Shown here piece after piece: positions 1-64,000 of a stretch of 64,000 bases of DNA. The notes under the pieces were generated by a model, which saw only the letters and a program-made list of their open reading frames with translations, was not told the DNA's origin and made no database searches. The translations under genes and the position numbers were made by a program. Position 1 is the stretch's first letter. The number at the start of each line of letters is the position of its first letter. The stretch spans positions 186,001-250,000 of the forward strand of contig JAGOPK010000003.1 in assembly GCA_017992055.1 (NCBI GenBank), in the 5' to 3' direction. Source of the stretch: Burkholderiaceae bacterium (GTDB lineage: Bacteria; Pseudomonadota; Gammaproteobacteria; Burkholderiales; Burkholderiaceae_C).

Positions 1-1540
1 GGCCGGCCGCCATGTGGACCTGCAGGGCTCGGCCGGCATCACCACCATCGGCAACCAGGACAACCCGCGCCTGCTGCCCGAGGGCGGCGCCAACGTGACC
101 ATCGTCGCCGGGGTCGACTGGGGCGGCGCCGACTACAGCCAGGCCCTGGCCCAGGGCCTGCAGCTGCGTGCCGGCGGCATTGCGCTGGCGCCGTTTGGCG
201 ACCGGCTGTATGCGCTGGCAGCCCAGCGCCGCGCCAGTGCGCTGCAATCGGCCGGCGTGGCCGCGCTGGATGCGGCGGCCTATGCGGCATTGGACGCGTC
301 CCTGCAGCTCGACGAGGCCCTGGCGCTGGCCGATCCGCTGGGCTGGCGCCAGGCCGTCGCGGCGCGGCTGCCGGATGCCGCCGATCCGGTGGCCGCCTGG
401 CGCGCGCTGCCGGCCGCGCAGCGCAGCGCCGCCGCCGCTGGGATCGCCGCCTCGCTGCCGGCCTGGCAGCAGGCCAGTGCCGAGCTGGCGCGGCGCCTGA
501 CCGGCCAGCCCGATGTCGATGCCGCCAGTGCGGCCGCAGCCTGGGCGGGCTTTGACGCCGTGCGCCAGGAATCGCTGGCCCTGCCGCTGGCGCTGCGCCT
601 GCTGGGAACCCAGGTCGACGCCAGCAGCCTGCAGACCGCCAGCCAGGCCTGGATGGCCTCGCTGAGCGCCGAGCGCCGGGCGCTGCTGCTGCACGACGCG
701 TTGTTCGACGAGTTGCGCGCCGCCGGCCGTGCCGCGGCCCGCCTGCCCAAGGGTGCCGAGCGCGATGCCGCCTATCAACCAGCCTACGCGGCGCTGTCCC
801 TGCTGTACCCGGGCAGTACCGGCACTTCGGGCGGCCGGCCGGCCGGCAACATCAGCCTGGCGGCCAGCCAGATCAAGACCCAGCAGGGCGGCGACATCCG
901 CCTGCTGGCGCCGGGCGGCGGCGTGGATGCCGGCGCGCTGACCGGCAGCACCGGCAAGAAGGCCAGCGAGCTGGGCCTGCTGACGGTGGCCGGCGGCAAC
1001 ATCGAGGCCGCGGTGCGCGATGACTTTGCGGTCAACCAGTCGCGCGTCTTCACGCTGGCCCGCGGCGACCTGCTGCTGTGGAGCAGCGCGGGTTCGATCG
1101 ACGCCGGCCGCGGCGCGCGCACCGTCACCGGCGCGCCGCCACCGGTCACCAAGATCGATGCCAACGGCAATGTGGTGGTCGACACCTCGGGCTCGTTCTC
1201 GGGCAGCGGCATTGCCGTGCTCGATGCCAACAGCATCCTCGACCTGTATGCGCCCAAGGGCGAGATCAGCGCCGGCGAGGCCGGCATCAAGCCGCGAGGC
1301 CTGGCCTTCGTCGCGGCCGACAGCTTCCGCGGCCAGCTCGAAGGCAGTGGCCGCGCAGTGGGCGCGCCGCCGCCGCCGCCGGCCGGTGGCGAAACCGCGG
1401 CGCTGGCCGCCGCCACCCAGTCCGCCGCCACTGCCAGCGCGGGGCGCAGCGACGACAAGGGCGACGACGACGAGCGTCGCAAGCGCAAGCCGCGGCGCCA
1501 GCTGCTGCTCGAGTTCCTGGGCTTTGGCGAAGCCGAATGA
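1..1540 (+). CDS. C-terminal part of a filamentous-haemagglutinin-type exoprotein (DUF3739), 5' end outside window
   Basis: The frame is open to the left edge, so this is the last ~513 codons of a larger secreted protein. The first GTG in the window (position 14) is not a convincing start. Residues about 280-430 look like the DUF3739 C-terminal region of TpsA proteins: DIRLLAPGGGVDAG, DDFAVNQSRVFTL and APKGEISAGEAGI are its characteristic stretches. A proline and charged linker follows, and the tail ends LLLEFLGFGE, as is usual for this family. Relatives such as Pseudomonas PdtA are exported by two-partner secretion and lie beside ExbB/ExbD/TonB genes and the Vre signalling system; the following genes match that arrangement. 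Role inferred: surface or secreted adhesin-like protein. The TpsB partner is not in the window. Confidence 0.85.
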   Translation, partial: AGRHVDLQGSAGITTIGNQDNPRLLPEGGANVTIVAGVDWGGADYSQALAQGLQLRAGGIALAPFGDRLYALAAQRRASALQSAGVAALDAAAYAALDASLQLDEALALADPLGWRQAVAARLPDAADPVAAWRALPAAQRSAAAAGIAASLPAWQQASAELARRLTGQPDVDAASAAAAWAGFDAVRQESLALPLALRLLGTQVDASSLQTASQAWMASLSAERRALLLHDALFDELRAAGRAAARLPKGAERDAAYQPAYAALSLLYPGSTGTSGGRPAGNISLAASQIKTQQGGDIRLLAPGGGVDAGALTGSTGKKASELGLLTVAGGNIEAAVRDDFAVNQSRVFTLARGDLLLWSSAGSIDAGRGARTVTGAPPPVTKIDANGNVVVDTSGSFSGSGIAVLDANSILDLYAPKGEISAGEAGIKPRGLAFVAADSFRGQLEGSGRAVGAPPPPPAGGETAALAAATQSAATASAGRSDDKGDDDERRKRKPRRQLLLEFLGFGEAE

Positions 1541-1556
1541 ACACCGAATCCATCCG

Positions 1557-3296
1557 ATGCCATCCCCGATGAAACCGACCTCCCTGACCCTGCACGCCCG
1601 ACGCTCGCTGGCCTGGCTGACGCTGTTGGCGCCGCTGCTGTTTTCCAACCCGGCCCAGGCTTGGTGGAACGAGGACTTCGGCCAGCGCACGCGGCTGGTC
1701 CTGGACACCACGGCCCAGGGCCAGGCCACGACCGAGGCGGCCAGCGGCCTGCCGCTGGCGATCCGCCTGCACAGCGGCAACTTCGATTTTCTGGCCGCCA
1801 AGCCCGACGGCAGCGACCTGCGCGTGCTGGCCGCCGACGACAAGACCGTGCTGCCGCACCGCATCGAGCGTTATGACGCCGGCAACGAGCTGGCCGTGCT
1901 GTGGGTGATGCTGCCGACGGTGGCGCCGGGCAGCGACAAGAACCTGGTCCATGTCTACGCCGGCAGCGAGAAGGCCGCCGCCGTGGCCGCGGCCCCGGCT
2001 TCGCTGGGCGATGCGGCGCTGCGTTTTGCCGTGCGCTTTGACGACAAGGACAATGCCGCCGTCGATGCCGTGGCCGGCCACAAGAGCAATGGCGTGGTGA
2101 CGCCCGAGACCCATGCGCTGCTGGCCGGTGGCGCCCGGCTGGCCGGCACGCCGCTGGTCTGGCCGGCGGCGCCGGGCCTGAAGATCGCCGCCGCAGCGCC
2201 AGCCACGCTGTCGCTGTGGTGGCGCGCCGATGCGCTGGCCGCAGGCCGCATCGCCAACCTGGGGCCGCTGGCGCTGACGCTGGCCGCCGATGGCAAGCTG
2301 GGCGCCCAGGTCGGCTCCACCCTGCTGTCCGGCGGCCAGCTGGCCACCGGCGCCTGGACCCATCTGGCCCTGGTGCTGGAGGGCGCCACGGCCCGGCTGC
2401 ATGTCAACGGCGTCGAGGTCGCGCGCGCCGCGGTGGCCACGCCGGCGGTGGAGGCCGAGCTGCGTGTGGGCGAAGGCCTGACCGGCGCGGTCGACGAGGT
2501 GCAGCTGGCCGCCACCGCGCGCAGCGCCACCTGGCTGAGCCTGGTGGCGGCCGCGCAGGGCAGCGACGGCAAGCTGGTCAAGTCGCAGCGTGAATCGGCG
2601 GGCGAGGCCGAGGGCGGCGGCGAGCACGGCTACATGGGCATTCTGGTGAAGAACCTCACCGTCGATGCCTGGGTGGTGATCATCATCCTCGGCTTCATGT
2701 TCGTGCTGGCGGCCTGGGTGATGGTGGTCAAGCTGCGCTACATCGCACTGGCCGATGCCGACAACCGTCGCTTCCTGTCGCGCTTTCGCGAGGCCCGCGA
2801 CAACCTGCTGCAGCTGGACCAGGGTGCTCAACATCCGCAATCCTCGCTGTACCGGCTGTACCTGGCCGGCCAGCGCGAGCTGGCCAAGCGCCGCACCGGC
2901 CAGGTCGGCGCACCGGCGCTGTCGGGGGCCTCGCTGGATGCGGTGAAAGCCTCGGTCGATGCCGACCTGGTGCGCGAGTCGCACAAGCTCAATGCGCAGA
3001 TGGTGTGGCTGACCATCGCCATCTCGGGCGGCCCCTTCCTGGGCCTGCTGGGCACGGTGGTGGGCGTGATGATCACCTTTGCCGCCATCGCCGCGGCCGG
3101 CGATGTCAACGTCAATGCCATCGCCCCGGGCATTGCCGCGGCCCTGCTGGCCACGGTGGCCGGCCTGGCCGTGGCCATCCCGGCGCTGTTTGGCTACAAC
3201 TACCTGGCCTCGCGCATCAAGAACCTGTCGGCCGACATGCAGATCTTCGTCGACGAGTTCATCACCCGCGTCGCCGAAGAGTACGGAGCCCGCTGA
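1557..3296 (+). CDS. DUF2341-LamG-like-ExbB/MotA/TolQ fusion proton channel subunit
   Basis: A 579-residue protein with a signal peptide (cleavage probably after NPAQA, residue ~35). A DUF2341-like segment begins at WWNEDFGQR, and a LamG/concanavalin-like beta domain spans about 150-325 (LSLWWRAD, WTHLALVLEGATARLHVNG). A membrane helix lies at about 368-393. The ExbB/TolQ core with two further helices is at about 484-548 (GPFLGLLGTVVGVM, IAAALLATVAGLAVAIP). ExbB normally has ~240 residues, so the N-terminal half is an added periplasmic module. ATG 1569 is an alternative start; neither has a strong Shine-Dalgarno. The exbD genes follow after 2 and 13 bases, so they probably form one proton-driven complex. 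Confidence 0.85.
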   Translation: MPSPMKPTSLTLHARRSLAWLTLLAPLLFSNPAQAWWNEDFGQRTRLVLDTTAQGQATTEAASGLPLAIRLHSGNFDFLAAKPDGSDLRVLAADDKTVLPHRIERYDAGNELAVLWVMLPTVAPGSDKNLVHVYAGSEKAAAVAAAPASLGDAALRFAVRFDDKDNAAVDAVAGHKSNGVVTPETHALLAGGARLAGTPLVWPAAPGLKIAAAAPATLSLWWRADALAAGRIANLGPLALTLAADGKLGAQVGSTLLSGGQLATGAWTHLALVLEGATARLHVNGVEVARAAVATPAVEAELRVGEGLTGAVDEVQLAATARSATWLSLVAAAQGSDGKLVKSQRESAGEAEGGGEHGYMGILVKNLTVDAWVVIIILGFMFVLAAWVMVVKLRYIALADADNRRFLSRFREARDNLLQLDQGAQHPQSSLYRLYLAGQRELAKRRTGQVGAPALSGASLDAVKASVDADLVRESHKLNAQMVWLTIAISGGPFLGLLGTVVGVMITFAAIAAAGDVNVNAIAPGIAAALLATVAGLAVAIPALFGYNYLASRIKNLSADMQIFVDEFITRVAEEYGAR

Positions 3297-3298
3297 CC

Positions 3299-3709
3299 AT
3301 GGCCGGCGACATCAAGGCCGACAACCAGCCCTACGACGACATCAACGTCACGCCGATGCTGGACCTGGCCTATGTGCTGCTGGTGGTGTTCATCATCCTC
3401 ACCACGGCCAGCGTGCAGGGCGTGAAGGTGAACTCGCCCGAGACCCAGGCCGCCAACAACCTGGCCCGGCCGCAGACCCGGGCCGTGACCATCACCGCCG
3501 ACGGCCAGCTGTTCCTCGATGCCTACCCGGTATCGGCCGAGCAGCTGCAGGCGCGGCTGGCCGAGTACCGCGCCGCCAACCCGGCCCTGCCGGTGGTGCT
3601 GAAGGGCGATGCCGCCGCGCCCTATGAGGTGGTGATGCAGGTGCTGGACATTGCCAAGCGCCTGGACATCACCGAGCTGGGCCTGGTGACGCGCCGGGCA
3701 CCCGGCTGA
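3299..3709 (+). CDS. exbD: ExbD/TolR-family biopolymer transport protein (first copy)
   Basis: 136 residues. One N-terminal membrane helix carries the conserved proton-path aspartate in INVTPMLDLAYVLLVVF, followed by a periplasmic domain with the usual ExbD tail (VVLKGDAAAPYEVVMQVLDIAKRL). The ATG lies two bases after the stop of the ExbB-like gene, which indicates translational coupling; the frame is open further upstream but only as an antisense-like shadow. ExbD proteins pair with ExbB to turn proton flow into movement of a TonB-type protein. A second, non-identical ExbD follows, as in the Vre-associated loci of pseudomonads. Confidence 0.93.
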   Translation: MAGDIKADNQPYDDINVTPMLDLAYVLLVVFIILTTASVQGVKVNSPETQAANNLARPQTRAVTITADGQLFLDAYPVSAEQLQARLAEYRAANPALPVVLKGDAAAPYEVVMQVLDIAKRLDITELGLVTRRAPG

Positions 3710-3722
3710 GGCAGGAGTCGCG

Positions 3723-4124
3723 ATGCAGCTGCAGACCGAAGCCAAGCCCTACGACAGCATCAATGTCACGCCGATGCTGGACCTGGCCTATGTGCTGCTG
3801 GTGGTGTTCATCCTGATGACCACGGCCAGCGTGCAGGGCCTGAACATCAGCCTGCCCAAGCCCAGCAACAAGCCGCCCACCCAGCAGCACGAACTGAAGA
3901 TCGTGCAGGTGACGGCCGGCGGCGGCCTGCTGCTCAATGGCGTGCCGGTGACCCTGGCCCAGCTGGAGCAGCAGCTGCTGGCGGCCAAGGCCCGCGATCC
4001 GAAGATGAGCGTGGCCATCAAGGGCGACGCGCGCACCCAGTACGCCGCGGTGGTGGCGGTGATCGACCTGTGCAACCGCCTGGCGGTGGACATGGGCCTG
4101 GTCACTGGCCGCATCGGCAGCTGA
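3723..4124 (+). CDS. exbD: ExbD/TolR-family biopolymer transport protein (second copy)
   Basis: 133 residues, a paralogue of the preceding protein. It has the same MLDLAYVLLVVF helix with the conserved Asp and an ExbD C-terminal domain (MSVAIKGDARTQYAAVVAVIDLCNRL). The two share nearly identical transmembrane DNA but differ in the periplasmic half, suggesting an old duplication with division of labour, perhaps a heteromeric ExbD pair. It lies 13 bases after the first copy and 12 bases before the TonB-like gene. Confidence 0.93.
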   Translation: MQLQTEAKPYDSINVTPMLDLAYVLLVVFILMTTASVQGLNISLPKPSNKPPTQQHELKIVQVTAGGGLLLNGVPVTLAQLEQQLLAAKARDPKMSVAIKGDARTQYAAVVAVIDLCNRLAVDMGLVTGRIGS

Positions 4125-4136
4125 CGGAGCCGGACC

Positions 4137-4859
4137 ATGGCTGGACTGGCCGAAGACTCTCTCGATCTGGACGTGCGGCGCCGCCAGCGCCTGTGGCTGG
4201 CTGGTGGCGTGGTGCTGGCGCTGGCCGTGGTGCTGGCCCTGGGCTGGGCCCTGCAGTCGCTGCTGGGCGCACCCAAGCCGGCGGCGCGCCAGGTGGCGCG
4301 CATCGCGGTGCTGCCCGATACGCCGCCCCCACCCCCCCCACCGCCGCCCAAGGACCAGCCCAAGCCCGAGGCCAAGCCCGACGAGCGCCCGCCCCCGCCC
4401 ACGCCGGCCAACCCGCCGCCGCAGGCACCGCCGGCCGATGCGCCGCTGAAGATGGAAGGCCCGGCCGGCGACGGCCCCAGCGCCTTTGCCGCCGGCAGCG
4501 TGACACGCGACTACCAGGGCGGCGCGCCGACCATAGGCGCCAGCGGACCGGCCGGCGGCAGCGTTGCCGACCGCAGCCAGGATCGCCTCTATGCCCAGGC
4601 GTCGCGCCAGGCCCTTCAGGCCGAGATCGAGCGCCTGCTGCGCAGCGATGCCGAGCAGCTGCAGGCCACGTTTTCGCTGTGGGTGGACCGCCAGGGCGCC
4701 ATCGCCCGCGTGGCCCTGCAGCCCAGCGGCGACGGCCCGCGCGATGCCGAGCTGAACGCGGCGCTGGACGAGGCCCGCCGCAGCCTGCGCCTGCCGCCCC
4801 CACCGCCATCGCTGGCCCAGCCGATGCGCTTTCGTTTGACGCTCAGGCCGCAGGGCTGA
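4137..4859 (+). CDS. TonB-like energy transducer
   Basis: 240 residues with a short cytoplasmic N-terminus, one membrane helix (about 20-44, LWLAGGVVLALAVVLALGWAL), a long Pro/Lys/Glu periplasmic spacer (about 60-105, runs of 5-9 prolines) and a C-terminal TonB/TolA-like domain (about 160-240, FSLWVDRQGAIARVALQPSG). TonB proteins pass energy from ExbB/ExbD to outer-membrane proteins; here the natural targets are the exoprotein system or the porin next door. No TonB-dependent receptor is in the window. The proline spacer contains a run of eight C bases (4332-4339) that could slip and shift the frame. Confidence 0.85.
   Translation: MAGLAEDSLDLDVRRRQRLWLAGGVVLALAVVLALGWALQSLLGAPKPAARQVARIAVLPDTPPPPPPPPPKDQPKPEAKPDERPPPPTPANPPPQAPPADAPLKMEGPAGDGPSAFAAGSVTRDYQGGAPTIGASGPAGGSVADRSQDRLYAQASRQALQAEIERLLRSDAEQLQATFSLWVDRQGAIARVALQPSGDGPRDAELNAALDEARRSLRLPPPPPSLAQPMRFRLTLRPQG
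4332..4339 (+). repeat. C8 homopolymer inside the TonB-like gene
   Basis: Eight C bases in a row inside the proline-rich spacer, directly after a run of five C and one A. A gain or loss of one base would truncate the TonB-like protein before its C-terminal domain. Confidence 0.9.
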
Positions 4860-4884
4860 GCCCGTTGACTGTCTTCACGCCACC

Positions 4885-6591
4885 ATGCACCTGCCCACTT
4901 TTCCCCGCAAGCTGCTGGCCAGCGCCGTCCTGCTGCTGGCCGGCGCCGCCCAGGCCCAGGCACCGGCACCGGCACCGGCACCGGCACCGGCGACGCCGGC
5001 CGACGAGGCTGCCGCGCTGCTCAAGCTGCGCGACACCACGCTGGCCCTGATCGAAGCCCTGGTGCAGCAGGGCCTGCTGACCCGCGAGCGCGCCGACGCC
5101 CTGCTGCGCCATCCGCCGGCCAGCACGGCCGTACCGGCCGGCACCTGGGGCGCGCCGCGCACGGCCGAACCTGGGCGTCCGGTGCAGCGTGTGGTGCACC
5201 TGCCCGAGACGATGAAGGCCGAGCTGCGCGAGTCCATCAAGCTCGACGTGCTGGCCCAGGCGCGCGAGGAGGGCTGGGCCGATGCGCGCCAGATCCCCGA
5301 GTGGTCGCGGCGCATCCGCCTCTCGGGCGATCTGCGCGTGCGCGCCCAGTCCGAGCTGTTCGACCGCGACAACCTGGCCGCCGACGAGTACCAGCTGCAG
5401 AACCTGCTGGCCTCGACCCCGGCCTGGGCGCCGGACCTGGTCAACACCACCCACGACCGCCACCGCCTGACGCTGCGCGCCCGCCTGGCGGCCGACATCC
5501 GCCTGGGCAGCGACACCACGGCCGGCCTGCGCCTGTCCACCGGCAGCAGCAGCGGGCCGACCTCGTCGAGCCAGACCCTGGGCAGCGGCTTCAACAAGGC
5601 CAGCCTGGTGCTGGACCGCGCCTGGCTGCGCTGGGAGCCGCGCCACGATGTGCGCCTGCATGCCGGCCGCATGGCCAACCCGTTTTTCGGCACCGATCTG
5701 CTCTGGCCCGACGACCTGTCGCTGGACGGCCTGGCCGGCAGCGCCGAGCTGACCCTGGCCAGCGGCCTGTATGCCTACGGCCATGCCGGCGCCTTTGCGC
5801 TGGAGGAGAGCGGGCTGTCCTCGCGCGACAAGTGGCTGCTGGGCCTGCAGGCCGGCCTGGACTGGACGCTGAACCACCGCCACCAGCTGCGCATCGGCCT
5901 GGCGGTCTACGACTTCCACGGCGTGGCCGGCGTGCGCGAATCGGCGCCGGCGCCCAGTGGCGCGGCGGCCTCGACCACGCCCTACCGCATCACCGAATAC
6001 GCGCGCAGCCTGCGCCTGAAGGGCAATACGCTGATCAACCTCAACGACCCCAGCAACACCGGCACGCCGGTGTGGGGCCTGGCCTCGAAGTTCAGGCCGG
6101 TCAACCTCAGCCTGGCCCATGCCTGGAAGCCGTTCGACGACGACAGCTCGCTGCAGGCCCTGACCACGCTGGACTGGGTCAAGAACATCGGCTTCGACCT
6201 GGCCGACATCGAGCGCCGCGCCAACGATGTGCGCGTGCGCGATGTGCTGGAAAAGACCAGCGGCCTGCAGCTGCGCCTGCAGCTGGGCCATTTGCGCCTG
6301 GCCGAGCGTGGCCAGTGGCAGCTGCATGCGGCGCTGCGCCGCTTTGAGCGCGATGCCTGGCTGGACGGCCTGACCGACACCAGCTGGCATGGCGGCGGCG
6401 GCACCAACTACCAGGGCTGGTCGCTGGGTGGGCAGTACGCCTTCGATGGCGCCACCACGCTGGGCCTGCGCTGGCTGTCCACGCGCAACCTGGACGACCG
6501 CGTGACCACCACCACCTTCCCGCTGGGCACGCTCAGCGGCGCGCCGCTGAAGGTCGACCAGTTGCAGATCGACCTGGCCACCCGCTTCTGA
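4885..6591 (+). CDS. Putative outer-membrane porin (Porin_5-like)
   Basis: 568 residues. The signal peptide ends near AGAAQAQA, followed by a (Ala-Pro)5 stretch and then a short helical region (TLALIEALVQQGLLTRERADALL) typical of the putative-porin family found beside FhaB/ExbBD loci. The rest alternates polar and aromatic residues in beta-strand style (LSGDLRVRAQSELFDRDN, HDVRLHAGRMANPFFGTDLLW) and ends in a C-terminal phenylalanine (LATRF), as outer-membrane beta barrels do. It starts 25 bases after the TonB-like gene and probably supplies an outer-membrane channel for the same system. Substrate unknown. Confidence 0.82.
   Translation: MHLPTFPRKLLASAVLLLAGAAQAQAPAPAPAPAPATPADEAAALLKLRDTTLALIEALVQQGLLTRERADALLRHPPASTAVPAGTWGAPRTAEPGRPVQRVVHLPETMKAELRESIKLDVLAQAREEGWADARQIPEWSRRIRLSGDLRVRAQSELFDRDNLAADEYQLQNLLASTPAWAPDLVNTTHDRHRLTLRARLAADIRLGSDTTAGLRLSTGSSSGPTSSSQTLGSGFNKASLVLDRAWLRWEPRHDVRLHAGRMANPFFGTDLLWPDDLSLDGLAGSAELTLASGLYAYGHAGAFALEESGLSSRDKWLLGLQAGLDWTLNHRHQLRIGLAVYDFHGVAGVRESAPAPSGAAASTTPYRITEYARSLRLKGNTLINLNDPSNTGTPVWGLASKFRPVNLSLAHAWKPFDDDSSLQALTTLDWVKNIGFDLADIERRANDVRVRDVLEKTSGLQLRLQLGHLRLAERGQWQLHAALRRFERDAWLDGLTDTSWHGGGGTNYQGWSLGGQYAFDGATTLGLRWLSTRNLDDRVTTTTFPLGTLSGAPLKVDQLQIDLATRF
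4961..4990 (+). repeat. Five tandem copies of the hexamer CACCGG
   Basis: Five perfect head-to-tail copies of CACCGG directly after the signal-peptide region of the porin gene, coding for alternating Ala and Pro. The unit is six bases, so copy-number change keeps the reading frame and only alters linker length. Confidence 0.95.
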
Positions 6592-6596
6592 CGACC

Positions 6597-7346
6597 ATGA
6601 CCCCGAACCTGCCAGCCGCCGCGACGGCGATCCTCAGCGCCGTGGCTTTGTCGGTGTTGTGCGCCGCCATGCCGGCGGCGGCCCAGAGCAATGGCAACAA
6701 CAGCGGCAACAGCCGCGAGCGCGAGGCCCTGCGCCGCGTGCAGCAGGCGCTGCAGCAGGCCCAGGGCCAGCGCGATGCGGCCCAGGCCGAGCTGGCCGCG
6801 GCCAAGGCGGCGCAGCAGTCGGCCGAAACCGGCCGGCAACGCGAGGCCTGGGCGCTGGCCGGCGTGCGTGCCGAATTGCGCCGGCTGCAGGACGAGCAGG
6901 CCCGCCTGCAGGCCGAACTGGCCCAGACCCGCAGCCAGGCGACGAGCCAGCAGGCCCAGGCCAGCGATCAGATCGCGGGCCTCCAGCAGCAACTGCAGCA
7001 ACGCCAGCGTGAACTCCAGGCGGCGCTGGCCGAGCGCGACGAGCGCACCAAGGCCAACCAGGCCCTGGTGGAGCGGCTGCAGGCGCTGACCACCGCCCAG
7101 GCCGGCCTGCTGCGTCAGCAGCAGGCGCTGTATGAGCTGGGCAGCGAGGCGGCCGAGCGCCTGAAGGGCCGCAGCGCGCTGCGCGAGGCGCTGATCGGCG
7201 ATCCGCTGCTGGGCGTGGCCGCGGTGCGCGCCCGCGACGAGGCCGAGCGCCTGCAGCAGCGGCTGGATGCGCTGCGGCCGGGCAGTCCGGCGCCGGAGCC
7301 CGGCTCTGACGGTGGCAAGGCTATATCGGGCGCGCAGGGCGGCTGA
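6597..7346 (+). CDS. Secreted coiled-coil protein of unknown function
   Basis: 249 residues. A signal peptide (ends near MPAAAQS, ~28) is followed by about 180 residues rich in Gln, Ala, Glu and Arg with heptad character (REALRRVQQALQQAQGQRDA, AGLQQQLQQRQRELQAALAE), i.e. a long periplasmic coiled coil. The final ~60 residues include a helical segment (SALREALIGDPLLGVAAVRA). It starts 5 bases after the porin stop, so it is the last gene of the exoprotein/ExbBD operon. It may act as a periplasmic spacer or adaptor, but I recognise no named family. Confidence 0.8.
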   Translation: MTPNLPAAATAILSAVALSVLCAAMPAAAQSNGNNSGNSREREALRRVQQALQQAQGQRDAAQAELAAAKAAQQSAETGRQREAWALAGVRAELRRLQDEQARLQAELAQTRSQATSQQAQASDQIAGLQQQLQQRQRELQAALAERDERTKANQALVERLQALTTAQAGLLRQQQALYELGSEAAERLKGRSALREALIGDPLLGVAAVRARDEAERLQQRLDALRPGSPAPEPGSDGGKAISGAQGG

Positions 7347-7397
7347 CATCGGCCAGGCCGGCCCGAACGCCCTGAGCACGTGCGTGAGCAAGGGCCG

Positions 7398-7403
7398 TAC
7401 AAT
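7398..7403 (+). promoter_or_regulatory. Candidate -10 element for the toxin-antitoxin pair
   Basis: TACAAT lies 40 bases before the antitoxin ATG in an otherwise GC-rich gap, and is followed by the small palindrome TAGCTA (7407-7412), a possible autoregulation site. No good -35 is visible at 16-18 bases. Confidence 0.4.
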
Positions 7404-7442
7404 GCTTAGCTAGACCAGACCAGATACGGAATCAAGCCCATC

Positions 7443-7685
7443 ATGTCGCCCGTCAACATGCTGCAAGCCAAGACCACACTGTCCCGTTTGGTCGAGTCCA
7501 TCGAACTGGGGCAGGAGCGGGAGATCGTCATTGCGCGCAACGGGCGGCCGGTAGCCAAGCTGGTGCCCATCGATGTTCAGCCTGCTGGCAAGCGCATCGG
7601 CGTGGCCAAAGGCAAGTTCGTGGTGCCGGACGACATCGATGCGCACAACGAAGAAGTGGCACGCCTGTTCATTGGCGGCGCATGA
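7443..7685 (+). CDS. Phd/YefM-family antitoxin
   Basis: 80 residues. The N-terminal part is the Phd fold (VNMLQAKTTLSRLVESIELG, then EIVIARNGRPVAKLVPI), which binds DNA and represses its own operon. The C-terminal tail (VPDDIDAHNEEVARLFIGG) is the acidic, usually disordered, toxin-wrapping segment. It overlaps the PIN toxin gene by four bases (ATGA), the standard arrangement for this module. The two genes have somewhat lower GC than their neighbours, consistent with acquisition. Confidence 0.92.
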   Translation: MSPVNMLQAKTTLSRLVESIELGQEREIVIARNGRPVAKLVPIDVQPAGKRIGVAKGKFVVPDDIDAHNEEVARLFIGGA

Positions 7686-8068
7686 ACCTGTTGCTGGATA
7701 CGCATGTGGCGCTGTGGGCCATCAGCGACAGTCCCAGATTGCCTCCCAAGGCGCGCGAGTTGCTGGTCTCTGCCAAGACGACGGTCTGGGTCAGCGCCGC
7801 CTCGGTTTGGGAGATCGCCATCAAGCATGGGCTTGGACGCGGTGACATGCCGGTTTCTGCCCAGGATGCCTTGCGCTACTTCCAGGACTCCGGCTATCGC
7901 ATCTTGGCCATCGAAGCGGAGCACGCCGCGGCGGTCGAGCAACTGCCGTCGCATCACAGTGACCCGTTTGACCGAATCCTGATCGCCCAGGCATTGGTTG
8001 AGCCCATGCGCCTGATGACGCACGACACGCTCGTGGCGCGTTACAGCGACACGATCATCGAGATCTGA
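7682..8068 (+). CDS. PIN-domain ribonuclease toxin (VapC-like)
   Basis: 128 residues, the usual PIN toxin size. The acidic metal-binding residues are all visible: Asp in LLLDTHVALW (6), Glu in ASVWEIAIK (about 44), Asp in HHSDPFDRILIAQAL (about 97) and Asp in MTHDTLVARY (about 117). PIN toxins cleave RNA, often tRNA, when the antitoxin is degraded. The pair with an upstream Phd-type antitoxin belongs to the Phd/PIN type II class. The stop lies 10 bases from the stop of an oppositely oriented small ORF. Confidence 0.92.
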   Translation: MNLLLDTHVALWAISDSPRLPPKARELLVSAKTTVWVSAASVWEIAIKHGLGRGDMPVSAQDALRYFQDSGYRILAIEAEHAAAVEQLPSHHSDPFDRILIAQALVEPMRLMTHDTLVARYSDTIIEI

Positions 8069-8078
8069 AGCAAGGGTT

Positions 8079-8171
8079 TCAGAACCACAGCCAGATGCGG
8101 CGCAGCCATTGCGGCGTGCGGTCGGGCTGGGTCGGGTAGACGTGGCGGCCGATGTGTTGGCTGACATGCAT
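8079..8171 (-). CDS. 30-residue small ORF behind an SOS (LexA) promoter
   Basis: ATG at 8171, with AGGAGA ending about nine bases upstream and a LexA-overlapped promoter at 8203-8231, supports translation. The peptide is basic (four Arg, four His, one Asp), with a Pro-rich middle and a C-terminal aromatic cationic segment PQWLRRIWLWF (20-30). It has no signal peptide or full transmembrane helix, but that tail could lie on a membrane surface. It resembles SOS-induced small toxins such as TisB only in size and regulation, not in sequence. Function unknown; it could also be a short leader on a regulatory RNA. It ends convergently with the PIN toxin gene. Confidence 0.6.
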   Translation of the reverse strand: MHVSQHIGRHVYPTQPDRTPQWLRRIWLWF

Positions 8172-8202
8172 CACGGGCTTCTCCTGCTGGGTGCTTGAGG
8201 TG

Positions 8203-8231
8203 ACTGTATTTGCATACAGTACTTTCTGCAA
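8203..8231 (-). promoter_or_regulatory. SOS promoter: LexA box overlapping -35/-10 of the small ORF
   Basis: The box CTGTATTTGCATACAG (8204-8219) matches the CTGT-N8-ACAG LexA consensus of enterics and most beta/gammaproteobacteria, and extends to ACTG...CAGT on both sides. Reading leftwards, TTGCAG (8226-8231) and TACAGT (8203-8208) are a -35 and -10 with a 17-base spacer, so LexA would cover the spacer and -10. Predicted transcription starts about 24 bases before the ATG at 8171. Confidence 0.8.
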
Positions 8232-8250
8232 GCCCCGGAGCCCGCCGGAC

Positions 8251-9831
8251 TCAGATGCGTCGTTCCAGCCCCTGCCAGTAGGGCTCGCGCAGCAATCGCT
8301 TCTGCAGCTTGCCGGTTTCGGTGCGTGGCATCTCGCTGCGGAACTCGATCGACCGCGGCAGCTTGTAGCCGGCCAGCTCGGACCGGCAGAGCGCGACCAG
8401 GGCCTCGCGCAGCGCCTCGTCGGGCGCCTGGCCGGGCACTGGCTGCACGATGGCCTTGACCTCCTCGCCGAACTCGGCATTCGGCACGCCGATCACGGCC
8501 ACATCCTGCACCCGCGGATGAGCGGCCAGCAGCTGTTCGATCTCGGCGGGGTAGATGTTCACGCCGCCGGAGATGATCATGTCGATCTTGCGGTCGGTCA
8601 GGTACAGATAGCCCTGGTCGTCCAGCCAGCCCACGTCGCCGGTGGTGAACAGGCCGTCGCCGTGGTGGGCCGCCGCGGTCTTGGCCGCATCGTTGTGGTA
8701 GCTCAGCGCCGCGCCGCCGCGGTTGCGCAGGTAGATCGTGCCCGGCTCGCCCGCCGCCGACGGGCTGCCGTCGTCGCGCAGGATCTGCACCTCGGTCTGG
8801 AACGTGGCGCGGCCCACCGAGGCCGGCCGCGCCAGCCATTCTTCGGCGCCGATGCCGCTGATGACCCCGCCTTCGGTGGAGCCGTAGTACTCGTGGATGC
8901 ACGGTCCCCACCAGTCGATCATCTCGCGCTTGATCTGGGGCGAGCACGGCGCCGCGCCATGCCACACGCGCCGCAGCGAGCGGCCGTTGAAGGCGGCCTT
9001 GGTGGCCTCGTCCAGGCGCAGCAGGCGGATGAACTGCGTGGGCACCAGGTGCACCTGGGTGATGCCGTGCTGATCGATCAACTGCAGCGTGTGGGCCGCG
9101 TCGAAGCGCTGGCACATCACCAGGCTCAGGCCGGCCAGCAGCGGCTGGAAGGACCAGGCGTACTGGGCCGAGTGGTAGTAGGGCCCGCACAGCAGCGTGA
9201 TGCCCTGCGGCGGCAGTTGCAGGCTGGCCACCAGGTTGTCGGCCGCCGCTTCCAGCGCCGCGATGGGCTGCAGCGCGCCGTTGTTCTTCAGCACGCCCTT
9301 GGGCCGGCCGGTGGTGCCCGAGGTGTAGAACATCGGGCCGCCGGCCTGCTGATCGGCGGGCTCGGAGGCATCGTGCTCGGTGGCCAGCAAGGCCTCGAAG
9401 TCGCTGAAGCCGGCGCAGTCCTGTGCACTGGTGCCGGGCTCCAGCGCGATGCAGGCGCGCAGCCTGGCGCCGGCCGCCGGCACCTGCTGCAGCGCGGCTG
9501 CGGCGGTGGCTGCGAACTGGCTGTCGGTGAGCAGGCCGACGGCGCCGGAGTCCTGCAGCACATGGGCCAGCTCGGCAACGCTGAAGTGCCAGTTGACCGG
9601 CACGTAGAACAGGCCGCAGTGCACGGCGGCGGCCATCAGCTCGAACACCTCGCGGCGGTTGCCGGCAAACAGCGCGATGCGCTCGCCCGGCTGCAGCCCG
9701 GCCGCGCGCAGCACGCGGATCAGGCGGTTGACGCGGGCATCGAGCTCGGCCCAGCTGCACTGGCCACGTTCGTCGATCAGCGCGGGGGCGTCGGCCTGGC
9801 GGCGGGCGGCGCGGGCGGTGAGGTGGGCCAT
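8251..9831 (-). CDS. AMP-dependent acyl-CoA synthetase/ligase
   Basis: 526 residues of the ANL superfamily. The P-loop-like motif MFYTSGTTGRPKG (~166-178), the motif YYGSTEGG, the hinge region TGDVGWLDDQGYLYLTDRK and the C-terminal catalytic lysine in RTETGKLQKR are all present, so the protein should activate a carboxylic acid with ATP and CoA. Substrate is not predictable from the sequence; context with a Liv-type binding protein and a nitronate monooxygenase suggests an aromatic, branched or fatty acid. ATG 9831 was chosen because it opens the recognised domain; the frame runs further upstream but overlaps the binding-protein gene. It is the last gene of a three-gene leftward operon. Confidence 0.9.
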   Translation of the reverse strand: MAHLTARAARRQADAPALIDERGQCSWAELDARVNRLIRVLRAAGLQPGERIALFAGNRREVFELMAAAVHCGLFYVPVNWHFSVAELAHVLQDSGAVGLLTDSQFAATAAAALQQVPAAGARLRACIALEPGTSAQDCAGFSDFEALLATEHDASEPADQQAGGPMFYTSGTTGRPKGVLKNNGALQPIAALEAAADNLVASLQLPPQGITLLCGPYYHSAQYAWSFQPLLAGLSLVMCQRFDAAHTLQLIDQHGITQVHLVPTQFIRLLRLDEATKAAFNGRSLRRVWHGAAPCSPQIKREMIDWWGPCIHEYYGSTEGGVISGIGAEEWLARPASVGRATFQTEVQILRDDGSPSAAGEPGTIYLRNRGGAALSYHNDAAKTAAAHHGDGLFTTGDVGWLDDQGYLYLTDRKIDMIISGGVNIYPAEIEQLLAAHPRVQDVAVIGVPNAEFGEEVKAIVQPVPGQAPDEALREALVALCRSELAGYKLPRSIEFRSEMPRTETGKLQKRLLREPYWQGLERRI

Positions 9832-9860
9832 GGCGGTGCCTTTCTGCAGGTCTGCGGGGC

Positions 9861-11081
9861 TCAGCGCGCCATCGGCTCGCCGAAGGGCACCCAGGACTTG
9901 CCGTCGAAGCGCTGCAGGCGCATGGCGCCGTAGATCTCGTAGTCGTCGGCCGCGGTGGTGATGCTGACGCCGGGCAGCATCACCGGCGTGGCGTAGTCCT
10001 TCAGGCTGAGGAACTGGCGCATCACGTTCTCGCGCGTCAGCGTGCTGCCGCAGCGGCGCAGCACCTCGACCAGGGTGATGGCCATCGAATAGGCGGTGAC
10101 GTTCAGCGAGTCCTCCGGGTCCAGGCCGCTGGCCCAGCGCTTCATGAACTCGTAATAGGCCTTGATGCCGGCGTCCTCGCGCCACTGCGGGTCCAGCGGG
10201 TTCTTCATGCTGGCCACGGTGACCGCGCCGATGGATCGCTCGACGCCGGCCGGCTTCAGCACCGAGGCGATGGAGGTCGAACCCACCGGCAGATAGACCT
10301 GGGGCGTCCAGCCCAGGTCGCCCAGCCGGCGCTGCGATTGCACGGTGAACTTGCCGTTGGAGAAGTTGAAGAACACATTGGCGCCCGAGGACTTGAGCAT
10401 GACCATCTGCGAGTCGACGGTCGGGTCGGTGACCTCGTAGGTGGCCTCGGCGACGATCAGCGCCTTGGCGCGCTCGCCCAGCTGAGCCTTCAGGCCGGCC
10501 ACGAAGTCGCGGCCGAAGTCGTCGTTCTGGCTCAGCACCGCGATCTTCGGCTCCTTCACCGTGGCCAGCATGTGGCGGGCATACATGCGCGCCTCGGCCT
10601 GGTAGGACAGCATGCCGCTGAGCGTGAACGGGAAGTTGCGCGGATCGTTCCAGCGGTTGGCGCCGGACAGGATCAGCAGCTGCGGCACCTTGCGCGTATT
10701 CAGGTAGCGGTGGATGGCCAGGTTGGTGGCCGTGCCCACGTTGCCGAAGATCAGCAGCACCTCTTCCTCTTCCACCAGGCGGCGCGTGCCCTCCACCGTC
10801 TTGCTGGGCGAGTAGCCGTCGTCCACCGACAGCAGCTTGAGCTTGCGGCCGTTGACGCCGCCCTCGGCATTGAGCTTCTCGAAGTAGGCCGCCGAAGTCT
10901 TGCCGATGGTGCCCAGCATGGACACCGGGCCCGAGTAGGGCATGGTCTGGCCGATGCGGATCTCGCTGTCGCTGGCGCCGGGGTCGTAGCGCTTCTGCGC
11001 CAGGGCCGGCGAGGCCGCCGTGGCGGCCGCAGCCAGCAGCAGGTGGCGCCGTGTCGCGTCGAACCGGGTCGGGTTGTGCAT
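9861..11081 (-). CDS. ABC transporter periplasmic binding protein, Liv/amide-urea type
   Basis: 406 residues. An N-terminal twin-arginine-like signal (ATRRHLLLAAAATAASPALA) precedes a type I periplasmic binding fold of the Peripla_BP_6 class (IRIGQTMPYSGPVSMLGTIG, AYFEKLNAEGGVNGRKLKLL, KIAVLSQNDDFGRDF). Such proteins deliver amino acids or aromatic acids to Liv-type permeases. No permease or ATPase gene adjoins it, so it must share a transporter or act as a sensor. It lies 29 bases upstream of the CoA ligase and 41 bases downstream of the nitronate monooxygenase gene, within the same operon. Confidence 0.9.
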   Translation of the reverse strand: MHNPTRFDATRRHLLLAAAATAASPALAQKRYDPGASDSEIRIGQTMPYSGPVSMLGTIGKTSAAYFEKLNAEGGVNGRKLKLLSVDDGYSPSKTVEGTRRLVEEEEVLLIFGNVGTATNLAIHRYLNTRKVPQLLILSGANRWNDPRNFPFTLSGMLSYQAEARMYARHMLATVKEPKIAVLSQNDDFGRDFVAGLKAQLGERAKALIVAEATYEVTDPTVDSQMVMLKSSGANVFFNFSNGKFTVQSQRRLGDLGWTPQVYLPVGSTSIASVLKPAGVERSIGAVTVASMKNPLDPQWREDAGIKAYYEFMKRWASGLDPEDSLNVTAYSMAITLVEVLRRCGSTLTRENVMRQFLSLKDYATPVMLPGVSITTAADDYEIYGAMRLQRFDGKSWVPFGEPMAR

Positions 11082-11122
11082 GGGCTTGTCTCCTGGTCTT
11101 TGTTGTTGTGGTGCCGGCCGGT

Positions 11123-12091
11123 CTACGCCGCCTTGCGCAGCAGCTCGGCGCAGGCCTGGCGGTACTCGGCCGCAAAGCGCTCCACCAGCTCGCCGGCGCC
11201 GGGCACGTCCTCGATCACGCCGATGCCCTGGCCGCAGCCCCAGATGTCCTTCCAGGCCTTGGGCTTCTGGCGCTCGCTGCCGAAGTCCATCTTCGACGGA
11301 TCGCTGGTCGGCAGCTGCTCCGGGTCCAGCCCGGCGGCCACCAGCGAGGGCTTCAGGTAGTTGCCATGCACGCCGGTGATCAGGTTGGTGTGCACGATGT
11401 CGCGTGCCGAGCACTCGGTGATCATCTGCTTGTAGCCGTCCACCGCATTGGCTTCGCGGGTGGCGATGAAGGCCGAGCCGATGTAGGCCAGGTCGGCGCC
11501 CATGGCCTGGGCCGACAGGATGGAGCGGCCCGAGGCGATGGAGCCCGACAGCAGCAGCGGGCCGTCGAACCAGCGCCGGATTTCCTGCATCAGCGCAAAC
11601 GGCGACTGGAAGCCGGCATGGCCACCGGCGCCGGCGGCCACCGCGATCAGGCCGTCCGCGCCCTTGTCGATGGCCTTGCGCGCGAAGTCGTTGTCGATGA
11701 CGTCGTGCAGCACGATGCCGCCATAGGAATGCACCGCATCGTTGATCTCGCGGCGCGCGCCCAGCGAGGTGATGACGATGGGCACCTGGTGGCGCACGAC
11801 GGCCTCCATGTCGGCCTCCAGCCGGTCGTTGGAGCGGTGCACGATCTGGTTCACCGCAAACGGCGCCGACAGCCGGTCCGGATGCTGGCGGTCGTGCTCG
11901 GCCAGCTCGGCGCTGATGCGTGTCAGCCACTCGTCCAGCGCCGCCGCCGGGCGCGCGTTCAGCGCCGGAAAGGAGCCGACGATGCCGGCCTTGCACTGCG
12001 CGATCACCAGATCGGGGTTGGAAATGATGAACAGCGGCGAGGCCACGACCGGCAGGCGCAGGCGTTGCGACAGGATGGGGGGCAGGCTCAT
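11123..12091 (-). CDS. Nitronate monooxygenase (2-nitropropane dioxygenase family)
   Basis: 322 residues of the FMN TIM-barrel family. The segment with the catalytic-His region AGAGGHAGFQSPFALMQEI and the phosphate-binding part LLSGSIASGRSILSAQAMGADLAYIGSAF are clear. The start at 12091 has a strong GGAG five bases upstream. Members oxidise nitronates, but many genes next to acyl-CoA ligases are thought to be FMN enoyl reductases or have unknown substrates. First gene of a leftward operon, divergent from the PadR gene with operator-like repeats between. Confidence 0.88.
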   Translation of the reverse strand: MSLPPILSQRLRLPVVASPLFIISNPDLVIAQCKAGIVGSFPALNARPAAALDEWLTRISAELAEHDRQHPDRLSAPFAVNQIVHRSNDRLEADMEAVVRHQVPIVITSLGARREINDAVHSYGGIVLHDVIDNDFARKAIDKGADGLIAVAAGAGGHAGFQSPFALMQEIRRWFDGPLLLSGSIASGRSILSAQAMGADLAYIGSAFIATREANAVDGYKQMITECSARDIVHTNLITGVHGNYLKPSLVAAGLDPEQLPTSDPSKMDFGSERQKPKAWKDIWGCGQGIGVIEDVPGAGELVERFAAEYRQACAELLRKAA

Positions 12092-12128
12092 GAAGTCTCC
12101 TCTTTCAGCCGGGTCGGGCCAGGACAAT

Positions 12129-12187
12129 TGAAACTGGTTGCATTCAAAGTGTAGTACGCTGCACCCAGCCATGCAACTGATTGCAAT
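12129..12187. promoter_or_regulatory. Probable PadR operator: two copies of an AACTNNTTGCAWT motif
   Basis: AACTGGTTGCATT (12132-12144) and AACTGATTGCAAT (12175-12187) are 43 bases apart, about four helical turns, between the divergent nitronate monooxygenase and PadR genes. The second lies in the perfect inverted repeat TGCAA-CTGA-TTGCA (12172-12185); the first in the same arrangement with one mismatch. The ATGCA-N6-TGCA spacing resembles sites of AphA, a PadR-family regulator. Confidence 0.6.
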
Positions 12188-12207
12188 TGGCCTGGATTCC
12201 GCCTGCC

Positions 12208-12747
12208 ATGTCCCTGCCCCACGCCCTGCTCACCGCCCTGGTCGAGCGCCCCTGCACCGGTGCCGAACTGGTGCGCCGCTTCGACCGCTCGATCGGTTAT
12301 TTCTGGCAGGCCACGCACCAGCAGATCTACCGCGAGCTGGGCCGGCTGGAAGAAGCCGGCTGGGTGGAATCCATGCCGGTGCCCGAGGGCCCGGGCCGGC
12401 AGCGTGCCTACCAGGTGCTGCCGGCCGGACGCAAGGAGCTGAAGCGCTGGATCGCCGAGCCGGAAGCCCCGGTGGCAGTGCGCGATGCGCTGATGGTGCG
12501 GTTGCGCGCCGAGGCCGCGCTGGGGCCCAGCGGCCTGGACCGCGAGGTGCAGCGCCACATCGACGCCGAGCAGCGCAAGCTGCAGCGCTATCTGGAGATC
12601 GAGCAGCGCAACTTCGGCGATGCGGTCGACAGCCGCGAGAAGAAGCTGCAGCACCTGGTGCTGAAGTGGGGCATACGCAAGCAGCAGATGCGCATCGCGA
12701 TGGCGCAGGAGGCACTGGCCCTGCTGGCCCTGCCGCCCGAGCCCTGA
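12208..12747 (+). CDS. PadR-family transcriptional regulator
   Basis: 179 residues. An N-terminal winged helix (LLTALVERPCTGAELVRRFD, WQATHQQIYRELGRLEEAGWV) is followed by a C-terminal dimerisation helix region (~90-175, VQRHIDAEQRKLQRYLEIE), the layout of PadR/AphA proteins. They repress target genes and are often released by phenolic acids or other ligands. ATG 12208 is preferred over the in-frame TTG at 12181, which lies inside the operator. Divergent orientation to the nitronate monooxygenase operon makes that operon and itself the likely targets. Confidence 0.9.
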   Translation: MSLPHALLTALVERPCTGAELVRRFDRSIGYFWQATHQQIYRELGRLEEAGWVESMPVPEGPGRQRAYQVLPAGRKELKRWIAEPEAPVAVRDALMVRLRAEAALGPSGLDREVQRHIDAEQRKLQRYLEIEQRNFGDAVDSREKKLQHLVLKWGIRKQQMRIAMAQEALALLALPPEP

Positions 12748-12750
12748 AAC

Positions 12751-12764
12751 CGGGCTTCAGCCCG
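12751..12764. terminator. Short GC hairpin between convergent genes
   Basis: CGGGC-TTCA-GCCCG sits right after the PadR stop and before the convergent glycosyltransferase stop. There is no T run, so it is at best a weak or Rho-assisted, possibly two-way, terminator. Confidence 0.4.
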
Positions 12765-12772
12765 CGCCGGCC

Positions 12773-13732
12773 TCACAGCCCGTAGCGGGCCTTGCGCGCA
12801 TTGCCGCCGATGCGGCGGGCCGCGTAGTCGATGCCGCTGAAGGCGGCAAACTCCTCCAGCGTGCGCTGCCGGCCCAGGCCGTAGACGCCCAGGTCCCGGC
12901 CCTGCCACACCAGCTCGGCCAGCCGGCGGTTGGCCGCTTCGGTCAGCGCGGCCGAGCGCAGGCTGCGCTGCGCGTCGTGCTCCGGCGTCCAGTGCAGCGG
13001 CCGCGTCGCCTCGCCGGGCCGGTGGTACAGGTGGTAGACCGGCATGCCGGGCACGTGGAAGATGTCCCAGCCCTGGCTGAAGGCGCGCAGCGCCAGCGCC
13101 TGCTCCTCACCATGGAAGTACAGGAACGGGTCGTAGGGCAGCTCCTGCACGAAGCGCCCGGGCGCGAACAGGCAGCCGGCACCGACGTGGAAGCCGGGCA
13201 CCGGCCGGTCGCTGGCCACCGGCACGCCCTCGAACAGCAGCATCGGATGCCGGGCATCGAATTGCTGGCTGTCGCTGACCACATGGGCCAGCACCTTGTC
13301 GCCGACCACCTGCGCAAACGGCTGGCCGTCGCGCAACGTGAACGGGTTGGGATAGCAGCTGAGGATGTGGCGCGGGTTCAGCGCCGCGCAGCGATGGCCC
13401 CAGTCGATCAGCCGCTGGTCCCAGCCGGGCTCGAACCAGGTGTGCGAGTCGATCTGGAAGTACCAGTCCTCGCCCTGGTACAGCGTCATCGCCAGGGCCC
13501 GCGCCCAGCAGGGGCCACGCGCCTCCAGCGCATGCACGCGCAGCCAGCTCACGCTGTGCTCGGCCCAGGTCGCCGGCAGCGACAGCCGGGCCTCGGGCCA
13601 TTGCTGCTCGACGACGCCCAGCCGCAGCCGCGAAGGATCGCTGGCCTGGCTGAAGGCGCTCTTGATCGTGAACGCCAGCAGCGGATCGCAGTAGGACGCG
13701 ATGCTGATGAAGATGCGCTCGGCGCCGCTCAT
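12773..13732 (-). CDS. Glycosyltransferase, GlcNAc-transferase-like (GT60/PF11397 type)
   Basis: 319 residues. It opens with a nucleotide-sugar binding strand (IFISIASYCDPLLAFTIKSA), then RARALAMTLY-like GPCWARALAMTLYQGEDWYF with the metal-binding DSH motif (FQIDSHTWFEPGWDQ), as in the Skp1-type GlcNAc transferase family known from eukaryotes and some bacteria. The later region (GFHVGAGCLFAPG, YFHGEEQALALRAFSQGWD) fits the acceptor half. The acceptor is unknown. It overlaps the upstream methyltransferase by four bases (ATGA), so the two probably modify the same surface glycan or protein. Confidence 0.75.
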   Translation of the reverse strand: MSGAERIFISIASYCDPLLAFTIKSAFSQASDPSRLRLGVVEQQWPEARLSLPATWAEHSVSWLRVHALEARGPCWARALAMTLYQGEDWYFQIDSHTWFEPGWDQRLIDWGHRCAALNPRHILSCYPNPFTLRDGQPFAQVVGDKVLAHVVSDSQQFDARHPMLLFEGVPVASDRPVPGFHVGAGCLFAPGRFVQELPYDPFLYFHGEEQALALRAFSQGWDIFHVPGMPVYHLYHRPGEATRPLHWTPEHDAQRSLRSAALTEAANRRLAELVWQGRDLGVYGLGRQRTLEEFAAFSGIDYAARRIGGNARKARYGL

Positions 13733-14388
13733 GGCAGGCGGTAGTCGACCTCGCGCGGCTGCTGCACCAGGCGCAGGCGCGCCGGGCGCACGTCGGCCTG
13801 GCCGTCGAAGTGGCGCAGCGGGATCTGGCCGGCATTGACCTCGGCCACCCATTGCGCCAACGTCAGGTTCGGCGAGGCCTGGTAGCCGCGCAGCACCAGC
13901 AGCGTCATCGCGCGGCAGTTGTCCCAGGCCCACAGGTCGTGCCAGTGCAGGTCGCGCTCGCTCCACACCGACTGGTGGGCCTCGCTGGCCACGCCGTCCA
14001 CCGCCTGCTGCACGATGAACTCGGGCGCGACCACCACGATCCAGGCGCAGCGGTAGACCAGGGCGTTGAGCAGGTCGATGCCGGCGCTCTTGGGCAGGTG
14101 CTCCAGGCTGTCGCCGAGCACGGCCAGGTCGAAGCACTCGTCGGGGTGCTGGCGCCACCACTGCGCGGCATCGGCCAGGTCCACGCGCTGGTAGCACTGG
14201 TCCAGGCCGAAGCGCTGCACATAGGCTGGCTCGATCTCCACCGCCACGCGCTGGCCCGCGGGCACGGCCGCGGCCAGCATGCGGCCGTACTTGCCGGCGC
14301 CGGCGCCGATGTCCAGCGCCCGCGGCGGCGCCAGCCGCTGCAGCAGATGCTCCACCACCGCGTCGAAGACCGGAAACGACCCCGGCAT
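13729..14388 (-). CDS. SAM-dependent class I methyltransferase
   Basis: 219 residues with the Rossmann methyltransferase motif I (ALDIGAGAGKYGRML, about 24-38), the acidic ribose contact in VAVEIEPAY and a motif-IV-like LAVLGDSLEHLPKS (about 90). The closest general type is the Methyltransf_11/25-like group. It is translationally coupled to the downstream glycosyltransferase, so a methylated sugar product is plausible, but the substrate is unknown. Confidence 0.8.
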   Translation of the reverse strand: MPGSFPVFDAVVEHLLQRLAPPRALDIGAGAGKYGRMLAAAVPAGQRVAVEIEPAYVQRFGLDQCYQRVDLADAAQWWRQHPDECFDLAVLGDSLEHLPKSAGIDLLNALVYRCAWIVVVAPEFIVQQAVDGVASEAHQSVWSERDLHWHDLWAWDNCRAMTLLVLRGYQASPNLTLAQWVAEVNAGQIPLRHFDGQADVRPARLRLVQQPREVDYRLP

Positions 14389-14407
14389 GCCCAGTTCTCC
14401 CGCTCGG

Positions 14408-14428
14408 CGGCCCGCCGGTTGCGGGCCG
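14408..14428 (-). terminator. GC hairpin downstream of the YkvA-like gene
   Basis: A perfect seven-base stem, CGGCCCG / CGGGCCG, with a seven-base loop lies between the YkvA-like gene and the methyltransferase start. No T tract follows on either strand. Confidence 0.4.
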
Positions 14429-14477
14429 AATCGACGATCAGACCATGGCCGCGTGTCGTGGCCGTGTCAGCTCGGCC

Positions 14478-14903
14478 TCAGGGCCAGGCCCGCCAGACCA
14501 GCCAGGCCAGCAGCAGCCACAGCGCCAGCACCATGGCCAGGCCCAGGCCGCGCATCCACGGGCTGCGCGGCCGGCTGCTGCGCTGCGCCAGCCATTGTTC
14601 GGCCTGCAGCCGGCAGCTGTCCAGCACCGGCGGCGGCAGCAGGCGCACGGCCAGCCAGATCAGGCCCGGCAGCAGCAGCAGGTCGTCGAGCAGGCCCAGC
14701 ACGGGCACGAAGTCGGGGATCAGGTCGATGGGACTGAACGCATAGGCCACGACCAGGGCGGCCAGGGCCTTGGCCTGCCAGGGCGTGCCCGCATGGCGCG
14801 CGGCAAACCACAGCGTCAGCACATCGCGCTTGAGGCGGCGAGCCCAATGGCGCAATGTGTTGAGCAGGGTCAACGATGGTGGTCCGGATGCGGGGGGCGG
14901 CAT
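14478..14903 (-). CDS. YkvA-family (DUF1232) membrane protein
   Basis: 141 residues. The DUF1232 signature is clear in the middle: ALAALVVAYAFSPIDLIPD followed by FVPVLGLLDDLLLLPGLIWL (about 46-83). A further hydrophobic helix is at the C-terminus (GLAMVLALWLLLAWLVW). Function of the family is unknown. It stands alone, 89 bases upstream of the methyltransferase gene and divergent from the PEP-CTERM gene. Confidence 0.88.
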   Translation of the reverse strand: MPPPASGPPSLTLLNTLRHWARRLKRDVLTLWFAARHAGTPWQAKALAALVVAYAFSPIDLIPDFVPVLGLLDDLLLLPGLIWLAVRLLPPPVLDSCRLQAEQWLAQRSSRPRSPWMRGLGLAMVLALWLLLAWLVWRAWP

Positions 14904-14983
14904 GCCGGCAGCTTAAAGGCTTCAGCTTCGCTTCAGGCGCGCCGGGTTCACTGCCCCGGCACCCACCCGCCGAGGAGATCCGC

Positions 14984-16093
14984 ATGCAACGCTTCAAGAC
15001 CCGTCGCCCGCGCCATGCCGCGGTGGCCGCCATGAGTGCGCTGGCCGCGCTGAGCCAGGGCGCCGCGGCCAGCGTCTTCGGCAGCCTGGCCAACTTCGAC
15101 GTGGTCAACGACACCGGCCGGCCGGCCTATGGCTTCGAGATCGAGATCGAGGACGCCGCCTACGACCATGCCGGCACGATCTCCAGCGTGTTCGGCTACG
15201 ACCGGGTGTTCTCCTTCATTTCGCCCGACCCGGGCGCGGTGGTGCGCTTCGGCAGGCCGACCATCGAGTACATCGCCGGCTTTGGCGCACGCATCACCTA
15301 TGGCGGCCAGATCGGCAGCGTGTTCACGCCGTCGGCGCCCTTCGTCACCGGGGGCGAGAGCTGCTGGCCCGGCGCCAACCCGGCCTGGACCAGCACCTCC
15401 TGCGACCACTTCGGCGTCAGCACCTATGGTGCGCCGGCCATCACCCGCTACAGCTGGCTGGTCGACGATGGCTCGGGCAGCCTGGTCAAGCGCAACACCG
15501 CGGTGCCGGCGGTGAACATCGTCTACACGCCGCCCCCGCCGCCGCCGGTGGGCCAGCCGCCGGCACCGGCCCCGGCGCCGGTGCTGCGCCTGGACGCGCC
15601 GGACCTGGGCGGCGATCCGCGCGCCAATGCCTTCTGGGTCAAGATCACCAAGACCACGCTGGAGGCCAATGTGGATCTGGGGGATCTGCTGGCCGGCGAC
15701 CATCCCGGGGCGCGCCCCGAGATCGCCGCGCTGGAGACCGAGACCGAGATCGAGTGGCAGGTGCTGCAGCTGGGCTTCGTCGACGAGGTCAGCAAGGTGC
15801 TGGACGCGCCGACGCCGTCCACGGTCTACAAGTTCGCGTTCTACAAGTACCTGGGCCGCTTCGACGACGAGGGCCTGGTCGATCCGCAGAAGGACCAGTT
15901 TCCGGTGGGGGACCAGCTGGGCGACCATGTGGGCGACTTTGTCGGCCAGCAGATCGCCGGCTACAACGCGCTGGAGGTGGCGGCCGTTCCCGAGCCGGGC
16001 CGCTGGGCGCTGATGCTGGGCGGGCTGGGCCTGCTGGCCGGCTGGGCCCGGCGCCGCGCCCGCGGTCTGGCCCCGGCCCCGGCCCGGCCGTAG
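14984..16093 (+). CDS. PEP-CTERM sorting-domain protein
   Basis: 369 residues. It has a signal peptide (ends near GAAAS, ~29), a beta-rich body and a PPPPPPVG/PAPAPAP linker at ~180-200. The C-terminus is a typical PEP-CTERM signal: VPEPGRWALMLGGLGLLAGW followed by RRRARG. Such proteins are cleaved by an exosortase and go to the cell surface or extracellular polymer; the exosortase is not in the window. The ATG at 14984 has GAGGAG seven bases before it. The body (DTGRPAYGFEIEIED, YDRVFSF) resembles uncharacterised PEP-CTERM proteins only. Confidence 0.85.
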   Translation: MQRFKTRRPRHAAVAAMSALAALSQGAAASVFGSLANFDVVNDTGRPAYGFEIEIEDAAYDHAGTISSVFGYDRVFSFISPDPGAVVRFGRPTIEYIAGFGARITYGGQIGSVFTPSAPFVTGGESCWPGANPAWTSTSCDHFGVSTYGAPAITRYSWLVDDGSGSLVKRNTAVPAVNIVYTPPPPPPVGQPPAPAPAPVLRLDAPDLGGDPRANAFWVKITKTTLEANVDLGDLLAGDHPGARPEIAALETETEIEWQVLQLGFVDEVSKVLDAPTPSTVYKFAFYKYLGRFDDEGLVDPQKDQFPVGDQLGDHVGDFVGQQIAGYNALEVAAVPEPGRWALMLGGLGLLAGWARRRARGLAPAPARP

Positions 16094-16105
16094 CGGCTCA
16101 GCGCA

Positions 16106-16621
16106 TCACTCGCCTTCGTCCACCGGCAGGCTGCCCAGCAGGCCGATCAGTTCGTCCAGCGAGGCATAGAAGCGGTCGATGAAGGCGGCGCCGATGTGGG
16201 CCTCGATGCCGGCATAGGCGGCCTCGATCTCCGGCGCCATGGCCGCGGCCAGCGCGCGGCTGCGGTCGGTGAGCATGACCATCACGCGCCGCTGGTCCTG
16301 GGCCAGGCGCTCGCGCTGCACCAGGCCCAGATCGTCCATGCGCGCCAGCACGCCGGCCAGGCTGGGGCTGGAGATGCGGCAGACCTGGCCGATCTGGCGT
16401 GGCTCCATGTCGCCGCGCTCGAGCAGCGCGCGCAGGATGCGCCACTGCTGCTCGGTCACGCCATGGGCATTGAGGATGGGGCGAAAGCGCGCCATCACGC
16501 CTTCGCGCGCCTGCAGCAGCAGCAGGGCCAGGTTGCGGTGGCGCAGGCCAGTCGGCGCCCCGGCGGCCGGTTCGCGGGCGGGGGATGAGGGGCTGCTGGG
16601 GCTGGGACTGGACATGCTCAT
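16106..16621 (-). CDS. hpaR: HpaR, MarR-family regulator of the homoprotocatechuate operon
   Basis: 171 residues. A MarR winged helix is visible: GVTEQQWRILRALLERGDME, QVCRISSPSLAGVLARMDDLG, and the wing RRVMVMLTDRSRALA. The N-terminal ~20 residues are Ser/Pro-rich and may not be translated (ATG 16615 is an alternative). It lies divergently next to hpaG1, as in known hpa clusters, and the shared 103-base gap carries repeats suitable as its operator. HpaR proteins are typically relieved by homoprotocatechuate pathway substrates. Confidence 0.88.
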   Translation of the reverse strand: MSMSSPSPSSPSSPAREPAAGAPTGLRHRNLALLLLQAREGVMARFRPILNAHGVTEQQWRILRALLERGDMEPRQIGQVCRISSPSLAGVLARMDDLGLVQRERLAQDQRRVMVMLTDRSRALAAAMAPEIEAAYAGIEAHIGAAFIDRFYASLDELIGLLGSLPVDEGE

Positions 16622-16716
16622 ATCTTAGCGACTGGCCTGCCCTGCCCGCCGCCATCCAGGCCGATCCCAGTTGACACACTCACATCTTAGTGATTACATT
16701 GCTAAGACGTTAGTGA
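16622..16716 (+). promoter_or_regulatory. hpa promoter with HpaR-type operator repeats
   Basis: TTGACA (16671-16676) and TTACAT (16694-16699), 17 bases apart, form a promoter for hpaG1. The decamer ATCTTAGYGA occurs at 16622-16631 and 16684-16693, and as ACGTTAGTGA at 16707-16716; TCTTAG (16685-16690) also pairs with CTAAGA (16702-16707). The second copy sits in the promoter spacer and the third just after the -10, so a bound repressor would block it. The first touches the hpaR start codon, suggesting autoregulation. Confidence 0.7.
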
Positions 16717-16724
16717 ATAAAGCC

Positions 16725-17411
16725 ATGTCCGGTCGCCCCTCCCCTTTCCATGCGCCGCCGCTGCCGGCCCTCAGCGGCGTGGTCTACAGCGCCCTGCTCA
16801 ACGATCCGCGGCAACTCGCCCAGCTGGGCGAGGCGGTGCACCAGCCGCCGTACAAGGCGCCGCCGCAGCATCCGGTGCTGGCCGTGCGCCCGCGCAACAC
16901 CCTGGTGGGCGACGGCCAGGCCATCGCCGTGCCGGCCGAGGGCGTGCGCACCGGCGCCAGCCTGGGCCTGGTGATCGGCCGCACGGCCTGCCGCGTGCCG
17001 GCGCAGCGCGCGCTGGAGCATGTGGCCGGCTACCTGGTGGCCAATGACCTGTGCCTGCCGCTGGCGGGTGGCTCGGCCCACTACCGCCCGGCCGTGCGCC
17101 AGATGGCGCGCGACGGCTTCTGCCCGCTGGGCCGGCCGGTGCCGGCCGCGTCCGTGGCCGATCCTGACGCGCTGGCTCTCACGCTGGCCCTGGACGGCCG
17201 TACCGTGTGGCAGGGCAGCACGGCCGGCCGCGTGCGTGGCGTGGCGCAACTGCTCAGCGACGTCAGCGATTTCATGACGCTGCAGCCCGGTGATGTGCTG
17301 CTGCTGGGCATTGCCGCCGAAGCGCCGCTGGCCCAGGCCGGCCAGACCATGAGCGTGTCCGTGGCGGGCATCGGCACGCTGAGCAACCCGCTGGTGACGG
17401 AGGCCGCATGA
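16725..17411 (+). CDS. hpaG1: HpaG1, N-terminal-type subunit of OPET decarboxylase/HHDD isomerase
   Basis: 228 residues of the FAH fold, equivalent to the first half of the fused HpaG/HpcE protein of Escherichia coli. The pathway steps are decarboxylation of 5-carboxymethyl-2-oxo-hex-3-ene-1,7-dioate and the following isomerisation. Compared with HpaG2, the metal-binding ECE is replaced by GAS before LGLVIGRTA and the later Asp is also absent, so this subunit probably does not bind the catalytic metal. It overlaps hpaG2 by four bases. ATG 16725 follows the promoter directly; an upstream frame has no better start. Confidence 0.85.
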   Translation: MSGRPSPFHAPPLPALSGVVYSALLNDPRQLAQLGEAVHQPPYKAPPQHPVLAVRPRNTLVGDGQAIAVPAEGVRTGASLGLVIGRTACRVPAQRALEHVAGYLVANDLCLPLAGGSAHYRPAVRQMARDGFCPLGRPVPAASVADPDALALTLALDGRTVWQGSTAGRVRGVAQLLSDVSDFMTLQPGDVLLLGIAAEAPLAQAGQTMSVSVAGIGTLSNPLVTEAA

Positions 17412-18196
17412 AGACCGCCCGCACCGCACGCGTCGCCTACCGCGGCGCCATCCACAGCGCCACGCCGGTGGACGGCGATGACACCGCACGCATCCGCCTG
17501 GCCGATGGCCGCATCGTCGGCGAAGACCAGGTGGTGTGGCTGCCGCCGTTCGAGGTCGGCACCGTCATCGCGCTGGGCCTGAACTATGCCGACCATGTGA
17601 AGGAGCTGGCCAAGGAGCTGACGGTCAGTGCCAAGGACGAGCCGCTGGTGTTCCTGAAAGGCCCGGGCAGCCTGCTGGGCCACCAGGGCGCCACGCGCCG
17701 GCCGGCCGGCGTGGGCTTCATGCACTACGAGTGCGAGCTGGCGGTGGTCATCGGCCGCACGGCCAGGAAGGTCAAGGCGGCGCAGGCGCTGGACCATGTG
17801 GCCGGCTACACCGTGTGCAACGACTATGCGGTCCGCGACTACCTGGAAAACTGGTACCGGCCCAATCTGCGCGTGAAGAACCGCGACGGCGGAACGGTGC
17901 TGGGCCCGTGGTTCGTGCCGGCGGCCGAGGTGCCCGATCCGCAGGCACTGGCGCTGCGCACCCGGGTCAACGGCCGCATCACCCAGCAGGGCCACACCGG
18001 CCAGATGATCCATGGCGTGGCGGCGCTGATCGAGTACCTCAGCAGTTTCATGACCCTGCAGGCCGGCGACGTGATCCTCACCGGCACGCCCGACGGCGTG
18101 GTCAATGTCAACGAGGGCGACGAGGTGGTGTGCGAGATCGACGGCATCGGCCGCCTGGTCAACCACATCGTCGGCGACGCCGAATTCGGACGTTAG
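17408..18196 (+). CDS. hpaG2: HpaG2, C-terminal-type subunit of OPET decarboxylase/HHDD isomerase
   Basis: 262 residues of the FAH family with intact metal ligands: HYECELAVVIGRTA (both Glu) and NDYAVRDYL (Asp), plus the conserved end LTGTPDGVVNVNEGDEV. It works with HpaG1 in homoprotocatechuate breakdown, after HpaE and HpaF. The split into two genes is known in several proteobacteria. The ATGA overlap implies equal production of both subunits. Confidence 0.92.
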   Translation: MKTARTARVAYRGAIHSATPVDGDDTARIRLADGRIVGEDQVVWLPPFEVGTVIALGLNYADHVKELAKELTVSAKDEPLVFLKGPGSLLGHQGATRRPAGVGFMHYECELAVVIGRTARKVKAAQALDHVAGYTVCNDYAVRDYLENWYRPNLRVKNRDGGTVLGPWFVPAAEVPDPQALALRTRVNGRITQQGHTGQMIHGVAALIEYLSSFMTLQAGDVILTGTPDGVVNVNEGDEVVCEIDGIGRLVNHIVGDAEFGR

Positions 18197-18207
18197 GAAT
18201 CCAAGAC

Positions 18208-19695
18208 ATGCGCATCCAGCACCTGATCAACGGCCAGTCGGTGGACAGCCGCGAGACGCTAGAGACCGTCAACCCCGCCAACCAGCAGGTGCTGGCCGAG
18301 GTGGCGGCCGGTGGCGAGCACGAGGTGAATGCCGCGGTGGCCGCGGCCAAGGCGGCGTTTCCGGCCTGGGCCGCACGGCCGGCCACCGAGCGCGCGGCGC
18401 TGATGCGCAAGCTGGGCGAGCTGATCACCCGCCATGTGCCCGAGCTGTCGCGCACCGAGACCCAGGACACCGGCCAGACCATCAGCCAGACCGGCAAGCA
18501 GCTGGTGCCGCGGGCGGCCGACAACTTCCACTACTTTGCCGAGATGTGCACGCGGGTGGACGGCCACACCTATCCCACGCCCACGCACCTGAACTACACG
18601 CTGTTCCACCCGGTGGGCGTGTGCGCGCTGATCAGCCCCTGGAACGTGCCCTTCATGACCGCCACCTGGAAAGTGGCGCCCTGCCTGGCCTTCGGCAACA
18701 CCGCGGTGCTGAAGATGAGCGAACTGAGCCCGCTGACCGCCGACCGCCTGGGCCAGCTGGCGCTGGAGGCCGGCATCCCGGCCGGCGTGCTGAACATCGT
18801 GCACGGCACCGGCCGCGACACCGGCGAGCCGCTGTGCCGCCACCCCGATGTGCGCGCCATCAGCTTCACCGGATCGACCGCCACCGGCAACCGCATCGTG
18901 AGCATGTCCACGCAGGGCCCCGGCGCCGGCCTGAAGAAGTTCAGCATGGAGCTGGGCGGCAAGAGCCCGTTCGTGGTCTTCGCCGATGCCGACCTGGACC
19001 GTGCGCTGGATGCGGCGCTGTTCATGATCTTCAGCAACAACGGCGAGCGCTGCACCGCCGGCAGCCGCATCCTGGTGCAGAAGAGCATCTATGCCGACTT
19101 CGCCGCGAGGTTTGCCGAGCGCGCGAAGCGGATCACGGTCGGCGATCCGCTGGACGAGAAGACCCTGATCGGCCCGATGATCAGCCCGGCCCACCTGGCC
19201 AAGGTGCGCAGCTACATCGAGCTGGGCCCCAAGGAAGGCGCCACCCTGCTGTGCGGCGGCCTGGACCGGCCCAGCTATGCGCCGGCGCTGGCCGGTGAGC
19301 TGCAGCGCGGCAACTTCATCTGGCCGACGGTGTTTGCCGACGTGGACAACCGCATGCGCATCGCCCAGGAGGAGATCTTCGGCCCGGTGGCCTGCCTGAT
19401 CCCCTTCGACGACGAGGCCGATGCGATCCGCCAGGCCAATGACATCCAATACGGCCTGTCCAGCTATGTCTGGACCGAGAACCTGGGCCGCGCCCACCGC
19501 GTGGCCGCGGCCATCGAAGCCGGCATGTGCTTCGTCAACAGCCAGAACGTGCGCGACCTGCGCCAGCCCTTCGGCGGCACCAAGGCCAGCGGCACCGGCC
19601 GCGAAGGCGGCACCTGGAGCTACGAGGTGTTCCTGGAGCCCAAGAACATCGCGGTGTCCATGGGCAGCCACCACATCCCGCACTGGGGCATTTGA
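18208..19695 (+). CDS. hpaE: HpaE, 5-carboxymethyl-2-hydroxymuconate semialdehyde dehydrogenase
   Basis: 495 residues of the aldehyde dehydrogenase superfamily. The cofactor region is at PWNVPFMTATWKVAPCLAFG, the glutamate motif at MELGGKSPFVVF, and the catalytic cysteine at NNGERCTAGSRI. It oxidises the ring-cleavage product made by HpaD, using NAD. The ATG at 18208 is 11 bases after hpaG2. Position between hpaG and hpaD, and the strong ALDH8/HpaE-like pattern, support the name over a generic dehydrogenase. Confidence 0.93.
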   Translation: MRIQHLINGQSVDSRETLETVNPANQQVLAEVAAGGEHEVNAAVAAAKAAFPAWAARPATERAALMRKLGELITRHVPELSRTETQDTGQTISQTGKQLVPRAADNFHYFAEMCTRVDGHTYPTPTHLNYTLFHPVGVCALISPWNVPFMTATWKVAPCLAFGNTAVLKMSELSPLTADRLGQLALEAGIPAGVLNIVHGTGRDTGEPLCRHPDVRAISFTGSTATGNRIVSMSTQGPGAGLKKFSMELGGKSPFVVFADADLDRALDAALFMIFSNNGERCTAGSRILVQKSIYADFAARFAERAKRITVGDPLDEKTLIGPMISPAHLAKVRSYIELGPKEGATLLCGGLDRPSYAPALAGELQRGNFIWPTVFADVDNRMRIAQEEIFGPVACLIPFDDEADAIRQANDIQYGLSSYVWTENLGRAHRVAAAIEAGMCFVNSQNVRDLRQPFGGTKASGTGREGGTWSYEVFLEPKNIAVSMGSHHIPHWGI

Positions 19696-19707
19696 GGGAG
19701 TCTGAGC

Positions 19708-20694
19708 ATGGGATCCACACGCCGCCACTTCCTGCTGTCGTCCGGCGCTGGCCTGGCCACCGCGCCCTGGGCCCTGGGCAGCCAGGCCCAGGCCCCGGCC
19801 TGGCCGTCCAAGCCCATCCGCCTGATCGTGCCCTTCCCGCCCGGCGGCACCACCGACCTGGTCAGCCGCCTGGTGGCCACCGAACTGGCCAAGGCCCTGG
19901 GCCAGCCGGTGGTGGTGGACAACAAGCCCGGTGCCGGCACGGTGATTGGCGTGGATGCCGCGGCCAAGTCGCCCGGCGATGGCCACACCCTGGTGACCGT
20001 GGCCAACAGCTTCTGCGCCAACCAGACGTTGCACAAGAAGCTGCCCTATGACGCGGCACGCGACCTGCGCCCGGTGGCGCTGATGGGCCTGAGCGAGCAT
20101 GTGCTGGCCTGCCATCCGGCGGCGGGCTTCAAGACCCTGGCCGAACTGATCGCGGCGGCGAAGAAGGCGCCCGGCAAATACGCCTATGCCTCGTTCGGCA
20201 ACGGCACCTCGGCCCATTTGTCGGGCGCCATGCTGGCGGCCCAGGCCGGCATCGAGCTGATCCATGTGCCCTACAAGGGCCAGGCCCCGGCCCTGCAGGA
20301 CCTGCTGGCCGGCCAGGTGGCGCTGATGTTCGGCAACTGGCCCGAGTTCCGCGGTCATGTGCGCAGCGGCAAGCTGCTGGCGCTGGGCATGGCCACGGCG
20401 CGGCGCTCGGCCTATGCGCCCGACATCGCCACGCTGGCCGAGCAGGGACTGGCGCTGGAATCCAACTCCTGGAACGGCGTGCTGGCCCCGGCCGCCACGC
20501 CCGACGAGGTGGTGGCGCGCTTGAACGCCGAGATCCAGAAGGCCTTGCAGGCTACAGCGGTGCAGCAGGCCTTCCGCGACGGCAGCATCGCGGCCATGGG
20601 CGGCAGCGCGGCCAGCTTCCAGGGTTTCATCGCCAGCGAGACCGACAAGTACGCCCAGGTCATCCGCAAGGCCGGCATCACGCTGGACAGCTGA
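19708..20694 (+). CDS. Bug-family tripartite tricarboxylate transporter binding protein
   Basis: 328 residues. A twin-arginine-type signal (STRRHFLLSSGAGLATAPWA) is followed by the Bug/TctC fold (IRLIVPFPPGGTTDLVSRL, VVVDNKPGAGTVIGVDAAA, HVPYKGQAPALQDLLAGQV). Bug proteins capture organic acids, often aromatic, in the periplasm. Its position between hpaE and hpaD suggests 4-hydroxyphenylacetate, homoprotocatechuate or a related acid as ligand. TctA/TctB membrane genes are absent from the window. Confidence 0.92.
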   Translation: MGSTRRHFLLSSGAGLATAPWALGSQAQAPAWPSKPIRLIVPFPPGGTTDLVSRLVATELAKALGQPVVVDNKPGAGTVIGVDAAAKSPGDGHTLVTVANSFCANQTLHKKLPYDAARDLRPVALMGLSEHVLACHPAAGFKTLAELIAAAKKAPGKYAYASFGNGTSAHLSGAMLAAQAGIELIHVPYKGQAPALQDLLAGQVALMFGNWPEFRGHVRSGKLLALGMATARRSAYAPDIATLAEQGLALESNSWNGVLAPAATPDEVVARLNAEIQKALQATAVQQAFRDGSIAAMGGSAASFQGFIASETDKYAQVIRKAGITLDS

Positions 20695-20739
20695 GCGCCA
20701 CCGTCCGACCTCCACCACACCACGCCACCGGAGACCCCC

Positions 20740-21672
20740 ATGGGCAGTGTTGCACTCGCCGCCAAGATCACCCACGTGCCGTCGATGTACCTGAGCGAGC
20801 TGCCCGGCCCGCGCCTGGGCACGCGCGCCGATGCCATCGAAGGCCACCGCGAGATCGCCCGCCGCTGCAAGGCCCTGGGCGTGGACACGCTGGTGGTGTT
20901 TGACACGCACTGGCTGGTCAACGCCAGTTACCACATCAACTGCGCGCCACATTTCAAGGGCAGCTACACCAGCAACGAGCTGCCGCACTTCATCGCCAAC
21001 ATGGATTTCGAGTCGCCGGGCAATCCGCGCCTGGGCCAGCTGCTGGCCAAGGTGGCCAATGCCCAGGGCGTGGAGACCCTGGCCCATGACGCGACCACGC
21101 TGAACCCCGAGTACGGCACCCTGGTGCCGCTGCGCTACATGAATGCCGACCAGCACTTCAAGGTGGTCAGCGTGTCGGCGCTGTGCACCAGCCACTACCT
21201 CAACGACAGCGCCCGCCTGGGCTGGGCGCTGCGCCGCGCGGTGGAGGACGAGTACGAGGGCACGGTGGCCTTCCTGGCCAGCGGGTCCTTGAGCCACCGC
21301 TTTGCGCAGAACGGCCTGGCGCCGGAATACGCCTTCAAGATCTGGAGCCCCTTCCTCGAACGCCTGGACCACGACGTGGTGCGCCTGTGGCAAAGCGGCC
21401 GGCAGCAGGACTGGGCGCAGTTCTGCGCCATGCTGCCCGAGTACGCGGCCAAGGGCCATGGCGAGGGCTTCATGCACGACACGGCCATGCTGCTGGGCGC
21501 GCTGGGCTGGAGCGCCTACGACGCGCCGGTGGAGGTGCTGACGCCCTACTTCGCCGCCTCGGGCACCGGCCAGATCAATGCGCTGTTCCCGGTGACGCCG
21601 CAGGACGGGCAGGCCGTGCCGCCGCCCCAGGCCTCGACGGCCCAGGGCTACCGCAGCGAGTCTCGGCTGTGA
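20740..21672 (+). CDS. hpaD: HpaD, 3,4-dihydroxyphenylacetate 2,3-dioxygenase
   Basis: 310 residues of the LigB-type (class III) extradiol dioxygenase family. N-terminal metal-site histidine region ITHVPSMYLSELPGP, then VVFDTHWLVNASYHI, and SLSHRFAQNG later match HpaD proteins. It opens the ring of homoprotocatechuate next to the hydroxyls to give 5-carboxymethyl-2-hydroxymuconate semialdehyde, using iron and oxygen. It begins 45 bases after the Bug gene, with GGAGA upstream of the start. Confidence 0.93.
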   Translation: MGSVALAAKITHVPSMYLSELPGPRLGTRADAIEGHREIARRCKALGVDTLVVFDTHWLVNASYHINCAPHFKGSYTSNELPHFIANMDFESPGNPRLGQLLAKVANAQGVETLAHDATTLNPEYGTLVPLRYMNADQHFKVVSVSALCTSHYLNDSARLGWALRRAVEDEYEGTVAFLASGSLSHRFAQNGLAPEYAFKIWSPFLERLDHDVVRLWQSGRQQDWAQFCAMLPEYAAKGHGEGFMHDTAMLLGALGWSAYDAPVEVLTPYFAASGTGQINALFPVTPQDGQAVPPPQASTAQGYRSESRL

Positions 21673-21697
21673 AGCCGGCTGTGACCCAGGAGCGGCC

Positions 21698-22129
21698 ATG
21701 CCCCATCTGGTGATCCTCTACACCGGCAACCTGGACGCGCACGCCGACATGTCCACGCTGTGCCGCAGCCTGGCCGATGCCATGCTGGCCCAGCGCGACG
21801 AGGCCGGCAGCCGCGTGTTCCCGCCCGGCGGCGTGCGGGTGCTGGCCTATCCGGCCGCGCACTGGGCGGTGGCCGATGGCGGCGCGGCCGGCCGGGCGGC
21901 CGGTGGCAGCGGTGACTACGGTTTCGTCTACCTGAACCTGCGCATGGGCCGTGGCCGCAGCGCGGGCGTGCACCAGGCCGTGGGCCAGGCGCTGACCGAG
22001 GCCGCGCGCGCCCACTTCAAGGCCCTGCTGGCCAGCCAGCATGTGGGCATCACGCTGCAGATCGACGAAGGCCCCGAGGTCTTCGACGCCAAGACCAGCT
22101 CGCTGCATCCGCTGTTCAACAAGAACTGA
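21698..22129 (+). CDS. hpaF: HpaF, 5-carboxymethyl-2-hydroxymuconate isomerase
   Basis: 143 residues of the tautomerase superfamily. The catalytic N-terminal proline follows the initiator ([13 protein letters not shown]). The C-terminal [18 protein letters not shown] matches HpaF. It is slightly longer than the usual ~126 because of a Gly/Ala-rich insertion ([13 protein letters not shown], about 64-76). It isomerises the HpaE product before HpaG acts. Confidence 0.92.
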
Positions 22130-22134
22130 GCCCC

Positions 22135-22938
22135 ATGCTGAATCCCGACACCATCCAGGCCCTGGCCCGCGAGCTGTACCAGGCGCGCAAGAACCGCACG
22201 GCGCTGCGCCACTTCTCGGCCCGCCATCCCGGCATGACCATCGAGGACGGCTATGCCATCCAGCGCGCCTGGGTGGCGCTGGAACTGGCCGACGGCCGCA
22301 CGATCAAGGGGCGCAAGATCGGCCTGACCTCGCGCGCCATGCAGCTGTCCAGCCAGATCGACGAGCCCGACTATGCGCCGCTGATGGACGACATGTTCTT
22401 CGAGGCCGGCGGCGACATCCCGGTGCAGCGCTTCATCGCGCCGCGGGTCGAGGTCGAGCTGGCCTTCATCCTGGGCCAGCCGCTGCAGGGACCGGGCGTG
22501 ACCCTTTTCGACGTGCTGCGCGCCACCGACTATGTGGTGCCGGCCATCGAGATCATCGATGCGCGCATCGAGCAGTTCGACCGCGAGACCAAGGCGCCGC
22601 GCAAGGTCTTCGACACCATCTCCGACTTTGCCGCCAATGCCGGCATCGTGCTCGGCGGCCGGCCGGTGCGGCCGGATGCGCTGGATCTGCGCTGGGTGGG
22701 CGCGATGCTGCACAAGAACGGCGTGATCGAGGAGACCGGCCTGGCCGCCGGCGTGCTGGGTCATCCGGCCAACGGCGTGGCCTGGCTGGCCAACAAGATC
22801 GCGCCGCATGGCGAGCGGCTGAATGCCGGCGATGTGGTGCTGGCCGGCTCGTTCACCCGGCCCACGCCGGCCGTGGCCGGCGACAGCTTCCACGTCGACT
22901 ACGGGCCGCTGGGCACCGTGGGTTTCCGTTTCGTCTGA
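22135..22938 (+). CDS. hpaH: HpaH, 2-oxo-hepta-3-ene-1,7-dioate hydratase
   Basis: 267 residues, the usual size for HpaH/MhpD-type hydratases of the FAH-related fold. Recognisable segments are [30 protein letters not shown], and the metal-ligand stretch [13 protein letters not shown]. It adds water to the HpaG product to form 4-hydroxy-2-oxo-heptane-1,7-dioate, which HpaI cleaves. The start follows hpaF by five bases. Confidence 0.94.
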
Positions 22939-22962
22939 GCGTCCCGCCCCTGGAGGTGTGCC

Positions 22963-23727
22963 ATGGCAGCCCATGCCTTTCTGCGTCCCGCCCGATTTGA
23001 AGAAGCCGAATGGCAGGCCCGCGTGCAGCTGGCCGCGGCCTATCGCATGTTCGACCTGCTCGGCTGGACCGAGCTGATCTACAACCATTTGTCGCTGCGC
23101 GTGCCCGGCGAGCCCCAGCACTACCTGATCAACCCCTTCGGCCTGCACTACAGCGAGGTCACCGCATCCAACCTGGTCAAGGTCGATCTGCAGGGCCGCA
23201 TCGTCGGCCACAGCGACTGGCCGGTGAACCCGGCCGGCATCACCTTCCACAGCGCCATCCATGCCACCGCGGGTGATGCGCACTGCGTGATGCATGTGCA
23301 CACCACGCCCACGCTGGCCGTGTGCTGCACCGAGGCCGGCCTGAGCTTCACCAACTTCTATGCCGCCCAGCTCTGGGGTCAGGTGGCGTACCACGACTTC
23401 GAAGGCATCACCGTGCGCGCCGACGAGGGGGCCCGCATCCTGGACAGCGCGGCCGGCAAGCCGGTGCTGCTGCTGCGCAACCATGGCCCGGTGGTCATCG
23501 GTCGCACGCTGGCCCATGCACTGAACCTGATGTGGCTGGTGCAGCGCGCCTGCGAGGTGCAGGTGGCCTCGCAGGCCCTGGGCGCGCTGCGGCCCATTCC
23601 GCAGACGGTGCTGGAGGGCTGCGTGCGCGACTCGCTGAACTTCAACCCCGCCCATGGCGCCGGCGAGGACGTGTTTGCCGCGCTGCAGCGGCGCATCGAC
23701 CGGCTGGACCCGGGCTACCGCGCCTGA
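22963..23727 (+). CDS. Class II aldolase/adducin-family protein
   Basis: 254 residues. The zinc-site histidines are visible in [10 protein letters not shown] and RNHGPVVIG, the pattern of L-fuculose-phosphate-type aldolases and adducin domains. The gene sits between hpaH and hpaI with a clear Shine-Dalgarno (GGAGG). HpaI already provides the pathway aldolase of a different fold, so this protein may act as an alternative aldolase, a decarboxylase-like enzyme, or on a side metabolite. Its exact role is not inferable. Confidence 0.88.
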
Positions 23728-23746
23728 TCGGACCTGGCAGGCGAAC

Positions 23747-24562
23747 ATGAAGATTCCCCGCAACCAGTTCCGCGACGCGCTGTGCGAAGGCCGCACGCTG
23801 ATCGGCCTGTGGGTCGGCCTGGCCGATGCCAATGCCGCCGAGGCCCTGGCCCTGACCGGCTACGACTGGCTGCTGCTCGACGGCGAGCATGCGCCCAACG
23901 ACCCGCGCACGGTGCTGGACCAGCTGCGCGCGGTGGCTCCCTACCCGGTGCATGCGGTGGTGCGGCCGGTGCAGGCCGATGTGGCCCTGGTCAAGCAGTA
24001 CCTGGACGTGGGCGCCCAGACCCTGCTGGTGCCGATGGTCGACACGCCCGAGCAGGCGGCGCTGATGGTGCGTGCCATGCGTTACGCCCCCGAGGGCCTG
24101 CGTGGCATGGGCGCGGCGCTGGCCCGGGCCTCGCGCTGGAACCAGGTCGACGACTACCTGGAACAGGCCAATGGCCAGATGTGCCTGCTGGTGCAGGCCG
24201 AGACGGTGACGGCCATCGCCCACCTGCCGGCCATTGCCGCCACCGAGGGCGTGGACGGCGTGTTCTTCGGCCCGGCCGATCTGTCGGCATCGATGGGCTT
24301 TCGCGGCCAGCCCAACCATCCCGAGGTGCAGGCCGCCATCCTGGCCGGCATCCGCACGGTGCGGGCGGCCGGCAAGGCCGCCGGCGTGCTGAGTGCCGAT
24401 CTGGCCGCGGCCCGGCTGTACCGCGAGGCCGGCGCGCAGTTCGTGGCCATCGGCGTGGACACCAGCCTGCTGGTGCGCGCGGCCAGGCAGCTGCGCCAGC
24501 AGTTTGAGGCGCGGCCCGACGTGCGCGCCACCGTCACCGCCACGGCCAGCAGCCCCTACTGA
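23747..24562 (+). CDS. hpaI: HpaI, 4-hydroxy-2-oxoheptanedioate aldolase
   Basis: 271 residues of the HpcH/HpaI aldolase family: the substrate Arg in [17 protein letters not shown], the acid loop [10 protein letters not shown], metal-site Glu in VQAETVTAI, and [12 protein letters not shown]. It splits 4-hydroxy-2-oxoheptane-1,7-dioate to pyruvate and succinic semialdehyde, finishing the homoprotocatechuate pathway. The downstream dehydrogenase can oxidise the semialdehyde. The start at 23747 lies 19 bases after the aldolase-like gene. Confidence 0.93.
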
Positions 24563-24644
24563 TTCCCCTCAACGGCGTCGCGCCCGATCCGCTGTGGGTC
24601 GGGTGGCGCCGCCGCATGTCCAGACCTCAACCCACGAGATTGCC

Positions 24645-25622
24645 ATGAACACCTCTTCATCCCGCCGCCGCTGGCTTGGTGCCACCGCCCTGCTGCTGAC
24701 GCTGGCCGCAACAGCCCGTGCCGACGAGCGGCCCATCGAATGGGTGGTGGGCATGGCCGCCGGCGGCGGCTCGGACGTGGTGGCGCGCACCGTGGCCGAG
24801 GCCATGGCCAAGCAGCTGGGCCAGACTATCGTCGTCACCAACAAGCCCGGCGCGGCCACCAACATCGCCGCCGACTACGTGGCCAAGACCCGCGCCGCCG
24901 ACGTGGACCGCGTGCTGCTGACCGGCGACTTCGCCACGCTGGCCAGCAATCCCTTCCTCTACGGCAAGCTCAGCTACAACGCCGACCGCGACCTGGCCAG
25001 CGTGGGCATGCTGGTGCGCTTTCCGCTGATCGTGGTGGTGGCCAACAACCACCCGGCCAAGAGCTTCAAGGAACTGGTGGCCTGGATCAAGGCCCAGCCC
25101 CAGGCGGTGAACTACGCCTCGCCGGGCGCCGGCACGCCGCACCACCTGGCCACCGAGCTGCTGCTGCGCCAGCTGGGCCTGAAGGCCGGCCACGTGCCCT
25201 ACCGCGGCGCCGCGCCGGCGCTGCAGGACGTGGCTGGCGGCCAGCTGCCCTTCATGCTGGTGGAATCGGCCGGCGGCATGCCGCTGATCACCGGTGGCCG
25301 GCTGCGTGCGCTGGCCGTGGGCACGGCCCAGCGCATGAAGACCCTGCCCGAGGTGCCCACGCTGCAGGAGCAGGGCGTCAAGGGCTTCGAGGCCTTTGCC
25401 TGGCAGGGCCTGTCGGTGCCGGCCTCGGCTTCGGCCGCCCATGTGGCACGTTTGAACCAGGCGCTGCGTGCGGCCCAGGACAGCACCTATGTCAAGGCAC
25501 GCTTCCAGGCCCTGGGCGTGGAGCTGGTGTCGGGCACGCCGCAGCAGATGCAGCAGTTTGCCCAGGCCGAGCGCCAGCGCTGGGGCGGCCTGATCAAGGA
25601 CCTGAACCTGAAGCTGGACTGA
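24645..25622 (+). CDS. Bug-family tripartite tricarboxylate transporter binding protein
   Basis: 325 residues. The signal has a twin-arginine flavour (SSSRRRWLGATALLLTLAAT); the mature Bug fold shows WVVGMAAGGGSDVVARTVAE, TIVVTNKPGAATNIAADYV and HVPYRGAAPALQDVAGGQL. It is the second Bug protein of the hpa cluster and is only distantly similar to the first. The gene ends flush against the next start codon (TGA-ATG), so it is coupled to the semialdehyde dehydrogenase. Ligand unknown. Confidence 0.92.
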   Translation: MNTSSSRRRWLGATALLLTLAATARADERPIEWVVGMAAGGGSDVVARTVAEAMAKQLGQTIVVTNKPGAATNIAADYVAKTRAADVDRVLLTGDFATLASNPFLYGKLSYNADRDLASVGMLVRFPLIVVVANNHPAKSFKELVAWIKAQPQAVNYASPGAGTPHHLATELLLRQLGLKAGHVPYRGAAPALQDVAGGQLPFMLVESAGGMPLITGGRLRALAVGTAQRMKTLPEVPTLQEQGVKGFEAFAWQGLSVPASASAAHVARLNQALRAAQDSTYVKARFQALGVELVSGTPQQMQQFAQAERQRWGGLIKDLNLKLD

Positions 25623-27083
25623 ATGCGCATGACCGCTCTTGCCCTGAACGACGGCGCCCTGCTGCGCCAGCAGATGCTGGTGGACGGCCGCTGGTGCGAT
25701 GCCGACGACGGCGCCACGCTGGCCGTGCACGATCCGGCCAGCGGCGAGCTGCTGGCCCGGGTGCCCGATGCCGGCGAGGCCGAGACCGAACGCGCCATCG
25801 CCGCGGCCGCCGCCGCCTTCGAGCCTTGGCGCTCGCGCACGGCCGAGGACCGCGGCCGCATCCTGCGTCGCTGGTTCGAGCTGCTGCTGGCCCACCAGCA
25901 GGACCTGGCCCTGCTGATGACCCGCGAGCAGGGCAAGCCGCTGGCCGAGGCCCGTGCCGAGATCGCCTATGCCGCGTCCTACATCGAATGGTTTGCCGAG
26001 GAGGCGCGGCGCGTCTATGGCGAGCTCATCCCCAGCCCCTGGCCCGACAAGCGCCTGATCGTCAGCCGCGAGCCGGTGGGCGTGTGCGCGGCCATCACGC
26101 CCTGGAACTTTCCGGCGGCGATGATCACGCGCAAGGTGGCGCCGGCCCTGGCCGCTGGCTGCACCATCCTCGTCAAGCCAGCCGAGCAGACGCCGCTGTC
26201 GGCCCTGGCCCTGGCCGAGCTGGCCCAGCGCGCCGGCGTACCGGCCGGCGTGTTCAGCGTGCTCACCGGCGAGGCCCGGGCCATCGGCGGCGCGCTGACC
26301 GCCAGCCCGGTGGTGCGCAAGCTCAGCTTCACCGGATCGACCGAGGTCGGCCGCCTGCTGGCCGCGCAGTGCGCGCCGACGCTGAAGAAGATGTCGCTGG
26401 AGCTGGGCGGCAATGCGCCCTTCATCGTCTTCGACGATGCCGACCTGGAGGCCGCGGTGCAGGGCGCGCTGGCCAGCAAGTACCGCAACAGCGGCCAGAC
26501 CTGCGTCTGCGCCAACCGGCTGCTGGTGCAGGCCGGCGTCTACGACGAGTTTGCCGCCCGGCTGGCCGCGGCGGTGGCTGGGCTGCGCGTGGGCAACGGC
26601 CTGGAACCCGGCGTGGCCCAGGGCCCGCTGATCGATGCGCCGGCCCTGGCCAAGGTGGAGGAACTGGTGGCCGATGCCGTGGCCCAGGGCGCCAGGGTGC
26701 TGCTGGGCGGCGAGCGCCATGCGCTGGGCGGCCGCTTCTACCAGCCCACCGTGCTGACCGGCGTGACGCCGGACATGCGCCTGGCCCGCGAGGAGATCTT
26801 CGGCCCGGTGGCGCCGCTGCTGCGCTTCGACACCGAGCAGGAGGCCATCGCCCTGGCCAATGCCAGCGAGTTCGGCCTGGCGGCCTATTTCTATGCCGGC
26901 AACGTGCAGCGGGTCTGGCGCGTGGCCGGCGCGCTGCAGGCCGGCATGGTGGGCATCAACACCGGCGTCATCTCCACCGCGGTGGCGCCGTTCGGCGGCG
27001 TCAAGCAGTCGGGCATGGGCCGCGAGGGCTCGGCGCTGGGCATCCACGAGTACCTGGACACCAAGTACCTGTGCATGGCCTGA
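25623..27083 (+). CDS. gabD: NAD(P)-dependent succinate-semialdehyde dehydrogenase
   Basis: 486 residues of the aldehyde dehydrogenase superfamily with ITPWNFPAAMITRKVAPALA, SLELGGNAPFIVFDDADLE (Glu) and RNSGQTCVCANRLL (catalytic Cys). These match GabD/SSADH proteins closely, including the QTCVCANR redox-Cys pair. Placed directly after hpaI, it can convert the succinic semialdehyde from HpaI into succinate, linking the pathway to the citrate cycle. Alternative start ATG 25629. Confidence 0.9.
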   Translation: MRMTALALNDGALLRQQMLVDGRWCDADDGATLAVHDPASGELLARVPDAGEAETERAIAAAAAAFEPWRSRTAEDRGRILRRWFELLLAHQQDLALLMTREQGKPLAEARAEIAYAASYIEWFAEEARRVYGELIPSPWPDKRLIVSREPVGVCAAITPWNFPAAMITRKVAPALAAGCTILVKPAEQTPLSALALAELAQRAGVPAGVFSVLTGEARAIGGALTASPVVRKLSFTGSTEVGRLLAAQCAPTLKKMSLELGGNAPFIVFDDADLEAAVQGALASKYRNSGQTCVCANRLLVQAGVYDEFAARLAAAVAGLRVGNGLEPGVAQGPLIDAPALAKVEELVADAVAQGARVLLGGERHALGGRFYQPTVLTGVTPDMRLAREEIFGPVAPLLRFDTEQEAIALANASEFGLAAYFYAGNVQRVWRVAGALQAGMVGINTGVISTAVAPFGGVKQSGMGREGSALGIHEYLDTKYLCMA

Positions 27084-27093
27084 GCTGTGGCGG

Positions 27094-27124
27094 TTGTCAG
27101 ATTCGATCTATACGGTATAAATCG
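27094..27124 (+). promoter_or_regulatory. Promoter with 21-bp palindrome for the ribbon-helix-helix-like gene
   Basis: TTGTCA (27094-27099) and TATAAA (27116-27121) are 16 bases apart. The palindrome 27104-27124, with core TATAC-G-GTATA and outer arms CGAT/ATCG, covers the spacer and the -10. Only one pair of positions is mismatched. It is a strong candidate autoregulatory operator for the gene at 27165. Confidence 0.75.
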
Positions 27125-27164
27125 TTTTCCACAAACCGCGGCACTGTCCGCTGAAGGAAACACG

Positions 27165-27599
27165 ATGCCCAAACCGACGCAGGAACCGGGCGACGCCGCG
27201 GCCGCAGAGCCGGTGGCCAAGTTTGCCAACCGGGCGGTGCGCAAGAAGGTGGCAGCCGTCTCGCAGGCCAAGCCGGCCGAGCCAGAGAACGCGGTGAAGA
27301 CAGCGAAGCCGGTGAAGGCGGCCAAACCCGCCGTGCCTGCCAAACCCCCGGCCGCTGCGCCCAAGGCCGAGCGTGGCAAGGAGAAGCTGGTGCGCGACAG
27401 CTTCACGATGCCGCGGGCGGACTTTGCGCTGATCGAGCAGTTGAAGGCCCGCGCCCTGGCCTTCCAGCGGCCGGCCAAGAAGAGCGAGCTGCTGCGTGCC
27501 GGCCTGCAGGCGCTGGCGGCGCTGTCGGACAAGGCGCTGAAGTCCCGGCTGGACGCTTTGCCGCAGCTCAAGACCGGCCGGCCGCGCAAGCTGGGCTGA
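27165..27599 (+). CDS. Ribbon-helix-helix-like DNA-binding protein with basic AK-rich tail
   Basis: 144 residues. The N-terminal ~70 residues are rich in Lys, Ala and Pro (histone-H1-like tail). The C-terminal half has the pattern of an RHH fold: a short beta strand RDSFTMPR, helix FALIEQLKARALAF, a turn, then KKSELLRAGLQALAAL. It ends GRPRKLG. Such proteins bind DNA as dimers and usually repress their own promoter; the palindrome at 27104-27124 fits. ATG 27165 (GAAGGA upstream) is chosen over an in-frame ATG at 27087 because the promoter lies between them. Confidence 0.7.
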   Translation: MPKPTQEPGDAAAAEPVAKFANRAVRKKVAAVSQAKPAEPENAVKTAKPVKAAKPAVPAKPPAAAPKAERGKEKLVRDSFTMPRADFALIEQLKARALAFQRPAKKSELLRAGLQALAALSDKALKSRLDALPQLKTGRPRKLG

Positions 27600-27608
27600 G
27601 GCGCGCCG

Positions 27609-27662
27609 GGGCCGCATCGCGGCCCTGGCGGGCCGCTGGCCGGGCTCAAGTTCGGCCCGGCC
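27609..27662 (+). terminator. Two GC hairpins after the ribbon-helix-helix-like gene
   Basis: GGGCCGC-ATC-GCGGCCC (27609-27625) is followed by an eight-base stem GGCCGGGC / GCCCGGCC with a nine-base loop (27638-27662). Neither is followed by a clear T run, so termination would be incomplete or Rho-aided. Confidence 0.45.
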
Positions 27663-27683
27663 CGGCCGGGCCGATTCCAGAGC

Positions 27684-28367
27684 ATGTCTGCACGGCGTCG
27701 GGTATTGCTGCTGGTCTGCATGCTGGCCCAGGCCGGCGGCCCTTCCCATGCTCAGGCGCCCAGTGCCGAGGCCTTCGAGGCGGCCGTGCAGCAGGCCAGG
27801 CCGCTGGCGCGCAGCCTGGGGCTGAGCCTGCATGCCGATGCGCTGTGGCTGGCCGCCCTGCGCGCACGTGCGCCCATGCTGGCCCTGCGGGTGGGCTCGG
27901 CCTGCCATCTGGCTTACGCGGCCTACACCCCGGGCCAGGACCATGGCTGGCTGTTTCCGGTCTTGCCGGCGGCGCAGCGCCAGGCCTGGCTGCAGGGCTT
28001 TGTGCAGCACGAGCTGGCCCATTGCGCGCTGCAGTCCGTGCCGGCCGGGCCGCACGCGGCGGCGCTGTCGGGTGCATCGGCCGACGCTGCCGACGCTCTG
28101 GCCGGTGTGCGACATGCCGAGCGGCTGGCCGACCTGGCCTTTGCCCGTCACCTGGACACGGCGCTGCCCATCGAGCAGGCCGACGCACTGATCGACCGCC
28201 TGGCAGGCCTGCGGGCCGGCCGGCGTGCGCTGGACCCGGGGCATGACACGGCCGCTGCGCTGGACTGCCATCGGCGCCACCCGTTGCGGTGGCGCCATGA
28301 CCTGCCGTGGCGGGTCCATCTCCAAGTTCTGGGCGAGGCCTGTGCCGGCAGCGCCATGTCGCCCTGA
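27684..28367 (+). CDS. Secreted gluzincin-like (M48-like) metalloprotease candidate
   Basis: 227 residues with a signal peptide (ends near HAQA, ~25). It carries HELAH at 109-113 (a zinc HExxH motif) and ERLAD at 146-150, an ExxxD motif 33 residues later as in gluzincins and M48-like peptidases. No transmembrane segment apart from the signal. The rest does not resemble a named family. It is likely a periplasmic or secreted metal-dependent hydrolase; activity is inferred from the motifs only. It may be co-transcribed with the diguanylate cyclase that starts eight bases later. Confidence 0.65.
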   Translation: MSARRRVLLLVCMLAQAGGPSHAQAPSAEAFEAAVQQARPLARSLGLSLHADALWLAALRARAPMLALRVGSACHLAYAAYTPGQDHGWLFPVLPAAQRQAWLQGFVQHELAHCALQSVPAGPHAAALSGASADAADALAGVRHAERLADLAFARHLDTALPIEQADALIDRLAGLRAGRRALDPGHDTAAALDCHRRHPLRWRHDLPWRVHLQVLGEACAGSAMSP

Positions 28368-28375
28368 GTCCCGCC

Positions 28376-30088
28376 ATGTCGCCCTCGTCCCTGCCGTCGT
28401 CCCTGCCCTCCTCCCTGTCGCCTACCATGCCGGCTTCCGGCCACCGCGTCGGCCGTGGCCGCCTGCGGCTGTGGTGGCGCCGCAGCCTGGGCCGCAGTGC
28501 CGGACGTGGCCGCGCGCTGCACCTGGGCCTGGCCAGCTGGATGGCGCTGATCGCGGCGCTGGCGATGGCACCGCTGGTGGCCTTCAGCACCTACGGCGTG
28601 TGGACCCTGATCGAGGCCAAGCAGGTGGAGGGCCGGGAGCGCATGCAACGCCGTGCCCACACCGCGGCCCAGGCCGTGGGCCGCGAACTGCAGCAGGCGA
28701 TTGCCACGCTGGAGGCGCTGGCGCTGTCGGATCCGGCACTGAACCGGGACACCGCGGGGCTGGCGGCCTATGCCTCGCGCGTGGCCGGCGCCAATGCGGC
28801 GGTGCATGCGCTGAGCATGCTCGACCGGGAGGGCCGCACGGTCTTCAGGTCGGACGCGGCGGCGGGCCCGGCGGCCCCGGCTGCGTCAGGCCTGCGCGGC
28901 GACCGCCGCCCGCTCAGCACCGACGAGGCCATGGTCTTCAGCTACGGCGCGACCGCGGTGTCGGAGCTGCGCTACGCCGGCGCCGAGCGCCAGCCGGTGG
29001 TGGAGGTGTCGGTGCCGGTCTGGGGCAGCAATGGCGTCGAGCACATGCTGAGCCTGTCGTTGAAAGCCTCGGTCATTGCCCAGGTGCTCGACGCCCAGCT
29101 GTGGCCTCCGGGCTGGGTCACGGCGGTGGTCGACCAGAACCAGGTGCTGCTGGCGCGCAATGTCGATCCGACCCAGCATGTGGGCCGGCCGGCCAGCGTG
29201 GGCCTGCAGCAAGCGATGGCATCGCGCCAGGCGGGCGTGTTCGAGTCGCGCACGCGCAGCGGCCAGAACGTGCTGGCCACGCTGCAACGCGTGCCCGAGA
29301 GCGCCTGGTATGTGGCCGTCGGCGTGCCCAGCGACGAGTTGCGGCTGGAATGGCGCAATGCCGTCGGCGGCATGCTGGCCGGTGGCGCGACGCTGGCCTT
29401 GCTGGGCATGGCGGGGGCCTTCGTCGTGTCGCGCAGGATCGCCGAGCAGGCGCGCGCCGCGGCGGCCGGCCATGACGCGGCGGGCGCTCCGGCGCGGCCG
29501 GGCTGGAGCCGCGTGCGCGAGTTCAGCGCCATGGCCCAGGCCCAGGCCCAGACCCGGGCCAAGGCGGCCATCCAGCGCGGCGGCAGCGAACTGGACCGTG
29601 CCAGGCGCGACGACCTGACCGGCCTGCCGCGGCGCGAGCTGTTCAGGCAGCAGGCCGAGGCGGCGCTGGAGCATGCGGCTCAGGACGATTCGCGGGCCCT
29701 GGCCATGCTCTACCTGGACCTCGACGGCTTCAAGAGCGCCAACGACCAGCATGGGCATGCCGAGGGCGACCGCATCCTGCGTGGCGTGGCCCAGGCGCTG
29801 ACGGCCACGATCCGTCCGGACGACATGGCCGGGCGCCTGGGCGGCGACGAGTTTGCGGTGCTGCTGTGCGCGCCGGCGGGTCAGGTCGACAGCGTGGCCG
29901 CCGAGGTGGGCAAGCGGCTGCTGCTGGCGATCGGCCAGGTGCGCGAGGGCGTGGGCTGCACCGTCGGCATCTGCGTCGGCGATGGGAGCAGCTCGGTCGA
30001 TGCGCTGCTGGCCGCAGCCGACCAAGCCATGCTGGACGGCAAGAAGCGTTGCAAGAACCGGCTGTACTTCGCACATAAAGCGAACTAA
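28376..30088 (+). CDS. Membrane diguanylate cyclase with periplasmic Cache-like sensor
   Basis: 570 residues from ATG 28376 (ATG 28427 is an alternative, avoiding a Ser/Pro-rich repeat). Helix at ~55-80 (WMALIAALAMAPLVAF), a ~270-residue periplasmic double-Cache-like domain (SMLDREGRTVFRSD, VTAVVDQNQVLLARN), a second helix near MLAGGATLALLGMAGAFVV, then a GGDEF domain (C-terminal ~160). The active site is GGDEF, and the inhibitory I-site RPDD lies five residues before it, so product inhibition is likely. It should make c-di-GMP in response to an unknown periplasmic ligand. Confidence 0.9.
   Translation: MSPSSLPSSLPSSLSPTMPASGHRVGRGRLRLWWRRSLGRSAGRGRALHLGLASWMALIAALAMAPLVAFSTYGVWTLIEAKQVEGRERMQRRAHTAAQAVGRELQQAIATLEALALSDPALNRDTAGLAAYASRVAGANAAVHALSMLDREGRTVFRSDAAAGPAAPAASGLRGDRRPLSTDEAMVFSYGATAVSELRYAGAERQPVVEVSVPVWGSNGVEHMLSLSLKASVIAQVLDAQLWPPGWVTAVVDQNQVLLARNVDPTQHVGRPASVGLQQAMASRQAGVFESRTRSGQNVLATLQRVPESAWYVAVGVPSDELRLEWRNAVGGMLAGGATLALLGMAGAFVVSRRIAEQARAAAAGHDAAGAPARPGWSRVREFSAMAQAQAQTRAKAAIQRGGSELDRARRDDLTGLPRRELFRQQAEAALEHAAQDDSRALAMLYLDLDGFKSANDQHGHAEGDRILRGVAQALTATIRPDDMAGRLGGDEFAVLLCAPAGQVDSVAAEVGKRLLLAIGQVREGVGCTVGICVGDGSSSVDALLAAADQAMLDGKKRCKNRLYFAHKAN
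28385..28420 (+). repeat. Three 12-bp tandem units at the 5' end of the diguanylate cyclase gene
   Basis: TCGTCCCTGCCG, TCGTCCCTGCCC and TCCTCCCTGTCG follow in frame, coding for Ser-Ser-Leu-Pro repeats just after ATG 28376. Expansion keeps the frame. The repeat may instead be 5' untranslated if ATG 28427 is used. Confidence 0.85.
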
Positions 30089-30170
30089 CAGCATGAAGTT
30101 GCCCCTCACAGCCAAACACCGCACAACGCCACGAACCGCATAGACCTAAAGAAGCCGTTAGTTCGTTTAT
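30075..30170. repeat. Inverted repeat between convergent diguanylate cyclase and LysR genes
   Basis: CGAACTAAC (30081-30089) pairs perfectly with GTTAGTTCG (30157-30165), flanked by ATAAA and TTTAT, across a 67-base low-GC spacer. The arms touch the ends of the two genes. It could form a bidirectional terminator or be a remnant of a recombined or inserted element. Confidence 0.6.
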
Positions 30171-31093
30171 TCTGCAGTCACCTCCCCATCCATGCGCGCC
30201 ACAGCCCGGCGCAGCAGGCCTCGCAGCCACAGCAGGCCGGGGTCCTGGGTGCGGTACTTGTGCCATTGCACGCCCTGCTCCATGGCCGTGATCGGCAGCG
30301 GCGGCGTGCGCAGCGCAATCGGCCAGGCCGGCTGCAGCAACCGGGCCAGCCGGCTGTGCACGGTGGCGATCAGTTCGGTGCCCACCACCATCGCCGGCAA
30401 CGCCGAAAAACCATAGCTGGTGACGGCCACACGCCGCGTCACGCCATAGCGCTTGACGAACCAGGCTTCGAACGAGTCGCCGGTGCCGCCCGGCGGCTGC
30501 ATCAGCACATGGCCGGCCGCCAGGTAACGCTCGAAGCTCAGCTCGCCCCGGGCCAGGGCGCTGTCGCTCCAGACCACGCAGACGAAGTCCTCGCTGTACA
30601 GCGTCTCCTGCGGATGGTCGGGTGACAGAAAGCCGCGCGGAATGATCAGCAGATCGGCATCGCCCCGCTCCAGGCTGCGCTGCGGATTGGTGACCTGGGG
30701 CAGGAACTCGAAGCGCGCTGTGCAGCGCGCCTCATGCGCCAGCGCCAGCAGGTGCGGCGCAAACACCAGCTGGGTGTAGTCCGAGACGAAGATGCGGAAC
30801 ACCCGGTCCGAGCGGGTGGGGTCGAACTCGGGCTGGATGGCGATGGTGCTGTCCACGCGCAGCAGCACGTCGCGCACCGCCTCCTGCAGGCTTTGCGCGC
30901 GCGGCGTGGGTTCCATGCGCCGGCCCACCTGCACCAGCAGTTCGTCGTCGAAGTACTCGCGCAGCCGCGCCAGCGCATTGCTGGTCGCCGAAGGGCTGAG
31001 GTTCAGGCGCTCGGCGGCCCGGGTGATGCTCAGTTCGCCCAACAGGGCATCGAGGGCGACCAGCAGGTTCAGATCCAGGCGGTTGAAGCGCAT
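30167..31093 (-). CDS. LysR-family regulator (NodD/NahR-like group)
   Basis: 308 residues. The N-terminus RLDLNLLVALDALL followed by a winged helix (SITRAAERLNLSPSATSNALARLREYFDDELL) is typical of the NodD/NahR/LinR branch of LysR proteins, which respond to aromatic or other organic signals. A substrate-binding fold follows (IQPEFDPTRSDRVFRIFVSD). Divergent from the flavoprotein gene and the long catabolic cluster at 31349-49502, it is the obvious candidate activator of that cluster. Confidence 0.9.
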   Translation of the reverse strand: MRFNRLDLNLLVALDALLGELSITRAAERLNLSPSATSNALARLREYFDDELLVQVGRRMEPTPRAQSLQEAVRDVLLRVDSTIAIQPEFDPTRSDRVFRIFVSDYTQLVFAPHLLALAHEARCTARFEFLPQVTNPQRSLERGDADLLIIPRGFLSPDHPQETLYSEDFVCVVWSDSALARGELSFERYLAAGHVLMQPPGGTGDSFEAWFVKRYGVTRRVAVTSYGFSALPAMVVGTELIATVHSRLARLLQPAWPIALRTPPLPITAMEQGVQWHKYRTQDPGLLWLRGLLRRAVARMDGEVTAE

Positions 31094-31348
31094 CGGGCAG
31101 GCGGCAGAACGTCAAGGGTTAACCCGAAAACTGTTCACACCGTCGAATCGTTGAGTGGAAAGAACCCATTTTTCATGATGCGTCGTTCTCCGTAACCTCT
31201 GGGCAACCCGGTGGCAAAGCACGGCCCGCCGGTGACCCCCAACACCCAGGAGACGACGAATGGCCTTGCGCCAGGCGGCGGGTGCGCTTGCGCCCATGTT
31301 TTTCACAGCCCTGCCGGCCGACAGGGCCGCCGGCAGCGCCTGAGCGCC
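31094..31348. promoter_or_regulatory. Divergent control region between the LysR gene and the catabolic cluster
   Basis: 255 bases without a gene. The palindrome GGGTTAACCC (31116-31125) lies 23 bases upstream of the LysR start, in the usual position of a LysR recognition site, followed by a locally AT-rich stretch (about 31126-31190). No clear -35/-10 pair is visible for either direction. An open frame from 31211 in phase with the flavoprotein lacks a convincing start and coding pattern, so I treat it as untranslated. Confidence 0.45.
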
Positions 31349-32404
31349 ATGGCCCGCGTGCGCCACATCGCCATCGTCGGCGCCGGCCTGGCCGGCCTGG
31401 CCGCGGCCGTGGCGGCCACGGCGGCCGGCCTGCGGGTGGAGGTGCATGAGGCCGCCGCCGCACCGGTCGAGCCACAGGCCCATCTGGACGTGGTGCCCAA
31501 TCTGCTGCGCGACCTGGTGGGCCTGGGCCTGGGCCCGGCCTGCGTGCGCCATGGCTTTCCCTATCAGGGCATGGCCATGGTCGATGGCCAGGGCCGCGCG
31601 CTGTTCGAGATCGCCATGCCGGGCCTGGCCGGCCCGGGCTGGCCGTCGTCGCTGGGCATGGTCTATGGCGACCTGCTGCGCCTGCTGCGCCAGACCGCGC
31701 AGGACCAGGGCGCGCAGCTGCTGTGGGGCCGGCCGGTGGCGCGGCCCGGCGCCCTGCCTGCCAGCGACCTGACCCTGATCGCCTGCGGCGCGCCGGGCCT
31801 GGCCCGGGCCGGCCTGTCCCTCACCCCGCTGCCGCAGCAATGGTGTCATGCGCTGCTGCCGCGACCGCGCGCGCTGGAGCGCAGCACCTGGGTCGTCGGA
31901 CAGCGTGGCGCCAAGGCCTTGCTGGTGCCGGTGAGCCTGCAGCAGGCCGGCATTGCGCTGATGCAGCCGGTGCAGGCTCCGTCCACGCCGGCCGCGCTGC
32001 GTGCGGTGCTCGAAGGCCAGGGACCGCTGCTGCAATCGCTGGCCGCGCACTGGCACGACGATGTCCCCACGCTGGCCCGGCCGGTGCGCAGCGGCCTGTT
32101 GCAAGGCGACTGGCACGAGGGCGCCACGCTGCGCATCGGCCACAGCGCCCATGTGCTGCCGCCGCACTTCGGCCAGGCCGCGGCCCAGGTGGTGGAAGAC
32201 GCGGTCGTGCTCGGCGATCTGCTGCGCCAGCGGCCCGAACGCGAGGCCCTGCTGCAGGCCTTCAACCAGCGCCGTGGCCCGCGTGCGCGCCAGCTGCATG
32301 CCCTCACCAACCAGGCCGCGCTGTGGGACCTGCAGCCCGAGGCCGCCACCGATCTGCCAGCCCTGGCCGAGCGCCTGGCGCCGCTGGTGGCGCAGCCGGC
32401 CTGA
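31349..32404 (+). CDS. Degenerate FAD-dependent monooxygenase-like protein
   Basis: 351 residues of the class A flavoprotein type. The dinucleotide motif GAGLAG (11-16) and the ribose-contact Glu34 are intact. The internal DG motif is changed (CGAPG at 146-150 instead of GADG), and the second FAD motif GD is GH (GHSAHVLPPHFGQ from 264). The rest of the fold is retained (QVVEDAVVLGDLL). It may bind FAD weakly or act as a non-hydroxylating reductase. First gene of the cluster. Confidence 0.75.
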   Translation: MARVRHIAIVGAGLAGLAAAVAATAAGLRVEVHEAAAAPVEPQAHLDVVPNLLRDLVGLGLGPACVRHGFPYQGMAMVDGQGRALFEIAMPGLAGPGWPSSLGMVYGDLLRLLRQTAQDQGAQLLWGRPVARPGALPASDLTLIACGAPGLARAGLSLTPLPQQWCHALLPRPRALERSTWVVGQRGAKALLVPVSLQQAGIALMQPVQAPSTPAALRAVLEGQGPLLQSLAAHWHDDVPTLARPVRSGLLQGDWHEGATLRIGHSAHVLPPHFGQAAAQVVEDAVVLGDLLRQRPEREALLQAFNQRRGPRARQLHALTNQAALWDLQPEAATDLPALAERLAPLVAQPA

Positions 32405-32445
32405 GCCGATCTGAACCCCCGAACAACCCACAGGAGACGACACCC

Positions 32446-34107
32446 ATGACCCGACAACTTCCACCGCCCTCGGCACTGGCCGCGGCCACGCTGCTGGCCC
32501 TGCTGCAGGCCGGCACGGCCCAGGCCTTCCAGCTCGACACCGGCGATGCCGACCTGAAGCTGCGCTGGGACACCACGGTCAAGTACAGCGCCGCCATGCG
32601 CCTGAAGCAGCGCTCGCCGGGCCTGTCGAGCACGGTGATCGGGCCCACCGGCGTGGTCGGCGCCAACAACCTGAACCAGGACGACGGCGACAACAACTTT
32701 GGCCGCGGCCTGGTGTCCAACCGGCTGGACCTGCTGAGCGAGCTGGATGCCTCGTTCGGCAACTTCGGCGCGCGCCTGTCCGGCGCGGCCTGGTACGACG
32801 CGGTCTACAACGGCGGCACCGACAACACCAGCAGCTCGGCCAACCACAGCCCGGCCAGCGAGTTCACCGCGGCCACACGCCAGCTGATGGGCCGCAAGGC
32901 CGAGCTGCTGGACGCCTTTGTCTACGGCCGCTTCACGCTGGGCGACCTGCCGGCCACGCTGCGCCTGGGCCGCCACAGCCTGCTGTGGGGCGAGAGCCTG
33001 TTCTTCGGCGCCAACGGCATTGCCGGCGGCATGGCGCCGCTGGACCTGCCCAAGCTGCTGTCGGTGCCCAACTCGCAGTTCAAGGAGATCGCCCGCCCCA
33101 CCGGCAAGCTGTCGGGCCAGCTGCAGCTGTCGGCCGATCTGACCCTGGGCGCCTACATCGCCTATGAGTGGGAAAAGACGCGGCTGATGCCGGTCGGCGC
33201 CTATCTGTCGACCAGCGACTCGATGGGCCCCGGCGCCGAGCGCATCAATGCCGGGCCCACCGGCGTGTTCCGTTATGCCGGCGACCTGGACGCACGCGAC
33301 AGCGGCCAGGGCGGCGTGCAGCTGCGCTGGCGCGTGGAGTCGCTGGACACCGACTTCGGCTTCTACGCCATCCGCTACCACGCCACCGGCCCCAGCAACA
33401 TCTGGACGACGCTGTCCGGCGCGCCGCCGGCGCTGAGCGCCAGCAGCTTCCGCTGGGCCTACCACGAGGGCATCCGCGCCTATGGCATCAGCTTTGCCAA
33501 GGCGGTGGGCGAGTGGAGCCTGGCCGGCGAGGCCTCGATCCGCCAGAACACGCCGCTGGCCAGCTCGGGCCAATCCATCATCCCGGCCATCGGCGTGGGC
33601 ACGGCCTTCGACAACCGCGACAACCCAGGTTATGCGGTGGGCGAGACCGCGCATGTGCAGTTTTCCTGGCTGGCCAGCCTGGGGCCCAGCTGGATCTCGC
33701 GCGAGGCCAGCTTCCTGGGCGAGGTGGCCTGGAATACGCGCAGCAAGGTCAGCAAGAACGAGCGCATGCTGAACCCGAATGCCGACCGCAGCGCCACGGC
33801 CTTGCGCATGGTCTATGCGCCCAGCTACCGCCAGGTGCTGCCAGGCCTGGACCTGACGCCCAGCCTGGGCCTGGGCTATGGCTGGGGCCGCTCGTCGGCC
33901 GTCGGCCCGGGCTTCGCGGTCGACCGGGGCGGCGACCTGAACCTGGGCCTGGGCGCGGTCTACCTGGGCAGCTGGAACGCCAACCTGAGCCTGGTGCGCT
34001 ACCTGGGCAAGGAAGCGCCGACGCTGGACAACAGCAACAACGCCCAGTTCCAGCAGGCGCTCAAGGACCGCCACTTCGTCAGCCTGTCGCTGCGCACCAC
34101 CTTCTGA
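32446..34107 (+). CDS. DUF1302-family outer-membrane protein
   Basis: 553 residues with a signal peptide (AGTAQA). The start of the mature region, FQLDTGDADLKLRWDTTVKY, is characteristic of DUF1302. It has alternating beta-strand pattern through to a C-terminal aromatic (SLRTTF), consistent with an outer-membrane barrel. DUF1302 genes typically sit next to DUF1329 and RND genes in gene clusters for hydrophobic or lipid-like substrates, as they do here. Possible role in uptake across the outer membrane; unproven. Confidence 0.88.
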   Translation: MTRQLPPPSALAAATLLALLQAGTAQAFQLDTGDADLKLRWDTTVKYSAAMRLKQRSPGLSSTVIGPTGVVGANNLNQDDGDNNFGRGLVSNRLDLLSELDASFGNFGARLSGAAWYDAVYNGGTDNTSSSANHSPASEFTAATRQLMGRKAELLDAFVYGRFTLGDLPATLRLGRHSLLWGESLFFGANGIAGGMAPLDLPKLLSVPNSQFKEIARPTGKLSGQLQLSADLTLGAYIAYEWEKTRLMPVGAYLSTSDSMGPGAERINAGPTGVFRYAGDLDARDSGQGGVQLRWRVESLDTDFGFYAIRYHATGPSNIWTTLSGAPPALSASSFRWAYHEGIRAYGISFAKAVGEWSLAGEASIRQNTPLASSGQSIIPAIGVGTAFDNRDNPGYAVGETAHVQFSWLASLGPSWISREASFLGEVAWNTRSKVSKNERMLNPNADRSATALRMVYAPSYRQVLPGLDLTPSLGLGYGWGRSSAVGPGFAVDRGGDLNLGLGAVYLGSWNANLSLVRYLGKEAPTLDNSNNAQFQQALKDRHFVSLSLRTTF

Positions 34108-34127
34108 TTCTTCCGGAGACATTCCCC

Positions 34128-35474
34128 ATGCGAGCCCTGAACTTCATTGCGCCGCTGCTCCTGAGCGCGCTGGCCGGCGCCGCCCAGGCCGCGGTGACGG
34201 CCGACGAAGCCGCCAAGCTGAAGACCACGCTGACGCCGTTTGGCGCCGAGAAGGCCGGCAATGCCGACGGCAGCATCCCGGCCTGGACCGGCGGCATGAG
34301 CACGCCGGTGGCCGGCTTCAAGAACGGCGGCCGCCGCGGCGACCCCTTTGCCGCCGACAAGCCGCTGTACAGCATCACCGCCGACAACCTGGCCCAGCAT
34401 GCGGCCAAGCTCAGCGAGGGCACGCAGGCGCTGATCAAGAAGTACCCCAAGAGCTTCCGCGTCGATGTCTACAAGACCCAGCGCACGGCCGCCGCGCCGC
34501 AATGGGTCTACGACAACACCTTCAAGAACGCCACCAGCGCCAGGCTGGAGGGCGAGGTGGTCAAGGGCGCGTTCGGCGGCATCCCCTTCCCCATCCCCAA
34601 GACGGCCAAGGAGATCGTCGCCAACAACGAGCTGCACTGGCGCGGCGAGGCCTGGCAGAACGACTTCCGCGGCTACCTGGGCACGGCCAGCGGCCAGCGC
34701 GTGCTGTCGGTGGAAGGCACGGGCGACTGGCAGATGCCGTACTACGCCCAGGGCCAGCAGGACAAGTTCAACGGCGACTACTGGCTGATCCGCCTGGTCA
34801 ACAGCGGCCCGCCGGTGCGCGCCGGCGAGGCCATCACCGGCCGCCAGAACCTGGACCAGGACAAGACCAGCGTCTGGGTCTACCTGACCGGCCAGCGCCG
34901 CGTGCGCAAGCTGCCCAATGCCTGCTGCGACACGCCCACGCCGGCCTCGGGCGGCGTGGCCAGCTTCGACGAGGTGGACGTGCTGTCGGGCCGTGTGGAC
35001 CGCTTCGACTGGAAGATCGTCGGCAAGCAGGAGCTGCTGATCCCCTACAACAGCAACCGCCTGCACACGCCCGGCAAGGACAGCGATGTGATGCTGGCCA
35101 ACCACCTGAACCCCGACCATGTGCGCTGGGAGCTGCACCGGGTGTGGGTCATCGAGTCGGCGCTGAAGCCCGGCCAGCGCCACCAGGCGCCCAAGGGCCG
35201 CTACTACATCGACGAGGACACCTGGGTGGCCGTGCTGGGCGACCGCTGGGATGCCAACGGCCAGCTGTGGAAGACGCTGTGGGCGCATCCGGTGGTGATG
35301 CCCGACCTGCCGGCCACCACGCCGCAGCAGCAATGGGGCTTCAACGACCTGATCTCGGGCGCCTGGTATGCCAGCGGCGTGGTCAACGAAAGCAAGCGCC
35401 ACTACCAGATCGTGCCGCGCCGCGCCGACAGCTTCTTCACCGGCGACGCCATGGCCGGCGAAGGCGTGCGATGA
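34128..35474 (+). CDS. DUF1329-family envelope protein (LolB-like)
   Basis: 448 residues with a signal peptide (ALAGAAQA). The mature start (TADEAAKLKTTLTPFGAEKAGNADGSIPAW) and the internal GGIPFPIPK are DUF1329 signatures. The predicted fold resembles outer-membrane lipoprotein carrier folds. It lies 20 bases after the DUF1302 gene, a near-constant pairing. Likely a periplasmic partner for moving a hydrophobic compound between membranes. Confidence 0.9.
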   Translation: MRALNFIAPLLLSALAGAAQAAVTADEAAKLKTTLTPFGAEKAGNADGSIPAWTGGMSTPVAGFKNGGRRGDPFAADKPLYSITADNLAQHAAKLSEGTQALIKKYPKSFRVDVYKTQRTAAAPQWVYDNTFKNATSARLEGEVVKGAFGGIPFPIPKTAKEIVANNELHWRGEAWQNDFRGYLGTASGQRVLSVEGTGDWQMPYYAQGQQDKFNGDYWLIRLVNSGPPVRAGEAITGRQNLDQDKTSVWVYLTGQRRVRKLPNACCDTPTPASGGVASFDEVDVLSGRVDRFDWKIVGKQELLIPYNSNRLHTPGKDSDVMLANHLNPDHVRWELHRVWVIESALKPGQRHQAPKGRYYIDEDTWVAVLGDRWDANGQLWKTLWAHPVVMPDLPATTPQQQWGFNDLISGAWYASGVVNESKRHYQIVPRRADSFFTGDAMAGEGVR

Positions 35475-36556
35475 GCCTGCCTGCCCTGCGCCGCCAGGCC
35501 ATGGCATCGGCACTGGCCTGTGCCCTGCCGCTGCTGGCCGCGGCCGCAAGCCCGGTCGGCGACGCGCTGCAGCGCCCGGCGCTGCAGATCCAGGCGCCGC
35601 AGCGCGCGGTGCTGCTGTCGGCGGCCCTGGCCGGCGAGCGCATCGTCGCCGTCGGCGAACGTGGCCTGATCGCCACCAGCGACGACGGTGGCCGCCAGTG
35701 GCGGCAAGCGCCCAGCCCGGTCAGCGTCACGCTGACCATGCTGCGCTTTGCCGATGCCCGCCACGGCGTGGCCATCGGCCATGGCGGCACGGTGCTGGTG
35801 AGCACGGATGCCGGCGCCAGCTGGTCGCTGCGCCTGGACGGCCGGCGCATTGCCCAACTGGCCATGGACGCGGCCAAGGATCCGGCCGCACCACCCGAAG
35901 CCCGCCGCGATGCCGAGCGCCTGCTGGCCGACGGCCCCGACAAGCCGCTGCTGGACCTGCTGCTGTGGGATGCCCGGCGCATGCTGGTGGTCGGTGCCTA
36001 CGGCCTGGCCCTGCACAGCGCCGATGGCGGCCAGAGCTGGACGCCGTGGATGGCCCGCCTGCCCAATCCACGCGGCCTGCACTGGTATGTGGCGCGGCGC
36101 GCCGGCGACAGCCTGGTGCTGGCCGGCGAGCAGGGCCTGCTGGTGCGCTCCGACGATGGCGGCGCCAGCTTCCGGCCGCTGGCCTCGCCCTACAAGGGCA
36201 GCTGGTTCACCGGCGAGCTGGCAGCCGACGGCAGCCTGCTGCTGGCCGGCCTGCGTGGCAATGTCTGGCGCTCGGCCGACGGCGGCCTGGGCCGCGAACC
36301 CTGGCAGGCCCTGGCCTCGCCGCAGCCGGCCAGCATCACCAGCTCGCTGCGCCTGGCCGATGGCCGGCTGCTGCTGGCCAACCAGGCCGGCCAGGTGCTG
36401 GCGCTGCACGGTGAGTCGCTGGCACCGCTGAACCCGGCGCCCATCCCCATGCCAGCAGCCCTATTGGCGCTGCGCGATGGCCGCCTGCTGAGCTTCGGCA
36501 TGGCTGGCGTGGTGCCGGTTTCCGATCGACCCAACGCGCAAGGAGCGCGTCCGTGA
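35471..36556 (+). CDS. YCF48/BNR-repeat beta-propeller protein
   Basis: 361 residues with a signal peptide. It carries repeated Asp-box-like motifs (TSDDGGRQWRQ, STDAGASWSLR, SADGGQSWTPW, SDDGGASFRPL), the pattern of a seven-bladed YCF48-like propeller. In other bacteria such proteins sit beside RND exporters of this DUF1302/DUF1329 module. It overlaps the preceding gene by four bases and the next by one, so all are coupled. Confidence 0.88.
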   Translation: MSLPALRRQAMASALACALPLLAAAASPVGDALQRPALQIQAPQRAVLLSAALAGERIVAVGERGLIATSDDGGRQWRQAPSPVSVTLTMLRFADARHGVAIGHGGTVLVSTDAGASWSLRLDGRRIAQLAMDAAKDPAAPPEARRDAERLLADGPDKPLLDLLLWDARRMLVVGAYGLALHSADGGQSWTPWMARLPNPRGLHWYVARRAGDSLVLAGEQGLLVRSDDGGASFRPLASPYKGSWFTGELAADGSLLLAGLRGNVWRSADGGLGREPWQALASPQPASITSSLRLADGRLLLANQAGQVLALHGESLAPLNPAPIPMPAALLALRDGRLLSFGMAGVVPVSDRPNAQGARP

Positions 36557-38982
36557 TGTCCCCTACCCCGCCTGTGCCCGCCGCGCAGGACTTCGATACC
36601 CGTTCCGGCTCGCTGATCGAGCGCGCGCTGTTCAACCACCGCGGCTGGGTGCTGCTGCTGTGCGCGCTGATCACGGCCCTGCTGGGCTGGCAGGCCACGC
36701 GGCTGCAGCTGAATGCCAGCTTCGAGAAGACCATCCCGGCCGGCCACCCCTACATCGCCAACTACCTGCGCCACCAGGCCGAGCTGAGCGGCCTGGGCAA
36801 TGCGGTGCGCATCGCCGTGGCCCGGCCCGAGGGTGCCCAGGCCACGATCTACGACGCACGCTACCTGGACACGCTGCGCCGCCTGTCTGACGAAGTCTTC
36901 TTGCTGCCCGGCGTGGACCGTGCGCGCATGAAGTCGCTGTGGACGCCCAGCACACGCTGGGTCGGCGTCACCGAGGACGGGCTGGAAGGCGGGCCGGTGA
37001 TCCCGGACGGCTACGACGGCTCGCCGCGCAGCCTGCAGCAGCTGGCGGCCAATGTGGCGCGCTCCGGCGAGGTGGGCCAGCTGGTGGCCCGCGACGCACG
37101 CTCGACGGTGATCGTGCTGCCGCTGCTGGCCCGCGATGCCCAGGGCCAGGCGCTGGACTACGGCCGGCTGTCGCAGCAGCTGGAAGCCCTGCGCCACAAG
37201 TACGAGGCCGAGGGTGTGCAGCTGCACATCACCGGCTTTGCCAAGATCGTCGGCGACCTGATGGACGGCGTGCGTGCGGTGCTGCTGTTCTTTGCGCTGG
37301 CCGTGGCCATCGCCACCGCGATGGTGTTCTGGTACACGCGCTGCGTGCGCTCCACCGCCCTGGTGGTGCTGGCCTCGCTGGTGGCCGTGGTCTGGCAGCT
37401 GGGCCTGCTGCCGACGCTGGGCTTTGCGCTGGACCCGTATTCGATCCTCGTGCCCTTTCTGGTGTTCGCCATCGGCATGAGCCATGGCGCGCAGAAGATG
37501 AACGGCATCATGCAGGACATCGGCCGCGGCCTGCCGCGCCTGGTGGCCGCGCGCTACACCTTCCGCCGCCTGTTCCTGGCCGGGCTGACCGCGCTGCTGG
37601 CCGATGCCGTGGGCTTTGCCGTGCTGCTGGTGATCGACATCCAGGTCATCCGCGAGCTGGCGATTGCCGCGTCCATCGGCGTGGCGGTGCTGATCTTCAC
37701 CAACCTGATCCTGCTGCCCATCGGCCTGAGCTACACCGGCGTCAGCCCGCGCGCCGCGCAGCGTAGCCTGCGCGCCGAGCAGGCCGATGCGGCCGGCGCC
37801 GCCAAGCACCCGCTGTGGGCACTGCTGGACCGCTTCACCCAGCGCCGCTGGGCCGCCAGCACGGTGGCCGTGGCCGTGCTGCTGGGCGTGGCCGGCTTTG
37901 CGGTCAGCACCCAGCTGAAGATCGGCGACCTGGACCCGGGTGCCCCCGAGCTGCGTGCCGACAGCCGCTACAACCGCGACGTGGCGTTCATGAACCGGGC
38001 CTACGGCGCCAGCAGCGATGTGCTGGCGGTGATGGTGAAGACGCCCGACGGCCAGTGCTCGCAGTACGCCACGCTGAACAAGGTGGACGCGCTGGAATGG
38101 CAGCTGCGCCAGATCCCCGGTGTGGAGTCCACCAACACCCTGGCCCTGCTGAACCGGCGCGTGCTGTCGGGGCTGAACGAGGGCCATCCACGCTGGTACG
38201 AGTTCCTGCCCAACCAGGACATGCTCAACACCGTCACCGCCGGCGCGCCGCGTGGCCTGTACAACGATGCCTGCAACCTGCTGACGGTGTATGTCTACCT
38301 CAGCGACCACAAGGCCGATACGCTGGCCCGGGTGGTGGCCCATGTCGAGGCCTTTGCCCAGGCCAACAACACGGCCGACACGCAGTTCCTGCTGGCCGCC
38401 GGCTCGGCCGGCATCGAGGCCGCCACCAACATCGTCGTCAAGAACGCCTGGCGGCTGATGCTGCTGCTGGTCTATGGCGCGGTGGTGCTGCTGTGCTTCG
38501 CCACCTTCCGCAGCTGGCGCGCGGTGCTGGTGGCGGTGCTGCCGCTGGTGCTGACGTCCTTCCTGGCCGAGGCGCTGATGGTGGCCCTGGGCATGGGCGT
38601 GAAGGTGGCCACGCTGCCGGTGATTGCGCTGGGCGTGGGCATCGGCGTGGACTATGCGCTGTACATCCTGTCCATCGTGCTGGCCCAGCTGCGCGAGGGG
38701 CGCAGCCTGTCGGAGAGCTACTACCGCGCCCTGCTGTTCACCGGCAAGGTGGTGATGCTGACCGGCGTGACCCTGGCCGTGGGCGTGATCACCTGGGTCG
38801 CCAGCCCCATCAAGTTCCAGGCCGACATGGGCCTGCTGCTGGCCTTCATGTTCCTGTGGAACATGCTCGGCGCCCTGGTGCTGCTGCCGGCGCTCGCGCA
38901 CTTCCTGCTGAAGCGGCAGGTGCGGGGTGCCGAGGACTCGGCCGCCTTCTTCGGCCGTTTGAATGCGGAGCATCGCGCATGA
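36556..38982 (+). CDS. RND-superfamily exporter of the MMPL/hydrophobe type
   Basis: 808 residues with twelve predicted helices in two halves and sterol-sensing-like features: VPFLVFAIGMSHGAQKMNG in the first half and ALGVGIGVDYALYILSIVLAQ in the second, plus two large periplasmic loops. The protein moves hydrophobic molecules. The ATG at 36556 overlaps the preceding stop by one base (TGATG). No membrane-fusion protein is encoded, consistent with an inner-membrane-to-DUF1302 route. Confidence 0.9.
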   Translation: MSPTPPVPAAQDFDTRSGSLIERALFNHRGWVLLLCALITALLGWQATRLQLNASFEKTIPAGHPYIANYLRHQAELSGLGNAVRIAVARPEGAQATIYDARYLDTLRRLSDEVFLLPGVDRARMKSLWTPSTRWVGVTEDGLEGGPVIPDGYDGSPRSLQQLAANVARSGEVGQLVARDARSTVIVLPLLARDAQGQALDYGRLSQQLEALRHKYEAEGVQLHITGFAKIVGDLMDGVRAVLLFFALAVAIATAMVFWYTRCVRSTALVVLASLVAVVWQLGLLPTLGFALDPYSILVPFLVFAIGMSHGAQKMNGIMQDIGRGLPRLVAARYTFRRLFLAGLTALLADAVGFAVLLVIDIQVIRELAIAASIGVAVLIFTNLILLPIGLSYTGVSPRAAQRSLRAEQADAAGAAKHPLWALLDRFTQRRWAASTVAVAVLLGVAGFAVSTQLKIGDLDPGAPELRADSRYNRDVAFMNRAYGASSDVLAVMVKTPDGQCSQYATLNKVDALEWQLRQIPGVESTNTLALLNRRVLSGLNEGHPRWYEFLPNQDMLNTVTAGAPRGLYNDACNLLTVYVYLSDHKADTLARVVAHVEAFAQANNTADTQFLLAAGSAGIEAATNIVVKNAWRLMLLLVYGAVVLLCFATFRSWRAVLVAVLPLVLTSFLAEALMVALGMGVKVATLPVIALGVGIGVDYALYILSIVLAQLREGRSLSESYYRALLFTGKVVMLTGVTLAVGVITWVASPIKFQADMGLLLAFMFLWNMLGALVLLPALAHFLLKRQVRGAEDSAAFFGRLNAEHRA

Positions 38983-39512
38983 GCCTGCACCCCTTTCGCC
39001 CTGCATGCGCCGGGCTGGCACTGGGCCTGATCGGCCTGCTCGGGCTGCGGCCCGGCCTGGCCCAGGCCCAGGCCCAGCCCACACCGGCCCAGGTCTTCGA
39101 GCGCTACACGGCCGCCGTGCATGCCGGCGACCTGGCCGCGGTGCGGGCCTTGATCGCGCCGGACGTCGAACGCTCGGACTTCGTCGGCTGCCGCCCCGAG
39201 ATGGACAACCCGGCCTGCCTGGCCCACTACATCCAGCAGACGGTGCTGGCGCCTCAGGCCCGCTTCACCGAGCTGGGCCGCGAGCAGCGCGGCGACTGGC
39301 TGGACGTGCGGCTGGAAGTGCGCAGCGAGCTGTACCGGCGCGCCGGTGCCGAGCGCATCGTCGGCCGCGATGTGCTGCAGGTGCGCGACGGCCTGATCCG
39401 CAGCTTCCGCTTCATCCCGGACTTCAGCGACACCGCCACCGTGCGCTTCTTCGCCACGCTGGGCATCGGACCGGGCGCCGCCCGGCCGCGCCCGGCGGCC
39501 TCACAACCCTGA
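38979..39512 (+). CDS. Secreted SnoaL/NTF2-like protein
   Basis: 177 residues with a signal peptide (GLAQAQA). The following ~120 residues fit the NTF2/SnoaL cone: VFERYTAAVHAGDLAAVRALI, then YRRAGAERIVGRDVLQVRDG. Such folds bind small hydrophobic molecules or act as cyclases and isomerases. It overlaps the RND gene by four bases, tying it to the same module. Function unknown. Confidence 0.72.
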   Translation: MSLHPFRPACAGLALGLIGLLGLRPGLAQAQAQPTPAQVFERYTAAVHAGDLAAVRALIAPDVERSDFVGCRPEMDNPACLAHYIQQTVLAPQARFTELGREQRGDWLDVRLEVRSELYRRAGAERIVGRDVLQVRDGLIRSFRFIPDFSDTATVRFFATLGIGPGAARPRPAASQP

Positions 39513-39532
39513 ACCGCTGTCACCCCCACCCC

Positions 39533-40699
39533 ATGTTCAAGTACTTTCCCACCAACTACGTCTGGAACCTCTCGGTCGACCTGGCCATCGAGATGGGCGC
39601 GCGCATCGGCGAGATCGAGGCCATGTGCGCGCCGCTGCAGGAGGCCGCCAAGGCCCCCGATGCGGCCGGCACCCAGGCCTTCCGCGACACCTGGGTGAGC
39701 ATGGCCGACAAGCTGTGCACGCTGGCCGATGAAGACCAGGCCGCCGGCCGCCTGATCTCGGCCGGCGAGAAGCTGCGCCGCGCCAGCAGCTACCTGATCA
39801 CCGCCGAGCGGCTGCAGGCGCACAACGCGCCGGGCCGGCGCGCGCTGTACGAGCGTGAGCTGGCGCTGTTTCTCCAGGGCAGCCGCCTGCTGGGCGACCG
39901 GGTCGAGCGCGTGGAGATCCCCTATGAAGGCCAGCATCTGTCGGCGCTGTACCTGCCCGCCCAGGGCCTGCAGCCCGGCCAGCGCGCGCCGCTGCTGGTG
40001 CAGGTCAACGGCCTGGACTCGACCAAGGAGATGAAGTACCTGGTCGGCCTGCCCGCCTGGCTGGCCCAGCGTGGCGTGTCCTCGCTGATCGTCGACCAGC
40101 CCGGCACCGGCGAGGCCCTGCGCCTGCACGGCCTGACGGCGCGCCACGACAGCGAGCACTGGGCCAGCCGCGTCATCGACTGGCTGGAGACGCGCGGCGA
40201 TGTGGACCCCCGGCGCATCGGCCTGGAGGGCGTGTCGCTGGGCGGCTACTACTGCCCGCGCGCCGTGGCCTACGAGCCGCGTTTTGCCGCCGGCGTGTGC
40301 TGGGGCGCCAACCACGACTGGCGGGACGTGCAGAAGCGCCGGCTGGAGAAGGAGGGCAACTTCCCGGTGCCGCACTACTGGGCCCATGTGATGTGGGTCT
40401 GGGGCGCCAAGGACATGGACGACTTCATGCGCATCGCCGAGAACGTGCACCTGGACGGCGTGGTGGAGAAGATCCGCGTTCCCTTCCTGGTGACGCATGG
40501 CGAGAAGGACAGCCAGATCCCGCTGAAGTGGGCGCAGCGCACCTACGAGCAGCTGGTCAACAGCCCGAAGCGCGAGCTGAAGATCTTCACCGACCGCGAG
40601 GGCGGCGTGCAGCACAGCAGCTTCGACAACAGCATCAACGCCGGCCACTACATCGCCGACTGGGTGGCCGAGGTCCTGGGCGGCAAGACCGCCGCCTGA
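39533..40699 (+). CDS. Alpha/beta hydrolase with helical cap (2,6-dihydroxypseudooxynicotine-hydrolase-like)
   Basis: 388 residues. Nucleophile elbow GVSLGG (Ser about 234), a likely acid in HGEKDSQIP, and the base His in GGVQHSSFD complete a catalytic triad. The ~120-residue N-terminal helical region (MGARIGEIEAM, TWVSMADKLCTLADEDQA) is the lid seen in FrsA-like and C-C bond hydrolases such as DHPON hydrolase. In a ring-degradation cluster it may cleave a C-C or ester bond of an intermediate. Confidence 0.85.
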   Translation: MFKYFPTNYVWNLSVDLAIEMGARIGEIEAMCAPLQEAAKAPDAAGTQAFRDTWVSMADKLCTLADEDQAAGRLISAGEKLRRASSYLITAERLQAHNAPGRRALYERELALFLQGSRLLGDRVERVEIPYEGQHLSALYLPAQGLQPGQRAPLLVQVNGLDSTKEMKYLVGLPAWLAQRGVSSLIVDQPGTGEALRLHGLTARHDSEHWASRVIDWLETRGDVDPRRIGLEGVSLGGYYCPRAVAYEPRFAAGVCWGANHDWRDVQKRRLEKEGNFPVPHYWAHVMWVWGAKDMDDFMRIAENVHLDGVVEKIRVPFLVTHGEKDSQIPLKWAQRTYEQLVNSPKRELKIFTDREGGVQHSSFDNSINAGHYIADWVAEVLGGKTAA

Positions 40700-40721
40700 A
40701 CATCGACAAGGAACACAGAGC

Positions 40722-41666
40722 ATGAACATCATCGGACCCGACGCCCTGGTCTTTGGCGTCGACGACCTCGCCGCCTGCCGCCAGTACCTGATCGACTACG
40801 GCCTGAAGGACGCCGGCGACGGCCGCTTCGAGGCGCTGGACGGCACGGCCGTGCTCATCCGCGACAAGGACGATGCCTCGCTGCCGGCCTCGCTCGGCAC
40901 GGCCTCGATGCTGCGCGAGACGGTCTACGGCGTGGCCGACCTGGCCACGCTGGACGCGATCCAGGCCGAGCTGCAGCGCGACCGCAGCGTCACGCGCCAG
41001 GACGGCGTGCTGCGCTGCACCGACGACATGGGCTTTGCGCTGGCCTTCCAGCTCACGGTGCGCCGGCCCATCACGCTGGCGGCCGAAAGCGTCAACGCCC
41101 CCGGCGCGCCAGCCCAGCGCGGGCCCAACCAGCTGGCCTTCAGCGACGACATGCCGGCGCTGCCGCGCTCGCTGTCGCACGTGGTCTATTTCGTCCCGGA
41201 CGCGGCCAGGGCCGAGGCCTTCTACACCCGGCTGGGCTTTGTCTGCACCGACCGCTTCAGCGGCGTGGGCCCGTTCCTGCGGCCGGCCGGCACGGCCGAC
41301 CACCACACGCTGTTCATGATCCAGACGCCGCCGTTCATGAAGGGCTGCGAGCACTTCACCTTCCACCTGGGCGGCCCCACCGAGGTGATGCTGGCCGGCA
41401 CGCGCTTCGTCAACAAGGGCTACCAGAGCTTCTGGGGCCCGGGCCGCCACCGTTTCGGCAGCAACTGGTTCTGGTACTTCAACTCGCCGCTGGGCTGCCA
41501 CGTCGAATACGACGCCGACATGGACCTGCACGACGACCAGTGGACCGCCCGCGAGGCGGCCATGGGCGCCGATGCCTCGCAGCTGTTCCTGTTCCAGCAT
41601 CGCGACAAGTGGGCGCCGTCCGGCCCGCCACCGGGCGCTGCCGGCGGCAAGCCCCCGGCGCACTGA
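40722..41666 (+). CDS. Extradiol-type VOC-fold dioxygenase, substrate unknown
   Basis: 314 residues with two VOC modules. In the second, catalytic-domain pattern, iron ligands are plausible at SLSHVVYFVPD (His), CEHFTFHLGG (His) and GCHVEYDADMD (Glu). That is the 2-His-1-carboxylate site of type I extradiol ring-cleavage dioxygenases. Overall it is divergent from the 2,3-dihydroxybiphenyl and catechol enzymes. It likely opens a catechol-like ring made by the flavin monooxygenase at 42040. Confidence 0.82.
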   Translation: MNIIGPDALVFGVDDLAACRQYLIDYGLKDAGDGRFEALDGTAVLIRDKDDASLPASLGTASMLRETVYGVADLATLDAIQAELQRDRSVTRQDGVLRCTDDMGFALAFQLTVRRPITLAAESVNAPGAPAQRGPNQLAFSDDMPALPRSLSHVVYFVPDAARAEAFYTRLGFVCTDRFSGVGPFLRPAGTADHHTLFMIQTPPFMKGCEHFTFHLGGPTEVMLAGTRFVNKGYQSFWGPGRHRFGSNWFWYFNSPLGCHVEYDADMDLHDDQWTAREAAMGADASQLFLFQHRDKWAPSGPPPGAAGGKPPAH

Positions 41667-41677
41667 AGGCGCCTGCG

Positions 41678-42043
41678 ATGCGCCTGTGCCACCTCGACGA
41701 GCTGCCCGATGGCGGCGCACGCGGCTTCGACCCGCAGCGCAGCGGCCAGGACAGCGTGCTGCTGCTGCGCCGCGGCCGCGAACTGCGCGCCTTCGTCGAC
41801 GCCTGCCCGCACCTCGGCACGCCGCTGGCCTGGCGCAAGAACGCCTACCTCAATGCCGCGCGCGACCGCATCGTCTGCGCCGCGCACGGCGCGCTGTTCG
41901 ACACACACACCGGCCTGTGCACGCTGGGGCCATGCCTGGGCCAGTCGCTGACGCCGCTGGCCGTGCACCTGGACGCGCACGACCAGGTGCACCTGAGCCT
42001 GCCCTGCCAAGACCCGAACGATTCCCAGGAGACATCCGCATGA
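41678..42043 (+). CDS. Small Rieske [2Fe-2S] ferredoxin-like protein
   Basis: 121 residues with both Rieske motifs: CPHLGTPL (Cys, His) and CAAHGALFD (Cys, His). Rieske ferredoxins feed electrons to oxygenases, but no two-component terminal oxygenase is adjacent; the van-type oxygenase at 49515 has its own reductase. It may partner a flavoprotein or oxygenase of the cluster. It overlaps the next gene by four bases (ATGA). Confidence 0.88.
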   Translation: MRLCHLDELPDGGARGFDPQRSGQDSVLLLRRGRELRAFVDACPHLGTPLAWRKNAYLNAARDRIVCAAHGALFDTHTGLCTLGPCLGQSLTPLAVHLDAHDQVHLSLPCQDPNDSQETSA

Positions 42044-43173
42044 CACTCTCTGCCCAACGCATCCTCATCATCGGCGGCGGCTTTTCCGGCATGTCCGCCG
42101 CCATCCAGCTGCAGCGCCTGGGCGCCGCGGTGGACCTGGTCGAGATCGATCCCGGCTGGCGCAGCTATGGCGCCGGCATCAGCCTGGGCGGGGCCACGCT
42201 GCGCGCCTTCCGCACACTGGGCATCCTCGACGCCTTCCTGGCCCAGGGCGCGGCCAGCGACGGCGTGCGCATCTGCGCGCCGCACGGCCCCCAGGTGGCC
42301 GAGCTGCCGACGCCGCGCATCGCCGGGCCGGACGTGCCCGGCGGCGGCGCCATCCTGCGGCCGGTGCTGGCGCGCATCCTGGCCGAGGCCACGCGCGCGG
42401 CCGGCACCACGGTGCACCTGGGCTGCACCTTCACCCGCATCGCCCAGGACGCCGAGGGCGTGGACGTGGACTTCAGCGACGGCCAGCGCCGCCGCTATGA
42501 CCTGGTGATCGGCGCCGACGGCCTGTATTCCAAGGTGCGCGAAGCGGTGTTCCCCGATGCGCCCAAGCCGCGCTACAGCGGCCAGGCCGTGTGGCGCGCG
42601 GTGCTGCCGCGGCCGGCCGAGATCCAGGCGGCGACGATGTGGATGGGCCCGCGCATCAAGCCCGGCGTCAACCCGGTGTCGGCCAGCCAGATGTACTTGT
42701 TCGTCACCGAGCCCCGGCCCGGCAACGGCCATGTGGACCCGGCCACGTTCGCCGATCAGCTGCGCGGCCTGCTGGCCGACTTTCCGGCACCGGCGCTGCA
42801 GGCCATCCGCGAGCAGATCGGCGCCGACTCGCAGATCGTCTATCGCCCGCTGGAAGGCCTGCTGATGCCCCAGCCCTGGTTCAACGGCCGTGTGGTGCTG
42901 ATCGGCGACACCGTGCATGCGACCACGCCCCACCTGGCCTCGGGCGCCTGCATCGGCATCGAGGATGCGCTGGTGCTGGCCGAGGAACTGGGGCGCAGCG
43001 GCAGCAGCCTCGCCGGCGCGCTGGCGGCCTTCCAGTCGCGGCGCTGGGAGCGTTGCCGCATGGTGGTGGAGAACTCGGCCCGGCTGGGCGAGATCGAGAT
43101 CGCCGGCGGCGACAAGGACGAGCACGCGCGCATCATGCGCGAGTCGCTGATGGCGCTGGCCCAGCCCATCTGA
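42040..43173 (+). CDS. FAD-dependent aromatic hydroxylase-like monooxygenase
   Basis: 377 residues of class A flavin monooxygenases with all three motifs: GGGFSGM (~12), DLVIGADGLYSKVR (DG motif, ~156) and GDTVHATTPHLASG (GD motif, ~288). These match phenolic hydroxylases such as salicylate or 3-hydroxybenzoate hydroxylase, using NAD(P)H and oxygen. Translationally coupled to the Rieske protein. It would supply the diol for the VOC dioxygenase. Confidence 0.9.
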   Translation: MTLSAQRILIIGGGFSGMSAAIQLQRLGAAVDLVEIDPGWRSYGAGISLGGATLRAFRTLGILDAFLAQGAASDGVRICAPHGPQVAELPTPRIAGPDVPGGGAILRPVLARILAEATRAAGTTVHLGCTFTRIAQDAEGVDVDFSDGQRRRYDLVIGADGLYSKVREAVFPDAPKPRYSGQAVWRAVLPRPAEIQAATMWMGPRIKPGVNPVSASQMYLFVTEPRPGNGHVDPATFADQLRGLLADFPAPALQAIREQIGADSQIVYRPLEGLLMPQPWFNGRVVLIGDTVHATTPHLASGACIGIEDALVLAEELGRSGSSLAGALAAFQSRRWERCRMVVENSARLGEIEIAGGDKDEHARIMRESLMALAQPI

Positions 43174-43186
43174 GCCGGAGGCGGCC

Positions 43187-44359
43187 ATGACACGCACCGA
43201 CTCCCTGCCCGGCCGGCTGGCCCTGATGGTGGCGCACTGCGCCGGCATGGTCGACCTGGTGGCCCTGCCGGTCTGGGTGGGCGCGCTGATCGCCCACTAC
43301 CGCTTCGATGCCCAGCAGGCCGGCCTGCTGGCCACGCTGTTCCTGGGCGCCGCGGTGCTGGCCAGCGCCGGGCTGGCCCCCCGTGTGCACCACCTGCCTG
43401 GGCGCCTGGTGGCGACGCTGGGCTTTGGCGGTGCCACGGCCGGCTTCGCCGCCGCGGCCACCACCAGCGACTTCGGCACGCTGGCCGCCCTGCACGGTCT
43501 GTCGGGCCTGGCCGCCGGCGCCGCGCTGTCGGTGACCCACGGCACCATCGCCCGCAGCGCGCGGCCGCACCGGCTGTTTGCCATCGTCGGCATGGCGCTG
43601 GGCGTGTTCGGCATCCTCTTCATGGCCGCCACGCCACCGCTGGTGGCACGCCTGGGCGGACCGCTGCTGTTCCAGGTGTTCGCCGGCATCATGGCCGTGG
43701 CCACCCTGGTGTCGATGCTGGCCTTTCCGGTGCCCGATGCACCAGCCGCTGCCGGGGCGGCGCCGGCCGCAGCGGCCATCCAGGCCGCGGCGCTGCCGCC
43801 GGCCGTGTGGTTCGGCATCGCCGGCATCGCCTGCATGGCCCTGGTGCAGGCCATGACCTTCAGCTTTCTGGAGCGCGTGGGCCACGAGCGCGGCTTCGGC
43901 CTGGCGGCGATCACCGGCGTGCTGGTGGCGCTGGGCGTGGTCAACCTGTTCCCGGCGGCGCTGGCGGCCCTGCTGGAGCGGCGCTGGAGCGCACGCCGCG
44001 TGCTGCTGGCCGGTCCGGTGCTGCAGGCCGGCCTGGTGCTGGTGATCATGAACGCCGCGTCCTTTGCAGCCTATGCCGCGGCGGCCTCGGTGTTTGCCGC
44101 GGTGATGATCTTCACCCACACCTTCGCCTTCGGCCTGCTGGCCGGGCTGGACCGCAGCGGCCGCGCCATGGCCGCCACGCCGGCCATGCTGATGGTGGGC
44201 GCGGCCATCGGCCCCATCCTGGGCGGCAGCCTGGTCAAGGGCCTGGGCTACGCCAGCCTGGGCTGGGCCGCCGTGGCCATCGCCGTGCTGGCCGTGGCCT
44301 GCTTCTCACGACTCCCTTCCCAACCCGGCGCCACCGCGCCGCAGGAGGCCCTGGCATGA
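43187..44359 (+). CDS. Major facilitator superfamily transporter
   Basis: 390 residues, hydrophobic throughout with about twelve helices; the MFS cytoplasmic loop pattern is visible (SARPHRLFAIVGMALG). It sits between the flavin monooxygenase and the cyclase gene and overlaps the latter by four bases. It is likely to import the substrate or export an intermediate of the cluster pathway. The family has few residues that indicate a substrate. Confidence 0.88.
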   Translation: MTRTDSLPGRLALMVAHCAGMVDLVALPVWVGALIAHYRFDAQQAGLLATLFLGAAVLASAGLAPRVHHLPGRLVATLGFGGATAGFAAAATTSDFGTLAALHGLSGLAAGAALSVTHGTIARSARPHRLFAIVGMALGVFGILFMAATPPLVARLGGPLLFQVFAGIMAVATLVSMLAFPVPDAPAAAGAAPAAAAIQAAALPPAVWFGIAGIACMALVQAMTFSFLERVGHERGFGLAAITGVLVALGVVNLFPAALAALLERRWSARRVLLAGPVLQAGLVLVIMNAASFAAYAAAASVFAAVMIFTHTFAFGLLAGLDRSGRAMAATPAMLMVGAAIGPILGGSLVKGLGYASLGWAAVAIAVLAVACFSRLPSQPGATAPQEALA

Positions 44360-45165
44360 ACCTCGCCAACCCGCGCAAGACCCGCCGCTTCGTCGACCTG
44401 AGCATCTACCTGGAAAACGACGTGCTCAGCGACCCGCCGCCGCTGGCGCCCAAGATCACCTACCAGAAGCATGCCGACACCCTGCCCGAGTTCATGGCCA
44501 TGATCCCGGGCACGCGGCCCGAGGACTATCCGGACGGCGAGGCCGCGGCCGCCGAATGGGTGACGCTGACCACCCACAACGGCACGCACCTGGATGCGCC
44601 CTGGCACTTCCATTCGACGCAGGATGCGAAGAACGGCGGCGCCCGGCCCAGCATCACCATCGACCAGGTGCCGCTGGAGTGGTGCTTCCAGAACGGCGTG
44701 AAGCTGGACTTCCGCCACCTTGCCGACGGCTACGTGGCCAGCGCCGCCGACGTGGCCGCCGAGCTGGAGCGCATCGGCCACCAGCTGCAGCCGCTGGACA
44801 TCGTGGTCGTCAACACCCGCGCCGGCAGCCGCTACGGCCACAACGACTACCTGGGTGCCGGCTGCGGCATGGGCTACGAGGCCACCATGTACCTGCTGGA
44901 GCGCGGCGTGCGCCTGACCGGCACCGACGCCTGGAGCTGGGATGCGCCGTTCTCCTACACCGCCAAGAAGGTGGCGGAGACCGGCAACAAGGCGCTGATC
45001 TGGGAAGGCCACAAGGCCGGCCGCGACATCGGCTACTGCCACCTGGAAAAGCTGCACAACCTGGAGGCCCTGCCGGCCACCGGCTTCACCATCAGCTGCT
45101 TCCCGCACAAGATCCGCGGCGCCAGTGCCGGCTGGACGCGGGCCGTGGCGATCTTCGAAGAATGA
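44356..45165 (+). CDS. Cyclase-family (kynurenine-formamidase-like) hydrolase
   Basis: 269 residues. The metal-binding HxGTHxDxPxH motif is intact: HNGTHLDAPWHF (about 74-85). The N-terminal VDLSIYLENDVLSDPP and WSWDAPFSYTAKK fit the cyclase (PF04199) family, which hydrolyses amides, lactones or cyclic esters using zinc or manganese. Overlaps both neighbours by four bases (ATGA). Could hydrolyse a lactone-like pathway intermediate. Confidence 0.9.
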   Translation: MNLANPRKTRRFVDLSIYLENDVLSDPPPLAPKITYQKHADTLPEFMAMIPGTRPEDYPDGEAAAAEWVTLTTHNGTHLDAPWHFHSTQDAKNGGARPSITIDQVPLEWCFQNGVKLDFRHLADGYVASAADVAAELERIGHQLQPLDIVVVNTRAGSRYGHNDYLGAGCGMGYEATMYLLERGVRLTGTDAWSWDAPFSYTAKKVAETGNKALIWEGHKAGRDIGYCHLEKLHNLEALPATGFTISCFPHKIRGASAGWTRAVAIFEE

Positions 45166-45752
45166 CCCACGACATGAGCGACAGCCTTCCCCCCATCCAC
45201 CGCGTGGTCACCGGCCATGACAGCGACGGCCGCGCCATCGTCGCCAGCGACGGACCCCTGCCCACGGTGGTGGAGATCGCCGCCATCCCCGGCACGGTGT
45301 TCCACGAGGTCTGGAGCACGACCGGCAGCCCGGCGCCGGTGGACAACGGGCCCGATCCCACGCTGGCCGCGCTGATGCTGCCGCCGCCACGCCAGGGCAC
45401 GCGCATCCGCTTCGTCGACATCCCGCCCGACACGCCCGAGCTGCTGGCCCGCGGCGCTGAGCGCATGCACGACGCCTTCACGCAGATCGGCGATGCCGCG
45501 GCCTCGACGGTGCAGGCCGATTCGCCGCATCCGCTGATGCACCGCACCGAAAGCGTCGACTACGGTGTCGTCATCTCTGGCGAGCTGACCCTGGTGCTCG
45601 ACGACAGCGAAGTGCTGCTCAAGCCCGGCAGCGTGGTGGTGCAGCGCGGCACCAACCATGCCTGGGCCAACCGCTCCAACCGCCCGTGCCGCATGCTGTT
45701 CGTGCTGGTCGACGGCGCCTACGATCCCTCCATTGCCAAGATCCTGAAATGA
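45162..45752 (+). CDS. Cupin-domain protein, dioxygenase or isomerase candidate
   Basis: 196 residues. The C-terminal cupin has HRTESVDYGVVISGELTLVLDD and the second motif PGSVVVQRGTNHAWAN, with candidate metal ligands His and Glu. The N-terminal ~80 residues are unlike known enzymes. The cyclase-cupin pair recurs in aromatic and organic acid clusters, but I cannot assign a reaction. It overlaps the Bug gene by four bases. Alternative start ATG 45174. Confidence 0.82.
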   Translation: MTHDMSDSLPPIHRVVTGHDSDGRAIVASDGPLPTVVEIAAIPGTVFHEVWSTTGSPAPVDNGPDPTLAALMLPPPRQGTRIRFVDIPPDTPELLARGAERMHDAFTQIGDAAASTVQADSPHPLMHRTESVDYGVVISGELTLVLDDSEVLLKPGSVVVQRGTNHAWANRSNRPCRMLFVLVDGAYDPSIAKILK

Positions 45753-46732
45753 CCCATCCCCACCTGTCGCGCCGGCATCTGCTGGCCGCCACCGCCGCCG
45801 GCCTGAGTCTGCCCTGCGCCTGGGCCCAACCCGGCTTTCCCGTCCGCCCGCTGACCTGGGTCGTGCCCTATCCCACCGGCGGCTTTGGCGACTCGATGTC
45901 GCGCCTGCTGACGCAGAAGCTGGGCGAGCGGCTGAAGCAGACCGTGATCGTCGAGAACCGTCCCGGCGGCGCGGCGCAGATCGCCGCCAATGCGGTGAAG
46001 CTGCAGCCGGCCGATGGCCACACCCTGCTGTACGGCGACATCGGCCCGTTTGCGATGTATCCCTCGCTGTACCCCAAGCTGTCGTTCGAGCCGCTGAAGG
46101 ACTTTGTGCCGCTGACGCGGCTGTTCAAGTCGCCCACGCTGCTGGTGGTGCCGGCGTCCAGCCCGCTGCGCAGCTTTGCCGACCTGCAGCGCGCCGCGTC
46201 GCGTGATCCGGGCCTGCAATATGGCTCCTACGGCATCGGCAGCCAGCCCCATGTGTGGTGCGAGATGCTGCGCCTGCGCAGCGGTCTGCGCATCAGCCAC
46301 GTGCCCTACCAGGGCGCCGGCCCGGCGCTGCAGGACCTGATCGGCGGCCGGCTGGACTTCATGGTCGACGTCATCGCCTCCAGCCTGCCGCTGGTGCGCG
46401 ACGGCAAGCTGCGTGCGCTGGCCCTGATCGGCGCCGAGCGCCGTGCCAGCGCCCTGCCCGAGGTGCCGACGATCAGCGAGCTGGGCCTGGCCGCACTCGA
46501 CATCCCCGGCTGGAACGGCGTGATGCTGCGCGCCGGCACGCCGCCGGCGGCGGTGGAGGCCCTGCATGCGGCCACCGTGGCCGCGCTGCAATCGCCCGAG
46601 GTGCTGCAGCGCTACACCGCGCTGGGCCTGGAGCCGGCGCCGCTGGCCCCGGCCGCCTTTGGCGACTTCATCCGCAGCGAGACCAGCCGCTGGGGCGCGG
46701 CCATCCGCGAGGCCGGCATCAAGGTCGAGTGA
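45749..46732 (+). CDS. Bug-family tripartite tricarboxylate transporter binding protein
   Basis: 327 residues with a twin-arginine-like signal (LSRRHLLAATAAGLSLPCA) and the Bug fold (LTWVVPYPTGGFGDSMSRLL, VIVENRPGGAAQIAANAV, HVPYQGAGPALQDLIGGRL). It is the third Bug protein of the window and belongs to the LysR-linked cluster. It overlaps the cupin by four bases and the SDR by one. It presumably captures the cluster substrate in the periplasm; no TctAB membrane partner is nearby. Confidence 0.92.
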   Translation: MTHPHLSRRHLLAATAAGLSLPCAWAQPGFPVRPLTWVVPYPTGGFGDSMSRLLTQKLGERLKQTVIVENRPGGAAQIAANAVKLQPADGHTLLYGDIGPFAMYPSLYPKLSFEPLKDFVPLTRLFKSPTLLVVPASSPLRSFADLQRAASRDPGLQYGSYGIGSQPHVWCEMLRLRSGLRISHVPYQGAGPALQDLIGGRLDFMVDVIASSLPLVRDGKLRALALIGAERRASALPEVPTISELGLAALDIPGWNGVMLRAGTPPAAVEALHAATVAALQSPEVLQRYTALGLEPAPLAPAAFGDFIRSETSRWGAAIREAGIKVE

Positions 46733-47502
46733 TGGCCGCCTCCGATCTGTTCGACCTGACCGGCAAGCGCGCCCTGGTCACCGGCGCCACCCAGGGCCTG
46801 GGCCTGGCCATCGCCCAGGCCTTGGCGGCCCAGGGCGCGCAGGTGCTGGTGTCCGACCGCGACGCACGCGCCTGCGAGCGCGTGGCCGCGGCACTGGGCT
46901 CGACCCGGGAAGCCCAGGCCCAGGTCTGCGCCGCCGACCTGGCCGATGCGGCGCAGATCGAGCACCTGTGCCAGGCCGCCGGCGCGCTGGACGTGCTGGT
47001 CTGCAATGCCGGCATCCAGGGCCCGGCCGGCCCCATCGCCGACGCCAGCGAGGCCGACTGGGACCAGGTGCTGCAAGTCAATCTGCGCGCCGCGGCGCGG
47101 CTGTGCACGCGCCTGATCCCGGCCATGGCCGAGCGCGGCGGCGGCAGCGTGGTGCTGATGTCCAGCATCGCCGGCCTGCGCGGCAACCGCAGCATCGGCC
47201 TGTACGGCCTGTCCAAGGCCGTGCTGGCCCAGCTGGCGCGCAACCTGGCGGTGGAATGGGGGCCGCAGGGCGTGCGCGTCAATGCCGTCTCGCCGGGCCT
47301 GATCCGCACGCCGCTGGCCACAGCGCTGCTGGACAACGCCGACTTCATGGCGCGGCGCCTGCAGGCCACGCCGCTGCGCCGCGTCGGCGAGCCGCACGAG
47401 GTGGCCGGCGTGGTGGCGATGCTGGCCGGCCGCGCCGGCGGCTTCATCACCGGGCAGAACCTGGTGGTCGACGGCGGCACGCTGATCAGCGACGGCAGCT
47501 GA
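46732..47502 (+). CDS. Short-chain dehydrogenase/reductase
   Basis: 256 residues of the classical SDR family: cofactor motif TGATQGLGLAIA (~17-28), NAG, catalytic Ser in MSSIAGLRG and the YxxxK pattern in YGLSKAVLAQ. An Asp in VSDRD suggests NAD rather than NADP preference. The start overlaps the preceding stop by one base (TGATG). It could oxidise an alcohol intermediate of the cluster. Confidence 0.92.
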   Translation: MAASDLFDLTGKRALVTGATQGLGLAIAQALAAQGAQVLVSDRDARACERVAAALGSTREAQAQVCAADLADAAQIEHLCQAAGALDVLVCNAGIQGPAGPIADASEADWDQVLQVNLRAAARLCTRLIPAMAERGGGSVVLMSSIAGLRGNRSIGLYGLSKAVLAQLARNLAVEWGPQGVRVNAVSPGLIRTPLATALLDNADFMARRLQATPLRRVGEPHEVAGVVAMLAGRAGGFITGQNLVVDGGTLISDGS

Positions 47503-47535
47503 GCCAGACTTCTCTTCTGAACTTCGGACTCGACG

Positions 47536-48525
47536 ATGAAATTCGCCACCCTTCGCGACGGAAGCCTGGACGGCCGCCTGGTGCTGGTCTCGCACGGTGG
47601 GCGCCTGGCCCTGCCGGTGCCCGACATCGCGCCCAGCCTGATCCATGCGCTGCAGCACTGGGACACGCTGAGCCCGGACCTGCAGGCGCGCGACCAGGCG
47701 CTGAACGCCGGCGAGGCGCACGGCGCCCTGCCCTTCGATGCCGCCGCCTGCGCCGCGCCGCTGCCACGCAGCCCGCAGTGGCTGGACGGCTCGGCCTTTC
47801 TCAACCATGGCCGGCTGATGGAGCAGGCCTTCAATACGCCGCCCATCCCCGACTTCGACACCGTGCCGGTGATGTACCAGGGCGCCAGCGACGACTTCCT
47901 GGGCCCGCACGACGAGGTGCCACTGCCCGACGAAGCCCAGGGCATCGACTTCGAGGGCGAGTTCGGCGTGGTCACCGGCGCCGTGCCCATGGGCGTCACG
48001 CCCGAGGCCGCGCTGGGCTGCGTGCGCCTGCTGCTGCAGATCAACGACTGGAGCCTGCGCGCGCTGGGCCCGCACGAGATGAAGACCGGCTTCGGCTTTC
48101 TGCAGGCCAAGCCGTCCACCGCTTTCGCGCCGATTGCCGTGACGCCCGACGAACTGGGGCCGGCCTGGCGCGACGGCCGCGTGCAGATGCAGCTGCAGGT
48201 GGCCTGGAACGGCCAGCGCTTCGGCGAGCCGCATGGCGGCGAGATGAACTTCGGCTTCGGCCAGCTGATCGCCCATGCGGCGCGCACGCGCCGGCTCACG
48301 GCCGGCAGCATCGTCGGCTCGGGCACGGTGTCCAACCGCTCGCGCAGCGCCGGCTCGGCCTGCATCGCCGAGCGCCGCGTGATCGAGAAGATCGACCAGG
48401 GCGAGATCCGCACCGGCTTCATGCACTTCGGCGACCGGGTGCGGATGCAGGCGCGTTTCGAGGACGGGCGCGAGGGGCCGTTCGGCGTGATCGACCAGCG
48501 CGTGGTGCGCGCCGCTTCGGTGTGA
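47536..48525 (+). CDS. Fumarylacetoacetate-hydrolase-family protein
   Basis: 329 residues, the full-length FAH type. Metal-binding residues are visible in FEGEFGVVTG (both Glu) and INDWSLR (Asp), with the tail region GSGTVSN. Typical members cleave fumarylacetoacetate or similar 1,3-diketo acids to two acids. It therefore fits the terminal hydrolysis of a ring-cleavage product. The intervening 33 bases after the SDR hold nothing notable. Confidence 0.9.
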   Translation: MKFATLRDGSLDGRLVLVSHGGRLALPVPDIAPSLIHALQHWDTLSPDLQARDQALNAGEAHGALPFDAAACAAPLPRSPQWLDGSAFLNHGRLMEQAFNTPPIPDFDTVPVMYQGASDDFLGPHDEVPLPDEAQGIDFEGEFGVVTGAVPMGVTPEAALGCVRLLLQINDWSLRALGPHEMKTGFGFLQAKPSTAFAPIAVTPDELGPAWRDGRVQMQLQVAWNGQRFGEPHGGEMNFGFGQLIAHAARTRRLTAGSIVGSGTVSNRSRSAGSACIAERRVIEKIDQGEIRTGFMHFGDRVRMQARFEDGREGPFGVIDQRVVRAASV

Positions 48526-48533
48526 GTTCGGGC

Positions 48534-49502
48534 ATGCGCATCCTGATCACCGGGGCCAATGGCTTCGTCGGCCGCGCGCTGGCCAGGCGGCTGGCCGACG
48601 CGGCCGTGCTGGATGGCCGGCCCATCGAGGCCTTGCACCTGCTGGACCTGGGCTTCGAGACCCCGCCCGCGGCCCCCGCCCAGACCTGGGCCGTGGACCT
48701 GGGCGACGCCGCCGCACTGCAGCCGGCACTGGATCGCATCCGCGCGGCCGGCCCGCTGAGCCATGTGTTCCACCTGGCCAGCATCCCCGGCGGCCTGGCC
48801 GAACAGCAGCCCGACCTGGCCCAGCGCGTGAACATCGCCGCCACGCTGGCCCTGCTGGAGCACGGACGCGCCCAGGCCGAGGCCGGCCATGCGCCGCCGG
48901 TGTTCGTGTTCGCCAGCTCGATCGCGGTGCTGGGCGAGCTGACCGGCCCGGTCGACGACCACACGCCGCCGCAGCCGGTGATGGGCTATGGCGCGCACAA
49001 GTGGGTGGGCGAGATCCTGGTGGCCGCGCACAGCCGCCGCGGCTGGGTGGACGGCCGCTCGCTGCGCCTGCCCGGTGTGCTGGCGCGGCCGCCGGCACGC
49101 ACCGGCCAGCTGTCGGCCTTTCTCAGCGACATGCTGCGCGAGCTGGCGGCCGGCCGGCCCTTTGTCTGCCCGATGTCGGCGCAGGCCAGCACCTGGGCCA
49201 GTTCGCTGCCCTGCGTGATCGACCAGCTGCTGCATGCGGCGACGCTGGATGCCCGGGCGCTGGCCGTGCTGGGCACGTCGCGCTGCGTCACGCTGCCGAC
49301 GCTGCGCTTTGCCATGGCCGAGCTGGTGGACGCGGTGGCCGCGGTGCACGGCGTGGCAGCGCGCGACCTGGTCCGCCATGCGCCCGAGCCTCGCATCGAG
49401 GCCTGGTTCGGCCGCTTTCCGCCGCTGCACACGCCGGCAGCCGAGGACGCGGGCTTTGGCCGCGACGCCGACCTGCAGGCGCTGGTGCGCGCCGCGCTCT
49501 GA
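48534..49502 (+). CDS. NAD-dependent epimerase/dehydratase-like protein (DenD-like)
   Basis: 322 residues of the extended SDR type: NAD motif TGANGFVGRALARRL (~7-21), Ser in VFASSIAVLG, and the Tyr-Lys pair YGAHK. It resembles D-erythronate dehydrogenase and related sugar-acid dehydrogenases more than sugar-nucleotide epimerases. It closes the rightward cluster and converges on the van-type oxygenase gene. Substrate uncertain. Confidence 0.85.
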   Translation: MRILITGANGFVGRALARRLADAAVLDGRPIEALHLLDLGFETPPAAPAQTWAVDLGDAAALQPALDRIRAAGPLSHVFHLASIPGGLAEQQPDLAQRVNIAATLALLEHGRAQAEAGHAPPVFVFASSIAVLGELTGPVDDHTPPQPVMGYGAHKWVGEILVAAHSRRGWVDGRSLRLPGVLARPPARTGQLSAFLSDMLRELAAGRPFVCPMSAQASTWASSLPCVIDQLLHAATLDARALAVLGTSRCVTLPTLRFAMAELVDAVAAVHGVAARDLVRHAPEPRIEAWFGRFPPLHTPAAEDAGFGRDADLQALVRAAL

Positions 49503-49514
49503 GCGCGCCGCCCC

Positions 49515-50612
49515 TCAGGCCGCTGCGGCCTGCTGCTCCAGCAGCCGCGCCACGATGCGACGCGCGCGCAGGGCCCCGGCATCCACATGGATGTCGGTCC
49601 AGCTGGCCTGGGCACCGAAATCCTTCATGTTGCGGTACTGCGCCTCGATGACCACCCGGTCCTCGTCGAAGGTGTAGGCCGTCTGCTGCACCACGGTGGC
49701 TATGGTCTCCGGCATGTCCGGGTGCTTGTTGCTGGCCATGCTCCAGAAGTAGTGGCAGGTCTCGGCGGTCTCGGGCGTGATGCCGTGGAAGCCGCGCATG
49801 TGGAAGCCGCCGCGCTGCGGGTCGTCGAGGGCATCGGTGCCCGGCTCCACCGCGCCGGTCCAGATGCGCAGATGGCTGAGGTCGAACTCGATCTCCTGCC
49901 AGCGGTCGCAGGTGTCGCCAAACGGCCAGGCGGCCCGGTAGGTGGGCGGTGGCGTCGAGCCGGGCATCTGGCGCACGACCCTGACACGGTCGCCATCGGA
50001 GCTGACCTTCATCTCGGCATTCATGTGCAGCCGCGCATTGCCGCCGATGGTCTTCAGGTGCACATAGCCCAGGTGGCTCAGGTCCAGCAGGTTGTCGTGG
50101 ATCAGCTGCCACGGCGCCTGGTAGTGATAGCGGCCGCTGCCGAACTTGTAGCGCGGGTCATCGTGGAACGGGTAGTCGGGCGCCGGCGTGGTGGGCGCGC
50201 CGCCTTCGCTGCGCGGCATCCAGATCCACAGGATCTGGTTCTTCTCGACCACCTGGTAGCTGCGCACCCGGGCCTTGGCCGGGATGCGGGCCTGGCCCGG
50301 GATCTCGATGCACTGGCCGTCGGCGGCATACAGCATGCCGTGGTAGCCGCAGCGCAGGCCCGTGGCTTCCAGCGTGCCGCAGGACAGCGGCAGCGAGCGG
50401 TGGCAGCAGCGGTCCTCCAGCGCAGCGACACCGCCGTCGCCGCTGCGAAACAGCACCAGCTTCTGGTTCAACAGGGTGCGCGCCAGCGGCCGGGCATCGG
50501 GCCCCTGCTGCAGCTCGGAGGCGAAGCCGGCCACATACCACTGGTCCAGCGGAAAGCGGCCGGACCGGTCGGCGGCATCGGCGGTCTGGATGGGAATGCA
50601 GGTGGCGTTCAT
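49515..50612 (-). CDS. VanA-like Rieske non-haem iron oxygenase (aromatic O-demethylase type)
   Basis: 365 residues. Rieske motif CCHRSLPL (Cys, His) and CGYHGML (Cys, His) at ~69-93. The mononuclear iron motif is NLLDLSHLGYVH (Asn-x2-Asp-x2-His-x4-His, ~174-185). The layout matches vanillate O-demethylase oxygenase subunits and related dicamba/PobA-type phthalate-family oxygenases. With the downstream-coupled reductase it should oxidise or demethylate an aromatic acid. Confidence 0.9.
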   Translation of the reverse strand: MNATCIPIQTADAADRSGRFPLDQWYVAGFASELQQGPDARPLARTLLNQKLVLFRSGDGGVAALEDRCCHRSLPLSCGTLEATGLRCGYHGMLYAADGQCIEIPGQARIPAKARVRSYQVVEKNQILWIWMPRSEGGAPTTPAPDYPFHDDPRYKFGSGRYHYQAPWQLIHDNLLDLSHLGYVHLKTIGGNARLHMNAEMKVSSDGDRVRVVRQMPGSTPPPTYRAAWPFGDTCDRWQEIEFDLSHLRIWTGAVEPGTDALDDPQRGGFHMRGFHGITPETAETCHYFWSMASNKHPDMPETIATVVQQTAYTFDEDRVVIEAQYRNMKDFGAQASWTDIHVDAGALRARRIVARLLEQQAAAA

Positions 50613-50636
50613 GAGATGGCTCCAATAACGGGTTAG

Positions 50637-51614
50637 CTACAGATCCAAAAGAAGCCGCGGCGACAGGGCACGCGAGCAGCAGGGGGTGAACTGGTCGTTG
50701 GCCGCTCGTTCGGCCTCGGTGAGAAAGCTGTCGCGGTGCTCGGGCACGCCGTCCAGCACCCGGGTCAGGCAGGTGCCGCAGACCCCGGCCTCGCAGGACA
50801 CCGGGATCTGCACGCCCTGTGCGGCCAGCACATCGATGACACGCTCGCCGGCACCGACGCCCAGCACCCGGCCGCTGCGTGCCAGGGTGATCTCGAAGGC
50901 CCGGTCCTCGCCGGCCGCCGTGCTGGCCGGCGCCGGTGCTGCGGCAAAGTATTCGCGGTGCAGGCAGGCCTCGGGCCAGCCCAGCTCGCGCGCCGTGCCC
51001 AGCACATGGTCCATGAAGCCGGCCGGGCCGCAGACATAGAGCTGCGTGCCCTCGGGCTGGGCCGCCAGCAGCGGCGCAGCCTGCAGGCGCTGTGGCTCGG
51101 GGCCGTCGTCCAGGTGCAGCTGCAGCGCGGCAGCCCAGGGGCTGGCCAGCATCTCGTCGACGAAGGCCAGGCGCGAGCGGCTGCGGCCGCAGTAGTGCAG
51201 GCCGAAGCTGCGGCCCTCGCGGTGCAGCTGCTGCGCCATCGCCAGCAGCGGCGTGATGCCGATGCCGCCGGCCAGCAGCAGGCTGTGCGGCTGCGCCTGC
51301 CCCGGCGCCAGCGCAAACAGGTTGCGCGGCAGGCCCACGCGCAGCCGCTGCCCCACGCGCAGCTGCTCGTGCATGGCCGCCGAGCCGCCACGCGAGCGCG
51401 GCTCGCGCAGCACGGCAATGCGGTAGCGGTGGCGCTCGGCGGGGTCGTTGCACAGCGAGTACTGGCGCACCAGGCCGCCGGGCAGGTGCACGTCGATGTG
51501 GGCACCGGCGGTGAATGCCGGCAGGGCCTCGCCGGCGGGTGCGACCAGCTCGTAGCTGCACACGCCTTCGGCCTCCAGCCGGCAGGCGCGCAGCTGCAGT
51601 TCCAGAACGCTCAT
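50637..51614 (-). CDS. VanB-like phthalate-dioxygenase-type reductase
   Basis: 325 residues. N-terminal FMN/flavin barrel (RQYSLCNDP, about 50-58), NAD-binding half ([16 protein letters not shown]), and a C-terminal plant-type [2Fe-2S] domain with CEAGVCGTC and a downstream CC. It transfers electrons from NADH to the VanA-like oxygenase. Its start overlaps the MarR stop by four bases. The order reductase-then-oxygenase is the reverse of the common vanAB order. Confidence 0.92.
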
Positions 51615-52195
51615 CCGGCGGCTCCGTCGTCATCGGCCGCGGGCCGGGCGGCACCGGGAAAGTGGCGGCCCAGGTAGGCCTCGGTGGCGGCTTCCACCGC
51701 CGGCAGGTTCTCGTGCAGCCGCCGCAGCATGCCGAGCAGCAGCTCGACCTCGGCCACGCTCAGCACCGACAGGAAGGCGCGCTCGCGCTCCAGCGCCACG
51801 CCGATGATCTGGTCGTGCAAGGCCCGGCCGGCTTCGGTGAGCACGGCGATGCGCAGCCGGCCGTCGCTGGCATCGAGCTCGGTGCGGATCAGGCCACGCT
51901 CCTGCATGCTCTTGAAGCAGCGGCTGACCGAGCCCTTGTCCATGCCGATGATGCGCGAGACCTGCTGCGCCGAGATCGAGCCCTCGATGGCCAGCAGCAC
52001 CAGGCAGCGCCAGGTCTCGATGCCGACGTCGAAGGTGGCCAGATAGCTCTGCGAGGCACCACGCGACAGCTTGTTGGCGATCCAGGTCAGGTAGGCCGGG
52101 ACATAGTGCTCCAGGTCCACGGTGCGGGGCCGCGTCGTGCGCGTCTTGCGCGCCGGGGCGGCCGAAGGGTCGGGGAGAGGTTTGCGACGGGTCAT
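51611..52195 (-). CDS. MarR-family transcriptional regulator
   Basis: 194 residues with a ~25-residue basic N-terminal tail and a MarR winged helix: [28 protein letters not shown], wing [18 protein letters not shown]. MarR proteins usually repress and are released by aromatic ligands. It lies within the liv-van operon, four bases overlapping the reductase gene. The candidate target is the operon promoter at 56827-56857. Confidence 0.9.
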
Positions 52196-52224
52196 GGGAG
52201 ATGCGCTGCGAAAGAGGGTCGGGG

Positions 52225-52934
52225 TCAATGGACGGCCATGCCCAGCCAGCGCTCCAACGTTGCGGCGTCGTTGATCAGCTGCTCGGCCGGGGCCTGGTGC
52301 ACCACGCTGCCGTGGTCCAGGATGACGGCGCGCTGCGCATAGCGCAGGGCTTCGTCGACCTGTTGCTCGACGATGATGACAGCGATGCCGGTCTCCCGGC
52401 CCATCAACGCAAAGGCGCGCAGCAATTCGGCGCGGATCAGCGGCGCCAGGCCCTCCAGCGGCTCGTCCAGCAGCAGCACCGCCGGGCGGCCCAGCAGGGC
52501 ACGGGCCACCGACAGCATCTGCTGCTCGCCGCCCGACAGCTGGCCGCCACCGTTGCGGCGGCGCTCGGCCAGGCGCGGGAACAGCGCATAGGCCTCGTCC
52601 AGCGCCTGGCGGGGCCGGCGCTTGAGCCCGGCCAGCAGGTTCTCCTCCACCGACAGCGAGGGAAAGATGTCGCGGGTCTGCGGCACATGGCCCAGGCCGC
52701 GCTGGGCACGCTGGTGGGCGGCCAGGCCGGTGATGTCCTCGCCCTGCCACAGCACGCGCCCCTGGCGCAGCGGCACCAGGCCCATCAAGGCCCGCAGCGC
52801 CGTGGTCTTGCCCACGCCGTTGCGGCCCAGCAAGGCCAGGCGCTCGCCGGCGTCCAGGCTCAGCGACAGCTGCTGCAGCACCGTGGTCGGTCCGTAGCCG
52901 GCCACCGCCTGTTCGAGTTTCAGCAATGCGCCAC

Positions 52935-52938
<4 letters not shown>
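52225..52938 (-). CDS. livF: LivF-type ABC transporter ATPase
   Basis: 237 residues with Walker A GRNGVGKTT, signature LSGGEQQ and Walker B LLLDEP. Segment lengths fit the LivF (second ATPase) branch of branched-chain amino acid-type transporters. The neighbours are the other four Liv components, so a complete importer is present. In this context the substrate is probably an aromatic acid. Confidence 0.94.
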
Positions 52939-53680
<742 letters not shown>

Positions 53681-53684
<4 letters not shown>

Positions 53685-54694
53685 TTGCGCACTCCCCAAC
53701 GCCGTTGTGCAGCGGCCCACAGCCGTCCGGGCGGCAGCAGCACCACCGCCATCAGCAGCGCGCCGACGACAAACAGCCAGTGGTATGGATTGATCGAGGC
53801 CGCCGTGTGGTGCAGCAGCGTGAACACGGTGGCGCCGACCAGGGCGCCGACCAGGCGGCCAGCGCCGCCCAGGATCAGCATCACCAGGGCTTCGGCCGAC
53901 AGCGCGAAGGACAGGCTGTCCATGCCCACCACGGCATGGATCTGCGCCGACAGCGCACCGGCCGCACCGGCCAGGGCGCCGGCCAGCGTGTACATCAGCC
54001 ACAGCCGCGGCCGCACCGGCGTGCCCAGCGCAGCCATGCGCGCGCGGTTCTCGTGGATGCCACGCACCGCCAGGCCAAACGGCGAGTCGACCAGGCGCCG
54101 GGCCAGGTACAGGCACAGCACCAGCACCAGCAGGCTGTAGACGGCCGCCACGCGGCCCTGCAGATCGAAGGCCAGGGCGTCCAGGCCCAGCAGCGGCGCG
54201 ATGCTGAAGCCGGCCAGGCCGTCGTCGCCCCCGCTCCAGCTGCGGCCCTTCTGCACCAGGTTGAGCACGATCTGCGACACCGCCACCGTCAGCATCAGAA
54301 AGGTGAAGCCCTGGTAGCGCAGCAGCAAGGCGCCCGAGGCCGCGGCCAGCAGCGCACCGGCGGCCATGCCCACGGCCAGGCCGGCCAGCGGATCGGCCAG
54401 CGCATGCAGCGCAAACAGGCCGGCGGCATAGGCCCCGGCGCCAAACAGCGCCGCATGGCCCAGCGTGGCCAGACCGGCCACGCCGACCACCAGGTCCAGC
54501 GACAGCACGAACAGCGCGGTGATGAACAGCCGCGCCAGCAGGCCCAGCTGGTCGGGCAGCGCGGCGCAGGCCAGCAGGCCCAGCAGCAGGGTCAGCAGCG
54601 GCGCACGCCAGGCGGGGGCGCAACGGGGGCCGTCGTCCCGGCCGGCCGCGGCCAGCCGACGGCGTTTCACAAGAGCCAGACTCAGGGTGTTCAT
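53681..54694 (-). CDS. livM: LivM-type ABC transporter permease
   Basis: 337 residues, hydrophobic with about nine helices, and the conserved LivM stretch GHAALFGAGAYAAG and VRGIHENRARMAALG (coupling-helix region, E-x-R-A). A ~30-residue basic N-terminus precedes the first helix. Followed by livG with a four-base overlap. Belongs to the Liv importer encoded by 52225-56750. Confidence 0.93.
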
Positions 54695-54708
54695 GCTCGG
54701 AAGAAGGT

Positions 54709-55569
54709 TCAACGGGGCCGCAGCAGGCCCTGCGGACGCCAGGCCAGCAGGCCGGCCATGGCGACGAAGAAGAACACGCTGCCCCAGTCCGAGGCCAGGT
54801 ACTTGCTGGCGGTTTCGACCAGGCCCAGCAGCACCGCAGCCGCCAGCGATCCGGCGATGCTGCCCATGCCGCCGACGGCCACCACCACCAGCACCAGCAC
54901 CAGGTACTTCAGCGCGTAGTACGGCTCCAGCGGCATCAGCTCGGCGCCCAGGATGCCACCCAGGCCGGCCAGCGCCGCGCCGGCGGCAAAGCTGGCGCAC
55001 TGCACGCGGCGGATCGGAATGCCCAGCGCCGCGGCAGCGCCGGCATGATCGACCGCCGCACGCAGCCAGATGCCGAAGCGGGTGCAGGCCAGCGTCCAGG
55101 CCGCCAGCGCCGCCACCACCAGGCCGACGCCGATGACCAGCAGGCGCTGCGTGGGCAGGGTGCGGAAGCCCAGGTCCACCGAGCCGGCCAGGGCCGGCGG
55201 CAGCGCAATCAGCTGCACCTGCGGCCCGGCCAGTGCATTGGTGGCGGCGATCAGCACAAAGCTCAGGCCGATGGTGAACAACACCTGGTCCAGTTCGCGG
55301 CGCTGGTAGAGGTGGCGCAGCACCAGGGCTTCCAGCGCCGCGCCCAGCGCCGCCGTGGCCGCCACGGCTGCAGGCACGGCCCACCAGAACGACCAGCCGG
55401 CGCGGCCGATCAGCAACGCCGCCGCATAGCCACCGACCATGGCCAGCGCGCCATGGCTCAGGTTGACGAAGCGCATCAGGCCCAGCGTCAGCGACAGGCC
55501 CACGGCGATGACGAACAGCACCATGCCGTAGGCTAGGCCGTCGATGCCGATGTTGAGCACGGTGCTCAC
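54709..55569 (-). CDS. livH: LivH-type ABC transporter permease
   Basis: 286 residues with about eight helices. NLSHGALAMVGGYAAALL is the LivH hallmark near residue 36, and IWLRAAVDHAGAAAALGI its coupling region. Start is a GTG at 55569 that overlaps the binding-protein stop by four bases (GTGA). Confidence 0.93.
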   Translation of the reverse strand: MSTVLNIGIDGLAYGMVLFVIAVGLSLTLGLMRFVNLSHGALAMVGGYAAALLIGRAGWSFWWAVPAAVAATAALGAALEALVLRHLYQRRELDQVLFTIGLSFVLIAATNALAGPQVQLIALPPALAGSVDLGFRTLPTQRLLVIGVGLVVAALAAWTLACTRFGIWLRAAVDHAGAAAALGIPIRRVQCASFAAGAALAGLGGILGAELMPLEPYYALKYLVLVLVVVAVGGMGSIAGSLAAAVLLGLVETASKYLASDWGSVFFFVAMAGLLAWRPQGLLRPR

Positions 55570-56750
55570 TTGTCCAGCCCGTGGTCGGGCTGCGGGCCAA
55601 AGCTCTGCAGCTCCTTGTTGACCAGCTGGCCGCCGGCCTTGTCGACCTTGCGCAGATAGACGTTCTGCACGATGTGGCGGGTCTTGGGGTCCAGGCGCAC
55701 CGGGCCGCGTGGACTCTCCCACTGCAGACCACGCGCCGCGGCGATCGCCTTGGCTCCGTCGCGACGGCCCTGGGTGGCCGCGATCATGCGGTGGATCACC
55801 AGCATGCCGTCCCAGGCGCCGACCGAGGCATAGTTGGCCACGGCCGCCGGATCGCGCTTCTTCAGCGCCTCGACGAAGCGGCGGTTCTCGGCCGAATCGT
55901 GCGCGCCCGAGTAGTGGAAGGCGGTGGTCAGGCCGAGGGCTGCGTCGCCCAGCTTCTGCAGGTCGAACTCGTCGGTCTCGGCCGTGCCCAGGAACTGCAC
56001 GCCGGCCTTGGCCAGGCCGTTGTCGTTGTAGGCCTTGACGAAGCCCAGATTGGGCGGCCCCCCGGGCAGGAAGGTGTAGACCGCCTGCGCCCCGCTGGCC
56101 TTGATGCGCTGCACGAAGGGGCCGAAGTCGGTGGTGGACATCGGCATGCGGATGCTCTCCACCACCGTGCCGCCCTGCTTGCCGAACTCGGTCTTGAAGG
56201 CCGTTTCGGCGTCGATGCCCGGACCGTAGTCGCTGACCGCGGTGACCACCTTCTTCAGGTTCTGGCCGGCCGCCCACTGCGCCATCGGCACCGTCACCTG
56301 CCACAGCGTGTAGCTGGTGCGCAGGAAGTACTCGGACTTGTCGGTGATGGCCGAGGTGGCGGCATTGAAGATCACCGTCGGCGTCTGCGACTGCTGGATC
56401 AGCGGCGCCACGGCCAGCGCATTGGGCGTGAACACGAAGCCGCCCAGGTAGTCGACCTTGTCCTTGACGATCAGCTCCTGCACCAGGGTCTTGGTCTGGC
56501 CAGGGTTGGGGCCGCCGGTGTCGCGGTAGATGAAGGCGATGTCGCGGCCGGCCAGCTTGCCGCCCTGGCTGGACACATAGGCCTCGGCCGCGGCCCGGAA
56601 CAGGCTGCCGTAATGCGCGAACGGCCCCGAGAACGGACCGACGATGCCGACCTTGACGGCCTCCGTCTGCGCTTGCACGGCGCTGTGGCCCAGGCCGATG
56701 CAGGCGGCAGCAAGCCCGATGCGGCCCAGGGCGCGGCGTTGGATGGTCAT
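55566..56750 (-). CDS. LivJ-type periplasmic binding protein
   Basis: 394 residues with a signal peptide (cleaved near AVQAQ, ~28) and a Peripla_BP_6 fold (VKVGIVGPFSGPFAHYGSLF, RDIAFIYRDTGGPNPGQTK). It captures the ligand for the Liv importer. Ligand probably an aromatic or branched carboxylate; not decided by sequence. First gene of the leftward liv-marR-van operon, with a repeat-rich region 77-107 bases upstream. Confidence 0.92.
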   Translation of the reverse strand: MTIQRRALGRIGLAAACIGLGHSAVQAQTEAVKVGIVGPFSGPFAHYGSLFRAAAEAYVSSQGGKLAGRDIAFIYRDTGGPNPGQTKTLVQELIVKDKVDYLGGFVFTPNALAVAPLIQQSQTPTVIFNAATSAITDKSEYFLRTSYTLWQVTVPMAQWAAGQNLKKVVTAVSDYGPGIDAETAFKTEFGKQGGTVVESIRMPMSTTDFGPFVQRIKASGAQAVYTFLPGGPPNLGFVKAYNDNGLAKAGVQFLGTAETDEFDLQKLGDAALGLTTAFHYSGAHDSAENRRFVEALKKRDPAAVANYASVGAWDGMLVIHRMIAATQGRRDGAKAIAAARGLQWESPRGPVRLDPKTRHIVQNVYLRKVDKAGGQLVNKELQSFGPQPDHGLDK

Positions 56751-56826
56751 GGCGGTTCTCCTATCGGCTGTGGGCCATCGGGCAGGGGTTGGGGGGCCGG
56801 GGCGTCTTGACGCAGGGCAAATTGTG

Positions 56827-56857
56827 GTTGCAACACCAACTAGTTGCAATACCAACT
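56827..56857 (-). promoter_or_regulatory. Repeat-rich operator region of the liv/van operon
   Basis: GTTGCAACACCAACT (56827-56841) and GTTGCAATACCAACT (56843-56857) form a 15-bp direct repeat with one mismatch. Overlapping them, CAACTAGTTG (56837-56846) is a perfect 10-bp palindrome, and AACTAGTTGCAAT (56838-56850) matches the AACTNNTTGCAWT motif seen upstream of the PadR gene. A MarR or similar dimer is the likely binder. I see no unambiguous -35/-10. Confidence 0.6.
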
Positions 56858-56915
56858 TTATCGGGAAAACCCTGGAGCCTTGCCAACAGATCCCTGGGTG
56901 CGCGCCGCCCGGGCC

Positions 56916-57605
56916 TCAGGCCCGGAACCGATAGCCGATCCCTGCTTCCGTCAGCAGGTGGCGCGGCATGGACGGATCGGCCTCGACCTTCTTGCGCAGA
57001 TTGGCCATGTGCACGCGCACGTAGTGGGTGTCTTGCGCGTGGCCCGGCCCCCACACGGCCTTCAGCAGCTGCTGGTGCGTGATCACCCGGTCGGGCTGTG
57101 CTGCCAGGTGCGTCAGCAGCCGGTACTCGATCGGCGTCAGGTGCAGCGGCGCGCCATCGCGTTCGACCACGCGCCGCGCCAGGTCCACGGTCGTGCGTCC
57201 GAAGCGCAGGACGGCATCCGCCGGCGCCGGCACAAACGCCTGCCGTCGCAGCTGCGCGCGCACCCGGGCCAGCAACTCGGCCGCCCCGAAGGGCTTGACC
57301 AGGTAGTCGTCGGCACCGGCATCGAGTGCGGCCACCTTGTCGGCTTCGCCACTGCGGGCGGACAGCACGATCACCGGCGCCGTCGACCAGCCGCGCAGGT
57401 CGCGGATCAGCGCGACGCCGTCACCATCGGGCAGTCCGAGGTCGACGATGGCCAGTTCCGGCCGGCGGCTGCCGGCCTCGATCAGCCCACGCTGCAGCGT
57501 CGGCGCCTCGAACACCTCATGCCCCTCGGAACCCAGCGCCAGTCGCACGAAGCGGCGGATGTCGGGCTCGTCTTCCACCACGAGGATGCGGGCGCGCAGT
57601 TCCAT
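56916..57605 (-). CDS. kdpE: KdpE, potassium-responsive response regulator
   Basis: 229 residues, OmpR/PhoB-type. Receiver domain has the phosphoacceptor Asp in AIVDLGLPDGDGV (~55) and the conserved Lys in LVKPFG. The C-terminal winged helix ends VRVHMANLRKKVEADP. It activates kdpFABC when KdpD signals potassium limitation. It begins 9 bases after kdpD. Confidence 0.95.
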   Translation of the reverse strand: MELRARILVVEDEPDIRRFVRLALGSEGHEVFEAPTLQRGLIEAGSRRPELAIVDLGLPDGDGVALIRDLRGWSTAPVIVLSARSGEADKVAALDAGADDYLVKPFGAAELLARVRAQLRRQAFVPAPADAVLRFGRTTVDLARRVVERDGAPLHLTPIEYRLLTHLAAQPDRVITHQQLLKAVWGPGHAQDTHYVRVHMANLRKKVEADPSMPRHLLTEAGIGYRFRA

Positions 57606-57614
57606 CGGGGCATC

Positions 57615-60353
57615 CTAGACGGTCTCGACGGCGGTCGAGCTGCCGTCATCCGATGGCGGTGTGCCGCGGGGCAGCTCGATCGAGAAACGCGCACCCTCGA
57701 TGCCCGACGGCCCCGCGCGGTTCTCGCCGCGTATCGTGCCGCCGTGCGCCTGCACGATGGCGCGCGAGATCGCCAGACCCAGGCCGACGCCCGGTGTCGC
57801 GCCCTCCTTGGCGCCGCGCTCGAACTTGTCGAACAGCGCCTCCTCGCGGCCCGGCGGCAGGCCGGGGCCGTGGTCGTCGACGACGATCAGCACCGACGTG
57901 GACGACGCGGTGGCCGCAAGCGTCACCACGCTGCCGGCCGGCGTGTACTTCGCGGCGTTCTCCAGCAGGTTGACGATCACGCGCTCGAACAGCACCGCAT
58001 CCAGGCACAGCAGCGGCAGCCCCTCGGCCAGGCTCACCCGCACCGGACGCCCCTGCAGCGCCGGCGCGCAGGCGGCCAGGGCGCTGCCGACCACCTCCTC
58101 CAGCGGCTGCCACTCGCGGCGCATCGGCACCGCGCCGGCCTCGAGCCGGGCCATGTCCAGCAGGTTGCCGACCATCGCGTTCATCCGCATCGCCGACTCG
58201 CGAATGGCGGCCGTGACCTCGGCCTGTGCCGCGGGCAGCGGCGGCGCGGTCATGGCCAGGGTGTCGGCCAGGCCGACCATCGCCGCCAGCGGCGTGCGCA
58301 GGTCGTGGGAGATCGCCGACAACAGCGAGTTGCGCAGCCGCTCCGACTCGATCTGCACCGTGCTCTTGCGCGCCACCTCGACGTAGTGGATGCGTTCCAG
58401 CGAGATCGCCAGCAACGAGGCGCAGGTGTCGAGCAGGCGGCGCTGGTCGGGCCCGAGCGTGGCGCGGTCGGCCGGTTGCACGGCCAGCACGCCGCGCAGC
58501 CGCATCGGCGCCTTGAGCGGCAGGACCAGGCAGGCGCTGGCGGCCAAGGTGTTGGTGCCGAACCCGGCGGCCTCCCCGCGATCGAAGGCCCATTGCGCCA
58601 CCGCGTCGTCGACGGCCGCACTCGCGCCGGGCAGCGCGGCGAGGCGGTCGTGCTCGTCGGCCGCCATCAGGGTGGAGCGAGCGCCGAACTCCGCCGCCAG
58701 GAAGCGCGCGCCGATCTCGGCCACCTGCTCGGGCAGCAGCGCGGCCGACAGGTCGCGGGACATCTCGTACAGGCCGCGCATGCGGTGCTCGCGCTGCGTT
58801 GCGGCTTCGGCCTGCACCTTGAGCACGGCGGTCAGCTGGCCGACGGCCAGGGCCACCACCAGCATCACCCCGAACGTCACCAGGTACTGCACATCGCTGA
58901 CCGCGAACGAAAAGCGTGGCGCCACGAAGAAGAAGTCGAACAGGCCCACGCCGACGAAGGCCGCCACCACCGCCGGTCCGCGACCGTGGACCCAGCCCAC
59001 ACCGACCACGGTGAGCAGGAAGATCATCACGATGTTGGTCAGCTCCAGGCGCCCCAGCAACGGCGTGGCGAGCAGCGCCGTGAGCCCGCAGGCCGCGACG
59101 GCGGCGGCATGGCCGCGCCAGGGCCAGGCCACGGCGGCCCCCCCGCCGGCCGCGGCCACGGAGGACGCAACGGCCCGCCCGCGCGAGGCGGCGGGCAGCG
59201 CCAGCTGCACGACATCGAGGTCGTCGGCAAGCTCGGCAATGCGGTCGGCGGCCGAGCGCTGCCAGGGCCAGCGACGGCCTGTGCGCCCGATGACCAGCCG
59301 CGCCAGGTTGTGCTCGCGGGCATAGCGCACCAGGGTCGCCGCGGCGTCGGCGGCCGACGGCGTGGCCACCGTGGCGCCCAGTTCCTGCGCCAGCTTCAGC
59401 ACCCGCAGGGCCTGCTCGCGCCGCTGCGCCGACTGGCGGTGCACGGCGGACGTGTCCACATGCACCGCATGCCAGGACACATCGAGCTGCGCCGCCAGCC
59501 GGGCGCAGGCCCGCACCACCTTGTCGCCACCGTCGCCCGCGCCGACGCAGGCCAGCAGCGCCTCGCGGTTGGGCCACACCCGCTGCACCGAGCTGCGCCG
59601 GCGCCAGGCCTGCATCTCGTCGTCCACGCGGTCGGCGGTGCGGCGCAATGCCAGCTCGCGCAGCGCGAGCAGATTGCCCTTGCGGAAGAAGTTGGCCGCC
59701 GCCTTTTCGGCGTGCGCCGGCAGGTAGACCTTGCCGGCCTTGAGCCGCTCCAGCAGCTCGTCGGGCGGCAGGTCGACCACCACCACCTCGTCGGCCTCGT
59801 CGAAGAGCCGGTCCGGCACCGTCTCCCAGACGCGGATGCCGGTGATGCCGCTGACGATGTCGTTCAGGCTCTCCAGGTGCTGGACGTTCATGGTCGACCA
59901 GACGTCGATGCCGGCGGCGAGCAGCTCCTCCATGTCCTGCCAGCGCTTGGGGTGGCGCGAGCCGGGGGCATTGCTGTGCGCCAGCTCGTCCAGCAGCACC
60001 AGCGGGTCGGCCTGCCCACGCGCCCAGGCCAGCGCGGCGTCGAGGTCGAACTCCTGCAGCGTGCGGTCGCGGTAGGGCACGCTCTTCAGCGGCAGATGCG
60101 GCAGATCGCGCGCCATCGCCTGGGTCTCGCTGCGGCCATGGGTCTCGACCAGCCCCACCACCAGCGCCGTGCCCTGGGCCCGGGCCGCCTGGGCGGCCGC
60201 GAGCATGGCGCAGGTCTTGCCGACGCCGGCGGACGCGCCGAAGAAGATCTTGAGCCGGCCACGGCGCGCGCGCGCCTCGTCCTGCTGCACCTGCTGCAGC
60301 AGACGGTCGGGGTCGGGCCTCGTGTGTGCGTGCATCGTCTGATCCAGGGTCAT
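57615..60353 (-). CDS. kdpD: KdpD, sensor histidine kinase for potassium
   Basis: 912 residues in the full KdpD layout: N-terminal KdpD domain with Walker A FFGASAGVGKTC (~36-47), a universal-stress-like domain (~250-370), four membrane helices (~400-500), a GAF-like region, then HisKA with the phosphate-accepting His in ISHDLRTPLAAM (~675) and an ATPase domain (VNLLENAAKYTP, GVGLGLAI). It senses potassium or turgor and phosphorylates KdpE. Start M1, with M7 as alternative. Confidence 0.96.
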   Translation of the reverse strand: MTLDQTMHAHTRPDPDRLLQQVQQDEARARRGRLKIFFGASAGVGKTCAMLAAAQAARAQGTALVVGLVETHGRSETQAMARDLPHLPLKSVPYRDRTLQEFDLDAALAWARGQADPLVLLDELAHSNAPGSRHPKRWQDMEELLAAGIDVWSTMNVQHLESLNDIVSGITGIRVWETVPDRLFDEADEVVVVDLPPDELLERLKAGKVYLPAHAEKAAANFFRKGNLLALRELALRRTADRVDDEMQAWRRRSSVQRVWPNREALLACVGAGDGGDKVVRACARLAAQLDVSWHAVHVDTSAVHRQSAQRREQALRVLKLAQELGATVATPSAADAAATLVRYAREHNLARLVIGRTGRRWPWQRSAADRIAELADDLDVVQLALPAASRGRAVASSVAAAGGGAAVAWPWRGHAAAVAACGLTALLATPLLGRLELTNIVMIFLLTVVGVGWVHGRGPAVVAAFVGVGLFDFFFVAPRFSFAVSDVQYLVTFGVMLVVALAVGQLTAVLKVQAEAATQREHRMRGLYEMSRDLSAALLPEQVAEIGARFLAAEFGARSTLMAADEHDRLAALPGASAAVDDAVAQWAFDRGEAAGFGTNTLAASACLVLPLKAPMRLRGVLAVQPADRATLGPDQRRLLDTCASLLAISLERIHYVEVARKSTVQIESERLRNSLLSAISHDLRTPLAAMVGLADTLAMTAPPLPAAQAEVTAAIRESAMRMNAMVGNLLDMARLEAGAVPMRREWQPLEEVVGSALAACAPALQGRPVRVSLAEGLPLLCLDAVLFERVIVNLLENAAKYTPAGSVVTLAATASSTSVLIVVDDHGPGLPPGREEALFDKFERGAKEGATPGVGLGLAISRAIVQAHGGTIRGENRAGPSGIEGARFSIELPRGTPPSDDGSSTAVETV

Positions 60354-60393
60354 CTTCCCATGCGCCTCAGGACGCGACGCCGCGTGCCAGGAC

Positions 60394-60966
60394 TCAGCGC
60401 AGGGCGTCCAGCGCCAGGTTCAGGCGCAGCACATGAACCCGCGGCTCGCCGATGAAGCCCAGCAGCGGCTGCTCGGTGTGCCGGTCGACCAGGGCACGCA
60501 GCCGCTCGACCGGCAGGCCGCGCGCCCGGGCCACCCGGGCCAACTGGTGGTCGGCCGCGGCGCGGCTGATGTGCGGGTCCAGCCCGCTGGCCGATGCGGT
60601 CACCAGATCCACCGGCACCGGCAGGGCATTGTGCGGATCGGCGGCGCGCAGCGCCTCGATGCGGGTCTTCACGGCGTCGGCCAGCGCCGGGTGGCTCGGC
60701 CCCTGGTTGGCGCCTGCCGAGTTGGCGGCGTTGTAGGGCAGCGGCGAGGTCGCCGACGGTCGGCTCCAGAAGTGCTTCGGATCGCTGAACGGCTGGCCGA
60801 TCAGCTCGGAGCCGACGACCCTGCCGTCGCGCACGATCAGGCTGCCGTTGGCCGCGTCGGGGAAGGCGAGCTGCGCGATGCCGGTGACGGCCAGCGGATA
60901 GGCCAGGCCGGTGATGATCGACAGTGCCACGAAGAGCGTCAGCGCCGGGCGAAGTTGCAGGTTCAT
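60394..60966 (-). CDS. kdpC: KdpC, potassium-transporting ATPase C chain
   Basis: 190 residues. An N-terminal membrane helix ([20 protein letters not shown]) is followed by the KdpC domain with [19 protein letters not shown] and the C-terminal [20 protein letters not shown]. KdpC stabilises the KdpA-KdpB complex. It lies 40 bases upstream of kdpD and 22 bases after kdpB, so it is co-transcribed with both. Confidence 0.96.
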
Positions 60967-60988
60967 GGTGTCCTCGTGCAGGGAGCGC

Positions 60989-63055
60989 TCAGGCCAGGCC
61001 CAGGGCCACCAGCCCCAGGTCGATGAGCTTGATGCCGATGAAGGGCACGATCACGCCGCCCAGGCCGTAGAGCAGCAGGTTGCGGCGCAGCAGCGCGGCG
61101 GCGCCGACGGCGCGATAGGCCACGCCCCTCAGCGCCAGCGGGATGAGCACGACGATGATCAGCGCATTGAAGATCACCGCCGACAGGATGGCCGAGGCCG
61201 GGCTGGCCAATGCCATCACGTTCAGCGCAGCCAGCTGCGGGTAGGTGGCGACAAAGGCCGCCGGCACGATGGCGAAGTACTTCGCCACGTCGTTGGCGAT
61301 GCTGAAGGTGGTGAGCGAGCCACGCGTCATCAGCATCTGCTTGCCGGTCTCGACGATCTCGATCAGCTTGGTCGGGTTGCTGTCCAGGTCGACCATGTTG
61401 CCGGCCTCCTTGGCCGCCTGCGTGCCGGTGTTCATGGCCACCGCCACATCGGCCTGGGCCAGGGCCGGCGCATCGTTGGTGCCGTCGCCGGTCATCGCCA
61501 CCAGCCGGCCGGCCGCCTGGTGCTCGCGGATCAGCTGCAGCTTGGCCTCGGGCGTGGCCTCGGCCAGGAAGTCGTCGACCCCCGCCTCGGCCGCGATGGC
61601 GGCGGCGGTGAGGCGGTTGTCGCCGGTGACCATCACCGTCTTGATGCCCATGCGGCGCAGCTCGGCGAAGCGCTCCTTGATGCCGCCCTTCACGATGTCC
61701 TTCAGCTCGACCACGCCGAGCACCCGCGTGCCGTCGGCTACCACCAGCGGCGTGCTGCCGCGGCGCGCCACATCGTCCACCGTGGCCTGCAGCGCCGCCG
61801 GGAAGCTGCCGCCGAGCGCCCCGACGTGGCGGCGGATCGCCTCGGCCGCACCCTTGCGCAGTTGGCGCCCCTGGGGCAGATCGACACCGCTCATGCGCGT
61901 CTGCGCCGTGAAGTGCACGAAGCTGGCACCCAGCGCCGCGATGTCGCGCTCGCGAAGCCGGAACCTCTGCTTGGCCAGCACCACGATGCTGCGGCCCTCG
62001 GGGGTCTCGTCGGCGAGCGAGGCGAGCTGCGCCGCGTCGGCGAGTTCGGAGTCCTTCACGCCGGCAGCGGGGATGAAGGCGCTGGCCTGGCGGTTGCCGA
62101 GCGTGATGGTGCCGGTCTTGTCGAGCAGCAGCACGTCGACGTCGCCGGCCGCCTCCACCGCGCGACCCGAGGTGGCGATGACATTGGCCTGCATCATCCG
62201 GCTCATGCCGGCAACGCCGATGGCGCTCAGCAGCCCGGCAATCGTGGTCGGGATCAGGCACACCAGCAAGGCGACCAGGATGACCAGGCTCACCGGCTGG
62301 CCCGCACCGGCCGCCTGCACGCCGAAGGCCGAGAACGGCAGCAGCGTGACGACCACGCCGAGAAAGACGATGGTCAGCGCCACCAGCAGGATGGTCAGCG
62401 CGATCTCGTTGGGCGTCTTCTGCCGCTTGGCGTTCTCGACCATCGCGATCATGCGGTCGACGAAGGTCTCGCCGGGGTTCACCGCCACGCACACGACGAT
62501 CCAGTCCGACAGCACGCGCGTGCCGCCGGTGACGGCCGAGAAGTCGCCGCCGGATTCGCGGATCACCGGTGCCGACTCCCCGGTGATGGCGCTCTCGTCG
62601 ACCGAGGCCACGCCGTCGATCACCTCGCCATCGGCCGGGATGGTGTCGCCGGCCTCGATCAGCACGATGTCGCCCTTGCGCAGGCTGTCGGCCTCCAGCG
62701 GGTGCCATTTCATCGCCGTCCGCGGCTCGCCCCGGCGGTACTCGCCCTCCAGCTTCTTGGCCCAGGTCTGCTTCTTCAGGCCGCGCAGCGACGCCGCCTG
62801 CGCCTTGCTGCGCCCTTCGGCCAGCGCCTCGGCGAAGTTGGCGAACAGCACGGTGAACCACAGCCAAACGGCCACGCCGATGGTGAATCCGTCGGGCCTT
62901 GCGAGGGCCAGCGCGGTGGTGAAGGCGCTGCCGACGTAGACCACGAACATCACCGGGTTGCGCCACTGCACGCGCGGGTCGAGCTTGCGGAAGGCGTCGG
63001 TGATCGCCGGCTTCACCAGCACCGGGTCGAACAGGGTCAGGGTCTGTCGTGTCAT
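60989..63055 (-). CDS. kdpB: KdpB, catalytic P-type ATPase of the potassium pump
   Basis: 688 residues with the phosphorylated Asp in [10 protein letters not shown] (~310), the TGES loop (AITGESAPV, ~159) and the hinge [15 protein letters not shown]. It hydrolyses ATP to drive potassium entry through KdpA. All P-type signatures are complete and the length is normal. It starts 10 bases after the kdpA stop. Confidence 0.97.
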
Positions 63056-63065
63056 GTTGCAGGGC

Positions 63066-64000
63066 TCACTTCGCGAAGAGCATCAGGTGCTCGACCACCG
63101 GGCCGAGCGCCAGGGCTGGCACATAGTTCAGCAGGCCGACCAGCAGTACGGTGCCGATCAGCAGCACGACGAACAGCGGGCCGTGGGTGGGCAGCGTGCC
63201 GCCGGTGACCTCCAGCCGCTTCTTCGCGGCCAGCGCGCCGGCGATGGCCAGCACCGGCACGATGACGCCGAAGCGGCCGAACCACATGGCCAGCGCCAGC
63301 AGCACGTTGTAGAAGGGCGTGTTGGCGGACAGCCCTGCGAACGCACTGCCGTTGTTGTTGGCCGCCGAGGAAAGGGCGTACAGGATCTCGGTGAAGCCGT
63401 GGGGACCGGGATTGGCAATGCCGGCGCGGCCGGCATCGGCCAGCACGGCGAGCGCCGTGCCCAGCAGCACCAGCAGCGGCGTCACGAGGATGGCGATCGA
63501 CACCATCTTCATCTCATGCGCCTCGATCTTCTTGCCGAGGTACTCGGGCGTGCGGCCGATCATCAGCCCGGCGATGAACACCGCCAGCATGGCGAACACC
63601 AGCATGCCGTACAGACCGGACCCGACACCGCCGAAGATCACCTCGCCCAGCTGCATCAGCACCAGCGGCACCGCGCCGCCCAGCGGCGTGAAGCTGTCGT
63701 GCATCGCATTGACGGCGCCACAGCTGGCCGCCGTGGTGATGGTCGCGAACAGGGCACTCGCCTGGATGCCGAAGCGCACCTCCTTGCCCTCCATGTTGCC
63801 GCCGGCCTGGCCGGCACCGGCCTGCTGGTCCACGCCCAGCGCCGCCAGTGCCGGGTTGCCCTGCTGTTCGGCCGCGGTGGTGGCCACCACGGCGACCACG
63901 AACACCAGCGCCATCGCCGCCAGCACCGCCCAGCCCTGGCGCGGATCACCGACCATGCGGCCGAACACGAAGCACAGCGCCGTCGGGATCAGCAGGATCG
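63066..64000 (-). CDS. kdpA: KdpA, potassium-binding channel subunit (start cut by window edge)
   Basis: The last ~311 codons of KdpA, open to the right edge with no stop; the first in-frame ATG in the window (63968) is internal. It contains the KdpA pore region [17 protein letters not shown] and the later repeat [17 protein letters not shown], both potassium-filter-bearing segments, and [15 protein letters not shown]. It forms the channel-like subunit of the Kdp ATPase. kdpF, if present, lies further right. Confidence 0.96.

Follow-up and report, generated by a model that had tools for sequence, protein, structure and literature searches.

A putative LexA-controlled family of very short peptide genes in one family of Burkholderiales

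The minus strand of the window, which is the whole 64,000-nucleotide stretch of Burkholderiaceae DNA that was analysed, carries an open reading frame for a peptide of 30 residues that is, with little room for doubt, a real gene under predicted LexA control. The peptide belongs to a family that appears to be new and whose range, in the genomes compared, is so far one family of Burkholderiales. The best explanation of the whole chain is a LexA-repressed SOS peptide that docks on the membrane and delays division, a reading that may be right but to which we give rather less than an even chance. With this peptide, and with a second small gene named orf1 here, the SOS response of one group of environmental bacteria would gain one gene family, or two, with no convincing Pfam or NCBIfam match. 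No description of the peptide family was found in the PMC literature (subscription literature lay outside the scope), and four sequence strings of the family, one of them from a blend, occur in no PMC paper searched.

The peptide gene and its promoter

The minus-strand ORF 8171-8079 is translated as MHVSQHIGRHVYPTQPDRTPQWLRRIWLWF, with its stop codon at 8081-8079 and a C-terminal end that reads PQWLRRIWLWF (Table 1). An alternative GTG start lies at 8174-8172, immediately 5′ of the ATG. An earlier note, made from the letters of the window, had pointed out this leftward ORF and its AGGAGA Shine-Dalgarno sequence, both of which are present as described. Among the 53 named loci introduced below, 51 of the 52 that were scored have at least four of six matches to AGGAGG before the peptide start, the choice of start codon having been partly guided by this same match.

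The palindrome CTGTATTTGCATACAG at 8204-8219 is the sole perfect CTGT-N8-ACAG in the window. The same note had placed it over the spacer and -10 of a promoter, and a TTGCAG-17 nt-TACAGT arrangement overlapped by the box can indeed be read from the sequence; a consensus promoter scanner, which demands a closer fit to TATAAT, flagged no promoter here. Chance alone would give about one perfect box per window (mean 0.81, and at least one in 56 of 100 shuffles), a figure that speaks for a chance ORF preceded by a chance palindrome, or else for a non-coding SOS RNA. Taken alone, the box and ORF of the window are weak evidence, and it is conservation that lifts the box above chance: box, promoter, frame and C-terminus are kept in dozens of species and synonymous changes prevail, which makes both of these explanations extremely improbable.

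Table 1. Coordinates of the features discussed (window positions unless a locus is named).
Feature	Position	Strand	Remarks
30-residue SOS peptide gene	8079..8171	minus	ATG start; homologues and codon pattern
Shine-Dalgarno AGGAGA	8180..8185	minus	8 nt 5′ of the peptide ATG
-10-like TACAGT	8203..8208	minus	overlaps the LexA box; spacer of 17 nt to TTGCAG
LexA box CTGTATGCAAATACAG (minus-strand reading)	8204..8219		perfect CTGT-N8-ACAG; single box in the window
-35-like TTGCAG	8226..8231	minus	TTGC kept at the same place in relatives
PhdYefM antitoxin (PF02604) and PIN toxin (PF01850), overlapping genes	7443-8068	plus	domain matches
orf1, example in L033	L033:1192-1401
orf1, example in L080	L080:~1298-1498
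orf1, example in L082	L082:~1492-1686

LexA and its motif in the genome of the window

The genome to which the window belongs encodes a LexA protein (TIGR00498, above cut-off) and has 14 perfect CTGT-N8-ACAG sites, compared with six for the reversed pattern. Its lexA promoter carries CTGGATGAAAATACAG and CTGGATGGATTCTCAG, 19 bp apart and of the same general form as the peptide box. Since LexA is present and the lexA sites share this form, the motif is likely to be live in this genome, with CTGG forms in use. Four of the 13 other perfect boxes precede genes which we take to be recA, imuA, an integron integrase and a splB-like radical SAM gene. The box before the gene read as an integron integrase is CTGTGTTTGCATACAG (L018; C15:89661-89676 of the genome), so an integron under SOS control is probably present elsewhere in the genome, beyond the window. 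Another LexA box, the near-consensus CTGTATAAATGTACAG (L020; C22:1498-1513 of the same genome), lies near an ORF read as glyoxalase/VOC-type, for which there is no obvious SOS role. SOS control of integron integrases is the topic of one published study (PMC3108266), and SOS control of splB has been proposed in another (PMC3323433).

Conservation of LexA control

A degenerate DNA pattern blind to the box (R-Q-x-Y-[QR]-P-x3-R-x-P-x-W, then W six residues on) identified the peptide at 53 places in named genomes. A perfect CTGT-N8-ACAG lies within 170 bp upstream in 46 of these 53 loci, against 126 of 95,218 control windows (0.13%) drawn from the same loci, and the relaxed form CTG-N10-CAG lies within that distance in all 53, against 5,049 of the 95,218 (5.3%). 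Among 20 further, more divergent members, fetched from the 28 family matches then without a locus, the box is found in 19 (18 perfect, one relaxed) and is absent in one (L205); L195 in this divergent set duplicates L099 of the 53. Conservation of box and ORF in relatives, the point on which the claim of SOS control had been staked beforehand, thus held in the pattern-derived loci and in the divergent set. An alignment of 52 loci anchored at the box (without L115, where the relaxed box ends otherwise than in ACAG) shows TTGC at -12 and TACAGT at +11 as prominent columns, i.e. a promoter with a 17-nt spacer covered by the box. A tandem arrangement is seen in 23 of the 53 loci, where a second CTG-N10-CAG lies 16-19 bp upstream of the first, at exactly 18 bp in 20 of the 23, and covers the -35. 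The median distance from box to start codon is 24 nt (n=51). No box lies directly 5′ of the peptide in L033 and L080; in these loci orf1 comes first, and it is orf1 that the box precedes, as a perfect copy in L080 and as the relaxed form CTGGATGGGCATACAG in L033. Together, the box over the promoter, its conservation before homologues and the presence of LexA and its motif in the genome support predicted membership of the peptide gene in the LexA regulon, and the SOS control proposed at the outset is upheld as far as sequence can take it.

The peptide family and its range

Homologues in the genus and in the family have in common the signature R-Q-x-Y-[RQ]-P...R-x-P-x-W-L-R-R-[ILV]-W-x-W-[FL]-stop. 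The statistics on the peptide cover 86 of 88 loci, the two excluded being L083 (Ideonella) and L086, one of the 53, whose frame extends beyond the usual W-x-W end. In 69 distinct stretches of 22 codons, compared in 996 close, non-independent pairs, differences at codon positions 1/2/3 number 5407/3961/7734 and pN/pS is 0.47, and in three Rhizobacter genomes the 22 residues are identical, with changes at third positions only (0/0/6 and 0/0/5). Four residues, R, Y, P and W, are invariant in all 69 distinct copies; the penultimate W is kept in 68 of the 69, with one residue (F in 38, L in 28, C in 3) before the stop. These codon changes fit a translated gene and, with the homologues, they support the view of the earlier note that the ORF is a real short coding gene. 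The length of 66 distinct peptides ranges from 27 to 40 residues and is mostly 27-28, the copy in the window having 30.

Within the genus, 9 of 21 genomes contain a homologue (E≤1.6e-10); within the family, 57 of 399 genomes, from 24 of 141 genera, do so (E≤1e-5). In an order-wide sample of 399 genomes, good matches came from two genomes only, that of the window and that of another member of the family; three further partial matches (E 1.6e-4 to 8.3e-4), two of which have no CTG-N10-CAG nearby, were set aside as weak. The box-plus-peptide pattern was found in none of 79 genomes across the order, 77 of them outside the family, a loose bound on the range, as this pattern misses the window's own copy and hits 81 of 212 fetched loci, some of which lack the peptide. 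In the samples searched, neither the peptide profile nor this pattern gave a convincing match outside the window's family. The genera among the 53 loci, where given, are Rubrivivax, Rhizobacter, Piscinibacter, Azohydromonas, Aquabacterium and Albitalea, and the remaining loci are titled solely Burkholderiaceae, Burkholderiales, beta proteobacteria or more broadly. The non-pathogenic species Rubrivivax gelatinosus has the gene at L110 and L134. Aquabacterium terrae is currently named Pseudaquabacterium terrae by NCBI and placed in Sphaerotilaceae. The 53 loci are partly redundant: L089 and L125 share a MAG, and no fewer than four others (L092, L094, L101 and L112) apparently also lie within the genome samples searched. 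Two copies of the peptide gene on separate contigs of one genome are seen in that MAG (L089/L125) and in another genome (G290:C1/G290:C5).

A weak match (E 8, 44% identity) in Ideonella dechloratans NZ_CP088082.1 reads MKYQYCDFYSVKPHRTVEWLRRLMLWF-stop and sits behind the perfect box CTGTATCTCCATACAG; because of this preceding box it was counted among the divergent members. The gene table, itself incomplete, has no entry at this place, one checkable case that agrees with the earlier remark that such ORFs are missed in annotation. More generally, a LexA box can guide the search for genes of this shortness. The Ideonella copy is also the one real plasmid case of the gene, two other matches, one in Aureimonas and one in Streptomyces, being due to chance. 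A phage or plasmid origin as a rule was rejected: two exact patterns had no match in viral contigs, and none was found in phages.

The peptide has no convincing match to any Pfam or NCBIfam family. Weak matches that were set aside are those to Mso1_Sec1_bdg (Pfam; 13 of 66 peptides, best E 0.006, with 13.3 bits for one member against a cut-off of 29.1), PutA_1st (Pfam; one of 66, E 0.055, 13.4 bits against a cut-off of 27), FAM209 (E 0.15), phrog_30075 (five of 66, best E 0.0027) and phrog_38739 (one of 66, E 0.074). The internal stretch RFVYRPRPDGAPRWLANL of a protein of about 290 residues in L045 and L046, presumably of the YfiH/PgeF type, resembles the signature over its first two thirds, probably by chance. 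Kinship with that protein was rejected, the likeness being partial, within a long protein, and the W-x-W end being absent.

Genomic neighbourhood and orf1

The overlapping PhdYefM and PIN genes converge on the peptide gene in the window, and an AMP-binding gene of the acyl-CoA synthetase type lies upstream of the peptide on the same strand. The earlier note had given prominence to the position next to a toxin-antitoxin pair; the pair itself is real, as its two domain matches attest, and the link with the peptide did not stand, as the proximity is not conserved. In 52 other loci, no frame within 4 kb of the peptide matches the PIN gene, a comparison made with frames of at least 90 aa and thus above the size of the 80-aa antitoxin. 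A role of the pair was rejected on this ground. Among frames of that size within about 4 kb, the AMP-binding gene is the only neighbour that recurs, at the same place in L101 (same genus) and with similarity elsewhere in L130. Since the neighbours in the window rarely recur, the peptide gene lives in many contexts.

A second small gene, orf1, of about 60-75 aa and with the core YVWESRFGxMLIEVxxGxxYVNGQxVEP, adjoins the peptide gene on the same strand in 19 of 52 loci examined, a set from which L086 is left out. The two genes occur in both orders, orf1 coming first in L033, L080 and L159. Of 30 orf1 loci, 10 were unparsed and stand outside the counts, five were already among the 53, and L150, L162 and L175 repeat L033, L082 and L080, respectively; the 20 parsed loci comprise 12 with a peptide-like ORF close by, four with a perfect LexA box and no peptide, and four with neither. 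Matches to orf1 were found in 37 of 399 family genomes (E≤1e-4), with up to four in one genome (G105), and none in the window's genome. In what is apparently the same sample of 399 genomes, 20 contain both genes against 5.3 expected (Fisher p ~1e-9, uncorrected for kinship), 37 the peptide only and 17 orf1 only at cut-offs of 1e-5 and 1e-4, at which a divergent peptide may escape. No Pfam, NCBIfam or PADLOC family matched orf1 at E≤0.1; one of 23 members matched a PHROG (E 0.061), and nothing among PDB sequences fell below E 0.38. Judging from its sequence context, orf1 is almost certainly likewise under predicted LexA control, and it is frequently linked with the peptide.

Their adjacency on the same strand in either order would suit a toxin-antitoxin-like pair in which the peptide is the toxin and orf1 the antidote, both released by DNA damage. 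Such a pairing is improbable: 33 of the 52 peptide loci have no adjoining orf1, many genomes hold one gene without the other (subject to the same escape of divergent peptides), orf1 with a LexA box of its own stands alone in four of the 20 parsed loci, and the window's genome lacks it.

Proposed function

Sixty-six distinct peptides have a net charge of +3 to +7, a mean GRAVY of -0.87 and three Trp on average. Their best 19-residue hydropathy window averages -0.76 and reaches -0.04 at most, which leaves no membrane-spanning helix. The hydrophobic moment of the last ten residues (mean 0.62, about 1.1 sd above shuffles) is only suggestive of amphipathic character at the C-terminus, and an amphipathic tail lying in the plane of the membrane is possible.

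The proposed chain would run as follows. In undamaged cells, LexA would occupy one or two boxes covering the -10 (and, where the boxes are in tandem, also the -35) and keep the peptide gene tightly off; upon DNA damage, LexA would be cleaved and the peptide made at once from its short leader. The Trp/Arg tail PxWLRRIWxWF may then form an amphipathic helix on the inner face of the membrane, as the C-terminal tail of FtsA does, and the conserved RQxYRP...R part may act on a membrane-side target, with a temporary division block during DNA repair as the putative result, in bacteria whose genus shows no SulA. The SulA profile (PF03846) does not appear when the 66 peptides are compared with Pfam at E≤0.1, and it matched none of 21 genus genomes, two of which are 61 and 70% complete. 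Its two matches in the family lie in frames of 283 and 301 aa, presumably ImuA, and other genomes, too, have frames of 132-376 aa that it picks up, most of them taken as ImuA, so that this null is only as good as the profile.

As a single mechanism, a division block would be the likeliest outcome, itself a tentative choice and no more probable than a modulator of proteins of repair, replication or the SOS response; the present evidence does not separate the two. The peptide would, as such a modulator, target proteins of DNA repair or replication, or else LexA/RecA, in a DinI-like manner, its C-terminus docking on a protein and orf1 serving as partner. This equally tentative alternative draws on conservation up to the last residue (the four invariant residues and the W-x-W-[FL] end), which is commoner for contact with a protein than for action on lipid, and on the frequent pairing with orf1 described above; against it, the sequence comparisons tied the peptide convincingly to none of these proteins, and it points to no particular target. 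The tail resembles the clamp-binding hexapeptide motif only where a Gln stands before IWLWF, a position that is Arg in 60 and Gln in 5 of the 69 distinct copies; this motif was set aside since the required Gln is Arg in most copies. As for the division brake, the gene is too patchy in its occurrence, with 57 positive genomes among 399 of the family and nine among 21 of the genus, to be the general brake of the family.

A further, rather unlikely explanation is an SOS growth-arrest peptide that perturbs the inner membrane in-plane, with a TisB-like outcome and persister formation. The size class of TisB, SOS control, the cationic character and the Trp content would agree with it, and the tandem boxes suggest that leakiness is costly; the hydropathy values that leave no spanning helix, and the short distance from box to start, which leaves no long structured leader, speak against a TisB-like protein.

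On a wider reading, the membrane-docking division brake would form part of an SOS checkpoint module of Sphaerotilaceae, in which a 27-residue peptide that docks on the membrane by its C-terminus replaces SulA, is tuned by the co-regulated orf1 and moves with it about the genome in a free-standing LexA-controlled cassette, both genes being overlooked for their shortness. This wider proposal is speculative, and we consider it somewhat less probable than the division block itself.

Comparison with known systems

The C-terminal tail of E. coli FtsA is a membrane-targeting helix. Like the peptide, FtsA has a Trp/Arg/Lys amphipathic C-terminal tail with W-[IL]-[KR]-R-[IL]; in a single, post hoc comparison restricted to E. 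coli, the profile of the peptide tail gave it a higher score than 99.8% of shuffled versions of the FtsA tail and than 99.1% of 3,280 C-terminal 16-mers taken from the loci. The FtsA tail belongs to a protein of 420 residues, and the likeness is one of a short biased motif, not of homology.

TisB, a type I toxin of E. coli with 29 aa whose name is coupled with that of the antisense RNA IstR-1, shares its size, LexA control and cationic character with the peptide. The peptide differs in being polar and, judged by hydropathy, in having no spanning helix, and its leader is short; the absence of a membrane-spanning window agrees with the earlier impression that it is unlike TisB. In the tisB/istR-1 system, TisB is an amphipathic protein located in the inner membrane, according to a published account (PMC11449926). 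The hypothetical genes hypA and hypB were predicted to be under LexA in beta-Proteobacteria with several chromosomes and were reported from Burkholderia, Ralstonia, Cupriavidus and Variovorax, hypB in Burkholderia only (PMC3323433); their reported range differs from that of the peptide, which had no convincing match outside its own family in the samples searched.

SOS division inhibitors vary by lineage and include SulA, SidA, YneA, DivS and ChiZ, and SidA of Caulobacter is an inner-membrane protein that interacts with FtsW (PMC4211646). The peptide has no spanning segment, in which it differs from the 29-aa SidA on the basis of hydropathy. Like SidA, SulA, YneA, DivS, ChiZ and SosA, it is small and, by prediction, SOS-controlled. 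We know of no agent of SOS division inhibition in Burkholderiales without SulA, and the peptide is a concrete candidate for that part.
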